From positions 310,001 through 374,000 of the forward strand of contig JAJPEQ010000004.1 of NCBI GenBank assembly GCA_021166775.1: DNA of 64,000 bases, in the 5' to 3' direction. The notes under the pieces were generated by a model. It was not told where the DNA came from. It searched no databases and saw only the letters and a list, made by a program, of their open reading frames with translations. Numbering within the stretch: the first letter of the stretch is position 1; each line of letters begins with the position of its first letter. The DNA comes from Comamonas sp. GTDB taxonomy: Bacteria; Pseudomonadota; Gammaproteobacteria; Burkholderiales; Burkholderiaceae_C. Of the stretch, positions 1 to 64,000 are shown piece after piece. The translations under genes and the position numbers were made by a program.

Positions 1-2162
1 CCAAGGAGATGCTCACGCGCCTCTCGGGCATGCTGCCCATCAGCGTGCGCGGCATGTGGATCGGCACCTTCCACGGCCTGTGCAACCGCATGCTGCGCGC
101 GCACCACCAGCTTGCAGGTCTGCCGCAGACCTTCCAGATTCTGGATGCGCAGGACCAGCTTTCGGCCGTCAAGCGCCTGCTCAAGGCCCATGGTGTCGAT
201 GAGGAGCGCCATCCCCCGAAGCAGGTCGCATGGTTCATCAACGGCTGCAAGGAGGAGGGCCTGCGCCCGGCGGGCGTGCCCGCGCCCAACGAAGAGACCA
301 GGAAGCGCGTGGAGCTTTACCAGCTTTACGAGCAGCAGTGCCAGCGCGAGGGCGTGGTCGATTTTGCCGAGCTGCTGCTGCGCTCCTACGAATTGCTGCG
401 TGACAACGACCCCATCCGCGCGCATTACCAGCGGCGCTTCGCGCACATCCTGGTCGATGAGTTCCAGGACACCAACCGGCTGCAGTACCTGTGGCTCAAG
501 CAGCTCGCGGGCGACGTGGTCGATGGGCGGCTGGTCACGCACGGCAGCGTGATGGCCGTGGGCGACGACGACCAGAGCATCTACGCCTTTCGCGGCGCGC
601 GCGTGGGCAACATGCAGGACTTCGTGCGCGAATTCGGCGTGGGCCAGCAGATCAAGCTCGAGCAGAATTACCGCTCCTACTCCAACATCCTCGACAGCGC
701 CAACGCGCTGATCGCGCACAACAGCCGGCGCCTGGGCAAGAACCTGCGCACCGAGCAGGGGCCGGGCGAGCCGGTGCGCATCCACGAGGCCGAAAGCGAC
801 CTGATGGAGGCACGCTGGCTGGTCGATGAAATCGGCGAGCTGGTGCGCGCCGGCATGGCGCGCCAGCAGATCGCGGTGCTCTATCGCAGCAATGCGCAAA
901 GCCGCGTGCTCGAATCGCAGCTCTTCAACGCGGGCGTGCCCTACCGTGTCTATGGCGGCCTGCGCTTTTTCGAGCGCGCCGAGATCAAGCATGCGCTCGC
1001 CTACCTGCGCCTGCTGGAGAACCCTCTTGATGACACCAGCTTTGTCCGGGTGGTCAACTTCCCACCGCGCGGCATCGGTGCGCGCACGCTCGAGCAGCTG
1101 CAGGACAGCGCGCGCGCCAGCGGCTGCTCGCTCTGGGATGCGGTGAGCAGCGTGCCGGGCAGCGCGGGCGCGAAGCTCGGCAGCTTCGTGGCGCTGGTGG
1201 ACGTGATGCGCGAGAGGAGCGAGGGTCAGACGCTGCGCGCCATCATCGAGCAGGTGATCGAGGACAGCGGCCTGGCGGCGCACTATCGGCAGGACAAGGA
1301 GGGCGAGGACCGGCTGGAAAACCTCAAGGAGCTCGTGAGCGCGGCCGAGAGCTTCGTCATGCAGGAGGGGTTCGGCCGCGACGCGGTGGCACTGCCGCTC
1401 GATGAGCAGGTGGCCACGCTCGGCCAGAGCCCGGCGAGCCAGGGGCTTGATCCGGACGCGCCCATCATCGGGGCGCCGATTGACGAGTCCACGGGCGAGA
1501 CGCTCTCGCCGCTCGTGGCCTTTCTCACGCACGCGGCGCTGGAGGCGGGCGACAACCAGGCGCAGGCCGGGCAGGATGCGGTGCAGCTCATGACGGTGCA
1601 CGCGAGCAAGGGGCTGGAGTTTGATGCGGTCTTCATCTGCGGGCTTGAAGAAGGGTTGTTTCCGCACGAGAACGCGATGAGCGACCGCGATGGCCTGGAG
1701 GAAGAGCGCCGCCTGATGTACGTGGCCATCACCCGCGCGCGAAAGCGCCTGTACCTGAGCCACGCGCAGGTGCGCATGCTGCACGGGCAGACGCGCTACA
1801 ACGTCGCGAGCCGCTTTTTCGATGAACTGCCCGAGCAGGCGCTCAAACGCCTCACGCCACGGCGCAACATGCTGGGGCTGTCTGCTCCTGATAGAGAAGC
1901 CCCCTACGCCCGCCAGTCGGGCGTTCAGAGCCGATTTGGCATTGATCTTTCGGCCCTGGGGGCAGGCACCGCGCCGACGCGCAAGGAGCCGCCCACGCAC
2001 GGCATTTCCCAGGGCGTGCGGGTCTTTCACACCAAGTTCGGCGAAGGCAAGGTGCTGGCCATCGAGGGCCAGGGCGACGACGCGCGCGCGCAGGTGGCGT
2101 TCGGGCGCCACGGCACCAAGTGGCTGGCGCTGGCGGTGGCCAGGCTCACGGTCATTGATTAG
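1..2162 (+). CDS. uvrD: UvrD/Rep-family DNA helicase II, 5' end outside the window
   Basis: ATP-dependent 3'-5' DNA helicase of superfamily 1, acting in nucleotide excision and mismatch repair. The frame is open from base 3, so the N-terminus with the Walker A motif is missing; about 720 codons are visible. The Walker B motif ILVDEFQDTN is near visible residue 150 and motif III, GDDDQSIYAFRGA, near 190. Motifs V and VI follow as MTVHASKGLEFD and MYVAITRARKRLYL. The C-terminal tail (TKFGEGKVLAIEG) is the short domain typical of UvrD. The stop is 8 nt before the ClC gene. A lower-GC stretch at codons about 626-650 looks like an in-frame copy of a dispersed palindromic repeat. PcrA or Rep are possible alternative names. 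Confidence 0.93.
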   Translation, partial: KEMLTRLSGMLPISVRGMWIGTFHGLCNRMLRAHHQLAGLPQTFQILDAQDQLSAVKRLLKAHGVDEERHPPKQVAWFINGCKEEGLRPAGVPAPNEETRKRVELYQLYEQQCQREGVVDFAELLLRSYELLRDNDPIRAHYQRRFAHILVDEFQDTNRLQYLWLKQLAGDVVDGRLVTHGSVMAVGDDDQSIYAFRGARVGNMQDFVREFGVGQQIKLEQNYRSYSNILDSANALIAHNSRRLGKNLRTEQGPGEPVRIHEAESDLMEARWLVDEIGELVRAGMARQQIAVLYRSNAQSRVLESQLFNAGVPYRVYGGLRFFERAEIKHALAYLRLLENPLDDTSFVRVVNFPPRGIGARTLEQLQDSARASGCSLWDAVSSVPGSAGAKLGSFVALVDVMRERSEGQTLRAIIEQVIEDSGLAAHYRQDKEGEDRLENLKELVSAAESFVMQEGFGRDAVALPLDEQVATLGQSPASQGLDPDAPIIGAPIDESTGETLSPLVAFLTHAALEAGDNQAQAGQDAVQLMTVHASKGLEFDAVFICGLEEGLFPHENAMSDRDGLEEERRLMYVAITRARKRLYLSHAQVRMLHGQTRYNVASRFFDELPEQALKRLTPRRNMLGLSAPDREAPYARQSGVQSRFGIDLSALGAGTAPTRKEPPTHGISQGVRVFHTKFGEGKVLAIEGQGDDARAQVAFGRHGTKWLALAVARLTVID
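1880..1950 (+). repeat. Probable degenerate copy of the AGCTG/GCGCT palindromic repeat inside uvrD
   Basis: The block CAG-n-GGCGTT-nnn-nGCCGATTT followed by GGCATTGAT matches the right half of the copies in aroE (46511-46568, read on the minus strand) and polA (10145-10208). It is in frame and encodes a variable linker just before the UvrD C-terminal domain. The left half is poorly conserved, so membership is tentative. Confidence 0.4.
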
Positions 2163-2170
2163 AGGCACGC

Positions 2171-3547
2171 ATGCGCCGCCTGTCGCCGCTTGAGCCGCTC
2201 GTGATGCTGGGCACGGTGGTGCAGTGGCTGGTGCTGGCGATGGCCACCGGCGCGCTCGTGGGCACGGGCTGCAGCCTCTTCCTCGGGGCTTTGTTCATGA
2301 CCGAGGGGCGGGTGTACGACGCCCCCTGGTGGCTGCTGGCGCTGCTGCTGCCGCTGGGGGGCCTGGCCAATGGGCTGCTGCTGCACTACGCGTGGGAAAA
2401 GCGCCGCGGCGGCTTGAACGACGAACCCATCGTCGCGGTCAACGAGCAGGCCGGGCGCATGCCCATCACCACGCTCTGGGTCAAGCCCGTGGCGGCGCTC
2501 ATCACACTGGGTTGCGGCGGCTCGGCCGGCAAGGAGGGGCCGTGCTCGCACATCGGCGCGAGCGTGGCGGCCGGGGTGGGGCAGGCACTCAGGCTCAATG
2601 CCGAGCTGCGCAAGCGCCTCGTCGCGTGCGGCGTGAGCGCAGGCTTTGCCAGCGTGTTCGGCACGCCGATCGCGGGGGCGATCTACGGCGTGGAGATGCT
2701 GGCGATCGGACGCATCCGGCACGATTTTCTCTTTCCCGGCATCGTGGCGGGCGTGACGGCCTTTGTCGTGAGCCGCTGGTGGGGCGTGCCGTATCCGGAA
2801 TTCTCGATCGGGTTCGACGCGCGCTTCACGCTGCTGCTGTTTCTCAAGACGGTGCTCGTGGGCGTGCTCTGCGGCCTGGCGGCGCTGGTGTTCGTCGAGC
2901 TGCATCGCGGCGTGCGCACGGCCTTCGCCTGGCTGCATTGGCGCACCGGGCTGTGGCCGCCGCTGGCGCCCCTGCTGGGCGGCTTGTTGGTGGCCGCGCT
3001 GGTGCTGGTGGCGCCCACGGATTTCCTGGGTCTGTCGCTGCCCGTCATGGACCGCGCCCTGGCGGGCGAGAGCGTGCCCGTGCTGGGCTTTCTGTGGAAG
3101 GCGTTGCTGGTGGCTCTGACGCTGGGTTCGGGGTTTTACGGCGGCATCGTCACGCCACAGTTCGTGATCGGCGCTGTCGCAGGCGGCGCGTGCGCGCCGC
3201 TGCTGGGCCTGGCGCCCGCACAGGGCGCGGCCGTGGGTCTGGTGGCGGTTGTCGCGGCAGCATCGAACACGCCCGTGGCCGCGCTCATCATGGGCGTGGA
3301 GCTGTTTGGCGCGGGCTCGATCTGGTACGTGGCCGGGGCGTGCGCGGCAGCCTATCTGGTGATCGGGCACCGCAGCGTCTATCCGGCGCAGCACCTGGCC
3401 TATGCCAAGTCGGCCTGGATCGTGGCCGCGCCCGATGAGCCCGTGGGCGATGAGAAGGTGCAGTTGTCCTACGGGCTGCTGCGCTGGTGGGGCGATCGGC
3501 TGCATCAGGTGCGGCGCTGGCGTGATCGGCGGTCAAAACGGCCATGA
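2171..3547 (+). CDS. ClC-family chloride channel / H+-Cl- antiporter
   Basis: Polytopic inner-membrane protein of 458 residues that moves chloride, probably in exchange for protons. The selectivity-filter region GSAGKEGPC is visible, with the gating glutamate at about residue 122 (GKEGP motif). A later GGIVTPQFVIGA segment matches the GGIFxP anion-binding loop of the family. About ten hydrophobic helices are spread over residues 12-410, and the C-terminus is a short Arg-rich cytoplasmic tail without CBS domains. It begins 8 nt after uvrD and may be co-transcribed with it. The substrate, chloride versus fluoride, cannot be decided with certainty from sequence, but the GKEGP filter favours the chloride type. 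Confidence 0.9.
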   Translation: MRRLSPLEPLVMLGTVVQWLVLAMATGALVGTGCSLFLGALFMTEGRVYDAPWWLLALLLPLGGLANGLLLHYAWEKRRGGLNDEPIVAVNEQAGRMPITTLWVKPVAALITLGCGGSAGKEGPCSHIGASVAAGVGQALRLNAELRKRLVACGVSAGFASVFGTPIAGAIYGVEMLAIGRIRHDFLFPGIVAGVTAFVVSRWWGVPYPEFSIGFDARFTLLLFLKTVLVGVLCGLAALVFVELHRGVRTAFAWLHWRTGLWPPLAPLLGGLLVAALVLVAPTDFLGLSLPVMDRALAGESVPVLGFLWKALLVALTLGSGFYGGIVTPQFVIGAVAGGACAPLLGLAPAQGAAVGLVAVVAAASNTPVAALIMGVELFGAGSIWYVAGACAAAYLVIGHRSVYPAQHLAYAKSAWIVAAPDEPVGDEKVQLSYGLLRWWGDRLHQVRRWRDRRSKRP

Positions 3548-3683
3548 AGGGTCTGTTTTTCCGGGTCACCGCCGCCAAGCTGCCATCCGCGCGCGCATCC
3601 GCGATGCATATGGCGGGGCGCCGTGGTGGCCCACTTCCGCAGCGCCCCATCCGGCGCTCACACCCGCGCCTGACGGGCGCCGC

Positions 3684-5669
3684 TCATTCCTGCAGGCGCA
3701 TCTGCGACGCCGTGCCCGTGAGGTAACCCACGGCAGCGCCGGACTTGCCCTTGTAATTGGCCTTGAGCAGCGGCTCCAGCGTGGCCTGCACCGTCTTGTG
3801 GATGTCGCCCCAGTCGCCGGGGTGCTGGAAGTTGCTCATGATGTAGGTCCAGCCGTTGATCTCATCGACGGCGTGCAGGCCGGTGGATTCGCCGCCCGCG
3901 GGGATGGACATGAGGCGCGTGAGCTGCCGGGTGTCCACGTTGTAGGCCCACAGGAAGTTGTTCACGTGCTGGCTGCTGTCCTCGCCGATGAACAGCGTGC
4001 GCAGCTTCTCCGAGAACTTGAGGTTGTCCGGGTTGGCCATCTTGTCGGGGTCGGCGGTGTTGCCCAGTGCGTCGGGCTTGAAGGTCTTGCCGTCGGCATC
4101 GAGCAGGTCTTCGCCCAGCAGCAGCGGAGCGACGTCCACCGGCATCCAGTCGCTGGCGATGACGGCGCCTGCGGTGTCCTTGAGCCCGCCCTTGAGGTTT
4201 AGCGCCATGACCCCGCCCGCCTTGAGTGGCCTGGGCACCGAAATGCCATTGCCCGGGACGTTGGTCTTGTCGCCGGCGACCATCGATTTCTCGATGTTCT
4301 GCAAGGCGGAGTACGCCACCTTGTCCCTGGCATTGACGGTCGTGCCTTCCATCTTCGTGAAGCCCATGCTGGCACCCACGAAGGCCGCGTAGCGGTGCGT
4401 CTCCAGGAAGGCGGCGGCCTTTTCCATGCCCGGCATGAGCTTGATCCACTCGGTCTTGCCGTTGGCGACGATCTTGGTGTAGCCGGCATCGGCAGGGTCG
4501 GCCGACTTCACCTCCATGATGTCGGTGGGCTGGATGCCGCCATCGATCATGGCGCGGATTTCGGCGCTGCTGGCGGAGCCGAGCTTGATCCAGGTCAGCG
4601 CAGCCGCAGGGGAGCCGATCTTGGTGAAATCGGTGCTGCCGCCCACCTTGGCCACGTAGAGCGAGCCCGAGGACAGGTCTTTTTCCTTGTCGGCCACGAA
4701 CACGAAATAAGCGCTGTTGGTGGCATCGTCGCCCATCAGCGCGGTGCGCTGGTCGGGCATGACCTGCACCAGTTCGTGTGAGATACGGCCCATGCAGTAG
4801 TGCTTCTTGATGGATGCGGTGCCATCCACGTGGACGATCACTTCCGGCATGTGGCCGTAGTGGTAGGGGTTGGCTGTGGCCGCGTCGCCGTACAGGTGCA
4901 GGCTGAAATCATTCATGCGGTTGCGGTCGCGATCCTGGAAGGCGTCGGGCTCGTATTCCTCGCTCGACAGGTGTGTGCCCCAGGGCGAGAGGCTGGCGCC
5001 GCAGGTGATCCACAGACCGTTGACGGACGACGTGTCCACATTGTGGTACTTGACCAGCGAGAGCTTGCCGGTCTTCTCGTCCTGGTCCAGTGTGAGTACG
5101 GCGATGGGCGATGGCAGCTTGCCGTACATGTCGCTCTTGCCGTCCTGCGCCCAAGTGGTGTACTCGAACTGCACCACGGCGAACACGGGCTTGCCCTTGA
5201 CGCCCTCCACCTTGGCGCCGGGTACGGTGAGCAGCGAGGTGCCATCGGGCGAGTCGGAGAAGAACTGGCGCTCCTGGCCGGGCACGGTGGCGTCGATCAG
5301 GGGCTGGTTGTGGATGTCGTAATAGCCACCGGCCAGCAGCTTGCCGCCCTTGCCGTCGGCCGCCATGTCCCCCGTGATGAAGAAGGGCTGATAGGCCAGC
5401 GTGAACGTCTGCGTGGAATCGTCGTCGTAGGTGACCTTGAGCGCCGAGCCGACCGCCGTGGTGGCCATGGCGGGCGGATGGGCCAGCGTGGGCGCGGCCA
5501 TGGCCGTGAAGCTGGCGGACTTGAATGTGAGCGCGCCGCCGTTGTCGCTGCCGCCGCCGCATGCGGCCAGCAGGCCGACCGAGGAGGCTCCGGCGCCCAG
5601 GGGCAGCAGTGGCATGCGGGTCAGCAGTCGCAGCGTCTTGCGGCGGGTGATCAGGGGAGTGTGGGGCAT
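3684..5669 (-). CDS. phoX: PhoX-family alkaline phosphatase (DUF839), exported
   Basis: Predicted Ca/Fe-dependent alkaline phosphatase releasing inorganic phosphate from organic phosphates outside the cytoplasm; 661 residues. The N-terminus carries a twin-arginine-like segment (TRRKTLRLL), a hydrophobic stretch and LLAACGGG, which reads as a lipobox, so the protein may be Tat-exported and lipid-anchored. The block ITCGASLSPWGTHLSSEEYE is the PhoX signature with its conserved Cys and acidic metal ligands. The gene stands alone and is preceded by three 7-bp repeats spaced exactly 11 bp apart (5790-5818) that fit a Pho box, with a -10 box at the expected distance. This supports induction by phosphate limitation. 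Confidence 0.9.
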   Translation of the reverse strand: MPHTPLITRRKTLRLLTRMPLLPLGAGASSVGLLAACGGGSDNGGALTFKSASFTAMAAPTLAHPPAMATTAVGSALKVTYDDDSTQTFTLAYQPFFITGDMAADGKGGKLLAGGYYDIHNQPLIDATVPGQERQFFSDSPDGTSLLTVPGAKVEGVKGKPVFAVVQFEYTTWAQDGKSDMYGKLPSPIAVLTLDQDEKTGKLSLVKYHNVDTSSVNGLWITCGASLSPWGTHLSSEEYEPDAFQDRDRNRMNDFSLHLYGDAATANPYHYGHMPEVIVHVDGTASIKKHYCMGRISHELVQVMPDQRTALMGDDATNSAYFVFVADKEKDLSSGSLYVAKVGGSTDFTKIGSPAAALTWIKLGSASSAEIRAMIDGGIQPTDIMEVKSADPADAGYTKIVANGKTEWIKLMPGMEKAAAFLETHRYAAFVGASMGFTKMEGTTVNARDKVAYSALQNIEKSMVAGDKTNVPGNGISVPRPLKAGGVMALNLKGGLKDTAGAVIASDWMPVDVAPLLLGEDLLDADGKTFKPDALGNTADPDKMANPDNLKFSEKLRTLFIGEDSSQHVNNFLWAYNVDTRQLTRLMSIPAGGESTGLHAVDEINGWTYIMSNFQHPGDWGDIHKTVQATLEPLLKANYKGKSGAAVGYLTGTASQMRLQE

Positions 5670-5773
5670 GGGCTTTCCTGAAGGATGTGCAATGTCCGGC
5701 GAGGCCCGGCGCCGGGTGGTGCCGGGGCGCGCGGATGAAAAGAAAAGCAGCCGTGGCTGTTTTCTTGTGCCGA

Positions 5774-5818
5774 ATCCTAGGAAGCCGATGTGACGGGTGT
5801 ATGACGGATCGTTGACAC
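5774..5818 (-). promoter_or_regulatory. Pho box plus -10 element for phoX
   Basis: On the minus strand three half-sites occur: GTGTCAA (5812-5818), CCGTCAT (5801-5807) and CCGTCAC (5790-5796). Each 7-mer is separated by 4 nt, giving the 11-bp period of PhoB sites (consensus CTGTCAT). Ten nt further on is TAGGAT (5774-5779), a plausible -10 box at the spacing seen in PhoB-activated promoters, where the last half-site replaces the -35. The first half-site is also one arm of a perfect inverted repeat (5812-5829). Confidence 0.75.
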
Positions 5819-5871
5819 GCCGGTGTCAAGGGGCGTGCCCGCCCGCGTGCCGTCGCGGCGGGCGCGGCGCT

Positions 5872-6675
5872 TCAGTCGGGCGTGGCGTCGGCGGGCTTGT
5901 CGGACGGCTCGAAGCAATCGCGAAAGCTGAACACCACCGAGCAGAAGAACATCGCGGCGAGCACGATGGCCGTGGTCACCAGCAGGCTCGTGATCACCCC
6001 CGTGCCCATGCCCAGCTCGCTTGCCACGGTGAGCACCAGGCTCACCACGATGCCGGTCCCCATGAACACGCCGGTCCAGCCGAGGCCGTAAACGGTGAAC
6101 GCGCCGAGATTGCGCAGGCAGGCGATAAGGCTGAAGAACATGGCCTTCACGGGCGGCACGCCCCACCAGTGCACAAGGCCAGGCGCATGCCAGAACAGCA
6201 GCGACAGCGGCAGGTACAGGAGCACCGACAGCCACATCGCGGCTTCGAATTCCGGGGATTCGGCCATGTCCCGGGTCAACTGGGCCATGCCCATGTACAC
6301 ACGGGCGAATTCGCCGCCATCGACCAGCGCCGACAGCGCGAGCACCAGAAGAAAGCACCCGGCGTAGAGCAGCCCCAGCACCACCAGGTCGCGCGCACGC
6401 TCGCGGCCGCTGCGCAGCGCCGCCATGAGCAGCGTCGGCGCCGGCTGTTTGCCCAGGTGCGTTTGAGCGGCCGCCACCATCATCAGGAGCGTGACGGACG
6501 GGATCATCGCCAGCGCCAGCACCGTGCCAACGATGGGCAGCAGGGTCACCGCCGACATGCAGCCCATGCACAGGAAGAACAGCGCGGTGAGCGCCATGGG
6601 TTGGCGCCAGAACACGCGCGCGCCGAGGCGTACCCAGAGAAGGCCGGTGCGTGCGGGAACGAGTTGGAGTTTCAT
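5872..6675 (-). CDS. BPSS1780-like integral membrane protein
   Basis: Polytopic membrane protein of 267 residues with about six hydrophobic helices, starting MKLQLVPARTGLLWVRLG. This N-terminus is characteristic of a Burkholderiales family of unknown function (BPSS1780-like). The chosen ATG at 6675 fits the family start; the frame stays open upstream through the homoserine kinase gene, but that part is antisense-like and not coding. It lies 65 nt downstream of thrB on the same strand, an arrangement I recall as common in related genomes. No catalytic motif is visible. The C-terminus ends in a short Asp/Pro-rich cytoplasmic tail. Confidence 0.75.
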   Translation of the reverse strand: MKLQLVPARTGLLWVRLGARVFWRQPMALTALFFLCMGCMSAVTLLPIVGTVLALAMIPSVTLLMMVAAAQTHLGKQPAPTLLMAALRSGRERARDLVVLGLLYAGCFLLVLALSALVDGGEFARVYMGMAQLTRDMAESPEFEAAMWLSVLLYLPLSLLFWHAPGLVHWWGVPPVKAMFFSLIACLRNLGAFTVYGLGWTGVFMGTGIVVSLVLTVASELGMGTGVITSLLVTTAIVLAAMFFCSVVFSFRDCFEPSDKPADATPD

Positions 6676-6740
6676 GCGAAGAAATCGGTCGGGGCGCGGG
6701 GACTGTAACCCAGCGCATCCGCCGGGGCCGCCTGTCGGCA

Positions 6741-7691
6741 CTACAGCCGTATCGGATGCATCACGCGCTCGCGCAGCACGCGCTCGAAGTGCGTGGGGTC
6801 GTGAGGCTGGAGCATCTGGGCGTCGCGCGGCAGGTAAAAATCCCATAGCCGCGAGATCCAGAAACGCAGGGCACCCGCGCGCAGCATGGCGGCGAGCAGG
6901 GGCCGCTCGTGCGCCTGCAGGGGCCGCACGCCCTGGTAGGCCGCGAGCAGTGCGTCGAAGCGGGCCGCATCGTGCCGCCCCGTGCCCAGGTCGATGCACC
7001 AGTCGTTGAGCGCCACCGCGAGGTCGAAGAGCCAGGTGTCGACACCGGCAAAGTAGAAGTCGAAGATGCCCGTGAGCACCTCGCCATCGAACAGCACGTT
7101 GTCGCGAAACAGGTCGGCGTGCACCGGCCCGCGCGGCAGGGCCGCATAGCCCGAGCTTTGCGCGACGTGGTTCTGGTAGGCCAGTTCGGCCTGCAGCAAC
7201 TGGGCCTGCGTGGCGTTCAGGTGCGGCAAGACCAGCGGGGCCGTGTCGTTCCACCACGCGAGACCCCGCAGATTGGGCTGCTCGCGCTCGTAGCCCAGCC
7301 CGGCCAGGTGCATGCGCGCCAGCATGCCGCCCAGTGCCGCGCAATGCCGTTCGGTGGGCGCGAGCTGGCTGCTGCCTGCCAGGCGCGTGGCCAGCGCGGC
7401 CGGCTTGCCCGCCAGGGTGAAGAGGATGTCGCCCTGCGCGTCGCTCTGCGGATCGGGCACCGGAATGCCCGCGTGCGCCAGATGCTTCATCAGGTGCAGG
7501 TAAAACGGCAGCTGCGCGGCCGTGAGGCGCTCGAACAGCGTGAGCACGTACTGCCCCTTGGTGCTGGTGAGGAAGTAGTTGGTGTTTTCGATGCCGCCCT
7601 GGATGCCGCGCAGCTCCACCAGTGAGCCCAGACGCAGCTCACCCAGCAGGCGGCTGGCCTCGGCTTCGGAAACGGGCGTGAAAACGGCCAT
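6741..7691 (-). CDS. thrB: Homoserine kinase, ThrB type II (APH/choline-kinase fold)
   Basis: Phosphorylates L-homoserine with ATP in the threonine pathway; 316 residues, usual for the beta/gamma-proteobacterial ThrB that has the aminoglycoside-phosphotransferase fold rather than the GHMP fold. The start [16 protein letters not shown] and [12 protein letters not shown] near residue 33 are typical. The Brenner-like catalytic motif [11 protein letters not shown] lies near residue 190, and the metal-binding Asp is in [17 protein letters not shown]. It follows the DUF2782 gene by 44 nt, suggesting one transcript. thrA and thrC are not in the window. Confidence 0.92.
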
Positions 7692-7735
7692 GGAACGGGC
7701 TCGGCGCAGCCGGGCAGGTCAGGGTGCGGGGCGGC

Positions 7736-8050
7736 TCAGAAGCGGCCCAGGTTCCACACGCGCGCGCCGTCGCTCGGGCGCACCTGGTAGGAGGGCACGT
7801 CGCCCCCGACCTTGGGCTGCACGGTGATGGACTTCGTTTCTCCGCCCACGCGCAACTCATCCACGCGGCTGCCGGCGTCCTCCACGACGATGCGCTCGAT
7901 GCGCTGGCCGTGGTCCGTCTCCACCTGCTCCTGTTGCGAGAGCTCGTTGCCCTTGTCAGACGCCGGTTTGGAGGCGTTTTGAGCAGTATTCTGCGCCAGC
8001 ACCGTGGTGCTGGCGAAAGCCGCGAGGGCAAGAAGGAGGAGGGCGCGCAT
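7736..8050 (-). CDS. DUF2782 family secreted small protein
   Basis: 104-residue protein with an N-terminal signal peptide (MRALLLLALAAFASTTVLAQ) followed by a polar linker and a conserved C-terminal block (IERIVVEDAGSRVDELRVGG ... PSYQVRPSDGARVWNLGRF) matching DUF2782. Function is unknown; it is probably periplasmic. It is the first gene of a likely DUF2782-thrB-BPSS1780 transcript. A TACAAT box on the minus strand (8061-8066) ends only 10 nt before the ATG, so the 5' leader would be only a few nt. Confidence 0.8.
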   Translation of the reverse strand: MRALLLLALAAFASTTVLAQNTAQNASKPASDKGNELSQQEQVETDHGQRIERIVVEDAGSRVDELRVGGETKSITVQPKVGGDVPSYQVRPSDGARVWNLGRF

Positions 8051-8060
8051 GGTGACCGTG

Positions 8061-8066
8061 ATTGTA
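8061..8066 (-). promoter_or_regulatory. Candidate -10 box of the DUF2782-thrB transcript
   Basis: TACAAT on the minus strand, 10 nt before the ATG at 8050. No convincing -35 hexamer is seen in the GC-rich sequence upstream. The position implies a nearly leaderless mRNA. Confidence 0.45.
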
Positions 8067-8082
8067 GGCGCCGCCGCCGCCC

Positions 8083-9285
8083 TCAGCGCCCCGTGGCCTC
8101 GTCGTCCACTGCCTTGCGCACGACCTGGTAGAAGGCCTCGCGCTCGGCCTTGAATTGGGCGCCGCTGGCGCTGGGCCAGTCGGCGTTGGTGGCGATCACG
8201 AGCTGACGCGCCGGGTCGATGAAGATGCCCTGGCCGAAGATGCCGCGCGCGGCGAAGCTGCCGTCGTCGTACGTCCACCACTGGTAGCCGTAGCCGTGAC
8301 CGGGGTCGCCGATATCGGCCCGTTTGGTGGTGGCGGCGCGCAGCCAGCCGTCGGGCACGATGCTCTGGCCCTGGACCATCGCGCCCTCGAGGATGAACTG
8401 CCCCATGCGCGCGAAGTCGCGCGAGGCCGCCTGCAGGCAGCAGCCGCTAATTTCCTTGCCGGTTTTCGACAGCAGCCACGTCGCCTGCTGCTGCATGCCC
8501 GCGGGTTGCCAGACTTTCTCCTGCAGGTATTGCGCCAGCGGTTTCTTGATTGCCGCCGTCAGCATCACGCCCACGAGGTTGGTCTCGCCCGTGCTGTAGT
8601 GCCAGCGCTGGCCGGGCGGCGCGGCGCGCGGGAGCTTGCGCATATAGCTCACGAGCGCGTCGACGCCGGGCTCGGGCACGTGGTTGTTGAAGCGCGCCAC
8701 GTCGGAGTCGGGGTCGCCGTAGTCCTCGTTCCATTGCACGCCCGAGGTCATGGTGAGCAACTGCCTCACGGTCACGTCGTCGTAGGCCGAGCCCTTCATG
8801 TCGGTCAGGTAGTCGCTCACCTTGTCGTCCATGCTCCTGATCAGGCCGTCCTTGAGCGCCGCGCCCACCAGCGTGGAGGTGAAGGACTTGGCCACGGAAA
8901 AACTCGTCCAGCGCCCGCTCGCGTCGAAGCCCAGGCCGTAGCGCTCCAGGCGCAGCTTGCCGTCCTGCAGGATCAGCACGGCGGCGCTGTGCTGGTGCGC
9001 CATGTAGGCGTCGAGGTCGAAGTCGAGCTTGAGCGGCTTGCCCTCGGGCAGCGGCCGCGGCGTGGCCGAGGGCTGGACCGTGTGCCATTGGGCCAGCAGC
9101 GAAATGCGGTCCAGCGCCCGGAAGGCCGCGTCGCGCTGCGCCTGGTTCCAGAACAGCAGATCGCGGTTGGTCGGGAAGGTCTTGAGCAGACCGCGGGTTT
9201 CCTTGTCCAGACTGAACCAGCCGATGGCCCCGGCGACGAGGATCAGGGCCAGCAGCGTCAGCAAGATGCGCTTGAATGTTTTCAT
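8083..9285 (-). CDS. Serine hydrolase of the class C beta-lactamase / penicillin-binding-protein-like family
   Basis: 400-residue protein with one N-terminal membrane helix (residues 5-24), so probably membrane-anchored facing the periplasm. The catalytic S-x-x-K is Ser130-V-A-Lys133 (TSFSVAKS), and a Tyr motif follows in RWHYSTGETN, as in AmpC and esterase EstB relatives. The third KTG-like box is not obvious; GYGYQWW occupies that zone. The start is an ATG with a GGAG ribosome site 5 nt upstream. It is divergent from polA. Substrate cannot be named: candidates are peptides, esters or beta-lactams. Confidence 0.85.
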   Translation of the reverse strand: MKTFKRILLTLLALILVAGAIGWFSLDKETRGLLKTFPTNRDLLFWNQAQRDAAFRALDRISLLAQWHTVQPSATPRPLPEGKPLKLDFDLDAYMAHQHSAAVLILQDGKLRLERYGLGFDASGRWTSFSVAKSFTSTLVGAALKDGLIRSMDDKVSDYLTDMKGSAYDDVTVRQLLTMTSGVQWNEDYGDPDSDVARFNNHVPEPGVDALVSYMRKLPRAAPPGQRWHYSTGETNLVGVMLTAAIKKPLAQYLQEKVWQPAGMQQQATWLLSKTGKEISGCCLQAASRDFARMGQFILEGAMVQGQSIVPDGWLRAATTKRADIGDPGHGYGYQWWTYDDGSFAARGIFGQGIFIDPARQLVIATNADWPSASGAQFKAEREAFYQVVRKAVDDEATGR

Positions 9286-9348
9286 GAGAGCTCCGTGGTG
9301 CGCCCGATCGTAAGCGTGCCGGTGCTCGATCAGGCGGGGACGACCCGG

Positions 9349-9354
9349 CACAAT
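9349..9354 (+). promoter_or_regulatory. Candidate -10 box of polA, 6 nt before the ATG
   Basis: CACAAT followed by TGCCGC and then the polA ATG, with no Shine-Dalgarno sequence. Transcription would start at or next to the ATG, suggesting a leaderless polA mRNA. Confidence 0.45.
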
Positions 9355-9360
9355 TGCCGC

Positions 9361-12126
9361 ATGAGCGACACTCCCACCCTGCTGCTGGTCGATGGCTCCA
9401 GCTACCTGTACCGCGCCTACCATGCCATGCCCGACCTGCGCGCGGTGCCCGGCGACCCGACGAGCGCGCCCACGGGCGCGATCCGCGGCATGATCAACAT
9501 GCTGCATGCGCTGAAAAAAGAGCACGCCGCCGCCTATGCCGCCTGCGTGTTCGACGCGCACGGTCCGACCTTTCGCGACGGCATCTACCCCGAGTACAAG
9601 GCCAACCGCTCGCCCATGCCCGACGACTTGCGTTCGCAGATCGAGCCCATCCACGAGGTGGTGCGGCTGCTGGGCTGGCCGGTTCTGAGCGTGCCGGGCG
9701 TGGAGGCCGATGACGTGATCGCCACGCTCGCCACGCACGCGGCCGCGCAGGGCATGCAGGTCATCGTCTCCAGCGGCGACAAGGATTTGAGCCAGCTCGT
9801 GAGCGAACGCGTCACCATCATCGACACCATGAACGGCAAGCGCCGTGACGTGGCCGGGGTGACGAGCGAGTTCGGCGTGCCGCCGCAGCTCATGATCGAC
9901 TTTCAGACGCTGGTGGGCGACGCGGTGGACAACGTGCCCGGCGTCACCAAGGTGGGTCCCAAGACCGCCGCCAAATGGCTGCTGGAGTATGGCTCGCTCG
10001 ACGCGCTGCTGGCGCACGCGGGCGAGATCAAGGGCGCGGCCGGCGAGAACCTGCGCGCCGCGCTCGATTGGCTGCCCACGGGCAGACGTCTCGTGACCAT
10101 GCGCACCGACTGCGACCTGACGCATGAGGTGCCCAGTCTGCCTGCTTTTGATTCGATCGCTGCTGGCGCAGAACAGACGGCCGATTTGAGGCATTTTTAT
10201 TCAAAATTCGGCTTCAAGAGCCTGGCGCGCCAGCTCGATGCCGAGGCGGCGCCCGCGCCGGTGGCGGGCGATCTGTTCGCCGACGAACAGGCCAGCCACG
10301 CCGGGGCGCAGGCGCAGCACCGCGATGTGGACTACGACGTGGTGCTGACCTGGGAGGAACTCGACGCCTGGATCGCCAGGCTCATGGCCGCGCCGCTCGT
10401 CGCCTTCGATACCGAGACCACCTCGCTCGATGAGCAGCAGGCGCGGCTCGTGGGCATCAGCTTCAGCGTGGAGCCGGGCGCCGCCGCCTACGTGCCGCTG
10501 GCGCACGAGGGCGTGGACGTGCCGCCGCAGCTGCCGCTGGCCGAGGTGCTGCGGCGCCTCAAGCCCTGGCTGGAAGATGCGGCGCACCAGAAGCTGGGCC
10601 AGCACATCAAGTACGACCGTCACGTGATGGCCAACCACGGCATCACCGTGCGCGGCTACGCGCACGACACGATGCTGCAAAGCTACGTGCTGGAGGTAAC
10701 CCGGCCGCACAACCTCACGAGCCTGGCCGAGCGCCACACCGGGCGCACCGGCCTGAGCTACGAAGACCTGTGCGGCAAGGGCGCCCGGCAGCTCCCGTTC
10801 GCGCAGGTGCCGGTGGCCCAGGCTGCCGCGTATTCGTGCGAGGACTCGGATCAGACGCTGGACGTACACCGCGTGCTCTGGCCGAAGATCCAGGCCAGCG
10901 ACAAGCTGCGCGCGATCTACGAGCTGGAAATCGCCAGCAGCGAGACGCTGTTTCGCATGGAGAGGAACGGCGTGCTGGTCGACGCCGCCAAGCTCGCGCG
11001 CCAGAGCCATGAGCTGGGCCTGCGCATCAGCGCGCTGGAGCAGGAGGCGTACCTGCTCGCGGGCCAGCCGTTCAACCTCGGATCGCCCAAGCAGCTTGGC
11101 GAGATCTTCTTCGACAAGCTCGGCATGCCCGTCGTCAAGAAGACCGCCACCGGCGCGCGCTCGACCGACGAGGAGGTGCTGGAAAAACTCGCCGAGGACT
11201 ACCCACTGCCCGCCCGGCTGCTCGAGCACCGCAGCCTCTCCAAGCTCAAGAGCACCTACACCGACAAGCTCGCCGCGCTGGCCGATCCGGTCACCGGCCG
11301 CGTGCACACGCACTACGCGCAGGCCGTGGCCGTCACCGGGCGGCTCGCCAGCAACGACCCGAATCTGCAGAACATCCCCGTGCGCACGGCCGAGGGCCGG
11401 CGCATCCGCGAGGCCTTCATCGCGCCGCCGGGGCGGGTGATCGCCAGTTGCGACTACAGCCAGATCGAGCTGCGCATCATGGCGCACCTCAGCGGCGACG
11501 CGGCGCTGCTCAAGGCCTTTCATGACGGCGTGGACGTGCACCGCGCCACCGCGGCCGAAGTCTTCGGCGTGGCGGTCGATGAGGTCACGAGCGAGCAGCG
11601 GCGCTACGCCAAGGTGATCAACTTCGGGCTGATCTACGGCATGAGCAGCTACGGCCTTGCGAAGAACCTCGGCATCGACGCGCAGGCGGCCAAGAACTAC
11701 ATCGACCGCTACTTCGAGCGCTACCCGGGTGTCAGGCGCTACATGGACGAGACGGTGGCGCTCGCGCACCGTCAGGGCTATGTGGAGACGGTCTTTGGCC
11801 GGCGCCTGGTCCTGCCCGAGATCAACGGTGGCAGCGGCCCGCGCAAGAAGGCGGCCGAGCGCGCCGCGATCAACGCGCCCATGCAGGGCACGGCCGCCGA
11901 CCTCATCAAGAAGGCGATGGTCGCGGTGCAGGCGCGGCTGGACGCGCAAAAACCCGAGGTGCTGATGATTTTGCAGGTGCACGACGAGCTCGTGTTCGAG
12001 CTGCCCGAGCGCGACGCCGACTGGGTGCGCGCCGAGGTGCCGCGTCTGATGGCGGGCGTGGCCGATCTGGCGGTGCCGCTCATCGCCGAGGTGGGCGTGG
12101 GCGCCAATTGGGAGGAGGCCCACTGA
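9361..12126 (+). CDS. polA: DNA polymerase I
   Basis: Gap-filling and Okazaki-fragment-processing polymerase of 921 residues. The N-terminal 5'-3' exonuclease starts LLLVDGSSYLYRAYHAMP and spans about 1-290. A 3'-5' exonuclease domain spans about 325-515 with its acidic residues kept: FDTETTS, KYDRHVMANHGI and YSCEDSDQTLD, so proofreading is probably intact. The polymerase domain carries SCDYSQIELRIMAHLSGD and the C-terminal HDELVFEL. The ATG at 9361 gives the standard start; the open frame upstream is antisense to the serine hydrolase. Residues about 262-283, between the two exonuclease domains, are encoded by a lower-GC palindromic repeat copy. Confidence 0.97.
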   Translation: MSDTPTLLLVDGSSYLYRAYHAMPDLRAVPGDPTSAPTGAIRGMINMLHALKKEHAAAYAACVFDAHGPTFRDGIYPEYKANRSPMPDDLRSQIEPIHEVVRLLGWPVLSVPGVEADDVIATLATHAAAQGMQVIVSSGDKDLSQLVSERVTIIDTMNGKRRDVAGVTSEFGVPPQLMIDFQTLVGDAVDNVPGVTKVGPKTAAKWLLEYGSLDALLAHAGEIKGAAGENLRAALDWLPTGRRLVTMRTDCDLTHEVPSLPAFDSIAAGAEQTADLRHFYSKFGFKSLARQLDAEAAPAPVAGDLFADEQASHAGAQAQHRDVDYDVVLTWEELDAWIARLMAAPLVAFDTETTSLDEQQARLVGISFSVEPGAAAYVPLAHEGVDVPPQLPLAEVLRRLKPWLEDAAHQKLGQHIKYDRHVMANHGITVRGYAHDTMLQSYVLEVTRPHNLTSLAERHTGRTGLSYEDLCGKGARQLPFAQVPVAQAAAYSCEDSDQTLDVHRVLWPKIQASDKLRAIYELEIASSETLFRMERNGVLVDAAKLARQSHELGLRISALEQEAYLLAGQPFNLGSPKQLGEIFFDKLGMPVVKKTATGARSTDEEVLEKLAEDYPLPARLLEHRSLSKLKSTYTDKLAALADPVTGRVHTHYAQAVAVTGRLASNDPNLQNIPVRTAEGRRIREAFIAPPGRVIASCDYSQIELRIMAHLSGDAALLKAFHDGVDVHRATAAEVFGVAVDEVTSEQRRYAKVINFGLIYGMSSYGLAKNLGIDAQAAKNYIDRYFERYPGVRRYMDETVALAHRQGYVETVFGRRLVLPEINGGSGPRKKAAERAAINAPMQGTAADLIKKAMVAVQARLDAQKPEVLMILQVHDELVFELPERDADWVRAEVPRLMAGVADLAVPLIAEVGVGANWEEAH
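10145..10208 (+). repeat. In-frame copy of the palindromic repeat inside polA
   Basis: A TTTTGAT-CGATCGCTGCTGGCGC left arm and a GGCCGATTTGAGGCATTTTTA right part match copies in uvrD and aroE. It reads through in frame (FDSIAAGAEQTADLRHFY) in the linker between the 5'-3' exonuclease and the proofreading domain. It is visibly poorer in GC than the flanking codons. Confidence 0.5.
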
Positions 12127-12233
12127 TCCCGTGCGCCACTAGCCGATTTCTGCGAGCGGGGGCAGAATATTCTTTGGAAACCCTCGCCATGAATGCGGTG
12201 ATTTCCGCGATCAGCAACCCCAGGAGGTGAATC

Positions 12234-12554
12234 ATGAAAGTCCTGCATACGGTATCGATTGCCCTGTTCTCGGCGGCCGCGCTGGCGTTTGTCGCGGGCT
12301 GCTCGGTGGCGCGCAACCAGGAGACGGTGGGCCAGTATGTCGACGGCAGCGCCGTGACGGCGCAGGTCAAGGCCAGGCTGGCCGAAGACCAACGCACCTC
12401 GGCCCTGAACATCAACGTCAAGACCATCGACGGCGGCGTGGTGCAGCTCTCGGGGTTCGCCAAGTCGCAACAGGAAAAGGACGTCGCGAGCCAGATTGCG
12501 CGCAGCGTCAAGGGCGTGAGCTCAGTGCACAACAACCTGATCGTCAAACCCTGA
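12234..12554 (+). CDS. BON-domain lipoprotein
   Basis: 106-residue exported protein with a signal peptide ending in a lipobox (ALAFVAGC), so probably an outer-membrane or periplasmic lipoprotein. Residues about 38-104 form one BON domain, seen as TAQVKARLAEDQRTSALNI, VKTIDGGVVQLSGFA and GVSSVHNNLIV. Such proteins are linked to envelope stability and osmotic stress (OsmY-like). A strong ribosome site, AGGAGG, precedes the ATG by 5 nt. The 107 nt between polA and this gene contain AGAATATTCT, a small palindrome, with no clear terminator. Confidence 0.85.
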   Translation: MKVLHTVSIALFSAAALAFVAGCSVARNQETVGQYVDGSAVTAQVKARLAEDQRTSALNINVKTIDGGVVQLSGFAKSQQEKDVASQIARSVKGVSSVHNNLIVKP

Positions 12555-12588
12555 TGCCCGGCATGGCCGTCACGGTGCGCTTGCGTGC

Positions 12589-13296
12589 ATGGATGAATTG
12601 AGCGGCAAGGCCCACCCCCCGGCGGGCGTGAGGTTCGGTCGCCGCACGCCCGCCGTGCGCATGGGGCTGTCGATCGCGGTGGCCACGGGCCTGTACGGCA
12701 TTTCGTTCGGCGCGCTGGCGGTGGCTGCGGGCCTGAGCGTGGGACAGGCGATGGCGCTCAGTCTGCTGATGTTCACCGGCGGCTCGCAGTTCGCCTTCAT
12801 CGGCGTGGTGGCGGGCGGCGGCAGCGCAGGAGCCGCCGTGGGTGCGGCCAGCCTGTTGGGCGTGCGCAATGCCGTCTATGGCGTGCAGATGAATCATCTC
12901 TTCTTGCCGCGCGGCTGGCGTCGGCTGCTCATGGCGCAGCTCACCATCGATGAATCGGCCGCGACGACGCTGAGCCAGGACGAGGCGGCCGAGCAGCGGC
13001 GCGGCTTCTGGACGGCGGGCGTGGGTGTATTTGTGCTCTGGAATGCTTTCACGCTTGCGGGCGCGGTGCTCGGCGATGCGCTGGGCGACGCGCGGCAGTG
13101 GGGGCTCGATGGCGCGGCGGTGGCGGCGTTTCTGGGGCTGCTGTGGCCTCGCCTGAAGGGCCGCGAGCCCGTGGCGCTGGCCCTGGCGGCGGGCCTGGTG
13201 ACAGCGGCCGCCATCCCCTGGGTGGCCCCGGGCGTGCCGATTCTGCTGGCCGCCGCGCTGGGCGCGGCCTGGGGCTGGTGGGGGCACGCGCGATGA
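12589..13296 (+). CDS. azlC: AzlC-family branched-chain amino-acid exporter, large subunit
   Basis: Polytopic membrane protein of 235 residues; with AzlD it forms an exporter for branched-chain amino acids. The family pattern is clear: GLYGISFGALAVAAGLSVGQAMALSLLMFTGGSQFAFIG near residues 33-72, then NAVYGVQMN. The stop overlaps the azlD start (ATGA), indicating translational coupling. It starts 34 nt after the BON gene. The substrate range in this organism is inferred only from the family. Confidence 0.9.
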   Translation: MDELSGKAHPPAGVRFGRRTPAVRMGLSIAVATGLYGISFGALAVAAGLSVGQAMALSLLMFTGGSQFAFIGVVAGGGSAGAAVGAASLLGVRNAVYGVQMNHLFLPRGWRRLLMAQLTIDESAATTLSQDEAAEQRRGFWTAGVGVFVLWNAFTLAGAVLGDALGDARQWGLDGAAVAAFLGLLWPRLKGREPVALALAAGLVTAAAIPWVAPGVPILLAAALGAAWGWWGHAR

Positions 13297-13598
13297 CGCT
13301 CTGGCACGCCATCGCCCTCGCGGGCCTGATCGCATTCGCCACCAAGCTCGCCGGTTACGCCGTGCCCGCGCGCTGGCTGCAGAACCCGCGCATGCACCGC
13401 GTCGCCGGCGCGCTCACGGTGGCGCTGCTGGCCTCGCTCACGGTGATGAACACCCTGGCCGCGGGCGCCGCGCTCAGCTTCGATGCGCGCCTGGTGGCCC
13501 TGGGCGTGGCGGCGCTCGCGCTGTGGGCGCGGGCACCGTTTTTGCTGGTGGTGGTCCTGGGGGCGCTGGCGTCGGCGCTGGTGCGCTGGTGGGCATGA
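13293..13598 (+). CDS. azlD: AzlD-family small exporter subunit
   Basis: 101-residue protein with about four hydrophobic helices, the usual size of AzlD, the small partner of AzlC. It begins MTLWHAIALAGLIAFATKLAGY with the ATG overlapping the azlC stop by 4 nt. Its own stop overlaps the ATG of the next gene, so the three genes are probably translated as a coupled unit. Confidence 0.88.
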   Translation: MTLWHAIALAGLIAFATKLAGYAVPARWLQNPRMHRVAGALTVALLASLTVMNTLAAGAALSFDARLVALGVAALALWARAPFLLVVVLGALASALVRWWA

Positions 13599-14335
13599 AG
13601 GCAATGCGTGAAACACTCGAGGCAAGGGAGCGAGCCGTGAACGACCCTCTGGTGGCCGATGAACTCGATGTCTTGCGGCGCCTGCTGCCCGAGCCTGGCA
13701 CGCGCGTGATCGAGCTCGGTTGCGGCGCTGCGGCGCTGGCCCAGCGCCTGCTGGCGCTGCACCCGGGCATGCGCTACGTGGGTCTGGAAGTCGACCGTGT
13801 GCAGATGGTGCGCAACCTGCGGGAGGTGCCCGAGCGCATGCGCTTCGTTGAGGCGGGGGCGCAGCAGATCCCGGAGAAAGCGGCGCAGTTCGACCTGGCG
13901 CTGATGCTCAAGTCGCTGCACCATGTGCCCGTGGCGTTGATGGACCGGGCGCTGGCCGAAGTGGCGCGCGTGCTGCGACCGGGCGGACATCTCTACGTTT
14001 CGGAGCCGGTGTACGGCGGCGCCTTCAACGAGGTGATCAAGATCTACAACGACGAAGGTGTGGTGCGCGCGGCGGCGCAGGCGGCGCTCGATCGCGCCCT
14101 GGCGGCAGCGGCATCGCCGTGGATGCAGGTGGCCGAGGAGCGCTTTGCCACGCGGGTGCATTACGCCGACTTCGCCGAGTTCGAGCGGCGCATGATGCAT
14201 CCCACGTTTGCCGAGCACCACATCACCGATGCGCTGCGCGCCCGTACGGCGGCCGCGTTCGCGCCGCACTGCGCGGCGGACGGCGCCACGTTCGAGCGGC
14301 CCATGCGCGTGCGGCTGCTGCGGCGCGCGGCGTGA
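13595..14335 (+). CDS. Class I SAM-dependent methyltransferase
   Basis: 246-residue cytoplasmic protein with the Rossmann motif I VIELGCGAAALAQRL, an acidic motif II (YVGLEVDRVQM) and a post-motif region DLALMLKSLHHVP typical of UbiE/Methyltransf_11 enzymes; RPGGHLYVSEPVYGG follows. The substrate is unknown. The ATG at 13595 overlaps the azlD stop (ATGA). An alternative GTG at 13637 has a better ribosome site (AAGGGAG), so the mature start may be 14 codons later. Confidence 0.82.
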   Translation: MKAMRETLEARERAVNDPLVADELDVLRRLLPEPGTRVIELGCGAAALAQRLLALHPGMRYVGLEVDRVQMVRNLREVPERMRFVEAGAQQIPEKAAQFDLALMLKSLHHVPVALMDRALAEVARVLRPGGHLYVSEPVYGGAFNEVIKIYNDEGVVRAAAQAALDRALAAAASPWMQVAEERFATRVHYADFAEFERRMMHPTFAEHHITDALRARTAAAFAPHCAADGATFERPMRVRLLRRAA

Positions 14336-14436
14336 ACGGCTTTTGACTCCCTGGCGGCACGAGGCCGCGCAATTTGATAACGTGCGCGCTCCGGCGGCAG
14401 GTGCCGTGCGCCGTGCCGCGCTCCAAGGAGAGATGC

Positions 14437-15324
14437 ATGCTGCAGGACAATCTCGAGAACGATCTCATGGCCTTGCTGCCCTCGGGTGGCGCGGCGAGCC
14501 GGCGCCGGGCGCTGGGCCTGATGCTGGGGGCGGGTTACGCGGCCGCGGCCGCGCCCGTCATGGCGCAGACCGCGATCGAAACCCCGGCCGACGGCCTGGA
14601 GGTGGGCGAGGTCAACTTCCCCTCGGGCGATTTCCAGGTGCACGCCTACCGCGCCGCGCCCAAGGGCAAGACGGGCCTGCCGGTGATCCTCGTCGTCTCG
14701 GAGATCTTCGGCGTGCACGAGTACATCGCCGACGTTTGTCGGCGCTTGGCGCATGAGGGCTATCTCGCCATTGCGCCCGACCTGTTCGAGCGCCAGGGCG
14801 ACCCCATGGCCTACGGCGAACTTGCCAAGCTGATGAGCGAGGTGATCGCCAAGGTGCCGGACGCGCAGGTGATGCGCGATCTGGACGCGGCGGCCGCCTG
14901 GGCCGGTGCGCATGGCGGCGACGCGAAGAAGCTGGGCATCACCGGCTTTTGCTGGGGCGGGCGCATCACCTGGCTGTACGCCGCGCATGCGCCTGTGAAG
15001 GCCGCCGTGGCCTGGTATGGGCGCCTGGCGGGGCAGGACACGGCCCTGCAGCCGAAACAGCCCCTGGCGCTGGCCGCGCAGGTCAAGGCGCCGGTGCTGG
15101 GTCTGTACGGCGGCAAGGACGAGGGCATACCCCAGGCGAGCATTGACGAGATGAAGGCGCTTCTGTCCAAGGCGGGCGCACCGGCCAACGAGGCGCAGTT
15201 CGTGGTTTATCCTGACGCCCCCCACGCTTTCCACGCCGACTACCGCGCGAGCTATCGCAAGGAAGCGGCCGAGGATGGCTGGAAGCGTGCCCTTGCGTGG
15301 TTCAAGCAACACGGATTGGGCTGA
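14437..15324 (+). CDS. Dienelactone-hydrolase-family alpha/beta hydrolase, probably Tat-exported
   Basis: 295-residue hydrolase with the Cys-Asp-His triad of dienelactone hydrolases: Cys172 in GFCWGG, Asp in YGGKDEGIP and His in DAPHAFHAD. The N-terminus has a twin-arginine-like signal (SRRRALGLMLGAGYAAAAAPVMAQ), so the protein may act in the periplasm, unlike cytoplasmic DLH. A good ribosome site (AAGGAGA) precedes the ATG by 6 nt, which fixes the start. GATAAC near 14375 could be its -10 box. The physiological substrate is unknown; it lies in no aromatic-degradation cluster. Confidence 0.87.
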   Translation: MLQDNLENDLMALLPSGGAASRRRALGLMLGAGYAAAAAPVMAQTAIETPADGLEVGEVNFPSGDFQVHAYRAAPKGKTGLPVILVVSEIFGVHEYIADVCRRLAHEGYLAIAPDLFERQGDPMAYGELAKLMSEVIAKVPDAQVMRDLDAAAAWAGAHGGDAKKLGITGFCWGGRITWLYAAHAPVKAAVAWYGRLAGQDTALQPKQPLALAAQVKAPVLGLYGGKDEGIPQASIDEMKALLSKAGAPANEAQFVVYPDAPHAFHADYRASYRKEAAEDGWKRALAWFKQHGLG

Positions 15325-15390
15325 ATAACAGGTAGATCAGGCGCTTGGCAAGCAATGGCAAGCGTTGACAGCAATGATTTTGATAGTGAT
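15320..15390 (+). repeat. Palindromic repeat copy between the DLH-like and ZIP genes
   Basis: AACAGG...GGCGCTTGGCAAGC...GGCAAGCGTTGA aligns with the pbpC copy at 35199-35262 (AACAGGAGCTGCAAGCGCTT...GCAAGCGTTGA). It begins at the stop codon of the hydrolase gene and runs into the start of the ZIP gene, whose ATG (15374) and first codons lie in its right end. Confidence 0.5.
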
Positions 15391-16195
15391 CATCGGCGCC
15401 ACGCTGGCGGCCGGTATTGGCAGCGTGTGGCTGGCGGCGATGCTGCTGCTTCTGGGCATGGGCGGGCGCGGGCGCGTCGGGCCGCAGCACTTGCTGAGCC
15501 TGGCGGCGGGCGCGCTGCTGTCCACGGCGTTCATGGCGGTGCTGCCCGAGGCCTTCGAGGACCACCCCGCGCAGCCGCTCTTCGTCACGCTGCTGCTCGG
15601 GCTGGTGTTCTTTTTCATCCTGGAGAAGGCCGAGCTCTGGCACCACGGCCATGAGCACGGCACGCAGGCCGGCGTGCTCGACGATTCCGCCCGTGGCCAC
15701 GATCACGACCACGACAACGACCATGGACACCTGCACCACGGGCATGGCCGCGGCGGCTGGGCGCTGATCGCCGGCGACAGCCTGCACTGCTTTGGCGACG
15801 GCGTGATGATCGCCTCGACCTTCGTCGCCGATGTGCGCCTGGGAATCGTGGCCGCGCTCTCGGTGCTGGCACACGAGGTGCCGCACCACGTGGGCGACCT
15901 CGTGGTGCTGCGCCGGGGCAAGCGCCGGGCCGCGCTGCTCAAGGTCTCGCTCGCGGGCGCGGCCACCAGCCTGGGCGGGGTGGCGGGCTATTTCATCGTT
16001 GGCCACTGGGAGGGGCTGCTGCCGTACTTCCTCGCGGTTGCGGCCAGCAGCTTCATCTACGTGGCGCTGGCGGACCTGATTCCGCAGCTGCAGCGGCGCA
16101 TGTCGGCCGCGCAGGCGCTGGTGCAGATCCTCTGGCTGATCGGCGGCATGGGCGCGGTGATGCTGGTCAGCAGCCTGGCGCACCACGCTCACTGA
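15374..16195 (+). CDS. ZIP-family divalent metal transporter
   Basis: 273-residue inner-membrane protein with eight predicted helices and a long His/Asp-rich cytoplasmic loop (about residues 95-130, full of HGH, HDHDH and HLHHGHG), the hallmark of ZIP transporters for Zn2+ or related metals. Metal-site helices are seen as LHCFGDGVMIAS and LAHEVPHHVGDLV, which carry the conserved H-x-x-x-D and HExPH motifs. ATG at 15374 is preferred over a TTG three codons upstream. It is convergent with algR (26-nt gap). Selectivity cannot be read from sequence alone. Confidence 0.92.
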   Translation: MILIVIIGATLAAGIGSVWLAAMLLLLGMGGRGRVGPQHLLSLAAGALLSTAFMAVLPEAFEDHPAQPLFVTLLLGLVFFFILEKAELWHHGHEHGTQAGVLDDSARGHDHDHDNDHGHLHHGHGRGGWALIAGDSLHCFGDGVMIASTFVADVRLGIVAALSVLAHEVPHHVGDLVVLRRGKRRAALLKVSLAGAATSLGGVAGYFIVGHWEGLLPYFLAVAASSFIYVALADLIPQLQRRMSAAQALVQILWLIGGMGAVMLVSSLAHHAH

Positions 16196-16221
16196 TACGG
16201 ATTTGCCTTCGATCGCAGGGC

Positions 16222-16968
16222 TCATTCCCCGCGCAGCAACTCCCGCACCGCCGCGACCTGGCGGCGCGAGACGGGCAGCAGTTCGGTCGTGCCCGACAGG
16301 CGCACCGCCCAGCCATCGCCCTCTTCGAGTTCGGGGTGGCGCTCCAGCGCGCGCAGCGCATGGCGCGCGACCAGGGCGTTGCGGTGGATGCGCACGAAGG
16401 CCTGCGGGTGGTGTTCGTGCAGCTCGCTCAGCGAGCCGTCGATCACGTAGCCGCGCGCAATGGTTCTGAGCGTGAGGTACTTGAGCTCGGCGCGCACGTA
16501 CAGCACCTCGGCCAGGGGGATGCGTTCGGTGCGGCCCTGGTCCTGCACCAGCAGGCTCGGCCCGTCGGCGGCGGGTGCGGTCGCCGCCGGGGCGTGGCGC
16601 CGCTGCACCCGGCCGAGCGCCTGCTGCAGACGCTCGCGGCGCACCGGCTTGGTCAGATAGTCGGCCGCCTCCAGCTCGAAGGCCGAGAGCGCGTGCTCGG
16701 CGTGCGCCGTCACGAAGATGATCGCGGGCGGGCTCGCCAGGCGCTGGATCTGGTGGGCAAGCGCCATGCCGTCGATGCCGGGCATGTGGATGTCCAGCAG
16801 CACCACGTCGAAGGCCGGCGGCTGCGTGAGCAGCGCCAGCGCCTCGCCCGCGTGCGAGGCCTGGGCCGCCTGATGGCGCGCATCGCATTCGGCCAGCAAG
16901 GTCTGCAGGCGTTTGCGCGCCAGCGGCTCGTCGTCGACGATGAGGATGCGCATGGCGGCGCCCGTCAT
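16222..16968 (-). CDS. algR: LytTR-family response regulator, AlgR-like
   Basis: 248-residue two-component regulator. The N-terminal receiver domain (about 6-125) has the acidic pair in ILIVDDEPLARKRL, the phospho-acceptor Asp in DVVLLDIHMPG and the Lys in DYLTKPV. The C-terminal LytTR DNA-binding domain (about 145-245) contains YLTLRT and SLSELHEHHPQAFVRIHRN. ATG at 16968 overlaps the stop of the sensor gene (ATGA); MRILIVDDE at 16953 is a second possible start. Pairing with the kinase and divergent argH mirrors the argH-fimS-algR locus of Pseudomonas. Confidence 0.9.
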   Translation of the reverse strand: MTGAAMRILIVDDEPLARKRLQTLLAECDARHQAAQASHAGEALALLTQPPAFDVVLLDIHMPGIDGMALAHQIQRLASPPAIIFVTAHAEHALSAFELEAADYLTKPVRRERLQQALGRVQRRHAPAATAPAADGPSLLVQDQGRTERIPLAEVLYVRAELKYLTLRTIARGYVIDGSLSELHEHHPQAFVRIHRNALVARHALRALERHPELEEGDGWAVRLSGTTELLPVSRRQVAAVRELLRGE

Positions 16969-18005
16969 GCGGCGGGCACCGAGAGGCGCACGCGGTAGCG
17001 GCCGTCCTGCGCGCCGGCGCTGAAGTCGCATTCCACGTCGTGCAGGAGTTTCAGGCGCGCGCGCACGTTCTTGATCGCGATGCCGTTGCCCGCCGTGGCG
17101 GGCTCGCTCGCCAGCGCCCTGGGCGGCAGGGAATTGGTGATGGTGATGGCCACGCGCGCGCCGCGCCGCTCGGTGCGCACCTCGATGAGTGCCGTGAGCG
17201 GCGAGGGCTCCACGCCGTGCTTGACGGCGTTTTCCACCAGCGGCTGCAGCAGTAGCGGCGGCACGCGCGCGCCGCTCGCTCGCTCGTCGAGCTGCCAGGC
17301 CACCTGCATGCGCTCGCCGAAGCGGATTTGCTCGATTGCCAGGTAGTGGCGCGCCAGTTGCACCTCCTCGGCCAGGCTGGCGCTCTCGCCCTGCTCCAGC
17401 AGCGCGTGGCGAAACAGATCGCTCAGGTCTTCGAGCAGCGTCTCGGCCTTGGCCGGGTCCTCGCGCACCAGCGCGATCGCGCTGTTGAGGCTGTTGAAGA
17501 GAAAGTGCGGACGGATGCGTGCCTGCAGCTCGGTCAGGCGCGCCGTCGTCGCCGCCGGGGTGCGCGCGCGCGCGCGCAGCACCAGCGCGGCCACCAGCAA
17601 CGCCGAGAGCAGCGCGCCGCTGGCGGCGCTGGCGATCCAGCGTGGCTCGCCGTCGTCGGGCACCACCATCGTGAGCAGCGCGCAGGCGAGCAGTCCCGCG
17701 AGCATGCCGAGCACGACCCCTGCGATGCACTGCAGCGGCAGACGCGCGCCGCGCAGGATGTGCTTGAGGCTGCAGGCCGCGAGCAGCCAGGCGAGCGTGG
17801 CGGGCAGCGCGCCCCCGGTCAGCCAGGCCAGGCGCCCCAGCCACTGCGCGGGGCTGCTGGCGAGAAACAGCACCGCCACGCCCAGCACCAGTTCCACGAA
17901 GAGCACGGCGCGCAGCACCACGCCCGCGTGACAGGCGTCGAAAATCAGCGCATCGGTGCCCGGACCCCCGCGGGCGGCGGCCGATAGAATTTGCGGCTTT
18001 GTCAT
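16965..18005 (-). CDS. algZ: LytS/AlgZ-type sensor histidine kinase
   Basis: 346-residue membrane sensor kinase. After [20 protein letters not shown] the N-terminal half holds about five hydrophobic helices (30-165). The His-kinase box is [13 protein letters not shown] near residue 190 with the phospho-acceptor His, followed by a HATPase region with [16 protein letters not shown] and [13 protein letters not shown]. The start is the ATG at 18005, since the upstream extension overlaps the argH promoter. It is coupled to the regulator by a 4-nt overlap. The stimulus is unknown; in Pseudomonas the homologues control type IV pili and alginate. Confidence 0.9.
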
Positions 18006-18032
18006 TGCTGGTACCGTGACCCTCCCGGTGCC

Positions 18033-18038
18033 GATTAT
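18033..18038 (+). promoter_or_regulatory. Candidate -10 box close to the argH start
   Basis: GATTAT followed by 7 nt and the argH ATG, with no Shine-Dalgarno sequence. A second possible -10, TAGAAT, lies at about 17984 and would give a longer leader. Which one is used cannot be decided here. Confidence 0.3.
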
Positions 18039-18045
18039 TGCCGCC

Positions 18046-19515
18046 ATGTCCGACCAGCCCATCCCCCCTTCCCACGATCAGCTTGCGAGCAAGGCCCAGG
18101 CGTGGTCGGCGCTGTTTTCCGAGCCCATGAGCGATCTCGTCAAGCGCTACACCGCCAGCGTCTTCTTCGACCAGCGCCTGTGGCGGGTGGACATCGCCGG
18201 AAGCCTGGCGCACGCCGAAATGCTCGCGGCGCAGGGCATCATCGCCGCGCAGGACCTTGCAGCCATCCGCAGCGGCATGGCCAAGATCACGCAGGAGATC
18301 GAGGCCGGGCAGTTTGAGTGGCAGCTCGACCTGGAGGACGTGCACCTGAACATCGAGGCGCGCCTCACGCAGCTCGTGGGCGATGCGGGCAAGCGATTGC
18401 ACACCGGGCGCAGCCGCAACGACCAGGTGGCCACCGACGTGCGCCTGTGGCTGCGCGGCGAGATCGACCTGATCGACGGCCTGCTGCGCGAGCTGCAGCG
18501 CGCGCTCGTCGAGGTGGCGGACAGCAACGTGGACGTGATCCTGCCGGGTTTCACGCACCTGCAGGTGGCGCAGCCGGTGAGCTTCGCTCACCATCTGCTC
18601 GCCTACGTCGAAATGTTCGCGCGCGACGAGGCGCGCATGCGCGACGTGCGCCGCCGCGTGAACGTGCTGCCGCTGGGCAGCGCGGCGCTGGCGGGCACCA
18701 CCTACCCGCTGGACCGTGAGCGCGTGGCGCGCACGCTCGCCATGGAAGGCGTGTGCCAAAACAGCCTGGACGGCGTCTCCGACCGCGACTTCGCGATCGA
18801 GTTCTGCGCCGCCGCCAGCCTGGTGATGCTGCACGTCTCGCGCCTGTCTGAGGAGCTGGTGCTGTGGATGAACCAGAGCGTGGGCTTCATCCGCATCGCC
18901 GACCGCTTCACCACGGGCTCTTCCATCATGCCGCAGAAGAAAAACCCGGACGTGCCGGAGCTGGCGCGCGGCAAGAGCGGGCGCGTGGTCGGCCATCTGA
19001 TGGGCCTGATCACGCTGATGAAGGGCCAGCCGCTCGCCTACAACAAGGACAACCAGGAGGACAAGGAGCCGCTGTTCGACACCGTCGACACGCTCAAGGA
19101 CACGCTGCGCATCTTCGCCGAGATGATCGGCGGACAGGTCAACCCCGCCACCGGCGCGAAGGAGGGCGGCATCACCGTGAACGCCCAGGCCATGCGCGCG
19201 GCGGCGATGAAGGGCTACGCCACGGCCACCGATCTGGCGGACTATCTCGTCAAGAAGGGCCTGCCGTTTCGCGACGCGCACGAGACCGTGGCGCACGCGG
19301 TCAAGGCGGCGCAGGGCGAGGGCGTGGATCTGTCGCAGCTGCCGCTGGCCACGCTGCAGGGCTTCAATGCGTCGATCGAGGCCGATGTGTTCGACGTGCT
19401 CAGTCTCGAAGGGTCGCTCAACGCCCGCAAGACGCTAGGCGGCACGGCCCCCGTGCAGGTGCGCGCGCAGATCGCGCGCCACCGTGCGCGGCTGGTGGAG
19501 CCTTTAAAAGCATAG
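18046..19515 (+). CDS. argH: Argininosuccinate lyase
   Basis: Last enzyme of arginine synthesis, cleaving argininosuccinate to arginine and fumarate; 489 residues. The fumarase/lyase signature [11 protein letters not shown] is present near residue 290, [12 protein letters not shown] holds the substrate-binding region and [16 protein letters not shown] the catalytic His. Start [13 protein letters not shown] at ATG 18046; the frame is open upstream but lies in the divergent promoter region. The stop TAG is contributed by the left arm of a palindromic repeat. Confidence 0.96.
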
Positions 19516-19600
19516 CTGTCAACGCGCTGCAGCATTGAAATTCAAATATAAAAATACCTGAAATCGTTTACTGAAAAGCGCCACCAGCTCCTTAATTCAT
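19512..19600. repeat. AT-rich palindromic element after argH
   Basis: Arms ATAGCTG...GCGCT (from 19512) and AGCGC...CAGCT (19577-19589) are inverted copies enclosing an AT-rich core. The layout is the same as the element at 57957-58046. It provides the argH stop codon and fills most of the gap before the Bug gene. No T-run follows, so it is not a standard terminator. Confidence 0.55.
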
Positions 19601-19624
19601 ATTCCCCCGCTCCAGGAGACTTTC

Positions 19625-20590
19625 ATGCATCTGACCCGTCGCTACCTTCTGGCCGCCGCCGCGGCCCTCGGCAGTCTGCCCGCCTGGGCCAGTGACAGCA
19701 AGCCGCTGCGCGTGCTCGTGGGCTTTCCTCCGGGCGGCGGCACCGATGCCATCGCGCGCCTGCTGGCCGACAAGCTCAAGGATCTGCTGGGCCGCGCCGT
19801 GGTCGTGGAAAACCGCGCCGGCGCGGGCGGACAGCTGGCCGCGCAGACGCTCAAGAACGCCGAGGCGGACGGCAGCACCCTCTTCATCACGCACGACCAC
19901 ACCATCTCCATCCTGCCGCAGGTGGTGAAGAACCCCGGGTTCGATCCCGACAAGGACTTTGTCGCCGTGGGCGGCTTCGCCTCCTTCGTCAACTGCTTCG
20001 CCGTCTCGGGCGGCACGCCCGTGAAGAGCTTCGACGAGTACGTGCAGTGGGTGAAAACGAAGAACGAGGGCAAGAGCGCGGTGGGCATCCCGGCGCCCGC
20101 GTCCACGCCCGAGTTCCTCGTCAAGCTCATCGGCCAGCGCTACCAGCTCGACCTCGTGGCCGCGCCCTACCGCGGCAGCGCCCCCCTGATCGCCGACATG
20201 CTGGGCAACCAGATTCCCGCGGGCATCGGTTCGGTGCCGGATTTCATCGAGAACCACCGCGCGGGCAAGCTGCGCGTGGTGGCGGTGCTGGGCACCCAGC
20301 GCCAGGCGCAGCTGCCTGATGTGCCGACGTTCGACGAGCTCGGCGTCAAGGGTTTCGAGGATCTGCCCTACTACGGCTTCTTCGCCCCCAAGGGCACGCC
20401 TGCCGCGTTCATCCAGCAGTTTTCAGCGGCGCTGGCGAAGGTGGTGCAGATGCCCGACGTGAAGCAGCAGCTCACCACCATGGGCCTGACGGTCGATGCG
20501 ATGACGCCCGAGCAGCTCACCCGGCGCGAGCATGCCTACACGGCGGCGTGGAAGCGCATCATCGGCGAGAGCGGCTTCAAACCGCAGTGA
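19625..20590 (+). CDS. Bug-family (TctC-type) tripartite tricarboxylate transporter binding protein
   Basis: 321-residue periplasmic binding protein with a signal peptide (MHLTRRYLLAAAAALGSLPAWA). Family motifs are clear: RVLVGFPPGGGTDAIARLLA, VVENRAGAGGQLAAQ, and the C-terminal YYGFFAPKGTPAAF. These receptors bind carboxylates or amides. No TctA/TctB membrane genes are adjacent, so it is an orphan, as is common for Bug proteins in Comamonadaceae and Bordetella. AGGAG lies just upstream of the ATG. Its 3' end overlaps the convergent GGDEF-EAL gene by 14 nt. Ligand unknown. Confidence 0.92.
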   Translation: MHLTRRYLLAAAAALGSLPAWASDSKPLRVLVGFPPGGGTDAIARLLADKLKDLLGRAVVVENRAGAGGQLAAQTLKNAEADGSTLFITHDHTISILPQVVKNPGFDPDKDFVAVGGFASFVNCFAVSGGTPVKSFDEYVQWVKTKNEGKSAVGIPAPASTPEFLVKLIGQRYQLDLVAAPYRGSAPLIADMLGNQIPAGIGSVPDFIENHRAGKLRVVAVLGTQRQAQLPDVPTFDELGVKGFEDLPYYGFFAPKGTPAAFIQQFSAALAKVVQMPDVKQQLTTMGLTVDAMTPEQLTRREHAYTAAWKRIIGESGFKPQ

Positions 20591-23500
20591 TTCTTCGGGT
20601 GGGTCGGGCCGGCTCGGCCCGGTCGTCCAGCCAGCGCTGAAGCGCCTCGATCGGCAGTGGCCGGCTGAACAGGTAACCCTGATAGGTGCGGCAGCCGTTC
20701 TCCAGCAGAAAGGCACGCTGCTCGGGGGTTTCCACGCCTTCGGCGATGGCCTGCAGGCCCAGGCTGTCGGCCAGCGCCACCACCATGCGCGCGATGGCCG
20801 CGTCGTTGCTGTCCACGAGCACGTCGCGCACGAAGCTCTGGTCGATCTTGAGCTGGTCGAGCGGCAGGCGCTTGAGGTAGGCGAGCGACGAATAACCCGT
20901 GCCGAAGTCGTCGAGCGAGAAGCCCACGCCGTGGTTCTTGAGCGTCTGCATCTTCTCGATCACGGCCTCGATGTTCTCGATCAGCAGGCTTTCGGTGATC
21001 TCCAGCTTGAGCCGCGTGGCGGGCGCCCCCGTGGCGCGCAGGATGCCCAGCACCTGCTGGACGAAGTCCGTGTGGTGAAACTGGCGCGCGCTCACGTTCA
21101 CCGCGATCGACAGGCCCGCCGTCGCGCGGGTTCGCGCCCACGTGGTCAGCTGGTGGCAGGCGGCTTCCAGCATGTGCTGGCCCAGCGGCACGATGAGCCC
21201 GCTCTCCTCGGCCAGGGCGATGAATTCGCCCGGCGCGACGATGCTGCCGTCAGGTTTGCGCCAGCGCACCAGCGCCTCCACGCCGAGCACGGCGCCCGTC
21301 TGGTCGATCTGCGGCTGGTAGTAGGGCAGGAATTCGCCGCGCTGCAGGCCGTCGCGCATGGCGCGCTCCAGCGCCGTGCGCGCGTCCACGGCCGACTGCA
21401 TCTGCGGGTCGAAGAACGAGAGCGTGTTGCGCCCCGAGGCCTTGGCGCGGTACATCGCCATGTCCGCCTGCTTGAGCAGTTGCGCGACGGACGTGGGTGT
21501 GTCGCCGAACAGCGCCACGCCCATGCTGGCGCTGTGGTGGTGGGACTGGCCGGCGAGCTCGTAGGGCTGCTCCAGCGTGCGCAGCAGGCGGGTGCCCAGC
21601 GTCTTGATCCGGGAGACGAGTTGCGTGGTCTGGGTGGGCAGGCCTTCGACGAGGACGACGAATTCGTCTCCGCTCATGCGGGCCACGGTATCGCCCTCGT
21701 GCACGCAGCTGGCGAGCCGCTGGCCGATCTGCTTGAGCAGCAGGTCGCCCACATCGTGGCCGCGCGTGTCGTTGAGCGCCTTGAAGTTGTCCAGATCGAG
21801 CAGCAGCAGCGCGCCGCCCGTGCGGTTGCGCAGGCCGTTCACCAGCGCGTGCTCCAGCCGGTCGGTGAGCAGGCGCCGGTTGGGCAGGCCCGTGAGCGGA
21901 TCGTTGAAGGCGAGCTGCTGGATGCGTTCCTCGTTGAGCTTTTTCTGGGAAAGATCGGAGAAGGCCACGACATAGTGCGTGGGAGCCCCCTGGGCATCGC
22001 GCACCGCGGCCACCGAAAGCCATGTGGGATAGATTTCCCCACCCTTGCGCTGGCCCGGGGCTTCGCCCTGCCAGCTGCCGTCGCGGTCGATCTGCTGCTT
22101 CATGCGGACGAAAAAACCGCCGGACTTCTTGTGGTCCCCCAGCAAGGGCATGGGGTGCCCGATCACATCGTCGCGCGTGTGCCCGGAGATGGTGGTGAAG
22201 GCCTGGTTGATCGTCAGCACGGTGCCGTCCGCCCTGAGGACGGCCATGCCTTCGCTGCTGTTGTCGAACACCGTGGCGTTCAGGCGCAGTTCGTCTTCCA
22301 GGCGCTTGCGCTCGGTGATGTCAAGCATCACGCCGACGATGCCGCCCACCTTGCCGTCCAGGTCGGTGAAGGTCGCCTTGTGAAACTGCACCTGGTGTAC
22401 CAGCCCGTCGCCGTACTGCACCGGGCCCTCGTAGCTGCGCCGCCCGGGCTCGCTCAACAGCTCGCGATCCGCGACCGCGTTGTACGCCGTGAGGATGTTC
22501 GGTTCGACTTCTTCCAGCGTCTTGCCGATCACCTGATCGATCGGCTTGCCCAGCACGCGCTCGAACGCCGGGTTGGCGCCGAGGTAGCGCGCCTGCGTGT
22601 CCTTGTAGAAGATCGGCGTGGGAATGGCTTCGAGCAGCTGGCGCAGAAAACTCAGCTGGCCGCGCAGCGCCTCGGTGCGCTCGCGCACCTGGTGCTCCAT
22701 CTCGGCGTTGGCGCGCTCCAGCGCCGCCGTGCGTTCCTGCAGCAGACGCTGGGTGCGCCGGCGCTGGGTGATGTCCATGCCCGTGCCGTGGTAACCGAGA
22801 AAGCGCCCCTGCGCGTCAAAGCGCGGCGCGCCGCTGATCGACAGGTAGCTGGTGCTGCCGTCGGGCGTGACCAGGCCGTACTCGAAATTGCGGAAGGTCT
22901 CATGGCGCTCGTGCTGCGCGATGTGCTCGGCCAGCTGCTCCTGGCTCACGCCGATGAGCGGATGTTCCCAGCGGCGCTTGGCCATGAAGTACTCGGGCGT
23001 GATCCTGAGCTTGGTGTAGATGTCACCGTAGACATGGGTGATGCGGAACTCTTCATCGGACTCCCAGAACCAGTCCGATGACAGCCGGGTGTAGGTGTCC
23101 AGCGTCTGCGTGCGCTCGCGCACCAGGTTCTCGGCATCCTCGCGGGCCGTGCGCAGCGCCCGCATGGCGCGGTGGCGCTCGGTGATGTCGGTGTAGGAGG
23201 AGACCGCGCCGCCGCCGGGCAGCGGCCGGTCGGCCACGGCGATGACCTGCCCCTGCGGCGTTTCAAACTGGAAGTCGTTGCTCTTGCCCTCGCGCAGGCG
23301 CTGCACGCGCTCTTGCAGGCGCTGGCGAACCTGCGCGTTGTTCATGCCTGCCTGGCTCAGGAAGTGCAGCACCATCGCCTGCATCGTCTGGCCGCGGCAG
23401 GCTTGCTCGCCGGGCCAGCCCGCCAGCTCCAGGTAGCGCTGGTTCCACACCACGAGCCGCAGGTTTTCATCGAAGAGCGACACGCCCTCGTCGATGTGTT

Positions 23501-23984
23501 CAATCGCCTGGTGCAGCCGCGCGATGCTGAAGCTCACGGTGGTGGTCGCGTGGTGCAGCAGTTCGCTCAGATTGGCCGCTGGCGCCGCGGAGGGCGGGGA
23601 CGGCAGCGGGTGGCGCTGCCCCGCATGAGCGGTCTGCAGCAGCGAGGTGACGCAAAAGCGCACGATGCGCACCAGCGGCCTGACCACCGGCAGCGGGCCG
23701 GCCATGGTGAAGCAGGTGAGACGTTCGCCGTTGATGTCGATGGGCGTCAGCATGCCTTCGAGCATCACGTCCGAGCGTGCCGCCTCCTCGCTGCTGACGC
23801 TGCATTCGCCCAGCTCGCCGCGCATGATGCGCAGCGCCCGCGGGTGAGTCTGCCCGATGCGCGCCCGCTCGCTGGAGGCGATGATGCGCCCGGTGTCGTC
23901 CATGAAATTGCACACCAGTGACAACTCGGCGTGCAGCATGTCGCACAGATCCTGACCGAACTGAACGTCGAAATGCGTGGACAT
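20577..23984 (-). CDS. Large multi-PAS GGDEF-EAL c-di-GMP protein with N-terminal diacid-recognition-like domain
   Basis: 1135-residue soluble signalling protein. Residues about 5-110 (IIASSERARIGQTHPRALRIMRGE) resemble the sugar-diacid recognition domain of CdaR-type regulators. Four PAS-type domains follow (about 160-275, 295-415, 450-570, 575-690), then GGDEF (about 700-865) with the motif SGDEF, and EAL (about 880-1120) with EALVRW, DDFGTGYSSL, KIDQSFV and EGVET all intact. Phosphodiesterase activity is therefore likely; cyclase activity is possible because S replaces only the first Gly. No membrane helices are seen. An upstream GTG at 24023 is an alternative start. It is convergent with the Bug gene. 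Confidence 0.9.
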   Translation of the reverse strand: MSTHFDVQFGQDLCDMLHAELSLVCNFMDDTGRIIASSERARIGQTHPRALRIMRGELGECSVSSEEAARSDVMLEGMLTPIDINGERLTCFTMAGPLPVVRPLVRIVRFCVTSLLQTAHAGQRHPLPSPPSAAPAANLSELLHHATTTVSFSIARLHQAIEHIDEGVSLFDENLRLVVWNQRYLELAGWPGEQACRGQTMQAMVLHFLSQAGMNNAQVRQRLQERVQRLREGKSNDFQFETPQGQVIAVADRPLPGGGAVSSYTDITERHRAMRALRTAREDAENLVRERTQTLDTYTRLSSDWFWESDEEFRITHVYGDIYTKLRITPEYFMAKRRWEHPLIGVSQEQLAEHIAQHERHETFRNFEYGLVTPDGSTSYLSISGAPRFDAQGRFLGYHGTGMDITQRRRTQRLLQERTAALERANAEMEHQVRERTEALRGQLSFLRQLLEAIPTPIFYKDTQARYLGANPAFERVLGKPIDQVIGKTLEEVEPNILTAYNAVADRELLSEPGRRSYEGPVQYGDGLVHQVQFHKATFTDLDGKVGGIVGVMLDITERKRLEDELRLNATVFDNSSEGMAVLRADGTVLTINQAFTTISGHTRDDVIGHPMPLLGDHKKSGGFFVRMKQQIDRDGSWQGEAPGQRKGGEIYPTWLSVAAVRDAQGAPTHYVVAFSDLSQKKLNEERIQQLAFNDPLTGLPNRRLLTDRLEHALVNGLRNRTGGALLLLDLDNFKALNDTRGHDVGDLLLKQIGQRLASCVHEGDTVARMSGDEFVVLVEGLPTQTTQLVSRIKTLGTRLLRTLEQPYELAGQSHHHSASMGVALFGDTPTSVAQLLKQADMAMYRAKASGRNTLSFFDPQMQSAVDARTALERAMRDGLQRGEFLPYYQPQIDQTGAVLGVEALVRWRKPDGSIVAPGEFIALAEESGLIVPLGQHMLEAACHQLTTWARTRATAGLSIAVNVSARQFHHTDFVQQVLGILRATGAPATRLKLEITESLLIENIEAVIEKMQTLKNHGVGFSLDDFGTGYSSLAYLKRLPLDQLKIDQSFVRDVLVDSNDAAIARMVVALADSLGLQAIAEGVETPEQRAFLLENGCRTYQGYLFSRPLPIEALQRWLDDRAEPARPTRRITAV

Positions 23985-24050
23985 GAAAGGTTGCGAAGGT
24001 TCTTCTGCGCTGCACAATGACACGACTGCAACAAACTCGCAAGTCGGGTT

Positions 24051-24078
24051 TGCCGCAACAATAAGTCAGTTTTACATT
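24051..24078 (+). promoter_or_regulatory. Candidate promoter of the alpha-2-macroglobulin gene
   Basis: TTGCCG (24051-24056), a 16-nt spacer and TACATT (24073-24078) in an AT-rich divergent intergenic region, 32 nt before the ATG. Confidence 0.45.
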
Positions 24079-24110
24079 TTGCGCTGCCTTCAAGAGCGGA
24101 CGGAGGGGAC

Positions 24111-27100
24111 ATGCTCCAAAAACAGTGGCGGATCGGCGCTGTGCTCGCCGGTCTGCTGGCCCTTGGCGTGGGCAGCGCGCAGGCGCTCGGCGTCATCAGC
24201 GTGTCGCCGCGCGGCGAGGTGGCGCAGGTGCGGCAGGTGGTGGTGAAGTTCGATGCGCCCGCGGTGAGTTTTGGCGATCCCAAGGCCCCGGCGCCGTATG
24301 CCGTGCAATGCAGCGACGCGCAGGCCGCTCGCGGACAGGCGCGCTGGCTCAGCGACCGCGAGTGGGTCTGGGACTTCACGCAGGATCTGCCGCCGGGTGT
24401 GCGCTGCGAGATCACGCCGCGCGCCCAATTCAAGTCAGCCTCCGGCGCCGCCTGGTCCAGGCCTGCCGCTTACAAATTCAATACCGGCGGTCCCATCGTG
24501 CAGGACATCTGGCCGCGAACCTGGGGTGCGATCGAAGAGGGGCAGTACTTCATCCTCGGGCTCAGCGGCGCGGCCACGACGCAGAGCGTGCTTGAGCACG
24601 TCTGGTGCGATCTGGACGGCGTAGGCGAGCGCGTGCCGGTGCGCGCGATCGAGGGTGCGGATAGACAGGCGCTGCTGCGCTCGCGCCGCCTCTGGGACGA
24701 GGCGCAGAAGGAGCCGCTGCGCTACCCGGTGCTCGCGTGCGCGCGCCGCGCCACGGCGGGCAGCCACCTGCAGCTGGTGTACGACAAGGGTGTGCAGACC
24801 GCCAGCGGCGTGGCCAATCAGGTCGTGCGCCGGTTCAAGTTCCAAGTGCGCGAGGCCTTCAGCGCCGATTTTTCCTGCGAGCGTGAAAACGCCCAGGCGG
24901 CCTGCCTGCCGATACGGCCGATGCGCCTGGGCTTCAACGCGCCGGTGACGCGCAAGCTGGCGCTGGCGATCCGGCTCAAGGGCGGCGGGCAGACGCTTTC
25001 GCCGCACGTGGATGAGGGCGAGGGCGGCGCGCCCGATGATCTGGTGCAGGCCGTCGTGTTCTCCGGCCCGTTCGCGCCCGAGACGCCCTACACGCTGGAG
25101 CTGCCCGCGCACTGGCAGGATGCGTCGGGCAGGCCGCTTGCCAACGCGCAGAGTTTTCCGCTCCAGGTCGCGACCGGCCCGATGCCGCCGCTGGCCAAGT
25201 TCGCCGCCGCGCCCTTCGGCATCATCGAGCGCTTCGCCGAGGGGACGGATGGCCCGGCACTGCTGCCCGTGACCGTGCGCCGCGTCGAGCAGCATCTGAA
25301 GATCCAGGGCTGGCAGCCCGGGGCCGCGGCGGGCCGGGTGAGCACCCTCACGCCCACGAGCGACGCCGAGATCATCCGGTGGCTGAGCCGCGTGGCGCAG
25401 TTCGAGTCGCTGTGGCTCAAGCGCGACGAAGCCGAGAAGGCGGTCAGGGATCCTTTGCCGCCGCCCATAAAGAAGGCGCGGACAGGCCAGGAGGGCGACG
25501 ATGCCGCCAACACCTCGCCGGACGAGCGTGTGTACGTTCAGGCGCGGCGTGTCTCCCTGCTCGCGGGGCGCGAGGGCGTCAAGACGCTGACCCTGCCCGA
25601 AGCCAGGGGCGATGATCCGCGCCCCTTTGAAGTGGTCGGCATTCCGCTGCCCACGGGCTTCAACGTGGTGGAAATCGCCTCGCCCCTGCTGGGGCAGGCG
25701 CTGCTGGGCGCGGGCTACGGCAGCGAGCGCACCATGTACGTGCGCACCACGGCGCTGGTCACCAACCTGGGGGTGCATTTCAAGCTGGGGCGTGAAAACG
25801 CGCTCGCCTGGGTCACGAGCCTGGACAAGGGCGAGCCGGTCGCGGGCGCCACGGTGCGCGTGTCCACCTGCGAGGGCAAGGAGCTGGCCACGGCCAAAAC
25901 GGACGAGCAGGGCATCGCGCGGCTGCAGGGTCTGTCGCCCGAGGCGCCCATGTGCCAGACGCCCGACTGGCGCCAGGCCTACTTCGTGAGCGCGCGCACG
26001 CAGGGCGACATGGCCTTTACCTGGAGCGACTGGCAGCGCGGCATCGAACCCTGGCGCTTCAATCTGCCGAGCAGCATGTCCGAACAGCCGGACGAGCTGG
26101 TGCACACCGTGTTCGACCGCACGCTGGTGCGTGCCGGCGAAACGGTGTCCATGAAGCATCTGCTGCGCGTGCAGACGGGTGGCGGTTTTGCCTTGCCGCA
26201 GGAGCGCCCGGACGAGCTCATCGTCACCCACGTGGGCAGTGGCCAGCAGTACCGGCAGCCGCTGGCGTGGCGGCGCACGCCCACGGGCGGGCTGAGCGCC
26301 GTCAGTGCCTTTCATGCGCCGCCTGGCGCCAAACTGGGCGAGTACCAGGTGCAGCTGGGCTGGGCGCGTGGCGGGCGGCGCCATGACAGCGGGCTGTTCC
26401 GGGTGGAGGAATTTCGCCTGCCGGTGTTCGAGGGACGCATCGGCCCCGTGGACGCCCGGCCTCTGGTGCACGTCGGCGAATTGCCGACCGCGGTGCAGGT
26501 GGCCTACGTGGCCGGCGGTCCCGCGGCGCGGCTGCCGGTGCGGGTGTCGGCCATGGTGCGCGCCAGGGCGCTGGAGTTCGATGCCTACCCCGGATTCAGC
26601 TTCGCGGTGGCGCGCGAGCGCGAGCCGGCGCAGGATGATGAAGCCGAGGCCGGGTCGAGCCAGGCCGAGCAGCACACCCGTGTGGTGGCCGACAAGCTCG
26701 CGCTCACGCTCGACGGCAACGGCATGGGCCAGGTGACGGTGCCGGACCTGCCCGTCTCGCGCCATCCGCAGGAGCTCGTGCTCGAAGCCACCTATGCCGA
26801 TCCGAACGGCGAAGTCCAGACGCTGCGCAGCACGCAGCCGCTGTGGCCCGCGGCCGTCGTCGCCGGCATCAAGGCCGAGGGCTGGGTGTCCTCGGGCAAG
26901 CGCATGCGCTTTCAGGCGCTCGCGCTTTCCGTCGATGGCACGGTGCTCAAGGGTGTGCCGCTCACGGTGCAGGCCATCGCGCGCACCACCACCTCGAGCC
27001 GCAAGCGCCTGGTGGGGGGCTTCTACAGCTACGACAACCAGACCCGGACCAAGGACCTGGGGACCGTGTGCACCGGCGTGAGCGACAGCCGGGGGCTGGT

Positions 27101-30100
27101 GCTGTGCGATGCCAGGCTGGCCCAGCCCGGCGAGATCCAGCTCGTGGCCACGGCGCGCGACAAGGACGGCAACGAGGCGCAGGCGGCCACCACGGTCTGG
27201 ATCACGCGCGAGGGCGAGCTGTGGTTCGGCGGCGACGACAACGACCGCATCGACCTGCTGCCCGAGAAGAAAAGCTACGAGCCCGGCGAGACCGCCCGGC
27301 TACAGGTGCGCATGCCGTTTCGCCGTGCCACGGCGCTCGTGAGCGTGGAGCGCGAGGGCATCCTGTCCACGCGGGTGATGCAGCTTGACGGCAAGGACCC
27401 GACGATCGCGATCAAGATCGACGAGCACTGGTCGCCCAACGTCTACGTGAGCGCGCTGGTGCTGCGCGGGCGCTTGCGCGAGGTGTCGTGGTACAGCTTC
27501 TTCACCTGGGGCTTCAAGGCGCCGCGCGAGTGGTGGCGGGCGTTTCGGGTGGAGGGCAAGGAATACATCGCGCCCACGGCCATGGTCGATCTCTCCAGGC
27601 CCGCGTACAAGCTGGGCGCCACCGAGCTGCGCGTGGGCGCGAAGGCGCACCGCATCGCCGTGAGCGTCAGGGCCGATCAGGCCAGCTACCAGGTGCGCGG
27701 CAAGGCCAGGGTGACGATAGAGGCCACGTTGCCCGACGGCAAACCGGCCGCGCACGCGCAGGTGGCGGTGGCCGCAGTGGACCAGGCGCTGCTGGAGCTG
27801 ATGCCCAACACCAGCTGGAATCTGCTCGATGCCATGCTGCAACGCCGCGCCTGGGGCGTGAGCACGTCCACGGCGCAGATGCAGATCGTCGGGCGGCGCC
27901 ATTACGGCCGCAAGGCCGTGCCCGCGGGCGGTGGCGGCGGCCATGCGCCCACGCGCGAGCTGCTCGACACGCTGCTGCTGTGGAAGCCCCTGGTGGAGCT
28001 GGACGCCCAAGGCCGTGCCGTGGTGCAGGTGCCGCTCAACGATACGCTCACCACGTTCGAGATCGTGGCCGTGGCCGATTCGGGCGTGGGCCTGTTCGGC
28101 ACCGGCAAGACCAGCATCCGCGCCACGCAGGATCTGCAGATCATCAGCGGCCTGCCGCCGCTGGTGCGCGAGGGCGATGCCTTCCGCGCGCAAATCACGC
28201 TGCGCAACACCACCGAACGGGCGATGAAGGTGCAGGTGGCGCCGCGCGCCACCCTGCTCAAGCTGGAGCGGCAGACGGTGGACATTCCCGCGGGCGAGGC
28301 GCGCGAGCTGGCGTGGGACGTGACGGCGCCGGCACAGCTCGCGGGCACGCGCGCGCAGGCGCTGCTCTGGGAGATCGAGGCGCACGACACCCTGGGCCGG
28401 GCGCGCGATGCGCTCAAGCTGAGCCAGCGCCTGATCCCGGCCGTGCCGCTCACGGTGCAGCAGGCCACGCTCACGCAGCTCGATGCCGGCCTGAGCCTGC
28501 CGGTGGCCGCGCCGCGCGACGCGCTGCCCGGCCGCGGCGGTCTCAAGCTTGCGCTGCAGCCCAGGCTGGCCGAGGGCCTGCCCGGCGTGCGCGACTGGTG
28601 GGCCAATTACCCGTTCAGCTGCCTGGAGCAGCGCGCGAGCAAGGCCGTGGGCATGGATGACGCCAAGGCCTGGCAGGTGCTGTCGGCGCAGCTGCCGACC
28701 TATCTCGATGAAGATGGCCTGGCGTACTACTTTCCGCCGAGCGCCGGCATGTCGCACCAGGGCAGCGACACGCTCACGGCGTATCTGCTCGCGATGGCCG
28801 ACGAAGCCTCGCGCCTGCAGGCGTCATTCGCGCTGCCGCCCGATGCGCTCGAGGCGATGCAGCAGGGCCTGGCCGCCTTCGTCCAGGGGCGCCTGCAGCG
28901 GCGCTTCTGGAGCCCGCGCAAGGACCTCGATCTGCGCAAGCTCTCGGCCATCGAGGCGCTGTCGCGCTACGGCAAGGCCGATGCGCGCTGGCTGGCTTCG
29001 ATCACCATCGCGCCCAACGAGTGGCCCACGCATGCCGTACTCGACTGGATCAATATCCTCAAGCGCGTCCAGGCGGTGCCGCAGCGTGAAGAGCGGCTGC
29101 GCGAGGCCATGCAGATCATGCGCGCGCGCCTGTCCTGGCAGGGCACGCGCGTGACCTTCAGCACCGAACGCAGCGACTACTGGTGGTGGCTGATGCAGAA
29201 CGGCGACGTGAACCTCGCGCGCCTGATTCTCACCGTGATCGATGACCCAGCGTGGAAGGACGACATGGGGCGCCTGGCCAATGGCTTCATCGCGCGCCAG
29301 CAGGGCGGTGCCTGGCACACGACCACGGCCAACCTCTGGGGTGCGCTGGCGCTGCAGGCGTTCAGCGCCCGGTTCGAGGCCGCGCCCGTCACCGGCATCA
29401 CGCGCGCCGCCCTGGGTGGTGCCCAGGCCAGCGTCGACTGGGCGAAGGTGGTGCGCGCCAAGGCCACGGGCGAGGTCGGCGCGATGCACCAGGGCACCTG
29501 GTTCGGCGCCCCGGTGGCGCCCGGCAACTGGCTGAACAACACCCTGTTCCTGCCCTGGGGCCAGAACGCGGCGGCAGGCGAATTGCGGGTGAGCCACCGG
29601 GGGACGGGCAAACCGTGGCTCACCGTGCAGTCGGTGGCGGCGATCGAGCTCAAGGCGCCGTTCAGCGCGGGCTACACCCTCACGCGCACGGTGACGCCGG
29701 TGGAACAGGCCGACAAGAATCTGCCCGCGGGCCATTATTCGCGCGGCGACGTGCTGCGCGTGACGCTGCAGGTGAACGCGCAGACCGACATGACGTGGGT
29801 GGCGGTGACCGATCCGGTACCGGCAGGCGCGACGATCCTCGGCAGCGGCCTGGGGCGCGATTCGGAAATCGCCACGCGCGGCGAAACGCGCGAGGGCGAC
29901 GGCTGGCCGGCGTTCGAGGAACGCTCGTTCGAAGCCTACCGCGCCTACTACCAGTACCTGCCCAAGGGAGAGAGCATGCTGCAGTACACCGTGCGGCTGA
30001 ACAACCCCGGCAGCTTTGCGCTGCCTCCGAGCCGGGTCGAGGCGCTGTACGCGCCCGAGATGTTCGGCGAAGCGCCCAATGCCCGTGTCGTGGTCGAGCG

Positions 30101-30122
30101 CAAGGAAACGGAAAAACAGTAG
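24111..30122 (+). CDS. Bacterial alpha-2-macroglobulin with thioester motif (YfhM/ECAM type)
   Basis: 2003-residue exported protein with a signal peptide (AVLAGLLALGVGSAQA) ending near residue 25. It has stacked MG (macroglobulin) domains and a C-terminal alpha-helical thioester domain. The thioester motif C-L-E-Q is present at Cys1504, so covalent trapping of proteases is plausible; YfaS-type relatives lack it. An early-middle Gly-rich loop (GGGGHAPTR near 1275) may be the bait region. No clear lipobox is seen, unlike E. coli YfhM, and an extra N-terminal part makes the protein longer than YfhM. The ribosome site is GGAGGGG. pbpC lies downstream, the classical partner; the proposed role is periplasmic defence when PBP1c repairs the wall. 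Confidence 0.9.
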   Translation: MLQKQWRIGAVLAGLLALGVGSAQALGVISVSPRGEVAQVRQVVVKFDAPAVSFGDPKAPAPYAVQCSDAQAARGQARWLSDREWVWDFTQDLPPGVRCEITPRAQFKSASGAAWSRPAAYKFNTGGPIVQDIWPRTWGAIEEGQYFILGLSGAATTQSVLEHVWCDLDGVGERVPVRAIEGADRQALLRSRRLWDEAQKEPLRYPVLACARRATAGSHLQLVYDKGVQTASGVANQVVRRFKFQVREAFSADFSCERENAQAACLPIRPMRLGFNAPVTRKLALAIRLKGGGQTLSPHVDEGEGGAPDDLVQAVVFSGPFAPETPYTLELPAHWQDASGRPLANAQSFPLQVATGPMPPLAKFAAAPFGIIERFAEGTDGPALLPVTVRRVEQHLKIQGWQPGAAAGRVSTLTPTSDAEIIRWLSRVAQFESLWLKRDEAEKAVRDPLPPPIKKARTGQEGDDAANTSPDERVYVQARRVSLLAGREGVKTLTLPEARGDDPRPFEVVGIPLPTGFNVVEIASPLLGQALLGAGYGSERTMYVRTTALVTNLGVHFKLGRENALAWVTSLDKGEPVAGATVRVSTCEGKELATAKTDEQGIARLQGLSPEAPMCQTPDWRQAYFVSARTQGDMAFTWSDWQRGIEPWRFNLPSSMSEQPDELVHTVFDRTLVRAGETVSMKHLLRVQTGGGFALPQERPDELIVTHVGSGQQYRQPLAWRRTPTGGLSAVSAFHAPPGAKLGEYQVQLGWARGGRRHDSGLFRVEEFRLPVFEGRIGPVDARPLVHVGELPTAVQVAYVAGGPAARLPVRVSAMVRARALEFDAYPGFSFAVAREREPAQDDEAEAGSSQAEQHTRVVADKLALTLDGNGMGQVTVPDLPVSRHPQELVLEATYADPNGEVQTLRSTQPLWPAAVVAGIKAEGWVSSGKRMRFQALALSVDGTVLKGVPLTVQAIARTTTSSRKRLVGGFYSYDNQTRTKDLGTVCTGVSDSRGLVLCDARLAQPGEIQLVATARDKDGNEAQAATTVWITREGELWFGGDDNDRIDLLPEKKSYEPGETARLQVRMPFRRATALVSVEREGILSTRVMQLDGKDPTIAIKIDEHWSPNVYVSALVLRGRLREVSWYSFFTWGFKAPREWWRAFRVEGKEYIAPTAMVDLSRPAYKLGATELRVGAKAHRIAVSVRADQASYQVRGKARVTIEATLPDGKPAAHAQVAVAAVDQALLELMPNTSWNLLDAMLQRRAWGVSTSTAQMQIVGRRHYGRKAVPAGGGGGHAPTRELLDTLLLWKPLVELDAQGRAVVQVPLNDTLTTFEIVAVADSGVGLFGTGKTSIRATQDLQIISGLPPLVREGDAFRAQITLRNTTERAMKVQVAPRATLLKLERQTVDIPAGEARELAWDVTAPAQLAGTRAQALLWEIEAHDTLGRARDALKLSQRLIPAVPLTVQQATLTQLDAGLSLPVAAPRDALPGRGGLKLALQPRLAEGLPGVRDWWANYPFSCLEQRASKAVGMDDAKAWQVLSAQLPTYLDEDGLAYYFPPSAGMSHQGSDTLTAYLLAMADEASRLQASFALPPDALEAMQQGLAAFVQGRLQRRFWSPRKDLDLRKLSAIEALSRYGKADARWLASITIAPNEWPTHAVLDWINILKRVQAVPQREERLREAMQIMRARLSWQGTRVTFSTERSDYWWWLMQNGDVNLARLILTVIDDPAWKDDMGRLANGFIARQQGGAWHTTTANLWGALALQAFSARFEAAPVTGITRAALGGAQASVDWAKVVRAKATGEVGAMHQGTWFGAPVAPGNWLNNTLFLPWGQNAAAGELRVSHRGTGKPWLTVQSVAAIELKAPFSAGYTLTRTVTPVEQADKNLPAGHYSRGDVLRVTLQVNAQTDMTWVAVTDPVPAGATILGSGLGRDSEIATRGETREGDGWPAFEERSFEAYRAYYQYLPKGESMLQYTVRLNNPGSFALPPSRVEALYAPEMFGEAPNARVVVERKETEKQ

Positions 30123-30161
30123 CATTTCCCGCCGCCCCATCCGCGTTTGCGGCGATTTTGT

Positions 30162-30195
30162 TATAAAGAGCTGGCGTTCTGCCCGGTGGCCGGGC
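30162..30195 (+). promoter_or_regulatory. Candidate -10 box and 5'-leader hairpin upstream of the CHASE-GGDEF-EAL gene
   Basis: TATAAA (30162-30167) lies in a short AT-rich patch after the macroglobulin gene. The leader then contains a perfect hairpin, GCCCGG-TGG-CCGGGC (30181-30195). This suggests that the GGDEF-EAL and pbpC genes can be transcribed separately from the macroglobulin gene. No good -35 hexamer was seen. Confidence 0.35.
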
Positions 30196-30220
30196 GCTCT
30201 TCGATCAGCGGGAGTGGACC

Positions 30221-33200
30221 GTGCAACTGGTGCGTAGCCTCGGACACTGGGTGGTGGCCGCCGCCGTGTTGGCGGTGGGGCTGCTGCTCACGTGGATGCT
30301 GACGCACCGGCAGCTGCTGGCCAACGAGCAGATGCAGCGCGAACGCCTTTCGCAGGCGGTGAGCGCCACCACCGATGCGCTCGCGCAGCGCGTTCGTGCG
30401 TATGCCGATCTGGTTGCCGGGGTGCGGGACCTCTTCCTGGCCAATCCGCAGCTCACCTGGCGCCAGTTCGATCGGGTGGCCCGGGGGCGCGATTTTCCCC
30501 GGGACTACCCCGAGCTGCGTCACCTGACATTCACGCGCGTCGTCGGCGCCGCGGAGCTGCCCGCCTTCGAACAGCGCCTGCGTGATCAGGCGCGTGAAGC
30601 GGGTGTGGCCGTCGAAGGCCGCATCATCCATCCGGTGCTCGAGCGCTCCGAGCATCACATCGTCGAATACCTCTGGTCGCGCGAGGATGAACCCCATCTC
30701 CTGGGGATGGACGTCGGGGCCCATCCCGCAAGCCTGCAAGCGCTGGCGCGGGCGCGCGAGACCGGGGAGCCCGTGGTTTCGCCGCCGCTGGATCCGGCCG
30801 GGGCCCGGGATGAGTCGCGGGCCTTCACGCTGCGCTATCCCGTGTTTGGCGAAGCCACGCCAGGGGGCGACGGCAGGCCACGCTTCATCGGCACGGTGGC
30901 GGCCACCGTGGGCATCGGTGCGATGCTCGACGGCCTGCGGTTCGGTGGCGCGATCCGTCCGGTGGCGCTGCAGTGGCGCGATGACGGGGCCGTCGGGGCG
31001 GCGCCGGGGCCGGGTGCCTCGCAGTGGCTGGGGGAAACGGCCGACCTCGGAGCGCTCTGGCAGCAGCGGGGTCCGCAGCAGGAGGCCACGCTGCCGATTC
31101 TGGGCAGGCGCTGGCGGCTCATCTATGTGCCCGCGCAGCCGCTGCTGTCCTCGGCCGAAGCCACGCTGCCGCGCTGGATGGCGGGCGCGGGCGGCGCCTT
31201 GTCCGTGCTGCTGGCGCTGGGCGCGTGGTTGCTGCTGGCCCAGCGCGCGCGCGCCGCAGCGCTGGTGGATGAGGCCGATGCCAGACGCCGCAGCAGCGAG
31301 CAGCGCCTGCGCGCGATGTTCGAGCAGGCGGCGGTGGGCGTGGCCATGATCGACATGCGCACGCTGCGCTTCGAGCGTGTGAACCGCAAGTATTGCGACA
31401 TCATCGGCTACACACCAGAGGAATTGCTGAAGCTGACCGTTCCCGATGTCTCCGACAGCCTGGATACACCGGTCAACGACGATCTGCGCAGCCAGCTCAG
31501 GCGGGGGCAGATTTCAGCCTTTCACATGGAAAAGCGGCTGCGGCGCAAGGATGGATCGCTGGTCTGGGTGGACCTGACGGTGGCGCCGGTGCTGCGCGAT
31601 GGGGGGCCGCCGCTGTACAACGTGGGCGTGATCCAGGACATCACCGAGCAGCGCGCGATGCGCGAAGAGCTGCAAGCGAGCGAGCAGCGCCTGCGCGGCA
31701 TCCTCGATCACCTGCCGCTGGGCATTGCCATGTGGCACAGCGGCCGCGTGGTGTTTCGCAACCGTTCGTTCGTCCAGCTCACGGGTTACGGCGAGGGCAT
31801 CATGATGACCGGCGAGCAGTGGTGGCACATGGCCTACCCGGACGATGCGGTGCGCCAGCGCGCACGCACGCGCTGGAAGGAGCGCTGCCTGCAGGCCAAG
31901 TCGCACGGCGGCTTCGTCGAGTGGGACGAATACGAAATCTGCTGCGCCGACGGACGCATGAAGCCGGTCGGCATCTCGGGCATTTTGCTCAAGAGTTCGC
32001 AGCTTTTCATTCTGGAAGACCTGAGCCAGCACAAGGCGGCCGAGGATGAAATCAATGCCCTGGCCCATTACGACGCGCTCACGGGGCTGGCGAACCGGCG
32101 CATGCTGGTGGAGCGCTTCGGCCACGCGCTGGCCGCCAGCGCCGCCAACGGGCAGTGCGGCGCGGTGCTGATGCTGGACCTGGACCACTTCAAGACGCTC
32201 AATGAGACGCGCGGGCACGAGCGTGGTGACGCGCTGCTGCGGCTGGTGGCGGCGCGCCTGCGTGCCTGCGTCGCCCAGGACGATGTGCTCGCGCGTCATG
32301 GCGATGATGAATTCGTCGTGGTGCTCGCGGGCGCGCATGCGACGCTGGAGCAGGCGCGCACCCAGGCGCGTGCGGTGGGCGAGCGCATTCTCGGCGCCTT
32401 GCGCGCGCCCTTCATGCTCGAAGGCGGGCTCTATCACACCACGGTCAGTGTGGGGGCCGCGGTCTTTCTCGGGCAGGAAGAGGCCGTGGATGAATTGCTG
32501 CGTCAGGCGGACATGGCCATGCATCAGGCCAAGGCAGCCGGGCGCGACACGCTGCGCTTTTACGATCCGCGGATCCAGACGCAGGTGCAGGCGCGCGCGA
32601 GCCTGGAGCGCGATCTGCGCGGCGCGCTGGAGCTGGGCCAGTTCGAGCTGCACTACCAGGCGCAGGTGGACGGCGGGCGCATCATCGGCGCCGAGGCGCT
32701 GGTGCGCTGGCGCCATCCGGTCCGGGGCACCATCGTGCCCGCGGAATTCATCGCGCTGGCCGAGGAGACGGGACTGATCATGGCGCTGGGCGACTGGGTG
32801 CTGCGCACGGCCTGCGCCCAGCTGGCGCTGTGGGCGCGCCAGCCCCGGCTGGCCGAGCTGACGCTGGCCGTGAACATCAGTCCGCGGCAGTTTGCGCAGG
32901 CCGATTTCGTGGCGCAGGTGCTGGCCGCAATCGCGGGCAGCGGCGCCGATCCGCGCCGGCTGGAGCTGGAAGTGACCGAGGGGCTGCTGCTGCAGGACGT
33001 GGAGGACACCATCGCCAAGATGGTCCAGCTCAAGGCCTACGGTCTTGATTTTTCGCTCGACGATTTCGGCACCGGCTATTCGTCGCTCGCCTACCTCAAG
33101 CGCCTGCCGCTCGACCAGCTCAAGATCGACCAGAGCTTCGTGCGCGACGTGCTCGTGGACCCCAACGATGCGGCGATCGCGCGCACCGTCGTGGCCCTGG

Positions 33201-33367
33201 GCAACAGCCTGGGCCTGCGCGTGATCGCCGAAGGGGTGGAAACCGAGGCGCAGCGCGTGTTCCTCAAGCGCCACGGGTGCGATGCGTGGCAGGGCTATCT
33301 GCTGAGCCCGCCGGTGCCCGCGCCGGACTTCGAGGCGCTGGTGCGCAGAGGCGTTTCGTTCCCGTGA
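30221..33367 (+). CDS. Membrane CHASE-PAS-PAS-GGDEF-EAL protein with degenerate GGDEF
   Basis: 1048-residue inner-membrane c-di-GMP protein. One helix (about 8-28), a periplasmic CHASE-like sensor region (about 45-300, LTWRQFDRVARGRDFPRDYP) and a second helix (about 320-342) are followed by two PAS domains (about 355-485 and 490-615). The GGDEF domain (about 620-780) has RHGDDEF where GGDEF is expected, so the cyclase is probably dead. The EAL domain is intact (EALVRW, DDFGTGYSSL, EGVET). The start is GTG with GGGAG upstream. Its stop overlaps the pbpC start (GTGA), so both are translationally coupled. Likely a phosphodiesterase responding to a periplasmic cue. Confidence 0.9.
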   Translation: MQLVRSLGHWVVAAAVLAVGLLLTWMLTHRQLLANEQMQRERLSQAVSATTDALAQRVRAYADLVAGVRDLFLANPQLTWRQFDRVARGRDFPRDYPELRHLTFTRVVGAAELPAFEQRLRDQAREAGVAVEGRIIHPVLERSEHHIVEYLWSREDEPHLLGMDVGAHPASLQALARARETGEPVVSPPLDPAGARDESRAFTLRYPVFGEATPGGDGRPRFIGTVAATVGIGAMLDGLRFGGAIRPVALQWRDDGAVGAAPGPGASQWLGETADLGALWQQRGPQQEATLPILGRRWRLIYVPAQPLLSSAEATLPRWMAGAGGALSVLLALGAWLLLAQRARAAALVDEADARRRSSEQRLRAMFEQAAVGVAMIDMRTLRFERVNRKYCDIIGYTPEELLKLTVPDVSDSLDTPVNDDLRSQLRRGQISAFHMEKRLRRKDGSLVWVDLTVAPVLRDGGPPLYNVGVIQDITEQRAMREELQASEQRLRGILDHLPLGIAMWHSGRVVFRNRSFVQLTGYGEGIMMTGEQWWHMAYPDDAVRQRARTRWKERCLQAKSHGGFVEWDEYEICCADGRMKPVGISGILLKSSQLFILEDLSQHKAAEDEINALAHYDALTGLANRRMLVERFGHALAASAANGQCGAVLMLDLDHFKTLNETRGHERGDALLRLVAARLRACVAQDDVLARHGDDEFVVVLAGAHATLEQARTQARAVGERILGALRAPFMLEGGLYHTTVSVGAAVFLGQEEAVDELLRQADMAMHQAKAAGRDTLRFYDPRIQTQVQARASLERDLRGALELGQFELHYQAQVDGGRIIGAEALVRWRHPVRGTIVPAEFIALAEETGLIMALGDWVLRTACAQLALWARQPRLAELTLAVNISPRQFAQADFVAQVLAAIAGSGADPRRLELEVTEGLLLQDVEDTIAKMVQLKAYGLDFSLDDFGTGYSSLAYLKRLPLDQLKIDQSFVRDVLVDPNDAAIARTVVALGNSLGLRVIAEGVETEAQRVFLKRHGCDAWQGYLLSPPVPAPDFEALVRRGVSFP

Positions 33368-35541
33368 AGGCCGTGGCGTCGTGGGCGCTGGCGCTGGCCA
33401 TGGCGGTGCCCGCCGTGTCGGCCTGGGGGCTGCCCACGTTCGAGGAGGTGCGCGCGGCCTATGCATCGTCGGAAACTTTGGTGCGCTCGCGCGAAGGCGA
33501 GGTGATCGAGCGCGTGCGCACCGACCCCACGGTGCGCCGGGGCGCGTGGCAGGAACTGGGCGACGTGTCCGCCGCCCTGCGCCAGGCGATGGTGCTGAGC
33601 GAGGACAAGCGCTTTTACGAGCACAGCGGCGTGGACTGGGCGGCCGTGTCCGCCGCCGCCTGGAGCAACCTGCTGAACCAGCGCACGCGCGGCGCGAGCA
33701 CCATCACGATGCAGCTCGCCAGCCTGCTCGATGAAGACCTGCGGCGCACCGGCGGCGGGCGCAGCCTGATCACCAAGGCGCAGCAGGTGCTGGCGGCGCG
33801 CGAGCTGGAGCAGGGCTGGCGCAAGGACCAGATCCTGGAAGCCTATCTGAACCTGGTGCCGTTTCGCGGCGAGATGGTCGGCATCGACGCGCTCAGCCGC
33901 ACGCTGTTCGACAAGGCGGCGCATGGCCTGGACGCACGCGAGAGCGCCGTCGCCGCCGCCTTGGTGCGCGCGCCCAACGCCAGCGCGGCCGTGGTGGCGC
34001 AGCGCGCCTGCGCGCTGCTGCGCGCGATGCGGCGCCCGGCCGATTGCGAGGCGCTCGACGTGTACAGCGCCGCCGCGCTGCAGCGCCGGGCCTTCGATGC
34101 GATGGACGGCATCGCGCCGCACTTCGCACGCCAGTGGCTGCGCGCGGGCGCGGCCGCGGGTGAGCGCACGTCGATCAGCGCGCCGCTGCAGCATGTCGCG
34201 GTGCAGACGCTGACGCGGCATCTGCGCGAGCTGCAGGGGCGCCATGTGCAGGACGGCGCGCTCGTCGTGCTGGACAACGCCAGCGGTGAGGTGCTGGCGT
34301 GGGTGGGCTCGTCGGGCGCGCTCAGCCAGGCGGGCGAGGTCGATGGCGTGCTGGCGCTGCGCCAGCCCGGCTCCACGCTCAAGCCGTTTCTGTATGCCCA
34401 GGCGCTGGCCGAGCGGCGCCTCACGGCTGCCTCGCTGATCCACGACGCGCCGACGCAGATTCCCACGGCCGGCGGCCTGTACATCCCGCAGAACTACGAC
34501 CATGAGTTCAAGGGCTGGGTGTCGGTGCGCACGGCGCTCGCTGCCTCGCTGAACGTGCCGGCGGTGCGCACGCTGGTCATGGTCTCGCCCGATGCCTTCT
34601 TCGCGCAGCTGCGCGCCCTCGGTCTGCCGCTGCGCGAGTCCGGCGGCTACTACGGCTACAGCCTGGCGCTCGGTTCCAGCGAGGTGACGCTGCTGCAGCT
34701 CGCCAACGCCTACCGGGCGCTGGCCAATGGCGGGCGGTATGCGCCCGCGAGCCTGCGCCTGGGCCAGCCGGCGCCGAAGGCCGCGCAGGTGCTGCCCGAG
34801 GCGGCTGCCTTCATCGTCGGCGACATGCTCTCGGACGCGAATGCGCGCGTGCCCACCTTCGGGCCCGACAGCGTGCTGAACACGCGCTTCTGGACGGCGG
34901 TGAAAACCGGCACCAGCAAGGACATGCGCGACAACTGGGCCGTGGGCTGGTCCGCGCGCTACACCGTGGGCGTGTGGGTGGGCAACGCGGCGGGCGGCCC
35001 GATGCACGACGTCAGTGGCGTGAGCGGCGCCGCGCCCATCTGGGCCGATGTGATGGCCTGGCTGCATCGCAAGACACCGAGCGCCGCCCCGCCGCCCCCG
35101 CAGGGCGTGGTGCACCAGGCCGTGCGCTTCACGGCGCCGAGCGCCGAGGCCGCGCGCAAGGAATGGTTCATCGCGGGGACGCAGCAGGCGCGGTTTGCCA
35201 TCAAAACAGGAGCTGCAAGCGCTTATGGGGCAAGCGTTGAGGCCGAAAACCAATCTGAAACCCATGGCGAGGGCGGCGCGCCGCGCGCCCGCATCCTCGC
35301 GCCCGCGCCGCACACGGTGCTGGCGCTGGACCCGGACATTCCGCCCGAGCACCAGCGCGTGTGGTTCGAAGCCGCGGGCGGCAAGGCCCTGGCCTGGCGC
35401 ATCGATGGCAGGCGCGTGGGGCAGGGCGCGCGCGTGGCGTGGTTGCCCTGGCCGGGGCGCCATACCGTGGAGCTCGTCGATGCGGCGGGGCGGCGGCTCG
35501 ATGCGGTGCGCATCGAGGTGCGCGGGGCGGGCGTCAGGTGA
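33364..35541 (+). CDS. pbpC: Penicillin-binding protein 1C (bifunctional transglycosylase/transpeptidase)
   Basis: 725-residue class A PBP with an N-terminal signal/anchor (residues 3-20). The GT51 transglycosylase domain (about 55-230) has the catalytic Glu80 in SEDKRFYEHSGVD and GASTITMQLA. The transpeptidase domain has Ser337 in QPGSTLKPFLY and the KTGTS box at about 514-518. A C-terminal BiPBP_C-like domain (about 640-725) is present, as in E. coli PBP1c. Residues about 612-633 are encoded by an in-frame palindromic repeat in the linker before that domain. The GTG start at 33364 overlaps the preceding gene. The cluster partner is the alpha-2-macroglobulin upstream. Confidence 0.93.
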   Translation: MKAVASWALALAMAVPAVSAWGLPTFEEVRAAYASSETLVRSREGEVIERVRTDPTVRRGAWQELGDVSAALRQAMVLSEDKRFYEHSGVDWAAVSAAAWSNLLNQRTRGASTITMQLASLLDEDLRRTGGGRSLITKAQQVLAARELEQGWRKDQILEAYLNLVPFRGEMVGIDALSRTLFDKAAHGLDARESAVAAALVRAPNASAAVVAQRACALLRAMRRPADCEALDVYSAAALQRRAFDAMDGIAPHFARQWLRAGAAAGERTSISAPLQHVAVQTLTRHLRELQGRHVQDGALVVLDNASGEVLAWVGSSGALSQAGEVDGVLALRQPGSTLKPFLYAQALAERRLTAASLIHDAPTQIPTAGGLYIPQNYDHEFKGWVSVRTALAASLNVPAVRTLVMVSPDAFFAQLRALGLPLRESGGYYGYSLALGSSEVTLLQLANAYRALANGGRYAPASLRLGQPAPKAAQVLPEAAAFIVGDMLSDANARVPTFGPDSVLNTRFWTAVKTGTSKDMRDNWAVGWSARYTVGVWVGNAAGGPMHDVSGVSGAAPIWADVMAWLHRKTPSAAPPPPQGVVHQAVRFTAPSAEAARKEWFIAGTQQARFAIKTGAASAYGASVEAENQSETHGEGGAPRARILAPAPHTVLALDPDIPPEHQRVWFEAAGGKALAWRIDGRRVGQGARVAWLPWPGRHTVELVDAAGRRLDAVRIEVRGAGVR
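35199..35262 (+). repeat. In-frame copy of the palindromic repeat inside pbpC
   Basis: The block ATCAAAACAGGAGCTGCAAG followed by CGCTTATGGGGCAAGCGTTG and AGGCCGAAAACC aligns with the aroE copy over about 50 nt at roughly 70 percent identity by eye. It is locally AT-rich and encodes FAIKTGAASAYGASVEAENQ in the linker between the transpeptidase and the C-terminal domain. Confidence 0.6.
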
Positions 35542-35589
35542 TCCCCAAGTGATCCTATAGTGAGGGCTGCTTGATGCAAGGTGCATGCC

Positions 35590-37101
35590 ATGAACATTTC
35601 CAGCTTGCTGCGGCGCAGCGCGCAGCTCTTTCCTGATCGCCCCGCCCTGCTGCACGGCGCGCGGGTGCTGCACGACTACCGTCAGCTCGCGGCCCGCGTG
35701 GCGGCGCTCGCGGCCTTTTTGCGCGAACGCTGCGCCGTGGCGCCTGGCGATCGCGTGGCGATCTACAGCGCCAATGGCCCGCAATATCTTGAGGCGCAGC
35801 ACGCGATCCACTGGTGCGGCGCCGTCACCGTGCCCGTGAACTACAAGCTGCACGCGCGGGAACTGGCCTACGTGCTGCAGGACAGCGGCGCGCGCGTACT
35901 CTGCACCTCGCCCACGCTGCACGACGCGGCGCGCCAGGCCTGCGCGGCGGGCGAGCGCGTGCTGGTGCTCGGCAGCGCCGAGTGGGAGCAGGCGGCGCAC
36001 GGCACCCCCATGGCCCTGCACGACGCCGCGCCCGAGGACGTGGCCTGGCTGTTCTACACCTCGGGCACCACCGGCCGGCCCAAGGGCGTGATGCTCACGC
36101 AGCGCAACCTGCTGGCGATGACCATGGCCTACTTCACCGACGTGGACGAGGTCGCGGCCGGCGACGCGATGGTCTACGCCGCACCCATGTCGCACGGCGC
36201 CGGGCTGTACAACTACGCGCACCTGCTGCGCGGCGCGCGCCACGTGGTGCCCGAGTCGGGCGGGTTCGACCCGGCGGAACTGGCTGACCTGGCCGCGCGC
36301 GTCGGCCACCTCACGCTCTTCGCCGCGCCCACCATGGTGCACCGGCTGGTCGCGCACCTGGAACGCACGGGCGGCAACGGCGATGGCTTCAAGACCATCG
36401 TCTACGGCGGCGGGCCGATGTACGTCGAAGACCTGCGCCGGGCCATGGACGTGATGGGGCAGAAGTTCGTGCAGATCTACGGCCAGGGCGAATCACCGAT
36501 GACCATCACCGCGCTGGCGCGCGAGCACCTGGCCGCCAGCGATCACCCGCGCTGGCGCGAGCGCATCGCCTCCGTTGGCGTGGCGCACGCCTGCGTGCAG
36601 GTGCGCGTGGCCGACGCCGACGACCGCGACCTGCCCATGGGCGAGATGGGCGAGGTGCTGGTGCGCGGCGACACCGTGATGGCCGGCTATTGGAACAACC
36701 CCGAGGCCACGGCGCGGACCCTGCGCGGCGGCTGGCTGCACACCGGCGACATCGGCAGCCTGGACGCCGACGGCTTCCTGACCCTGCGCGACCGCAGCAA
36801 GGACGTGATCATCTCGGGCGGCTCCAACATCTACCCGCGCGAGGTCGAGGAGGTATTGCTCACGCACCCGCGCGTGAGCGAGGTGGCGGTGGTGGGCGAG
36901 CGCGATGCCGACTGGGGCGAGATCGTCGTCGCCTTCCTCGTCGCCGACGGCGAGCCCGTGCCCGATGCCGAGCTGGACGCGCTGTGCCTCGCGCACATCG
37001 CGCGCTTCAAGCGCCCGAAGCACTACCGCTGGCTGCCCAGCCTGCCCAAGAACGCCTACGGCAAGGTGCTCAAGACCGAGTTGCGGGCGAAGATAGGGTA
37101 G
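35590..37101 (+). CDS. AMP-forming acyl-CoA synthetase / ligase
   Basis: 503-residue ANL-superfamily ligase that would activate a carboxylic acid to its acyl-CoA via an acyl-AMP. The P-loop motif FYTSGTTGRPKGVMLT is near residue 155, GQGESPMT corresponds to motif A5, and HTGDIGSLDADGFLTLRDRSKDVIISGG is the hinge region. The C-terminal catalytic Lys lies in PKNAYGKVLKTEL. The ATG at 35590 gives the family start (MNISSLLRRSAQLFPDRPAL). The acid substrate (long chain, malonate-like or aryl) cannot be fixed. It is the last core gene before the accessory patch. Confidence 0.9.
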   Translation: MNISSLLRRSAQLFPDRPALLHGARVLHDYRQLAARVAALAAFLRERCAVAPGDRVAIYSANGPQYLEAQHAIHWCGAVTVPVNYKLHARELAYVLQDSGARVLCTSPTLHDAARQACAAGERVLVLGSAEWEQAAHGTPMALHDAAPEDVAWLFYTSGTTGRPKGVMLTQRNLLAMTMAYFTDVDEVAAGDAMVYAAPMSHGAGLYNYAHLLRGARHVVPESGGFDPAELADLAARVGHLTLFAAPTMVHRLVAHLERTGGNGDGFKTIVYGGGPMYVEDLRRAMDVMGQKFVQIYGQGESPMTITALAREHLAASDHPRWRERIASVGVAHACVQVRVADADDRDLPMGEMGEVLVRGDTVMAGYWNNPEATARTLRGGWLHTGDIGSLDADGFLTLRDRSKDVIISGGSNIYPREVEEVLLTHPRVSEVAVVGERDADWGEIVVAFLVADGEPVPDAELDALCLAHIARFKRPKHYRWLPSLPKNAYGKVLKTELRAKIG

Positions 37102-37374
37102 GGGGAAGGGCGCGTCTTTTGTACTTTGTAGTCTTGTGTGGGGTGCGGCGGCTATCAGCCAGTTGCTGCCGTTCACTGTCGCAGTCTGAGCGACAGCAGA
37201 AGGCTGATGGCGGTCGTTCGATTCCTTGGAGCCAATGGCCGCTCCGGTCCATACTGGTCATCGAGCAGTCCCCTTGCTGGGTGAACGCTTCGCCACCCAA
37301 TAAGCGCCCCAGCTCGTGAAATTTACTGATCGCCGCTGCGGCCGTCGGTAATCCTGTTCATCGAAAATCGTCAG
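37102..37374. other. Intergenic region with nested inverted repeats, no gene recognised
   Basis: 273 nt with lower GC than the flanks. Nested inverted repeats are visible: ATCAGCC (37154-37160) with GGCTGAT (37202-37208), and CTGTCGC (37176-37182) with GCGACAG (37190-37196). No convincing ORF, promoter or terminator was found. It marks the left edge of the accessory patch and may be a relic of an earlier insertion. Confidence 0.5.
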
Positions 37375-38167
37375 ATGGCAAAGTTGAAGTCAGAGCGGCA
37401 TCACTGGTGGCCCGTGTGCGTGGCTCGTCACTGGGCTGGGGAGGATGGCAAGACCGGTTGGCTCAAACCCGATGGGAGTACCACGCGGATTCCTCCGGCT
37501 AGGCTGGACGTCATAGGCAACGGGCACCACATCAAGTTGGGGCGCAACGATGAGGACGCGGTTTGGGACCAGAGCTTCGAGCGCGTGTTCGACAGGGCGG
37601 ACCAAGCTTTCCCAGACCTGATCAGTTGGCTGGAAGCCCTGGAGCGCAGGCCCGTCCGTGGCGTACAGGAATTACGTCAGCGCTTCATCGCTCACCCCTG
37701 CACCGCCGCCGAGTTGGCGCGCATGACCGAATGCGCCGTTTCTCTGGCGGTGCGTGGACCTATGAACCGGGAGGCGTCCGTCGCCTTGGCTGAGAATCTC
37801 CGAGGGCCCTTTCCAACGTCGGAGCGCAACGCCCTGGTTGGCTTCAACATGCGGAACTCCCACCGACTGATCGCCGACAGCATCGCGTCGCGCGGTAAGT
37901 TCGTGGCCGTGTACTCGCAGGGCAGGAGTTCGTCTTCGGCGACGGCTTCTTCCATAACGTCAAGAACGCCCCGTGGTCGTCCAAGCTCTTCGTGCCGATC
38001 ACGCCGCACTTAGACTACACCGCTCGGACGCGCGTCGGCAACCGACAGCATGGAGTCGCTCGCATGAGGGCATCCTCGCGATCAAATTCTGTCGCTTTTA
38101 TCGCACCAAGCTCCTGCTCGGGGAGGAAAAGCATGGCGACACGCATACCGTGGCGGAAAGACACTAG
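37375..38167 (+). pseudogene. Broken gene of unknown function (possibly DUF4238-like), several frameshifts
   Basis: The reading frame MAKLKSERHHWWPVCVARHW is intact to about 37920. There the sensible protein (VAVYSQG then QEFVFGDGFFHNVKNAP, then KLFVPITPHL) continues in another frame, as if one C were lost in CAGGGCAGGAG. Further on TDSMESL reads in the first frame again (38026-38066), and GILAIKFCRFYRTKLLLGEE in a third. At least three indels are therefore needed, so the gene is dead or the sequence has errors. The HHWWP start is reminiscent of DUF4238 proteins but this is tentative. The end lies 12 nt before an IS3 element. Confidence 0.55.
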
Positions 38168-38229
38168 CCTGGGGCGCATTGAATCGCCCCGGTTTTTGAG
38201 GAGGCTCAACACTCTGAGAGGATTGAGCC

Positions 38230-38553
38230 ATGAAGAAGACGAACAAGTTCTCGACCGAGGTGCGTGAGCGCGCAGTGAGAATGGTGCAGGAGCAGCGCGG
38301 GGAGTACCCATCCCTGTGGGCTGCCATCGAATCCATTGCCCCCAAGATTGGCTGCGTGCCGCAGACCCTGAACGAGTGGGTCAAGCGTGCCGAAGTCGAT
38401 GCAGGCACGCGAGAAGGCGTCACCACAGCCGAAGCCCAGCGGGTCAAGGAGCTGGAGCGCGAGGTCAAAGAATTGCGCCGAGCCAACGAGATTTTGAAGC
38501 TGGCCAGCGCGTTTTTCGCCCAGGCGGAGCTCGACCGCCGGCTCAAGTCTTGA
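38230..38553 (+). CDS. IS3-family transposase OrfA
   Basis: 107-residue helix-turn-helix protein ([31 protein letters not shown]) with a C-terminal leucine-zipper-like helix ([20 protein letters not shown]), standard for OrfA of the IS3 group. It would bind the IS ends and, through a -1 frameshift near its 3' end (GCG TTT TTC run around 38509-38517), yield the OrfAB transposase. The stop at 38551-38553 overlaps the orfB frame. Confidence 0.93.
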
Positions 38554-39461
38554 GGGCCTTTATCGACCAGCAGCGCAATGCTTTCGGGGTCGAGCCGCTC
38601 TGCAAGGTCTTGCAGGTTGCCCCGTCAGCGTATCGGCGCCACGCCGCGCTGGTGCGCGAGCCTCACAAACGCTGCGCCAGAGCGAAACGCGACGAATTGC
38701 TGATGCCGCAGATTCAACGAGTCTGGCAGGCCAACATGCAGGTTTATGGCGCCGACAAGGTATGGCGACAACTAGCGCGCGAAGGCGTGACCGTGGCCCG
38801 CTGCACGGTAGAGCGTCTGATGCGCAGCATGGGCCTGCGCGGTGTGATGCGTGGAAGGGTGGTGCGCACTACGGTCGGCGATGCAAGAGCGCTATGCCCG
38901 CTGGACCGGGTCAACCGGCAGTTCCGGGCCGAGAGGCCGAACCAGTTGTGGGTGAGCGACTTCACTTACGTTTCGACTTGGCAAGGCTGGCTGTACGTAG
39001 CCTTCGTCATCGACGTGTTTGCCAGGCGCATCGTTGGGTGGCGGGTGAGCAGTTCAATGCGCACGGACTTTGTTCTCGACGCCCTGGAGCAAGCCCTCTA
39101 TGCCCGTCAGCCTGAGCGCGATGGCAGTTTGGTTTGTCACTCCGATAGAGGCTCGCAATACGTCAGCATTCGCTACACCGAGCGACTGGCGGAAGCTGGC
39201 ATCGAGCCTTCGGTAGGCAGCAAGGGCGACAGCTACGACAACGCCCTGGCCGAGACCATCAACGGCCTGTACAAGGCCGAACTGATTCACCGCCGGGCTC
39301 CATGGAAAACCAAAGAAGCAGTCGAGTTCGCCACGCTCGAATGGGTATCGTGGTTCAACCACCATCGCCTGCTCGAGCCCATCGGGTACATCCCGCCTGC
39401 CGAGGCTGAGGCAAACTACTATCGGCAACTTGCCAATCAGGCCACTGCTGTGGTGACCTGA
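38550..39461 (+). CDS. IS3-family transposase OrfB (DDE integrase domain)
   Basis: About 303 residues in the -1 frame relative to orfA, normally produced as an OrfAB fusion; the TTG at 38550 is a formal start only. The rve integrase core has the DDE residues in [17 protein letters not shown] and [12 protein letters not shown], all intact, so the element may be active. HTH_21-like sequence ([18 protein letters not shown]) precedes the core. Confidence 0.93.
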
Positions 39462-39500
39462 CTTAAACCAAACAGCCTCCTTGAAACCCGGGGCGGTTCA

Positions 39501-39753
39501 AACGGAGTTGTTTGCCATCTTCAGCTCTGGACCATGGCGCCTTTCTGAACGGAAGACCAGATTAGATAAGTTGCCCAATAGGCTCAAGGTACATGGGCTC
39601 TTGGTCCACGGGGAACGAGCGCGGCTGACTAAGGGCTACCGGAACAGGTTGCGTGCCTATGACCATTTGGAGAGGACGAAGGGTGAAGATGTCGAAGACG
39701 CCGATGTCATTCGAGGCCACCTGAGCTACGGGAAGTTTGTCGAGTCGCTCTGA
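39501..39753 (+). pseudogene. 3' fragment of an unknown gene cut by the IS element
   Basis: Directly after the IS right end an open frame of 80-odd codons (ELFAIFSSGPWRLSERKTRL ... RGHLSYGKFVESL) runs to a TGA at 39751-39753. It has no start codon of its own with a ribosome site, so it looks like the C-terminal end of a truncated, charged, soluble protein. I do not recognise the family. It is not in an obvious continuation of the broken gene left of the IS. Confidence 0.5.
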
Positions 39754-39914
39754 GATGTGTGCACGATGCGCTGGTTTGCGGGCTCGAACATTTGATTGAC
39801 CGGATTGTGGCGGTCAGCGTGAATTTGTCTGCGGCTGCCGAGGGACTGGAAACGATGCAACGCAGGCGTTCGCCGATGCTGCTCGAACGGCAGCAGTGGG
39901 TCGGAATCCGCCAT
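39726..39914 (-). CDS. Possible small ORF with a good ribosome site, function unknown
   Basis: 62-codon frame starting MADSDPLLPFEQHRRTPALH, preceded by AGGAG (39920-39924 as CTCCT on the plus strand) at ideal spacing. The 3' end runs into the opposite-strand gene fragment, and the C-terminal part looks random. It may be the start of a gene whose remainder was lost when the patch rearranged. Coding is doubtful. Confidence 0.25.
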   Translation of the reverse strand: MADSDPLLPFEQHRRTPALHRFQSLGSRRQIHADRHNPVNQMFEPANQRIVHTSQSDSTNFP

Positions 39915-39971
39915 TGCAATCTCCTATTTACTACGGAGCGCAGATAACTCGGCAGAACCATCGCTGCATCG

Positions 39972-41369
39972 TCACGCATGCTCCGCCGCAGAGGACAGCC
40001 GCCACGCATGCTCCGCGCAAACCGCCCGAAACCCCGCGCTGATGCACCCATCCCCCGCCGCCGCCTGCCAGAAATCGCGCGCCACCTCCCACGCCGCATG
40101 CCACACCGCCCGTTGCTGTGGCAGCGGCAGAGGCGGCTCGAACGCCCGCACCGGCACCTCGCCGCCCGGCAGCGGCGCGTGCAGCATGGGCAGCATGTCG
40201 TAGGCCGGGGCCAGCGTCAGGTGGCCCTGCACGGGGCGCAGGGCGAGGTTGCCCAAGTGCATGTCGGTGTTGGCGATCAGGCGGCCGAACCACCACAGGT
40301 GGGCGATGCGCTGGGCGTCCTCCGGCGCCAGCCAATCTTGCGCCACAAGGCGCGCGGCCAGCACTGTCCAGTCGCGCGAGGCGTCGCCCAGCACGGCGGC
40401 GTTGGCGGTTTCCATGCTGCACAGCGGGCTGCGGCCGTGTTCGCCGTGGCGATCGAACCGCTCTACCTCCAGAAAGGTGCGCCCGCCGTGCTGCAGGATG
40501 CGGCTGGTGGCTACCTGCACACCGGGCAGGCGCGCGGCGTGCTCCAGCGCCAGGTGTTCGCACACCAGCAGGTCCGACCAGCGCTGCACGGTGGGCGATG
40601 CGGCGTTGGCGCCCGAGAACTTGACCAGCACGTGCGGCGTGCCGCTGGCCGTGCCGGGGGGCGGGCTGCGGCGCGCGGCGAACTTGGGGAATTCACCCGC
40701 CGCGCTGGAACCCGGTACGCCGCTGGCAACGGCCTCATCGGCCAGTCGGGCGTAGGCGGCGGCGGTGGCTTCGGGGGCGATCGGCGGGGGCAGCGCTTGA
40801 CGCTGGGCCTGCCACAGCGCATAGGCATCGTCGCCGACGATCCAGTTGCCGCTGGTGTCGCTGCCGCGCAGCGAGAGGACGTGCAGCACGTCGTCATCGC
40901 TCCAGGCCTGCGGATCGGGCGCCACGCCCAAGGCACGGTGTTCGGCGCGGGCGAACAGGCGACCCATGTAGCCCTGCGGACGCATGTCGTACAGCGGATA
41001 GGGCAGGCCGGGCCACCAGCCGTCGCGCGCCTCGTCGGGCACGGGCCAGCCGCTACGGGTCAACGGCATCCAGCAGCCGTCGCCTTGCAGCGGGGCCAGC
41101 GGCGCCAGCAGTTCGGCCTGGCCTTCGGGGGTGATGGCGTACACCGGCAGGTCGGCCAGCAGGCCCCGGCCCGCATGCAGCGGGCGGCGCAGCGCGTAGC
41201 GCGCGCGCCGGGCCTTGCCTGCGCCCACCAGCTCACCGGGCGGCAGGCGCCGCAGCAGGCGGTGCAGCGTGGGCACGCTCACGCCCAGCGCGCCGGCCAG
41301 GTCGGCGGCGGCAGCCGGGGCGCGCACGGCGAGGGCGGTACGCAGTCGGTGGAGGTCGTCTGCAGGCAT
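39972..41369 (-). CDS. yjjJ: HipA-like kinase with N-terminal winged helix, YjjJ type
   Basis: 465-residue protein. Residues about 8-65 form a winged helix (AADLAGALGVSVPTLHRLLR), and the rest is a HipA-like Ser/Thr kinase. Catalytic-loop residues are seen in LIANTDMHLGNLAL, and the metal-binding Asp in APAYDMLPML. E. coli YjjJ has the same fusion of a DNA-binding module and kinase, while classical HipA needs a separate HipB antitoxin. No hipB-like gene is adjacent, so the built-in winged helix may repress its own promoter, where three AATCTTCTCA repeats lie. Growth-arrest activity is inferred only. Confidence 0.85.
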   Translation of the reverse strand: MPADDLHRLRTALAVRAPAAAADLAGALGVSVPTLHRLLRRLPPGELVGAGKARRARYALRRPLHAGRGLLADLPVYAITPEGQAELLAPLAPLQGDGCWMPLTRSGWPVPDEARDGWWPGLPYPLYDMRPQGYMGRLFARAEHRALGVAPDPQAWSDDDVLHVLSLRGSDTSGNWIVGDDAYALWQAQRQALPPPIAPEATAAAYARLADEAVASGVPGSSAAGEFPKFAARRSPPPGTASGTPHVLVKFSGANAASPTVQRWSDLLVCEHLALEHAARLPGVQVATSRILQHGGRTFLEVERFDRHGEHGRSPLCSMETANAAVLGDASRDWTVLAARLVAQDWLAPEDAQRIAHLWWFGRLIANTDMHLGNLALRPVQGHLTLAPAYDMLPMLHAPLPGGEVPVRAFEPPLPLPQQRAVWHAAWEVARDFWQAAAGDGCISAGFRAVCAEHAWRLSSAAEHA

Positions 41370-41370
41370 G

Positions 41371-41459
41371 AATGAGAAGATTGTTGAGAAGATTTATAAC
41401 TTGAAAATTATGATGAATCAATCACTTGTTCACGATAAAACGTGAGTAATGAGAAGATT
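41371..41459 (-). promoter_or_regulatory. Promoter and repeated operator-like sites of the yjjJ gene
   Basis: On the minus strand TTGATT (41416-41421), a 17-nt spacer and TATAAA (41393-41398) form a good sigma-70 promoter. Three copies of AATCTTCTC flank it (complement GAGAAGATT at 41451-41459, 41386-41394 and 41374-41382); two lie between the -10 box and the ATG, 12 bp apart. An inverted repeat TCACG-6 nt-CGTGA is centred at about 41438. No Shine-Dalgarno is present. The layout suggests autoregulation. Confidence 0.65.
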
Positions 41460-41542
41460 CATGGAAGATGTGCTAGGCATGGGCTACGCTGCCCCGCCAT
41501 GCTCCATGGGTGTGGCACAGTGGCTGCCTGCCCGCTTGCTCG

Positions 41543-43306
41543 TCAGGCGGCCACGCCCGCCTGCCGCAGGCACCACGCCTCGAAGTCCTGCAGCGCCAGC
41601 GGCCTGCTGTAGTAATAGCCCTGATAGGTGGTGCAGCCCATGGCCGCGAGCAGGTCGCGCTGCCCGGCGGTTTCCACGCCTTCGGCAATCACCGTCAGGC
41701 CCAGGCCCCGGGCCAGCGCGGCGATCGAGCGGGCGATGGTGGCATCGTTGCCGTCCGTTTCCAGGTCGCGCACGAAGCCCTGGTCGATCTTGAGCTGCTG
41801 CAGCGGCAGGCGCTTGAGGTAGGCCAGCGATGAATAGCCGGTGCCGAAGTCGTCGAGCGAGAACTGGACGCCATGCGCCTGCAGCGCGCTCATCGTGGCG
41901 ATCACCGCTTCGGCGTTCTGCACCAGCAGGCTCTCGGTCAGTTCCAGCTTCAGACGCCCGGGCGGCGCGCCTGTGCTCGCCAGCAGCTCCAGCACCTGCT
42001 GCGTGAAGCCTGGCTCCAGGAACTGCGCCGCGCTCACGTTCACGGCCAGCACCAGGTGGGCGAACGCCGGCCGGCCTTTCCAGGCGGCCAGTTGCTCGCA
42101 GGCGGTCTGCAGCACCCAGCGGCCCAGCGCTGCGATGAGCCCCGTCTCCTCGGCCAGGGCGATGAAGCGGCCCGGCGCGATCAGGCCCTGCCGCGGATGC
42201 TGCCAGCGCACCAGCGCTTCGGCGCCGACGACCGCGAGTTGCCCCTCCTGCCCCGTGACCTGGGGCTGGTAGTGCAGGCGCAGCTGGCCGGCGGCGATGC
42301 CCGCGCGCAGCTCGCGTTCTATGCGCATGCGCTCGCTCACGGCTTGTTCGAGCTGGCTGTCGAAGAAGTGCAGGCTGCCCCGGCTGTTGTGCTTGGCATC
42401 GTACATCGCCAGTTCCGCCTGCTTGAGCAGGGCGTTGGCGTCGAGCTGCTCGTCGGCGAAGAGCACCACGCCCATGCTGGCGCTGCCCTGGTAGTCGGTG
42501 CCGCCGATGTGGCAGGGCTCGGCCAGCGTCTGCAGGATGCGCGTGCCCATGGCCTCGGTCTGCGCGGCTGCCTGGTCACGCCGGTCGCTGGTGGGGTGCA
42601 GCACGATGGCGAATTCATCCCCGCCGGGGCGCGCCACCGTGTCGCTGGCGCGCACGCAGGCGCAGATGCGCTGGCCCGCCAGGCGCAGCAGCGCATCTCC
42701 CTGGGGGTAGCCCAGGCTGTCGTTGAGCGATCGGAAGTCGTCCCAGTCGAGCAGCAGCAGCGCGGCGTATTCGCCGCTGCTGCCTGCCTGCCTGGTGGCT
42801 TCGCTCAGGCGCTCATGCAGCAGGGCGCGGTTGGCCAGGCCGGTGATGACGTCGTGAAACGCCAGCCGCTCGATTTCTTCCCTGGCGCGCTGGCGCTCCG
42901 CCAGATCGGTGTAGCAGGCGATCATGTGGGTCACGGTGCCCGACGCATCGGGCACGGCCGTGATGGTCATCCACTTGGGGAAGACGTCGCCGCTCTTGCG
43001 CCGGTCCCAGACCTCGCCCGACCACTGGCCCGTGCGCTGGATGGTCTCGACCATGGTGGCGTAAAACGCCGCGTCGTGGTGATTGGAGCGAAACATCTTG
43101 GGCGTGTTGCCCAGCATTTCCTCGGGGCGGTAGCCCATGATGTCGCAGAACGCCTGGTTCACGCGCAGGATGTGCGCGCGCGCGTCGGTCACCATCACGG
43201 GCTGCGTGGTGCGAAAGATGGCCTCGGCCACGCGCTGCTCGTCTTCCAGCACGCGCAGGCGCGCCTGCGCCTCGGCCAGTGTCTGGCTGTCGAAGGGGTT
43301 GGGCAT
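41543..43306 (-). CDS. PAS-GGDEF-EAL c-di-GMP protein with intact motifs
   Basis: 587-residue soluble protein: one PAS domain (about 22-140, VMVTDARAHILRVNQAFCDIMGY), GGDEF (about 150-310) with the full GGDEF motif in VARPGGDEFAIVL, and EAL (about 335-575) with EALVRW, LELTESLL, DDFGTGYSSL, KIDQGFV and EGVET. Both cyclase and phosphodiesterase could be active. It follows the split-barrel-like gene by 16 nt on the same strand, so the two are probably one transcript. It is very similar in its EAL part to the other two EAL proteins in this window. Confidence 0.9.
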   Translation of the reverse strand: MPNPFDSQTLAEAQARLRVLEDEQRVAEAIFRTTQPVMVTDARAHILRVNQAFCDIMGYRPEEMLGNTPKMFRSNHHDAAFYATMVETIQRTGQWSGEVWDRRKSGDVFPKWMTITAVPDASGTVTHMIACYTDLAERQRAREEIERLAFHDVITGLANRALLHERLSEATRQAGSSGEYAALLLLDWDDFRSLNDSLGYPQGDALLRLAGQRICACVRASDTVARPGGDEFAIVLHPTSDRRDQAAAQTEAMGTRILQTLAEPCHIGGTDYQGSASMGVVLFADEQLDANALLKQAELAMYDAKHNSRGSLHFFDSQLEQAVSERMRIERELRAGIAAGQLRLHYQPQVTGQEGQLAVVGAEALVRWQHPRQGLIAPGRFIALAEETGLIAALGRWVLQTACEQLAAWKGRPAFAHLVLAVNVSAAQFLEPGFTQQVLELLASTGAPPGRLKLELTESLLVQNAEAVIATMSALQAHGVQFSLDDFGTGYSSLAYLKRLPLQQLKIDQGFVRDLETDGNDATIARSIAALARGLGLTVIAEGVETAGQRDLLAAMGCTTYQGYYYSRPLALQDFEAWCLRQAGVAA

Positions 43307-43322
43307 GGCGGGTGCGTGGGTT

Positions 43323-44141
43323 TCAGGGCAGCGGGCGCGGCTCGCCCGCCATCACCACCGCCCGGCGCGGCAGGTGCAGCATGGTCAGGCCGTCGAGCAT
43401 GAAGAAGCCCGCCTCCCACGGGTTCTTGAGGATGAAGGCGGTGCGCACTTCTTCATAGAGCGCCGTGCCCTTGGGGATTTCGTGTGCCACGGACTCCATG
43501 ATGGTGTAGTTCCAGTGGATGGCCTCGTCGAACGTGAACTTGGCGCGTTCGTCGATGACGAAGAAGCACCGCGGCTCGCGCTGCAGCACCGAGAGCTTGA
43601 AGGTGCCGGGCTCGATGATGAGAAAGACGTCGTCGTCCTCGCTCGTGAGAAAGGCGAGCACCGTGGTGTGCGGCTGCCCGGGCGTGAGCGTGGTGAGCAC
43701 GCCGACCTTGTTCTGGTGGTCCCTTTCCTCGGGCGGCGCCATCCGCGCCAGCGCGGTGACCGGCAGCGGGCGTTGCGGGCGGGCATCGGGCGGGTAGTCG
43801 TAGCCCGGCGCGCGGATGTTTTCGACGAGCGTGAGCCCGTGCACGAGCTGGCATTCGAGCGGGTCTATCGTCACCCAGTTCTCGTCGATGTCCGAGATGC
43901 GTCCCTTGAAGGACGCGCGGTACACGCGCAGCTCGGCGTCGAGCTCGTCCACGCCGGTGCGGTTGTCCAGATGCAGCGTGACGAGCGAGCCCATGGCCAG
44001 CGCATGGCCGCGCGGAATGAAGAACCTGATCTGGTTGTTGCGCCGCAGGTAAACCACGCCGATGTGGTGCACGATGCCGCTGGCCTGGTAGGACGCCAGG
44101 ATGCCCAGGAACTGTTCGCCGAGGTAGTCTTTCAAAGCCAT
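43323..44141 (-). CDS. Unknown cytoplasmic protein, C-terminal half resembles FMN-binding split barrel
   Basis: 272-residue soluble protein with no signal peptide. The N-terminal half (residues 1-110, IRFFIPRGHALAMGSLVTLH, YRASFKGRISDIDENWVTID) is beta-rich without a recognised motif; the RxxxR and DxSxxG of PilZ are absent. The C-terminal half (about 140-265, VGVLTTLTPGQPHTTVLAFL, LIIEPGTFKLSVLQREPRCF) resembles pyridoxamine-phosphate-oxidase-like split barrels. It precedes a GGDEF-EAL gene by 16 nt, so a role in that signalling pathway or in redox sensing is possible. Family assignment is tentative. Confidence 0.55.
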   Translation of the reverse strand: MALKDYLGEQFLGILASYQASGIVHHIGVVYLRRNNQIRFFIPRGHALAMGSLVTLHLDNRTGVDELDAELRVYRASFKGRISDIDENWVTIDPLECQLVHGLTLVENIRAPGYDYPPDARPQRPLPVTALARMAPPEERDHQNKVGVLTTLTPGQPHTTVLAFLTSEDDDVFLIIEPGTFKLSVLQREPRCFFVIDERAKFTFDEAIHWNYTIMESVAHEIPKGTALYEEVRTAFILKNPWEAGFFMLDGLTMLHLPRRAVVMAGEPRPLP

Positions 44142-44259
44142 GGGGCTGCGTCGATTGCGGTCTTCGATGCCTGCAAGAGGCGAAATGTTTCTCGCGCGCC
44201 ACGGGGCGGCGAGGCACCATGGTAACTACGATGGCCGCTGGCCGTATGAAAGGATGAGC

Positions 44260-44949
44260 ATGACCCGCCCCGCCGTGACGCTGAAGATCGATTTCGTCTC
44301 CGATGTGGTCTGCCCCTGGTGCGCCGTGGGCCTGCATGCGCTGGAGCGCGCGGCCAAGGCGGTCGGGGACGAGGTGCGGCTGGACTGGCATTTCCAGCCG
44401 TTCGAGCTCAACCCCGGCATGCCGCCCGAGGGGCAGGACATGCAGGAGCATCTGCACGAAAAATACGGCTCCACGCCCGAGCAGCTCGCGCACACACGCA
44501 CGGTGCTCGCCGAGCGCGGCGCGCAGGTGGGCTTCACCTTCAACCTGGACAAGCGCACGCGCACCTGGAACACCTTTGACGCGCACCGGCTGCTGCACTG
44601 GCTGGGCGAGGAGGGCGCGCCGGGCCAGCAGCGCGCGCTCAAGCATGCGCTGCTGGCGGCGTATTTCACCGAGGGGCTCAATCCGTCCGATCCTGCGGTG
44701 CTGCTGGAGGTCGTGGCCGCGCTCGGGCTGGATGTGGCGCGTGCCCGCGCGGTGCTGGAGGGCGGTGAATACGCCGGCGAGGTGCGTGAGCGCGAGCAGT
44801 TCTACCAGGGGCTGGGCATCCATTCGGTGCCCTCGGTCATCATCAACGACCGCCACCTGATCTCCGGCGGCCAGCCGGTGGAGGTGTTCGAGCGGGCGCT
44901 GCGCCAGATCGCGGGGCAGGTGCAGCCGGGCGCGCAGTCCGGTCAGTAA
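44260..44949 (+). CDS. FrnE/DsbA-family thioredoxin-fold oxidoreductase
   Basis: 229-residue cytoplasmic protein of the DsbA/2-hydroxychromene-2-carboxylate isomerase superfamily. The CPWC active-site motif is at residues 18-21 ([10 protein letters not shown]), the helical insertion contains [11 protein letters not shown], and [11 protein letters not shown] holds the cis-proline loop. FrnE relatives in Deinococcus are cytoplasmic disulphide isomerases in oxidative stress. Start at 44260 is preferred because AAAGGA lies 5 nt upstream; an in-frame ATG lies at 44254. It is divergent from the split-barrel gene and overlaps the convergent ruvC end by 7 nt. Confidence 0.87.
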
Positions 44950-45506
44950 CTGCGCCCGCCCTTGTACATCGCGTGCTGGCGCCGGTGCAGGGCGGCCACC
45001 TCGCTCACGCGCGCCATCGCGGCGCCCGCGTGCGCGTGGGTGATGGCCAGGCCCAGCGCGTCGGCGGCGTCGGTGCCGGGCAGGCCGGACAGTTGCAGCA
45101 GGCGGCGCACCATTTCCTGCACCTGCGACTTGGCGGCGCGCCCGTGGCCGACCACGGCCTTTTTCATCTGCAGCGCGGTGTATTCGGCCACCGATAAATT
45201 GGCATGCACCAGCGCCGTGAGCGCCGCGCCGCGCGCCTGGCCGAGCAGCAGCGTGGACTGCGGGTTGACGTTGACGAAGACGATTTCCACGGCGGCGCAG
45301 TCGGGCGCGTAGCGCTCGGCCACTTCCGAGATGCCGTCAAACAAGAGCTTGAGCCGCCCCGGCAGATCGCCCAGGGCCAGATCCGAGCCGCCGCGGCGCG
45401 TGGTGCGGATGGTGCCGCTGGCCACGTAGGCCAGGCGCGGGCCGCTGGCCTCGATCACGCCGAAGCCGGTGGTTTGCAGGCCGGGGTCGATGCCGAGGAT
45501 GCGCAT
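44943..45506 (-). CDS. ruvC: Crossover junction endodeoxyribonuclease RuvC
   Basis: 187-residue Holliday-junction resolvase. The RNase H-like catalytic acids are visible: Asp7 in [15 protein letters not shown], Glu in [14 protein letters not shown], and the C-terminal pair in [16 protein letters not shown]. It is the last gene of a run of closely packed genes, 3 nt after mtgA. ruvA and ruvB are not in the window, so the usual ruvCAB grouping is split. Confidence 0.96.
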
Positions 45507-45509
45507 GGC

Positions 45510-46244
45510 CTATGGTAGTTGCGCCGAAGGCATGCGCCCGAGGATGGTGCGCGTGCGCCCGGCCAGGTAGGCGGAGTTGGGTGTTTTTTCGAAGCGCCGG
45601 GGTGCGGGCAGCATCACCGCAAGACGCGCGGCCTCGTAGGCGTTGAGCTCGCTGGCGCTCTTGTGCCAGTAGTGCCGGGCGGCGGCTTCGGCGCCCCAAA
45701 TGCCGTCGCCCCATTCGACGTTGTTCAGGTAGATCTCCAGGATGCGCTGCTTGCTCAAGAGCCATTCCAGCGCGTAGGCGAGCACCAGCTCCTGCCCCTT
45801 GCGCGCCAGCGTGCGCTCGCCCGAGAGCAGCAGGTTCTTGGCCAACTGCTGCGTGATGGTGGAGCCGCCGCGCAGGCGCACGGTGCGGGCGCGGCGGTTG
45901 GGGTGGCGCTGCTCGGCCGCCTCGGCCTTTTCGCGGGCGGCGGCGTTGCGCTCCCAGGCTCGTTCAATCGCGGTCCACTCGACGCCGTCGTGCTGCACGA
46001 AGCCATCGTCTTCGGACGCGATGACGGCACGCTTGAGATGGTTTGAAATTTGCGCGTACGGCAGCCATTGCTGGCGCCAGTGCAGCGGTTGGCCGCTTTT
46101 CAATTGCTCGGCGATGGCGCTGCGCTGAAAGCTGGTGGACTCGGGGTTGATGCGTGCCATGAGCGCGATGCGCAGCACGAAAAAGAGCTGCAGCGAGAGG
46201 GCCGCCAGCAGCACGAGCGCGAGCCAGCGCGTGAAGCCTTTCAT
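45510..46244 (-). CDS. mtgA: Monofunctional biosynthetic peptidoglycan transglycosylase
   Basis: 244-residue GT51 glycosyltransferase that polymerises lipid II into glycan strands without a transpeptidase domain. One N-terminal membrane helix (about 7-30) anchors it. The catalytic Glu78 is in IASEDDGFVQHDG; RGGSTITQQLAKNL and KQRILEIYLNNVEWG are the conserved later motifs. The start overlaps the aroE stop (ATGA). Pairing with aroE is common in beta-proteobacteria. Confidence 0.95.
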   Translation of the reverse strand: MKGFTRWLALVLLAALSLQLFFVLRIALMARINPESTSFQRSAIAEQLKSGQPLHWRQQWLPYAQISNHLKRAVIASEDDGFVQHDGVEWTAIERAWERNAAAREKAEAAEQRHPNRRARTVRLRGGSTITQQLAKNLLLSGERTLARKGQELVLAYALEWLLSKQRILEIYLNNVEWGDGIWGAEAAARHYWHKSASELNAYEAARLAVMLPAPRRFEKTPNSAYLAGRTRTILGRMPSAQLP

Positions 46245-47083
46245 GCGGCCAGGAGTGCCCGCAATTCGCTGAGCACCTGCGTGGAGGGCGGACGCACGCC
46301 GCGCCAGAGCAAAAAGGATTGCGCCGCCTGCTCCACCAGCATGCCCAGGCCGTCGCGGGATACGGCGCCGTGGGCGCCGGCCCAATCGAGAAAACCTTGC
46401 GCGGGCGGGCCGTACATCATGTCGTAGGCGAGGGCGCCGGGCCTGAGCACGCGCGCGGGCACGGGGACGGGGCCGCCCGAGAGGCTGCTGCTGGTGGCGT
46501 TGATGATCAGATCAAAATCGGCATCCAACGCCTGCTGGTCAAGCGCGAGCAGCTCCGTTTTGGATAGCTTTGCGCTGCCCAGATGGCGCGCCACCAGTTC
46601 CTCGGCGCGCGCCGCGGTGCGGTTGCACACGGCGATGCGCCGGGGCGCACGCGCGAGCAGGGGGCCGAGCACGCCCGCGGCCGCGCCGCCCGCGCCGATC
46701 AGCAGCACGTCGCGCCCGGCCAGCGGCACACCCGCGCCCTGCTCGATGTCGGCCACGAGCCCCAGGCCGTCGGTGTTGTCGGCGTGGATGCGCCCGCCCT
46801 GCAGCACCAGCGTGTTGGCCGCGCCCGCCTGCGCCACGCGTTCGCTGCGCGTGTGCGAGAGGCGTGCGGCCTCGCGCTTGAGCGGCACCGTGATGTTGCA
46901 GCCGCGCCCGCCTTCCAGCGCGAAGCGGCGCAGCGCGTCGGCGAAGTCGGCCAGCGGCACGCGGCGCGCCTCGTAGCTCAGCCGCTCACCGGTCAGCTCG
47001 GCAAAGCGCGCATGGATCCAGGGCGAGCGGCTGTGGGCGATGGGGTCGCCCATCACGCAGTAGGTGTCAAGAGCGGCGCTCAT
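46241..47083 (-). CDS. aroE: Shikimate dehydrogenase
   Basis: 280-residue NADPH-dependent enzyme reducing 3-dehydroshikimate to shikimate in the aromatic pathway. The substrate-binding SRSPWIH is near residue 18, the catalytic Lys69 is in NITVPLKREA, Asp105 in NTDGLGL, and the nucleotide-binding loop is LLIGAGGAAAGVLG followed by NRT. Residues about 171-192 (AKLSKTELLALDQQALDADF) are encoded by an in-frame palindromic repeat. It overlaps both neighbours by 4 nt. It is a functional partner of the DAHP synthase at 54.5 kb. Confidence 0.96.
   Translation of the reverse strand: MSAALDTYCVMGDPIAHSRSPWIHARFAELTGERLSYEARRVPLADFADALRRFALEGGRGCNITVPLKREAARLSHTRSERVAQAGAANTLVLQGGRIHADNTDGLGLVADIEQGAGVPLAGRDVLLIGAGGAAAGVLGPLLARAPRRIAVCNRTAARAEELVARHLGSAKLSKTELLALDQQALDADFDLIINATSSSLSGGPVPVPARVLRPGALAYDMMYGPPAQGFLDWAGAHGAVSRDGLGMLVEQAAQSFLLWRGVRPPSTQVLSELRALLAA
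46511..46568 (-). repeat. In-frame copy of the palindromic repeat inside aroE
   Basis: On the minus strand it reads GCTATCCAAAACGGAGCTGC, TCGCGCTTGACCAGCAGGCG, TTGGATGCCGATTTTGAT, aligning with the pbpC copy at roughly 70 percent by eye, including the shared GGAGCTGC, GCGCTT and GCGTTG. The arm AGCTGCTCGCGCTT is identical to the right arm of the element at 58026-58041 read on the minus strand. Confidence 0.65.
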
Positions 47084-47943
47084 TGCGGCTCCTGGATTTG
47101 CGTTTGCAGCACCTGCTCGCGCGTGAATTTGAAGCGCGCGACGACCGCGAGCTGGTCGGCCTTGGCGCGCAGCTCGGGGCTGAAGGCACCGAACGGCCCG
47201 GCCGTGCGCGCGATCGCCTCGGCGCGGCCGTCCAGCAGCCGGTTGCCCGAGCCCTGCACGATCTCGGTCGAGAGCACGCGCCCATCGTGGTTCACGGTGA
47301 GGATCATCACCAGCTCGCCATAGAGCTTCTTGCCGCCGGCCTCGGGAAAGTGGCGCGTGCCCCTGTCCTCCACCTTGCGCCGCAGCTGGTCGTAGTACAG
47401 CGCGTAGACGGCCTCGCGCGTGGCGGGGCTGATGTAGCGCTTGCGCGGGCGCGCGTTTTCCTCGTTGATGCGCTTTTCGATCTCGGCCAGCAGGCGGATG
47501 AGCTGCTGGCGCTTTTCTTCCTGCGCCCGGCCCTCGGCGCTTTGATGCACCTGGCGCGGATCGGGCGCGGGCATCTTCGCGAGCCGGCGGCGCACCTGCA
47601 CCAGCAGTTGCTGCTGCTCCTGCAGCAGCCGGTCCATCTGGCGCTGCGCATCCTCGGTGTCGTCGCCCGTGGCCGTGAGCGCCGAGTAGGGCAGCGGGCT
47701 GCTGGCGCGGCCCTGCTCGGCGCTCCCGCCGCCCGCCAGCGAGGCTTGCGCGATGGCCTGCGCCTTGTCGGGCGTCCCCTGGCTTTTGGCATTGACGAGG
47801 ATCACCTCCAGCGGCGTGTCCTGGAAGATGCGGTCAAACGTCTGCGGCGCGACGAAGCGCACCGTGAGCAGCGCCGCGTGCACCGCGATCGACAGGCCCA
47901 GCGCCAGCTGCAGCGTGCTGATGTGGCGCAGCAAGCGAAGCAT
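47080..47943 (-). CDS. TonB-like energy-transducing protein
   Basis: 287-residue protein with one N-terminal membrane helix (about 14-32, LQLALGLSIAVHAALLTV), a long coiled-coil-prone middle (about 95-175, rich in Gln, Arg and Glu) and a C-terminal TonB-like domain (about 195-280, GELVMILTVNHDGRVLSTEIVQGSGN). The Pro-rich spacer of classical TonB is missing. No exbB/exbD genes are adjacent. ATG at 47943 is used; a GTG at 47949 would overlap the rnb stop. The 3' end overlaps aroE by 4 nt. Confidence 0.85.
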   Translation of the reverse strand: MLRLLRHISTLQLALGLSIAVHAALLTVRFVAPQTFDRIFQDTPLEVILVNAKSQGTPDKAQAIAQASLAGGGSAEQGRASSPLPYSALTATGDDTEDAQRQMDRLLQEQQQLLVQVRRRLAKMPAPDPRQVHQSAEGRAQEEKRQQLIRLLAEIEKRINEENARPRKRYISPATREAVYALYYDQLRRKVEDRGTRHFPEAGGKKLYGELVMILTVNHDGRVLSTEIVQGSGNRLLDGRAEAIARTAGPFGAFSPELRAKADQLAVVARFKFTREQVLQTQIQEPQ

Positions 47944-47945
47944 GG

Positions 47946-50015
47946 TCACGGCGCGGGGGTCTCCGCGGCGCCTTCGCCGCCCTCGCTCATGTCCACCGCG
48001 ATCGCGAGCGTCGCCTGCGGCGCGTCGGCCTCGTCGTCGTCGATCACGGCGTCGTCGCTGGTATCGAGCGGATCATCGAGCCGCGCCGCCAGCGTGCCGC
48101 TGAGCTCCAGCGTGATCTCGTCGGCCGCGCCCAGGCGCACGCGCACGCGCGCGCCGCGCGGCAGGCCCTGAGCGCCCAGCACCGGCAGCACCAGCGGCAG
48201 CGTGTCGGCGCGCACGAGGAAGTCGCCATTGCCGCCTTCGCGGATCACGGCGCAGTCGAGCTCGGTGATGCCCTGCTGCCTGAGGTAACGCAGCGTCCAC
48301 CAGCGCTCCATGCTCGCCTGGTAGGCGTTGTAGGCGCCGTAGGTCGCGTCGAAGCTGCTGATGATGGCCAGCAGGCTCGCATCCTTGGGCTTGAAAGGCG
48401 CGGCCAGCGCGGCCGTGGTGCCGTGGCGCACGCAGGCGATGATCTGCCACTGGTTGAACAGATCCACATAGCGGCGCAGCGGCGAGGTAGCCCAGGCGTA
48501 GCAGGGCACGCCTATACCCGCGTGCGGCAGCGCGCGCAGGCTCATGCGCACCTTCACGCCGGGCGCCAGGCTCGCCTGGCTGCGGTAGATGCCGGGCACG
48601 CCGTGCTCGGCCAGCATCCGCCCCCAGGTGGCGTTGGCGACGATCGCGGCTTCGGCCACGATGAGGTCCAGCGGCGCGCCGCGATGGCGCGTTTCGATGG
48701 CGACGGTTTCGCTGCCATCGGGTTCCTCGCCATCGACACCCGAAAGGCGAAAGGTGTAATCGGGCCGGTTGAAGTTCTCGGGCTTGCCGCGCACCGCCTC
48801 GCGCCCGGCCTTGAGATGGCGCGCCAGCTTGTACAAAAAAGTGAGCTCTTCGCGCTTGTCCAGCAAGGGCTGGGGCGTGTTTTCGCTTGAAACGCCGGGG
48901 TTGCTGATCCAGTCTTCGGTGACGATGTGATCGAGCTGGTCGTGGCGGAAGTTGATCGCCACCTGCACGCGTTCGAGCCGCGTCTGGCTCGCCAGCACCG
49001 CGAGCGTCGCCTCGTCGTAGGTCACGTACAGCGACACCGCCGGGTTGGCGCGCTCGGCGTCCAGCGTGTAGGCCTGCACCACCTCGGGCGGCAGCATGGT
49101 GATCTTGTGCCCCGGCAGATAGACGGTGGAGAGGCGCTGGCGCGCCAGCGCGTCCAGCGCGTCGCCCGGCGCAATCGCCAGGCCCGGCGCGGCGATGTGG
49201 ATGCCCACCGTCACGCGCCCGCTGCCCAGGCCCTGCACCGAGAGCGCGTCGTCGATTTCGGTGGTCTGCGAGTCGTCGATGGAATAGGCCGCCACGCTGG
49301 CGAGCGGCAGGTCCCGCGGCGGCTCGGGCGCCGTGACCGGGGCGAAGCCCGTGCCCTTGGGAAACCACTCGAACAGGAAACGCTGCCAGTGAAACGCGTA
49401 GGCCGAAGCGATCGCCCCCGCGTCCTGCAGCAGCGCCAGCGGCGCCTTGTGCGCGCTGCGGCTGGCCTGCACCACGGCCTTGTACTCGGGCGCATTCTTG
49501 TCGGGCCGGAACAGGATCTTGTAGAGCTGCTCGGCAATCGGTGCGGGGCAGCGGCCCTGCGTCAATTCGTCGGCCCAGGCGTCGATCTGCGCCTGCAGCT
49601 GTTTTTTCTTTTCGATCGCCGCCAGCGCCTGCTGCAGGATGTCGGCCGGCGCCTTCTTGAAGCGGCCCTTGCCCGCGCGGCGAAAGTAGTGGGGCGCGTC
49701 GTAGAGCGCGAGCAGCATGCCCGCGAGCTGCGGCGCCGGCGCCTGCTCGGAAAAATACTCGTGCGCCAGTTCGGCGAAGCCGAATTCGCCCTCGGGCGCG
49801 AACTCCCAGGCCAGCGGCAGCTCCACCGTGGCGGCCACCGCCTGCGCCTGCGCCAGCAACTCGTCCGGCGCGGGCTGCTCGAACCTGAGCATCAGCGCCG
49901 CGCCCTTGACCTTCACGCGCTTGCCGCTGGCAAGTTCGACCTGCGCGGAGTTTTCCGCCTCGGACAGGATGCGCCCGGCGTGGAATTTGCCCGCTTCTTC
50001 AAATAAGACATGCAT
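47946..50015 (-). CDS. rnb: RNase II/RNR-family exoribonuclease
   Basis: 689-residue 3'-5' exoribonuclease. The RNB catalytic domain (about 245-565) has the metal-binding acids in YSIDDSQTTEIDDALSV, the substrate pocket VGIHIAAPGLAI and SPLRRYVDLFNQW near residue 510. The N-terminal part (MHVLFEEAGKFHAGRILSEA) is not a typical cold-shock domain but fits the beta-proteobacterial variant, and the C-terminal tail is Asp/Glu-rich after an S1-like segment. It heads the run rnb-tonB-aroE-mtgA-ruvC. Confidence 0.9.
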   Translation of the reverse strand: MHVLFEEAGKFHAGRILSEAENSAQVELASGKRVKVKGAALMLRFEQPAPDELLAQAQAVAATVELPLAWEFAPEGEFGFAELAHEYFSEQAPAPQLAGMLLALYDAPHYFRRAGKGRFKKAPADILQQALAAIEKKKQLQAQIDAWADELTQGRCPAPIAEQLYKILFRPDKNAPEYKAVVQASRSAHKAPLALLQDAGAIASAYAFHWQRFLFEWFPKGTGFAPVTAPEPPRDLPLASVAAYSIDDSQTTEIDDALSVQGLGSGRVTVGIHIAAPGLAIAPGDALDALARQRLSTVYLPGHKITMLPPEVVQAYTLDAERANPAVSLYVTYDEATLAVLASQTRLERVQVAINFRHDQLDHIVTEDWISNPGVSSENTPQPLLDKREELTFLYKLARHLKAGREAVRGKPENFNRPDYTFRLSGVDGEEPDGSETVAIETRHRGAPLDLIVAEAAIVANATWGRMLAEHGVPGIYRSQASLAPGVKVRMSLRALPHAGIGVPCYAWATSPLRRYVDLFNQWQIIACVRHGTTAALAAPFKPKDASLLAIISSFDATYGAYNAYQASMERWWTLRYLRQQGITELDCAVIREGGNGDFLVRADTLPLVLPVLGAQGLPRGARVRVRLGAADEITLELSGTLAARLDDPLDTSDDAVIDDDEADAPQATLAIAVDMSEGGEGAAETPAP

Positions 50016-50056
50016 GGGCCGGATTTTCCCATGCGATGCAGGGGCTCAGGCCGGGC

Positions 50057-50818
50057 TCAGACTTCGAGGATGAGCTGCGGGTCGAAATGCCGGTTTTCGT
50101 TGACGCCGCCCTTGGCGTAGCCGCGCGGATTGGCCACCACGCGCGTCTTGCCCACGCGGTAGTCAAAGCTGTCGTGCACGTGCCCGTGCAGCCAGAGCTC
50201 GGGCTGCCAGCGCTCGATGCGCGCCTGGAGGTCGGAGACGAAGGCCGCGTTGATGGGCGAGCCGACGAATTTTTCCGCGATGCTGCCGCGCGCCGGCGCG
50301 AAGTGCGTGACCACCACCGTGGGGCCATCGAAGGGCTCGGCGAAGCGCTTGTCCAGCCACGCGATCGACTGGTCGAACAGCAGCTGCGAGACGGCGGGGG
50401 TGAACAGATCGGCGAAGTCCGGCGCAATCGCGATGCGCGTGTAGTCGCGTGCGAAGGTGGTGATCTTCTGCAGCGCCGCGTCGCGCCGCTCGGCCGACTC
50501 GAACAGCCGGAAGTCCGACCACAGCGTGCAACCCAGAAAGCGCACGCCCTGGTGGCGCCACTCGTCGTGCTCGAGCACGCGCACGTTGCTGCCTTCGGCG
50601 TGCTGGCGCAGCTGCGCGTGCGTCGCCTCGATGCTGGCACCGAAGAATTCGTGATTGCCGGCGACGAACAGCGTGGGCTGCGCGTACTGGCGCGCCCAGG
50701 CCATGGCCTGCTCGGGCCGCTGCAGATCGCCCGCGAGCACCACCACGTCGGCGTCGGTGGGCGGCGGCTCCATGGGATGAACGGACAGGTGCAGATCGGA
50801 GAGCAGGGTGATTTTCAT
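50057..50818 (-). CDS. Calcineurin-like metallophosphoesterase
   Basis: 253-residue cytoplasmic phosphoesterase with the five metal-binding blocks in order: LLSDLHLS (7-13), LAGDLQ, AGNHEFFG, VVVTHFAPA and LWLHGHVHDSFDY. The two-metal site looks complete. The substrate is unknown. It is 41 nt upstream of rnb on the same strand, so it may be co-transcribed. Its own start has no strong ribosome site (CACCACCCCGCC before the ATG). Confidence 0.9.
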   Translation of the reverse strand: MKITLLSDLHLSVHPMEPPPTDADVVVLAGDLQRPEQAMAWARQYAQPTLFVAGNHEFFGASIEATHAQLRQHAEGSNVRVLEHDEWRHQGVRFLGCTLWSDFRLFESAERRDAALQKITTFARDYTRIAIAPDFADLFTPAVSQLLFDQSIAWLDKRFAEPFDGPTVVVTHFAPARGSIAEKFVGSPINAAFVSDLQARIERWQPELWLHGHVHDSFDYRVGKTRVVANPRGYAKGGVNENRHFDPQLILEV

Positions 50819-50875
50819 GGCGGGGTGGTGTGTGGGAAGAGCCGCGCCAAGAATAAGCGAGGACGGCGGGGCGTG

Positions 50876-51460
50876 CTACGCGAGGGCGCAAAAGGCCAGG
50901 ACGCCGTCCAGCTGATGGTCGAAATCGGACAGCGCATGCTCGCCGCCTTCGAGCACGATCTGCGTGGCAGCCGGGTAGCGCGCGACCATCTCGCGCCAGT
51001 CGAGCACCTCGTCGCCCTTGGCGGCGATCAGCAGCTCACGCCCCGCGGGCACATCCGGGCGAACGTCGAGCGCGCGCAGTTCGGCTATGTACTCCTCGCG
51101 GAAGAAAAAGCGCTCCTCGGGGTTGTGCCACGCCGTCTGCTCGCCGATGTGGTGCGCCAGGTCGCGCGCCGGGTCGACGGCCGGGTTCAGCAGCACGCTC
51201 GCGCAGCGCTTTTCCCGGGCCACCCAACTCGCGTAGTAGCCGCCGAGCGAAGAGCCGATGACCGCCATGCGCTCGCCCGGCCAGTGCGCGATGCCCGCCG
51301 CCACCTTGTCCATCGCCTCGCGTGGCGAGGGTGGCAGTTGCGGGCACCACAGCAGCACGCCGGGGTGGTGCCTCGCCACTGCCTGCGCCACGAGGCGTGC
51401 CTTGGTCGATTGCGGCGAGGAGCGAAAGCCGTGCAGGTACAGCAGGTGGGTGGTGGGCAT
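50876..51460 (-). CDS. YqiA/YcfP-family alpha/beta-fold esterase
   Basis: 194-residue hydrolase starting MPTTHLLYLHGFRSSPQSTK. The nucleophile elbow is GSSLGGYYASW near residue 72, with the catalytic Asp in AAKGDEVLDWREM and the His in EGGEHALSDF. E. coli YqiA has esterase activity on short acyl esters. It is divergent from rodA and 57 nt upstream of the phosphoesterase. Confidence 0.87.
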   Translation of the reverse strand: MPTTHLLYLHGFRSSPQSTKARLVAQAVARHHPGVLLWCPQLPPSPREAMDKVAAGIAHWPGERMAVIGSSLGGYYASWVAREKRCASVLLNPAVDPARDLAHHIGEQTAWHNPEERFFFREEYIAELRALDVRPDVPAGRELLIAAKGDEVLDWREMVARYPAATQIVLEGGEHALSDFDHQLDGVLAFCALA

Positions 51461-51545
51461 GGCGGTGGCGGCAGGGTGTGGCAAAGCCATGGACTTTGAC
51501 ACAGGCGCGCGCCTTCGGGATGCCGAGGAAGGTTTCAGCGGCGGG

Positions 51546-51551
51546 GATAAT
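51546..51551 (+). promoter_or_regulatory. Candidate -10 box of rodA, 9 nt before the ATG
   Basis: GATAAT followed by CGCGCGCCG and the rodA ATG; no Shine-Dalgarno. This would give a leader of at most a few nt. Confidence 0.45.
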
Positions 51552-51560
51552 CGCGCGCCG

Positions 51561-52736
51561 ATGTCCCCGACCACCTTTGAAAAGCCCACCCTGCTGCAGC
51601 GCATCGCGCCGCTGTTTCGAGGCTTCGACCTGATCCTGATGCTGCTGGTGCTGGTGATCATGGGCATCGGACTGGTGGCCATGTATTCCTCGGGCTACGA
51701 CTACGGCAGCCGCTTTGCCGACCATGCGCGCAATCTGCTGCTGGCGCTGGGCATCCTGTTCGTGGTGGCGCAGGTGCCGCCCCAGAAGATGATCAGCCTG
51801 GCGCCCCCCGTGTACGCGGTGGCGGTGGCGCTGCTGGTGGCGGTGGCGCTGTTCGGCATCACCAAGAAGGGGGCGCAGCGCTGGATCAACCTGGGCGTGG
51901 TGATCCAGCCCAGCGAGTTCATGAAGATCGCCATGCCGCTGATGCTCGCCTGGTGGTTCCAGCGCCGCGAGGGACAGCTCAGGGTGCTGGATTTCATCGT
52001 GGCGGCCGCGCTGCTGGTCGTGCCCGTGGGCCTGATCATGAAGCAGCCCGACCTGGGGACGGCCCTGCTCGTGATGGCCGCGGGCCTGTCCGTGATCTTC
52101 TTTGCCGGGCTGCCCTGGAAACTGGTGCTGCCGCCGCTTATCGTTGGCGTGGCGGGCATCGTGCTGCTCGTCTGGTTCGAGCCGCGCCTGTGCGCCGACG
52201 GGGTCAACTGGCCGCTGCTGCACGATTACCAGCAGCAGCGCGTGTGCACCCTGCTCGATCCTTCGCGCGATCCTCTGGGCAAGGGATTTCACATCATCCA
52301 GGGCATGATCGCGATCGGCTCGGGTGGCGTCTGGGGCAAGGGCTTCATGTCGGGCACGCAGACGCACCTGGAATTCATTCCCGAGCGCACCACGGACTTC
52401 ATCTTCGCTGCCTTCTCCGAGGAGTTCGGCCTTGCGGGCAACCTCGTGCTCATTGTCTGCTTCCTGCTGCTGGTGTGGCGTGGGCTGGCGATCGCCTTGC
52501 GCGCCAACACCCTGTTTTCGCGCCTCGTGGCGGGGGCGGTGGCTATGATTTTCTTTGCCTATGCCTTCGTCAACATGGCCATGGTCAGTGGCCTGCTGCC
52601 CGTGGTGGGCGTGCCCTTGCCCTTCGTGAGCTATGGCGGCACGGCGGCCGCCACGCTGGGCCTGGCGCTGGGCATTCTGCTGTCGATCGCCAAGGTGCAG
52701 CGCCAGGAACCCGAGGGGCTGCCACTGCCTCTATAG
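51561..52736 (+). CDS. rodA: Rod-shape-determining SEDS glycosyltransferase RodA
   Basis: 391-residue SEDS-family peptidoglycan polymerase with ten predicted helices, part of the elongasome. Family blocks are present: GAQRWINLGVVIQPSEFMKIA near residue 110, KQPDLGTALLV, IAIGSGGVWGKGFMSGTQTHLEFIPERTTDFIFAAF, and GVPLPFVSYGGTA at the C-terminus. The partner gene mrdA (PBP2) and mreBCD are not adjacent within the window. ATG 51561 is chosen; the frame is open further upstream, but that part overlaps yqiA and looks non-coding. Confidence 0.95.
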   Translation: MSPTTFEKPTLLQRIAPLFRGFDLILMLLVLVIMGIGLVAMYSSGYDYGSRFADHARNLLLALGILFVVAQVPPQKMISLAPPVYAVAVALLVAVALFGITKKGAQRWINLGVVIQPSEFMKIAMPLMLAWWFQRREGQLRVLDFIVAAALLVVPVGLIMKQPDLGTALLVMAAGLSVIFFAGLPWKLVLPPLIVGVAGIVLLVWFEPRLCADGVNWPLLHDYQQQRVCTLLDPSRDPLGKGFHIIQGMIAIGSGGVWGKGFMSGTQTHLEFIPERTTDFIFAAFSEEFGLAGNLVLIVCFLLLVWRGLAIALRANTLFSRLVAGAVAMIFFAYAFVNMAMVSGLLPVVGVPLPFVSYGGTAAATLGLALGILLSIAKVQRQEPEGLPLPL

Positions 52737-52744
52737 GCGTGTAG

Positions 52745-52750
52745 GACAAT
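52745..52750 (+). promoter_or_regulatory. Candidate -10 box of tldD, 7 nt before the ATG at 52758
   Basis: GACAAT with seven nt to ATG 52758. The other in-frame ATG (52749) lies inside this box, which argues for 52758 as the true start of a leaderless mRNA. Confidence 0.45.
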
Positions 52751-52757
52751 GGCAGGC

Positions 52758-54218
52758 ATGATCTCACGCGAACCCACGATAGAGCGCCTGGCAACCGCCC
52801 GCGCGCTGTTGCTCGAACCCTTCGGCCTCGACGAGAGCCACCTCACGCGGGCGTTGGCGCACATCCGCGCGCACCGCGTCGATGACGCCGATCTGTATTT
52901 TCAATACACCCGCAGCGAGGGCTGGAGCCTGGAGGAGGGTATCGTCAAGACGGGCTCGTTCTCCATCGACCAGGGCGTGGGTGTGCGTGCCGTGAGCGGC
53001 GAGAAGACCGCGTTCGCCTATTCCGACGATATTTCAGAGGCCTCGCTGCTGGATGCTGCCCGTGCCGTGCGCTCGATCTCCAGCGCGGGCAAGGCGGGGC
53101 GCGCCAAGGTGGCGCTGCGCAAGGTGGCCAGGAGCCGTGCGCTGTATCCGGCGCTCGATCCGATCGCCACGCTGGGCAGCACCGAGAAGGTGCGCCTGCT
53201 CGAACGGGCCGAGCGCGCCGCGCGCGCCAGGGATCCGCGCGTCGCCCAGGTGATGGCGGGCCTGGCTAGCGAGTACGACGTGGTGCTCATCGCCCGCGCC
53301 GACGGCACGCTGGCGGCCGACGTGCGCCCGCTGGTGCGCCTGTCGATCAGCGTGATCGCCGAGCACAAGGGGCGGCGCGAGATCGGCTCGGCCGGCGGGG
53401 GCGGGCGTTTTGGCCTGGCGTGGTTCAGCGATGAGCAGATCACGCAATATGTGAACGAGGCGGTCGACGCGGCGCTCGTCAATCTGGAGTCGCGACCCGC
53501 GCCCGCGGGCGAGATGACGGTGGTGCTGGGCCCCGGCTGGCCGGGCGTGCTGCTGCACGAGGCCGTGGGCCACGGGCTGGAGGGCGACTTCAACCGCAAG
53601 GGTTCGAGCGCCTTCACGGGCCGCATCGGCGAGCGCGTGGCCGCCCGCGGCGTGACGGTGCTCGACGACGGCACGATGCCCGACCGCCGGGGCTCGCTCA
53701 ACGTCGATGACGAAGGGCACCCGACGCAGCGCAACGTGCTGATCGAGGACGGCATCTTGAAAGGCTACATGCAGGATGCGCTCAACGCCCGCCTCATGGG
53801 TGTGCCGCGCACCGGCAACGGCCGGCGCGAAAGCTATGCTTACGCGCCCATGCCGCGCATGACCAACACCTACATGCTCGCGGGTGACAAGGACCCGCGG
53901 GAGATCGTCGCCAGCATCCGGAGGGGTCTGTACGCGACCAATTTCGGCGGTGGCCAAGTGGATATCACCAGCGGCAAGTTCGTGTTTTCCGCGAGCCAGG
54001 CCTGGTGGGTGGAAAACGGCAAGCCGCTGTACCCCGTCAAGGGCGCGACGCTGGTGGGCAGCGGCCCCGATGCACTCAAGAAGATCCGCATGATCGGCAA
54101 CGACCTGCAACTGGACAGCGGCGTGGGCACCTGCGGCAAGGAAGGCCAGAGCGTGCCCGTGGGCGTGGGCATGCCCACGCTGCGCATCGACGCGCTGACC
54201 GTGGGCGGCACGGCCTAA
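52758..54218 (+). CDS. tldD: TldD metalloprotease subunit
   Basis: 486-residue TldD, which with TldE (PmbA) forms a zinc protease degrading unfolded peptides and maturing some modified peptides. The zinc motif HEAVGHGLEGD is intact near residue 265. Other family blocks are SFSIDQGVGVRAVSGEKTAFAYSD, GYMQDALNARLMG and GGGQVDITSGKFVFS. Start MISREPTIERLA at 52758 is preferred over an ATG three codons earlier. The partner pmbA is not in the window, as is usual. Confidence 0.93.
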   Translation: MISREPTIERLATARALLLEPFGLDESHLTRALAHIRAHRVDDADLYFQYTRSEGWSLEEGIVKTGSFSIDQGVGVRAVSGEKTAFAYSDDISEASLLDAARAVRSISSAGKAGRAKVALRKVARSRALYPALDPIATLGSTEKVRLLERAERAARARDPRVAQVMAGLASEYDVVLIARADGTLAADVRPLVRLSISVIAEHKGRREIGSAGGGGRFGLAWFSDEQITQYVNEAVDAALVNLESRPAPAGEMTVVLGPGWPGVLLHEAVGHGLEGDFNRKGSSAFTGRIGERVAARGVTVLDDGTMPDRRGSLNVDDEGHPTQRNVLIEDGILKGYMQDALNARLMGVPRTGNGRRESYAYAPMPRMTNTYMLAGDKDPREIVASIRRGLYATNFGGGQVDITSGKFVFSASQAWWVENGKPLYPVKGATLVGSGPDALKKIRMIGNDLQLDSGVGTCGKEGQSVPVGVGMPTLRIDALTVGGTA

Positions 54219-54263
54219 GAGGCTGTGAATCTCTCCCTCATGCGGGGGAAACCCACAGCCTCT
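54218..54263 (+). terminator. Hairpin after tldD, possible terminator
   Basis: AGAGGCTGTG (54218-54227) and CACAGCCTCT (54254-54263) form a perfect 10-bp inverted repeat with a 26-nt loop, starting at the tldD stop codon. No T-run follows, so intrinsic termination is uncertain; it may instead protect the 3' end. Confidence 0.45.
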
Positions 54264-54292
54264 GTGTTGTGGCGTGCAGGCAACGCCGCGTG

Positions 54293-54322
54293 TTGCGGTG
54301 CGGCAAATCATCGTGCTACATT
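54293..54322 (+). promoter_or_regulatory. Candidate promoter for the DAHP-synthase leader
   Basis: TTGCGG (54293-54298), an 18-nt spacer and TACATT (54317-54322). Transcription would begin about 7 nt later, which is exactly the ATG of the leader peptide (54329). Confidence 0.5.
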
Positions 54323-54328
54323 GGACGC

Positions 54329-54385
54329 ATGGCTACGCACCACGCGTTTTACTTTTACTTTTGGTACTCGACCGCAGGCGGTTGA
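54329..54385 (+). CDS. Aromatic-rich leader peptide of a DAHP-synthase attenuator
   Basis: 18-codon ORF encoding MATHHAFYFYFWYSTAGG, with seven consecutive Phe/Tyr/Trp codons (codons 7-13). It lies between a promoter-like sequence and an intrinsic terminator upstream of aroG. The composition is that of a translational sensor for charged tRNA-Phe, tRNA-Tyr and tRNA-Trp, analogous to PheL in E. coli. There is no good Shine-Dalgarno sequence; the -10 box is only 6 nt upstream, so translation is probably leaderless. Confidence 0.8.
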   Translation: MATHHAFYFYFWYSTAGG

Positions 54386-54459
54386 GAGGTACGCGCGCAC
54401 GCATTCAGTTCCTTCTCTTCAAGAAAACCGCCGCAGCGACAGACGCCCGGCGGTTTTTT
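54371..54459 (+). terminator. Attenuator: alternative hairpins and terminator before aroG
   Basis: The terminator stem is AAAACCGCCG (54424-54433) with CGGCGGTTTT (54448-54457), 10 bp perfect, followed by a T-run. An upstream GGCGGTT (54377-54383), overlapping the leader stop codon, can pair with AACCGCC of the terminator's left arm (54426-54432) as antiterminator. ACCG-CAGG-CGGT (54371-54382) is a small competing hairpin. A ribosome at the stop codon would cover GGCGGTT and allow termination; a stall at the aromatic codons would free it. Confidence 0.8.
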
Positions 54460-54495
54460 ATTGGCTTTCAATCAACTGACCCAAGGAAGACCGAC

Positions 54496-55653
54496 ATGAC
54501 CCCCCCGAGCAGCAAGAACGACACCTGGCAGTACGGCACGCCCACGACGAGCGCCACCGACGACCAACGCATCCAGGAAATTACCGTGCTGCCCCCTCCC
54601 GAACACCTGATCCGCTTTTTTCCGATCCGGGCCACCCCGGTCGAAACCCTGATCGCGGACACGCGCCGGCGCATCCACCGCATCTTGCGCGGCGAGGACG
54701 ACCGGCTGCTGGTGATCGTCGGGCCGTGCTCCATTCACAACCCCGATGCGGCCATTGAGTACGCGCGCAAACTCCAGGCCGTGCGCGCCAAGTACCGCGA
54801 TCAGCTCGAGATCGTGATGCGCGTGTACTTCGAAAAGCCCCGCACCACCGTCGGCTGGAAGGGGCTGATCAATGACCCCTACCTCGACGGCAGCTACCGC
54901 ATCGACGAGGGCCTGCGCATCGCGCGCGAACTGCTCATCGACATCAACCGCCTGGGCGTGCCCGCGGCCAGCGAATTGCTGGACACCATCAGCCCGCAGT
55001 ACATCGGCGACCTCATCAGCTGGGGCGCGATCGGCGCGCGTACCACGGAAAGCCAGGTGCATCGCGAGCTGGCGTCGGGCATGTCGGCGCCGATCGGCTT
55101 CAAGAACGGCACCGACGGCAACATCCGCATCGCCACCGATGCGATCCAGTCCGCCAGCCGCGGCCACCACTTCCTCTCGGTGCACAAGAACGGGCAGGTG
55201 GCCATCGTGCACACCAGCGGCAACCAGGACTGCCACGTGATCCTGCGCGGCGGCAAGGAGCCCAATTACGACGCGGCCAGCGTGGCCGCGGCGTGCGAGT
55301 CGCTCAAGGCCGCGGGCCTCGCGCCCTCGCTCATGATCGACGCGAGCCACGCCAACAGCCGCAAGCAGCATGAGCGCCAGGTCGAGGTGGTGGGCGACAT
55401 CGCGGCGCAGGTGGCCGGCGGCTCGCAAGCCATCTTCGGCGTGATGATCGAGAGCGCGCTGGTGCCGGGCGCGCAGAAGTTCACGCCGGGCAAGGACGAT
55501 CCGCGCCAGCTCGTCTACGGCCAGAGCATCACCGATGCCTGCCTGGGCTGGGACGATTCGCTGGGCTGCCTGGAGACCCTGGCGCAGGCCGTGCTCGCGC
55601 GCCGCAAGAACGCGCCGGTGGCGGCGCAGGCCGAAGTCCTGGCATCGGTGTAA
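54496..55653 (+). CDS. aroG: 3-deoxy-7-phosphoheptulonate (DAHP) synthase, class I
   Basis: 385-residue enzyme joining phosphoenolpyruvate and erythrose-4-phosphate at the entry to the aromatic pathway. Motifs are [18 protein letters not shown] near residue 75, [42 protein letters not shown] and [19 protein letters not shown] precedes the ATG. It is preceded by a Phe/Tyr/Trp leader peptide and attenuator, so expression should fall when aromatic tRNAs are charged. Which amino acid inhibits the enzyme cannot be told safely from sequence; aroF is an alternative name. Confidence 0.95.
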
Positions 55654-55704
55654 GCTCCTCGCACCCGCTTGCCCGCCGGTGCGGGCGAGCGAAGAAGCAG
55701 AGAA

Positions 55705-55725
55705 GCAAGGAGCAAGGAGCAAGGA
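55705..55725 (+). repeat. Three tandem 7-bp units (GCAAGGA) forming the ribosome site of the next gene
   Basis: Three perfect copies of GCAAGGA in tandem end 2 nt before the ATG at 55728. Each unit holds an AAGGA Shine-Dalgarno core, so the copy number would change spacing and multiplicity of the ribosome site. Confidence 0.8.
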
Positions 55726-55727
55726 CG

Positions 55728-56711
55728 ATGTTTCAGGGCATCTGGATCAACAAGGAAGACGGCCACTACAGCGCGCAGTTGCGCGGCATCAACAAGGAGC
55801 AGCTGCCCGAAGGCGATGTGACGGTGCGCGTGGCGTATTCCACGCTGAACTACAAGGACGCGCTCGCGATCACCGGCGCCTCGCCCGTGGTGCGGCAGTT
55901 TCCGATGGTGCCGGGCATCGACTTCGCGGGCGTCGTCGAAACGTCTTCGCACCCCGACTACAAGCCGGGCGATTCGGTCGTGCTCAACGGCTGGGGCGTG
56001 GGCGAAAAGCACTGGGGCGGGCTGGCGGAGTTCGCGCGCGTCAAGGGCGACTGGCTCGTGCCCTTGCAGTCGCCGTTCACGCTCAGGCAGGCCATGGGCA
56101 TAGGCACGGCGGGCTACACGGCCATGCTGTGCGTGCTGGCACTGGAGCGCCAGGGTCTCACGCCGGCCTCGGGCCCCGTGGTGGTCACGGGCGCGGCGGG
56201 CGGCGTGGGCAGCGTGGCCGTCGCGGTGCTGGCCAAGCTGGGCTATGAGGTCAGCGCGGTCACGGGCCGCCCCGAGCAGGCCGAGTATCTGCATAAGCTC
56301 GGCGCGCGGCACATCGTCGAGCGCTCGACCTTGAGCGCACCGGGCAAGCCGCTCGCCAAGGAGCAGTGGGCCGGCGCTGTCGACGTGGCGGGCGGTCATG
56401 TGCTGGCCAACGTCTGCGCGGCCATGCGCTACCGCGGCGTGGTCACGGCGTGCGGCCTCGCTTCCGGCATGGATTTCCCGGCCACGGTCGCCCCCTTCAT
56501 TCTGCGCGGCGTCACGCTCGTGGGCGTGGACAGCGTGATGGCGCCGCGCCCCGAGCGCCTGCAGGCCTGGAAGCGGCTGGCCAGCGACCTGGACCTCGGC
56601 CTGCTGGAGAGCCTCACGCAGGAGGTGCCGCTGGCGGACGTTCTCAAGCTCGCGCCGCAGATGCTCGCGGGCCAGGTGCGCGGGCGCGTGACTGTTGCCG
56701 TGCGCGGCTGA
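55728..56711 (+). CDS. acuI: Zinc-free MDR oxidoreductase, acryloyl-CoA reductase / YhdH family
   Basis: 327-residue NADPH-dependent medium-chain reductase. Start [20 protein letters not shown], the early [13 protein letters not shown] block, and the nucleotide loop [21 protein letters not shown] near residue 150 fit AcuI/YhdH, which reduces acryloyl-CoA to propionyl-CoA in propionate and DMSP metabolism. Zinc ligands of alcohol dehydrogenases are missing. The ribosome site consists of three tandem AAGGA-containing heptamers. No propionate genes are adjacent, so the exact substrate is inferred. Confidence 0.87.
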
Positions 56712-56783
56712 GGCGGCGCGAGCGCTTTCCCGGGGCGTGCGCGGCGCTAACATCCGCGCGTTGATGGACTGAAGAACAAAACC

Positions 56784-57956
56784 ATGCCTTCTCTGGAGAA
56801 GATGACCTGCATCGAGGATCTGCGGGTCGTCGCGCAACGCCGCGTGCCACGCATGTTCTACGATTATGCCGATTCCGGCTCGTGGACCGAGGGAACCTAC
56901 CGCGCCAACGAAAGCGATTTCCAGCGCATCGAGTTCCGCCAGCGCGTGGCGGTGAACATGGAAGGGCGCAGCACCGCCGCCACCCTGGTGGGCCAGAAGG
57001 CCGCGATGCCGGTGGCCATCGCCCCCGTGGGCCTGACCGGCATGCAGTGGGCCGATGGCGAAATCCATGCGGCGAAGGCGGCCGAGAAGTTCGGCATTCC
57101 CTTCACGCTCTCGACCATGAGCATCTGCTCGATCGAGGACATCGCCGAGCACACCAGCGCGCCGTTCTGGTTCCAGCTGTACATGATGCGCGACCGCGAC
57201 GCGATGGCGCGCATGATCGCCCGCGCGAAGGATGCGAAATGCAGCGCGCTCGTGCTCACGCTCGATCTGCAGGTGATCGGCCAGCGCCACAAGGACATCA
57301 GGAACGGCCTCACGGCGCCGCCCCGGCCCACGATCGCCAACCTCGTCAACCTCATGACCAAGCCGCGCTGGTGCCTCGGGATGGCGGGCACGCGCCGCCA
57401 CACCTTCCGCAACCTCGTGGGGCATGTGAAGGGCGTGTCGGACATGAGCTCGCTCGCGGCCTGGACCAACGAGCAGTTCGACCCGCGCCTGTCGTGGGCG
57501 GACGTCGATTGGGTGCGCCAGCAGTGGGGCGGCAAGCTCATCCTCAAGGGCATCATGGAGGTGGAGGATGCGCGGCTCGCCGCCGAGCATGGCGCGGACG
57601 CGATCGTCGTCTCCAACCACGGCGGGCGCCAGCTCGATGGCGCGCCGTCGAGCATCCGGGCGCTGCCCGCGATCGTCGATGCCGTGGGCGAGCGGCTCGA
57701 AGTCTGGGTGGACGGCGGCATCCGCAGCGGCCAGGACGTGCTGCGCGCCTGGGCGCTGGGCGCGCGCGGCACCATGATCGGGCGCGCCATGGTTTACGGC
57801 CTGGGGGCCTTTGGCGAGGCGGGTGTGGCCAAGGCGCTCTCCGTCATCCACAAGGAACTGGATGTGAGCATGGCGTTTTGCGGTCACACCGACATCCAGA
57901 CCGTGGATCGCTCCATCCTCGTGCCGGGGAGCTATCCGGTCGCGGTGCCGTCATGA
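56784..57956 (+). CDS. lldD: FMN-dependent alpha-hydroxy-acid dehydrogenase (L-lactate dehydrogenase type)
   Basis: 390-residue flavoprotein oxidising an L-2-hydroxy acid, probably L-lactate, to the 2-oxo acid and passing electrons to the quinone pool. Family marks are FYDYADSGSWTEGTYRANES, the FMN block MPVAIAPVGLTGM, FQLYMMRDR, and the active-site VVSNHGGRQLDGAPSS near residue 275 with the catalytic His, followed by VDGGIRSGQDVLRA. The length fits LldD; mandelate dehydrogenase and glycolate oxidase are relatives. It ends directly at a palindromic element. Confidence 0.87.
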   Translation: MPSLEKMTCIEDLRVVAQRRVPRMFYDYADSGSWTEGTYRANESDFQRIEFRQRVAVNMEGRSTAATLVGQKAAMPVAIAPVGLTGMQWADGEIHAAKAAEKFGIPFTLSTMSICSIEDIAEHTSAPFWFQLYMMRDRDAMARMIARAKDAKCSALVLTLDLQVIGQRHKDIRNGLTAPPRPTIANLVNLMTKPRWCLGMAGTRRHTFRNLVGHVKGVSDMSSLAAWTNEQFDPRLSWADVDWVRQQWGGKLILKGIMEVEDARLAAEHGADAIVVSNHGGRQLDGAPSSIRALPAIVDAVGERLEVWVDGGIRSGQDVLRAWALGARGTMIGRAMVYGLGAFGEAGVAKALSVIHKELDVSMAFCGHTDIQTVDRSILVPGSYPVAVPS

Positions 57957-58046
57957 TTTTGATAGCTGTTCTCGCTTGTCAGTACTAGATTTGAGACATT
58001 AATCATTCTGAAATCATTGCTGAGAAAGCGCGAGCAGCTATGAATT
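57957..58046. repeat. Best-preserved palindromic element, after lldD
   Basis: Left arm ATAGCTGTTCTCGCTT (57962-57977) and right arm AAGCGCGAGCAGCTAT (58026-58041) are inverted copies matching at 14 of 16 positions, enclosing a 48-nt AT-rich core. The element begins right after the lldD stop codon. It is far poorer in GC than its surroundings. Its arm sequence recurs in the aroE copy. Confidence 0.75.
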
Positions 58047-58092
58047 AAGTAAATCACCGACCTCGTGGCCGGCGCCGGGGTGGCCACCGGGC

Positions 58093-58098
58093 GACAAT
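58093..58098 (+). promoter_or_regulatory. Candidate -10 box of dinB, 7 nt before its GTG start
   Basis: GACAAT followed by CCCCGGC and the GTG start codon, with no Shine-Dalgarno. No LexA-type operator was recognised nearby. Confidence 0.4.
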
Positions 58099-58105
58099 CC
58101 CCGGC

Positions 58106-59320
58106 GTGACCGCCGCCGACCTGCCCCGCCGCATCGCCCACCTGGACATGGACGCGTTCTATGCGTCCGTCGAGTTGCTGCGCTACCCGCAGCTCAAGGG
58201 CCTGCCGGTCGTCATCGGCGGCAGTGCGACGCCCGAGGACGAGGCGCGCAGCCAGGCCTGGGCGGGGCGGCTGCATGAGATTGCGCTCGACGCCTTTCCG
58301 CGCCTGTCCAGCTACGTCGGCCGGGGCGTGATCACCACCGCCACCTACGCGGCGCGTGCCTTCGGCGTGGGCTCGGCCATGGGACTGATGAAGGCCGCGC
58401 GCCTGTGTCCGCAGGCCGTGCTGCTGCCCGTCGATTTTCCGCAGTACCGGCGCTATTCACGGCGCTTCAAGGAGGTCATCCTCTCGATCGCGCCGGTGAT
58501 GGAAAACCGCGGAGTGGACGAGGTCTACATCGATTTCACCGAGGTGCCGGGTGGCCAGCGGGCCGGCGGCCGGGCGCTGGCGCGCCTGATCCAGAAAAGC
58601 ATCTTCGACGCGACGGGCCTGACCTGTTCGGTGGGCGTCGCGCCCAACAAGCTCATCGCGAAGATGGCGAGCGAATTCAACAAACCCAACGGCATCGCCG
58701 TGGTGATGCCCGAGGACCTGCAGCCGCGCATCTGGCCGCTGGCGTGCCGCAAGATCAACGGCGTCGGCCCCAAGACCGATGAAAAACTGCGCCAGCTCGG
58801 CATTCACACCATCGGCGAGCTGGCGGCGCGCCCGCGCCAGTGGCTGCTGGCGCAGTTCGGGCCGTCGCACGGCGCCTGGCTGCACGACGCGGCCTGGGGG
58901 CGCGACGATCGGCCCGTGGTCACGCAGAGCGAGCCCGTGAGCATGAGCCGGGAGACGACTTTCGAGCGCGACCTGCACGCGGTGCGCGACAAGGCACAGC
59001 TGGGCGCCATCTTCACCGAGCTGTGCGAGCAGGTGGCGGGCGATCTGCAACGCGGTGGCTATCTGGGGCGCACGATAGGCATCAAGCTGCGCTACGACGA
59101 CTTCAGGATCGCCACGCGCGATCAGACCATCGCCGAAGCCACGTCGGACGCGGCGGTGATACGCCGCGTCGCGGGGCTGTGCCTCAAGCGCGCCGATCTG
59201 CACAGGCGCCTGCGGCTGCTCGGGGTGCGGGTGGGCAATCTGGTGCGGCAGGGCGAGTGGCAGGCGGCGCGCGCGCAGGCTCAAGATCAGGCTCAGGAGC
59301 GCGAGCTGCCGCTGTTCTGA
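58106..59320 (+). CDS. dinB: Y-family DNA polymerase IV
   Basis: 404-residue translesion polymerase. The palm starts with the catalytic Asp in RIAHLDMDAFYASVE, and the second pair is in NRGVDEVYIDFTEV near residue 140. SVGVAPNKLIAKMASEFNKP and INGVGPKTDEKLRQLGI (HhH) follow, then the little-finger domain. The C-terminus ends ERELPLF, a beta-clamp-binding motif. Between VIGGS and GVITTATYAARAFGV there is an insert of about 27 residues compared with E. coli DinB. The GTG start fits the conserved N-terminus and a leaderless mRNA. Confidence 0.93.
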   Translation: MTAADLPRRIAHLDMDAFYASVELLRYPQLKGLPVVIGGSATPEDEARSQAWAGRLHEIALDAFPRLSSYVGRGVITTATYAARAFGVGSAMGLMKAARLCPQAVLLPVDFPQYRRYSRRFKEVILSIAPVMENRGVDEVYIDFTEVPGGQRAGGRALARLIQKSIFDATGLTCSVGVAPNKLIAKMASEFNKPNGIAVVMPEDLQPRIWPLACRKINGVGPKTDEKLRQLGIHTIGELAARPRQWLLAQFGPSHGAWLHDAAWGRDDRPVVTQSEPVSMSRETTFERDLHAVRDKAQLGAIFTELCEQVAGDLQRGGYLGRTIGIKLRYDDFRIATRDQTIAEATSDAAVIRRVAGLCLKRADLHRRLRLLGVRVGNLVRQGEWQAARAQAQDQAQERELPLF

Positions 59321-59410
59321 GCCCGCGCCCGTGAGCGCTGGCGCTTCGCCTTTCCAGCCGGGCCGATGGGCGCACGGTCGCTTGAAGGCGTGGTCAGCGG
59401 CTTGCGGCCC

Positions 59411-60256
59411 TCATTGCCGCGCCGTTCGGCTGCCGTGGGGCAGCGGCATGGGATGGCTGGTGCGCAGCGGATTGATGTCGATGCCGCCGCGGCGCGTGTA
59501 GCGTGCGTGCACCATGAGCTTGATCGGGTGGCAGCGCGCGCTCAGATCCATGAAGATGCGTTCCACGCACTGCTCGTGAAAGCCCTGGTGGTTGCGAAAG
59601 CTCACGAGATACCGCAGCAGCCCCGCCTGTTCGATCTGCGGGCCGCTGTAGCGGATCTGGATGCTGCCCCAGTCGGGCTGGCCCGTCACCGGGCAGTTGC
59701 TCTTGAGCAGATGGCTGGTGAGCGTCTCCTCCACCGGCGCCTCGTCCAGCGCGGCCGTGAGCAGCTCGGGCGCGGGCTGCTCGTGCGTGCACTCCACCTG
59801 CAGGCGGTCGAGCAGCAGGCCGTCCATCTCCGCGATGCGCTCTTGCCCGAATTGCTCGGGCGCGAGCAGCTGCACGCCCACGGTGCCGGCATGCCCGGCG
59901 CCGCGCCAGGCGGCTTCGCTCAGGTCGGCGCGGATGCGTTCGAGCACCGCGTCCATGCTGGCCAGGCGCGTGCCGTTGTAGCTGTTCAGGTAGAGCTTGA
60001 GCGATTTGCTCTCGATGAGATTCGGCGTTTCGCAGGCAATGGTGAAACGCGCAATGGCCACGTGCGGCTTGCCGTGCGGGTCCAGCCACGAGACCTCGTA
60101 GGCCGTCCACAAGTCGGCGCCGAAGAAGGGGATGGCGCCCTCGATGCCGATGGCGCCGCGCCCCTGCGCCCGGGCGATGGGGAAGAGCAGTGTGGGGTCG
60201 TACCGGTCGGGGTAGAGCGAAGCGCGGCCCAGGGGGGAGTGTTCAGGCAGGTTCAT
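59411..60256 (-). CDS. queF: NADPH-dependent 7-cyano-7-deazaguanine reductase (long form)
   Basis: 281-residue QueF that reduces preQ0 to preQ1 in queuosine tRNA modification. It is of the bimodular type. The nucleophilic Cys is in [19 protein letters not shown] near residue 188, and the QueF substrate/NADPH motif region is [15 protein letters not shown] in the N-terminal half. [13 protein letters not shown] and [13 protein letters not shown] close the protein. It is convergent with dinB (90 nt apart). Other que genes are not in the window. Confidence 0.95.
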
Positions 60257-60303
60257 GGCAAGCCGGGTGTGATCGCTTTCGGCGCTCCAAGTTCGACACG
60301 CTC

Positions 60304-61158
60304 CTAGCGGAATTCGCGCTCGCGCAGCCACTTGGTGGCAATCCACTTTTCGCCCTCGATCACCGGTGCGCCGCCATGCAGGCTGCGGGTGCTGGGGTGG
60401 GGCCGCTCGTAGCTGAAGAACACCGCGTGGCCCTGGTGCGGGGCGACTTCCAGGCTCGCGTCGGGAAAGACGGTGGCGCCGCCCTTGACGGGGTTGTTCA
60501 GGTAGATCACGAGCGTGGCCACGCGCTGGCCGCCCCGCGCCAGGATGCCGGTGCTGCCCGGCTGGTCCGGATCGAAATAATCGTAGTGGGGCTTGTACTG
60601 CGCGCTCGGCTGGTAGTGCAGGACTTGCAGGCCCTCGCCATTTTCCACCGGCCAGTTCACGAGCCGTGCGATGCGCTCTTCGATGCGCGCGATGGCGGGC
60701 GTTTCGCCGCGCTCGAAGAACATGCCGTCGCTTGTGCGTTCCTGGTTCACTTCGCCGTCGCCGGTGTCTCGCTGGACGGTGAGCGAGCGCTTCAGGCGCG
60801 GGCGGGCGGCCGCGATCAAAAGCTCGCACTCCTCGGGCGAGAGCAGATCGCCGAACAGCACGACGCGCGGGGAGGCGAGTGTCATCAGCACCTGGACCTG
60901 CCGGTCGCCCACGTCGATCAGCAGGGGCGAGTCGTCCAGCAGCGGCTCGGGCACGGGCACCGCCGCAGGCCAGCCTTGCTGGCGCGCCGCGCCGTCCACG
61001 TGCGCGCGCAGCACCTGTTCGATGGCATCGACGGCCACGTCCTCGTTCCAGCCGGACTTCACCATCGCGGCGATCAATGACGGCGCGCTCACGCCCGCGC
61101 CGGCCTGCGTGATGATCCATTCGCGCAATTCGGCGGTGATGGTCTGGGAGGTGCTCAT
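60304..61158 (-). CDS. 2-oxoglutarate/Fe(II) dioxygenase, prolyl-4-hydroxylase-like
   Basis: 284-residue dioxygenase. The N-terminal part (1-95) is a small helical region of unknown role; the P4Hc-type catalytic domain spans about 95-284. The iron ligands are His and Asp in [14 protein letters not shown] and the distal His in [20 protein letters not shown], where the Lys binds 2-oxoglutarate. [19 protein letters not shown] is the conserved core strand. The target is unknown; bacterial relatives hydroxylate proline in proteins such as EF-Tu. The start overlaps the yaaA stop by 4 nt. Confidence 0.87.
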
Positions 61159-61934
61159 GGGCGGGCCCGGCGGCGAAAGATCAGGTGCTCGGGCGTCGAG
61201 GCCTCGGGGACGTAGGCGTAGCCCTCGGCGTCGAAGTCGCGCAGCTGCCCGGGCCGCGTGGCGCGCTTCTCGATGGCCCAGCGCGCCATGAGACCGCGCG
61301 CGCGCTTGGCGTAAAAGCTGATGAGCTTGTAGCGGCCATCCTTGAAATCCTCGAACACGCATTCGACCACGCGGGCGCTGAGCACCTGGCGATCGACCGC
61401 CTTGAAGTACTCCTTCGACGCAAGGTTGACGACCACCGGCTGCGCCTGCTGCGCGAGCCGCTCGTTCAGGTACTGCGCGATGCGCGGGCCCCAGAACTGG
61501 TAGAGGTTGGCGCCGTGCGTGCCCGCCAGGCGCGTACCCATCTCCAGCCGGTAGGGCTGCATCCAGTCCAGCGGTCGCAGCACGCCGTACAGGCCGCTCA
61601 GGATGACCAGATGCTCCTGCGCCCAGCGCAGATCGGCCCTGGACAGGCTGGCCGCCTGCAGCCCCTCGTAGACGTCGCCATGGAAGGCAAGCACCGCCTG
61701 GCGGGCGTTGTCCTGCGTGAAACGTTCGCTGAACGCCGCGTAGCGCGCGACGTTGAGTGCCGCGAGCTTGTCGCTGATGGACATGAGCGCGGCGATGTCC
61801 TGGGGCGACCTGGTGCGCAGATCGGCGATCAGCGCCCGGGTTTGCGCCGGAAACTGGGGCAGCGTGTGCGCCAGCCCCGGTGGGAGGGGGCTGTCATAGT
61901 CCAGCGACTTGGCGGGGGAGAGTAGAAACAGCAT
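61155..61934 (-). CDS. yaaA: Peroxide stress protein YaaA (DUF328)
   Basis: 259-residue cytoplasmic protein; E. coli YaaA limits free iron and DNA damage during hydrogen peroxide stress. The start [18 protein letters not shown] is diagnostic, and [23 protein letters not shown] near residue 115 and [14 protein letters not shown] are the family core. It overlaps the following dioxygenase gene (ATGA). A GACAAT box on the minus strand at 61960-61965 may be its -10 element. Confidence 0.93.
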
Positions 61935-62092
61935 GGCGTGCGCGGCGGTTGGTGCCGCCATTGTCGCTGCCCCGGCAGCGCGCAAGACCCGCGACCTCGC
62001 CGCCGGTGCCGCAGTGCCCGGGTTTTTGGTTCAAAAGGCGTCGCAGCACCCGGCAGGCGGGCACTGTGTGCTATTTTTTCAAGAGCCGACGC

Positions 62093-64000
62093 TCAGGCTT
62101 GCTGGTCGAACGGCAACTGCACCTGGCGCAGATCGCGGCGGGTTTCCACCAGCACCAGCGGGCCTGCGTCCGGTTCGGCGGGCGCCGGTCGCTCGCGCGG
62201 CACGTGCACCGGGTGAGGCTCGGCAGCGATGGCCGATTGCACGGCCGCGACCTTGTCCGTGTCGGACTGCACCCAGACGAGGCCCGAGGCCTGTGCCATG
62301 TCGGCCAGGGTCTGCACGGGCAGCGCGAAGGGTTCGGCGGCCGTCGGGGCCACGGGGGTGGCGGCCACGGGCGCGGTCATCGCGGCCGTGTCGACATCTT
62401 CCGCCAATGCGGTCTGCAGCGGCTTGTGCGACGGATCCGCGGGCACCGTGACATCGATCAGCGTCGTGGGGCCTTCGTCTCCGCCGTGCTCGGCCTGTGC
62501 GCCGTGCGCCGGCCGCGCATCGAGGGCGGGCGTGTCGAAGTAGCTGCGGCGCGAGGGCGGTGGCAGGAGTTCGCTTTCTTCCAGGACCACGGTGGGCTCG
62601 AAATCGGCATGCGGCTCGCTGTCCGGCTGCTCGACGATGCGGTTCTCGGTGGGTTCCTGCGGGCGTTCGTTGCGGCGATGGCGGTCACGTCCGTAACGAT
62701 CGCGCGAACGGCGCTCGCGCTGCTCGCCATGGGTGGACGTGGCGGCGTCGGTGCCGTCCCCGGCCGGTGCCAAGGCCGCGGATTCTGCCGTGGCCTGGAG
62801 TGCCATCGGCTCGCGCGGGCGCGGCGGCGTGGCGGCGGCGTCCGCCCCCTCGCGTTCACGGTGTTCGCGCGGCTCACGGGGTTCGCGGCGGCGGCTGCGC
62901 TCGCGATCGCGTGGAGCACGCTCGGCGCCGGATTCGCGCGAGGCGCTGCCGTCGGTGGCGCCAGCCGTGGCGTTGCCGTCTTGCGCAGGCGTGTTCTGGC
63001 GCTCGGCGCGCTCGCGGTGGCCGCGCCCTTCACGTGGCTCACGCGGTTCGCGGCGCGGACGTTCGGCTCCATTGGCCTCGCGCGGTTCGGAGCGCTCCGA
63101 ACGCTGCCCGCCACGGCGGGAGCCATTGCCCCGGCGCTGACCGCCGCGCTCTTCGCGTGCGGCGGTCTCGGCCGGCGCGGGTGCGGCAGGCGCCGCGGCG
63201 CTGGCCGCCGGCGCGGGCGCGCCCAGCCCCAGCACGGACTTGATCCAGGAGAAGAAGCCCTGTTGCGGCGCGGGGGCAGGCGCCACCGGAGCGGCTCGCG
63301 GAGCCGGTGCCGCCTGCACCGGCGCAGGCTTGGGCGCGACGATGGGCGCGGGTGCGTCGGGCAGCACGCCCTTGATCACCGGCGTCTGCCTGTTCGTCGG
63401 CTCTTGCGAGCGGCGCGTGATCTGCGTCGGCTCTTCCTGCACGTCGGCCATCTTGTAGCTGGCCTGAATGTCGTCCAGGCGCGGGTCGTCGTGCTTGAGG
63501 CGTTCGAGCTTGTAGTGCGGCGTATCCAGCGACTTGTTCGGGATCAGCACCACCGAGATGCGCTGGCGCAGCTCGATCTTGGCGATCTCGGCGCGCTTTT
63601 CATTGAGCAGGAAGCTGGCCACCTCCACCGGCACCTGGCAGTGCACGGCGGCGGTGCTGTCCTTCATCGATTCTTCCTGAATCATGCGCAGCATCTGCAG
63701 CGCAAAGCCCTCGGTGTCGCGAATGTGGCCGGTGCCGTCGCACAGCGGGCAACGGATGTGCGCGCCTTCGGAGAGGGCGGGCTTCAGGCGCTGGCGGCTC
63801 ATCTCCATCAGGCCGAACTTGCTGATCGTGCCGAACTGCACGCGCGCGCGGTCCTGACGCAAGGCGTCCCTCAGGCGGTTCTCGACCTCGCGGCGATTCT
63901 TGCTCTCCTCCATGTCGATGAAGTCGATCACGATCAGGCCGCCCAGGTCGCGCAGGCGCATCTGGCGCGCGACCTCGTCGGCCGCTTCCAGGTTGGTGCG
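62093..64000 (-). CDS. rne: Ribonuclease E, C-terminal two thirds (5' end outside the window)
   Basis: Essential endoribonuclease and degradosome scaffold. The frame is open to the right window edge, so the S1 and much of the catalytic part are missing; about 635 codons are seen. LGGLIVIDFIDMEESKNRREVE is the end of the DNase I-like subdomain with catalytic acids, and CPLCDGTGHI is the zinc-link motif CPxCxGxG. From visible residue about 200 on, the protein is a long disordered tail rich in Pro/Ala and then in Arg/Glu/Gly repeats (EPREPREGRGHRERAE), fitting an RNA- and partner-binding scaffold. GFFSWIKSVLGLG may be an amphipathic membrane-binding helix. Confidence 0.93.
   Translation of the reverse strand, partial: RTNLEAADEVARQMRLRDLGGLIVIDFIDMEESKNRREVENRLRDALRQDRARVQFGTISKFGLMEMSRQRLKPALSEGAHIRCPLCDGTGHIRDTEGFALQMLRMIQEESMKDSTAAVHCQVPVEVASFLLNEKRAEIAKIELRQRISVVLIPNKSLDTPHYKLERLKHDDPRLDDIQASYKMADVQEEPTQITRRSQEPTNRQTPVIKGVLPDAPAPIVAPKPAPVQAAPAPRAAPVAPAPAPQQGFFSWIKSVLGLGAPAPAASAAAPAAPAPAETAAREERGGQRRGNGSRRGGQRSERSEPREANGAERPRREPREPREGRGHRERAERQNTPAQDGNATAGATDGSASRESGAERAPRDRERSRRREPREPREHREREGADAAATPPRPREPMALQATAESAALAPAGDGTDAATSTHGEQRERRSRDRYGRDRHRRNERPQEPTENRIVEQPDSEPHADFEPTVVLEESELLPPPSRRSYFDTPALDARPAHGAQAEHGGDEGPTTLIDVTVPADPSHKPLQTALAEDVDTAAMTAPVAATPVAPTAAEPFALPVQTLADMAQASGLVWVQSDTDKVAAVQSAIAAEPHPVHVPRERPAPAEPDAGPLVLVETRRDLRQVQLPFDQQA

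Follow-up and report, generated by a model that had tools for sequence, protein, structure and literature searches.

The question raised by this locus is how transcription of aroG, whose product is the common entry enzyme of the shikimate pathway, could be tied to the supply of aromatic amino acids. Within the window (the whole 64,000-nucleotide stretch of DNA that was analysed) aroG is preceded by a short reading frame dense in aromatic codons, and a preliminary description had read the region as a case of ribosome-mediated attenuation. That reading is supported by conservation, compensatory changes and masked folding, and from the parts, their geometry and the folding energetics taken together with these we consider it highly likely that the region subjects aroG to ribosome-mediated transcription attenuation. 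The locus is composed as follows.

Up to 54218, + strand: end of a PmbA/TldD-family peptidase gene, the 5′ neighbour of the leader region
54313–54322, + strand: extended −10 promoter element GTGCTACATT, with a 6-nt gap to the leader ATG
54329–54385, + strand: leader ORF MATHHAFYFYFWYSTAGG of 18 codons, stop codon TGA at 54383–54385, without a Shine-Dalgarno sequence
54347–54367, + strand: control codons Phe-Tyr-Phe-Tyr-Phe-Trp-Tyr (TTT TAC TTT TAC TTT TGG TAC)
54367–54386, + strand: 1:2 (protector) hairpin of 8 pairs, predicted by folding of the window sequence only
54377–54389, + strand: segment 2, the antiterminator 5′ arm, GGCGGTT plus GAGAGG
54411–54433, + strand: segment 3, a CU-rich stretch (54411–54418) and the terminator left arm AAAACCGCCG (54424–54433)
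54448–54459, + strand: segment 4, the terminator right arm CGGCGGTTTT (54448–54457) and a T-run to 54459
54483–54489, + strand: Shine-Dalgarno sequence AAGGAAG of aroG
54496–55653, + strand: aroG, class I 3-deoxy-7-phosphoheptulonate (DAHP) synthase, 385 aa

The preliminary description had named an 18-codon ORF with seven aromatic codons in a row, a terminator stem with a T-run and a GGCGGTT segment able to pair with the terminator. All three are found, with the ATG at 54329 and the run at 54347–54367, with terminator arms at 54424–54433 and 54448–54457, and with GGCGGTT (54377–54383) complementary to AACCGCC at 54426–54432 in the left arm. The description thus stands as worded; the start of its interval does not, as it lies 36 bases ahead of the ORF start. 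The AroG product is recognised by TIGR00034, at 526 bits against a cut-off of 173, and by Pfam PF00793; the narrower AroG model NF006723 gives 540 bits, slightly under its cut-off of 568. An inverted repeat without a T-run, GAGGCTGTG...CACAGCCTC, lies at 54219–54262, immediately after the stop codon of the PmbA/TldD gene.

The terminator hairpin at 54424–54459 has a predicted energy of −20.7 kcal/mol (z = −5.6), and none of 200 shuffled sequences was as stable. A simple terminator scan of the window, with a loop limit of 8 nt, missed it, probably because its loop is longer than this. The 1:2 hairpin of the window sequence reaches −11.7 kcal/mol, a stability equalled by 2 of 200 shuffles.

An aromatic run of this kind is not expected by chance. 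In the 2.9 Mb genome, TTTTACTTTTACTTTTGG at 54347–54364 is the only match to the pattern TTYTAYTTYTAYTTYTGG. Among 991 480-nt stretches drawn at random from the window, no short ORF had at least 6 aromatic codons in 8 and four had 5; a control set of 200 antisense upstream regions yielded one with 5 and none with 6. A chance origin of the aromatic ORF is rejected by these controls together with shuffles.

We then looked for the leader in relatives, defining it as a short ORF upstream of aroG that has 5 or more aromatic codons in a stretch of 8. The family sample comprised one aroG upstream region from each of 143 of 150 genomes, two genomes without an aroG match and five with an unlisted match being left out; the upstream region of a second DAHP synthase gene (L175) was omitted, and one lying inside a tandem DAHP synthase gene (L176) was replaced by L288. 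The leader is present in 139 of the 143 regions. Two more have 4 aromatic codons in 8 and seemingly carry the same leader, and the remaining two are interrupted by contig ends. Typical peptides of the relatives are FYFAYFWFS...GGREA and FYFYFWFSVPGG, and GGCGGnnGAGAGG is common in their segment 2.

The 80 named aroG loci include 67 that satisfy this definition, of which 65 were kept. YFWFS-like leaders occur in Comamonas, Acidovorax, Variovorax, Polaromonas, Hydrogenophaga, Ramlibacter and others, MSAKFYFYFFW-like leaders in Burkholderia, Caballeronia and Paraburkholderia, and YFYFS-like leaders, with a cluster lacking Trp, in Massilia, Janthinobacterium and Rugamonas. The leader is missing from three Polynucleobacter records of this set and from two of its three Cupriavidus records. 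Across the order, the leader was found in 21 of 61 genomes and 12 of 31 families, the other 40 genomes lacking it under the 5-of-8 rule; these 61 come from 72 genomes with an aroG match, the other 11 having lower-scoring matches only. In the wider class outside the order, 67 genomes had an aroG match; the loci of 29 of them were inspected and one of these 29 had a leader.

This one locus (L333, genome G453, same class and another order) has an aroG leader of the same type, ARFYRWYYFPKPPAEEGVRAF, which matches our covariance model of the leader (R1, below) at E 7e-11; either transfer or an older origin would account for it. A relaxed DNA pattern, TWYx5-TGG, matched 64 of 300 genomes across the order, mostly at scattered positions, and leaders were therefore sought upstream of aroG instead. 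The unique leaders kept number 216. Pattern matches away from a listed aroG (L016, L017, L050 and L053) are excluded from this set, as are two doubtful ORFs (L272 and L287, the latter from a record titled Devosia) and a membrane-like ORF (L323). When the leader collection still contained them, L272 and L016 gave no terminator. The L053 match (G336:C59) lies in an ORF that contains a DLDLDFYFYFYFYFYFYFWY run and whose contig is not the one carrying aroG.

The codons of the run point to selection on the peptide. Family leader clusters contain 577 Phe, 215 Tyr and 132 Trp, Phe being the most frequent, and both Phe codons (TTT 378, TTC 199) and both Tyr codons (TAC 150, TAT 65) are used, which indicates that the peptide is conserved and not merely the DNA. 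All three residues are present in 128 of 139 family leaders, a composition that fits the plausible proposal, made from sequence, that one leader senses Phe, Tyr and Trp jointly. Trp is absent from 30 of the 216 leaders. The cluster lacks Trp in ten named leaders of Massilia, Janthinobacterium, Rugamonas, Oxalobacteraceae and Oxalobacter, two of which have Trp further on. TTT makes up 66% of Phe codons in the family clusters and 185 of the 265 Phe codons of the named leaders, against 128 of 604 (21%) in 77 named aroG genes, where Tyr usage is similar to that of the leaders. As a guess, the less-used Phe codon may slow the ribosome.

The leader appears to be tied exclusively to aroG. We built the covariance model R1 from the leader alignment and searched genomes with it. 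The genome of the window has one strong match, at the aroG leader, the next best having an E-value of 0.004. In 60 family genomes there are 58 matches at E 2e-11 or better, followed by the next at 3.9e-6, and 57 of the 58 lie just 5′ of the listed aroG (coordinates compared by eye), the 58th belonging to a genome without a listed aroG position (G338). As R1 was built partly from these same family loci, the search supports exclusivity and is not an independent discovery. Upstream of the second DAHP synthase gene, none of five regions (L290 and L324–L327) reaches 5 aromatic codons in 8. In one genome (L288, G432) the leader stands before two tandem DAHP synthase genes, and an attenuator there might govern both. 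Weak R1 matches in family genomes span 23–35 bits; those of 33–35 bits that lie away from a listed aroG, at G355:C219:1830–1928, G305:C50:4077–4169 and G320:C2:263277–263364, are possibly other attenuators with a similar terminator.

A terminator is predicted downstream of all 216 leaders, its arm starting 50–69 nt past the last aromatic codon in 203 of them, and the best-pairing segment starts 7–12 nt past that codon in 185. In 188 of 216 the run is followed by GGCGG and the terminator arm contains CCGCC. A further common element, GAGAGG next to GGCGG, pairs with the CU-rich stretch ahead of CCGCC; over 188 leaders the duplex energy is −6.95 kcal/mol, compared with −6.02 kcal/mol for segments combined from different species (20 such combinations, the lowest at −6.26). 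The conservation check suggested by the preliminary description therefore came out in its favour, with the leader ORF, the terminator and the antiterminator segment all kept in relatives, and with compensatory changes between segments.

These changes are clearest in seven loci (L080, L081, L093, L094, L101, L103 and L124; exceptions of this kind were counted before the excluded loci were removed), where segment 2 reads CCGACGG and segment 3 CCGTCGG, and segment 4 is still CCGGCGG. At the changed position segment 3 is left with only a G·U pair to segment 4. L036 behaves likewise at the next position (CAGCGG/CCGCTG/CGGCGG), and L040 has an altered, much longer helix. Since segment 3 has changed together with segment 2 and segment 4 has stayed constant, segment 3 appears to be adapted to segment 2. 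The CCGACGG group probably represents one evolutionary event. Elsewhere in the relatives C:G to T:A changes run across all three segments.

Statistical tests agree, to a modest extent, as GGCGG/CCGCC is nearly invariant; the shuffles used in them ignore the relatedness of the sequences. The pair next to GGCGG/CCGCC, seg2[−1]:seg3[+1], is complementary in 149 of 182 leaders, counted before the excluded loci were removed, compared with 132.3 in shuffles (0 of 2000 as high), and no covariation was seen for seg2[+1..+4]:seg3[−1..−4]. In an alignment of 73 sequences, 92.3% of terminator cells are paired. For the antiterminator the figure is 80.4%, compared with 17.7–54.6% when the partner is slid, and 14 cells are changed on both sides versus 4.2 in shuffles. 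The antiterminator covariation score is 0.087 versus 0.066 in shuffles (0 of 500 reach it) and at most 0.049 with a slid partner. Further pair types, at 8 versus 8.8 in shuffles, are not in excess, and with the partner slid by +3, 6 pairs are changed on both sides versus 4 in the true register (cells, 10 versus 14). Collectively, the compensatory changes, some of which the terminator does not demand, support a predicted antiterminator that shares the left arm of the terminator.

We modelled the switch by folding with a ribosome mask that reaches 12 nt past the A site, counting 2:3 pairs in RNA without segment 4. For the window, 11.7–12.9 2:3 pairs are expected whichever of the seven aromatic codons the ribosome stalls at, and a ribosome at the stop codon gives 0, or 1.3 with the RNA upstream of the ribosome left free. 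The masked fold proposed in the preliminary description thus behaves largely as it had predicted. Without a ribosome, 2:3 forms (12.3 pairs) when segment 4 is absent, and 1:2 and 3:4 prevail in the complete RNA. At equilibrium the complete RNA of the window contains the terminator in every masked state (10.8–10.9 pairs 3:4), so that the switch must be kinetic and rely on the order of synthesis. The geometry in which a stall frees segment 2 and the stop codon covers it, which holds in the window, extends to relatives in direction more than in degree: stalling gives at least 5 pairs in 216 of 216 leaders, and more than 2 above the stop state in 211, and only 88 have no more than 2 pairs left in the modelled stop state. 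The contrast is weakest in the 49 leaders whose stop codon lies at least 36 nt beyond the last aromatic codon, where a median of 6.7 pairs remain.

The region hence has an ORF rich in the codons of the end products, a predicted intrinsic terminator and an antiterminator sharing its left arm, as is characteristic of attenuators, and a working model can be outlined. RNA polymerase would start at the leader ATG, or 1–2 bases from it, and a ribosome would load straight onto the 5′ AUG. When charged tRNA-Phe, -Tyr or -Trp is scarce, the ribosome is expected to stall in the aromatic run, leaving segment 2 (GGCGGTTGAGAGG) free to pair with segment 3 ahead of the synthesis of segment 4; with 2:3 paired no terminator would form and aroG would be transcribed. 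When charged tRNAs are ample, the ribosome would travel on to the stop codon within segment 2 and cover this segment, so that the 3:4 terminator could form and transcription would end with an RNA of about 130 nt. In RNA free of ribosomes the 1:2 hairpin could tie up segment 2. Judged from sequence, aroG is very probably responsive to amino acid supply in this way, being on only when Phe, Tyr or Trp is scarce.

How translation of the leader begins is a separate matter. An SD-like motif is found at −20 to −5 of the leader ATG in 1 of 214 leaders, against 20.7 expected from shuffles, and precedes the in-frame aroG ATG (chosen by script) in 136 of 175 relatives. An extended −10 consensus, GTGCTACAtT, stands at similar spacing over 214 leaders; a search for strict TGnTAnnnT within 25 nt upstream of the start codon in 216 leaders gives 167 occurrences (shuffled mean 1.9), of which 157 end at a distance of 6–8 nt from that codon. 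At −1, 77% of 215 leaders have a C, a count made before the excluded loci were removed. This spacing of the −10 box, the near absence of SD-like motifs and the C at −1 are the pattern expected if transcription begins at the A of the AUG, and the leader ORF is probably leaderless, with a predicted start at the A of ATG 54329. Leaderless mRNAs are reported for Burkholderia cenocepacia (PMC4603805) and Cupriavidus metallidurans (PMC7563307). We regard it as unlikely that the same attenuator works with a leader ORF translated from a longer transcript or a more upstream start. Such a start would be available, given that another in-frame ATG, GTG or TTG lies within 117 nt upstream before any stop in 165 of 216 leaders (14 of them with an SD-like motif) and that a GTG ORF in the window, 54005–54385, continues in frame into the leader, but the placing of the −10 box, the missing SD-like motifs and the base at −1 all argue against its use.

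Two further readings would remove the ribosome from the switch altogether. The hairpin alone might be a constitutive partial terminator or an RNA stability element beside an incidental aromatic ORF, and the terminator is indeed the most stable element at equilibrium; however, the run is kept as a peptide, with alternative codons in use for both Phe and Tyr, and is found in 12 of the 31 families sampled in the order, its distance to segment 2 is nearly constant, and segment 3 changes track segment 2 while segment 4 retains the G·U pair, which makes this reading very improbable. We give still less credence to a ligand- or protein-binding riboswitch or a tRNA-sensing T-box in place of a translated leader. 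Any switchable terminator could qualify as one, and nothing positive speaks for it here: the Rfam covariance search of the window returned no leader family at the gathering threshold (its sole match, ALIL, lies elsewhere) and, up to E = 10 on the + strand, nothing relevant, His_leader reaching 15.9 bits on the − strand (gathering score 49). By eye, the alignment has no further conserved structure beyond the terminator and the antiterminator; what it has instead is a conserved coding run.

The E. coli leaders trpL and pheL belong to ribosome-mediated attenuators, in which a leader ORF with control codons ends at a stop near segment 2. The aroG attenuator that we propose shares with them the leader ORF, the control codons and the mutually exclusive antiterminator and terminator before a biosynthetic gene, and differs in mixing three aromatic residues, in lacking an SD sequence and in preceding the gene of a common entry enzyme. 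Mechanistically it is a classical attenuator, and leader peptides before DAHP synthases are already known in Corynebacterium and Acholeplasma. In Corynebacterium glutamicum, the aroF leader peptide (cg1129) is described as a putative attenuator with Phe-Tyr-Phe before a DAHP synthase (PMC4046766); the organism belongs to another phylum, and the aroG leaders differ in having up to 8 aromatic codons, often with Trp. The same source reports small leaderless mRNAs and cites a paper on how a leader peptide is made at ilvBNC when there is no ribosome binding site. The uORFC-13-1 motif of Acholeplasma aroF, likewise located ahead of a DAHP synthase gene, is a predicted uORF that contains one or more Phe codons and lies next to a terminator (PMC8632094). 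Unlike the aroG leader it has a ribosome binding site and is confined to Acholeplasma and environmental sequences, and the passage on it mentions no Tyr or Trp codons.

Predicted aroF and aroH RNA motifs of Shewanella (PMC2659441) are noted for attenuation or termination at DAHP synthase genes, and a table in that paper gives an aroF attenuator sensing tyr-tRNA, with reference to an E. coli paper; the passages concerned describe no F/Y/W leader, in contrast to aroG. The attenuator RNA of Sinorhizobium meliloti trpL (rnTrpL, with the peptide peTrpL) starts at the leader ATG and yields a short terminated transcript, according to the relevant part of PMC7298713. It differs in being a Trp leader before trpE(G) of an alphaproteobacterium and in its reported trans activity. 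By analogy, the RNA of about 130 nt, its aromatic peptide or both might also act in trans on other genes and so broadcast the supply of Phe, Tyr and Trp, an idea that we hold to be rather doubtful.

No Pfam or NCBIfam model matches the leader peptide in five relatives, the 18 residues of the window peptide falling under the 20-residue limit. We found no account of an aroG leader for Burkholderiales in open-licence PMC papers, where an earlier mention is possible, for example in supplementary tables. The name aroG is absent from the main text, as available, of two Burkholderia cenocepacia papers (PMC4603805 and PMC5688073) and of the Cupriavidus paper (PMC7563307), and the parts of PMC5343134 and PMC4448311 at hand contain nothing on such a leader. 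New in this analysis are the breadth of the leader's occurrence, its apparent exclusivity to aroG, the evidence from compensatory changes and a start that is probably leaderless.

These findings offer a prediction of how the entry step of the shikimate pathway is controlled in many Burkholderiales, an order with numerous soil and plant bacteria and some pathogens among its members. They present a candidate sensor of three amino acids together through an ordered codon run, for which a covariance model is provided, and a conserved case of a leader peptide apparently translated without a 5′ untranslated region. The latter allows a test of whether leaderless initiation brings tighter coupling of ribosome and polymerase in attenuation.

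Elsewhere in the window, at 38508–38624 on the + strand, the Rfam search identified an ALIL pseudoknot (RF01497, 112.5 bits). We take ALIL to be the frameshift element of IS3-family insertion sequences, and an insertion sequence is probably present at this position.
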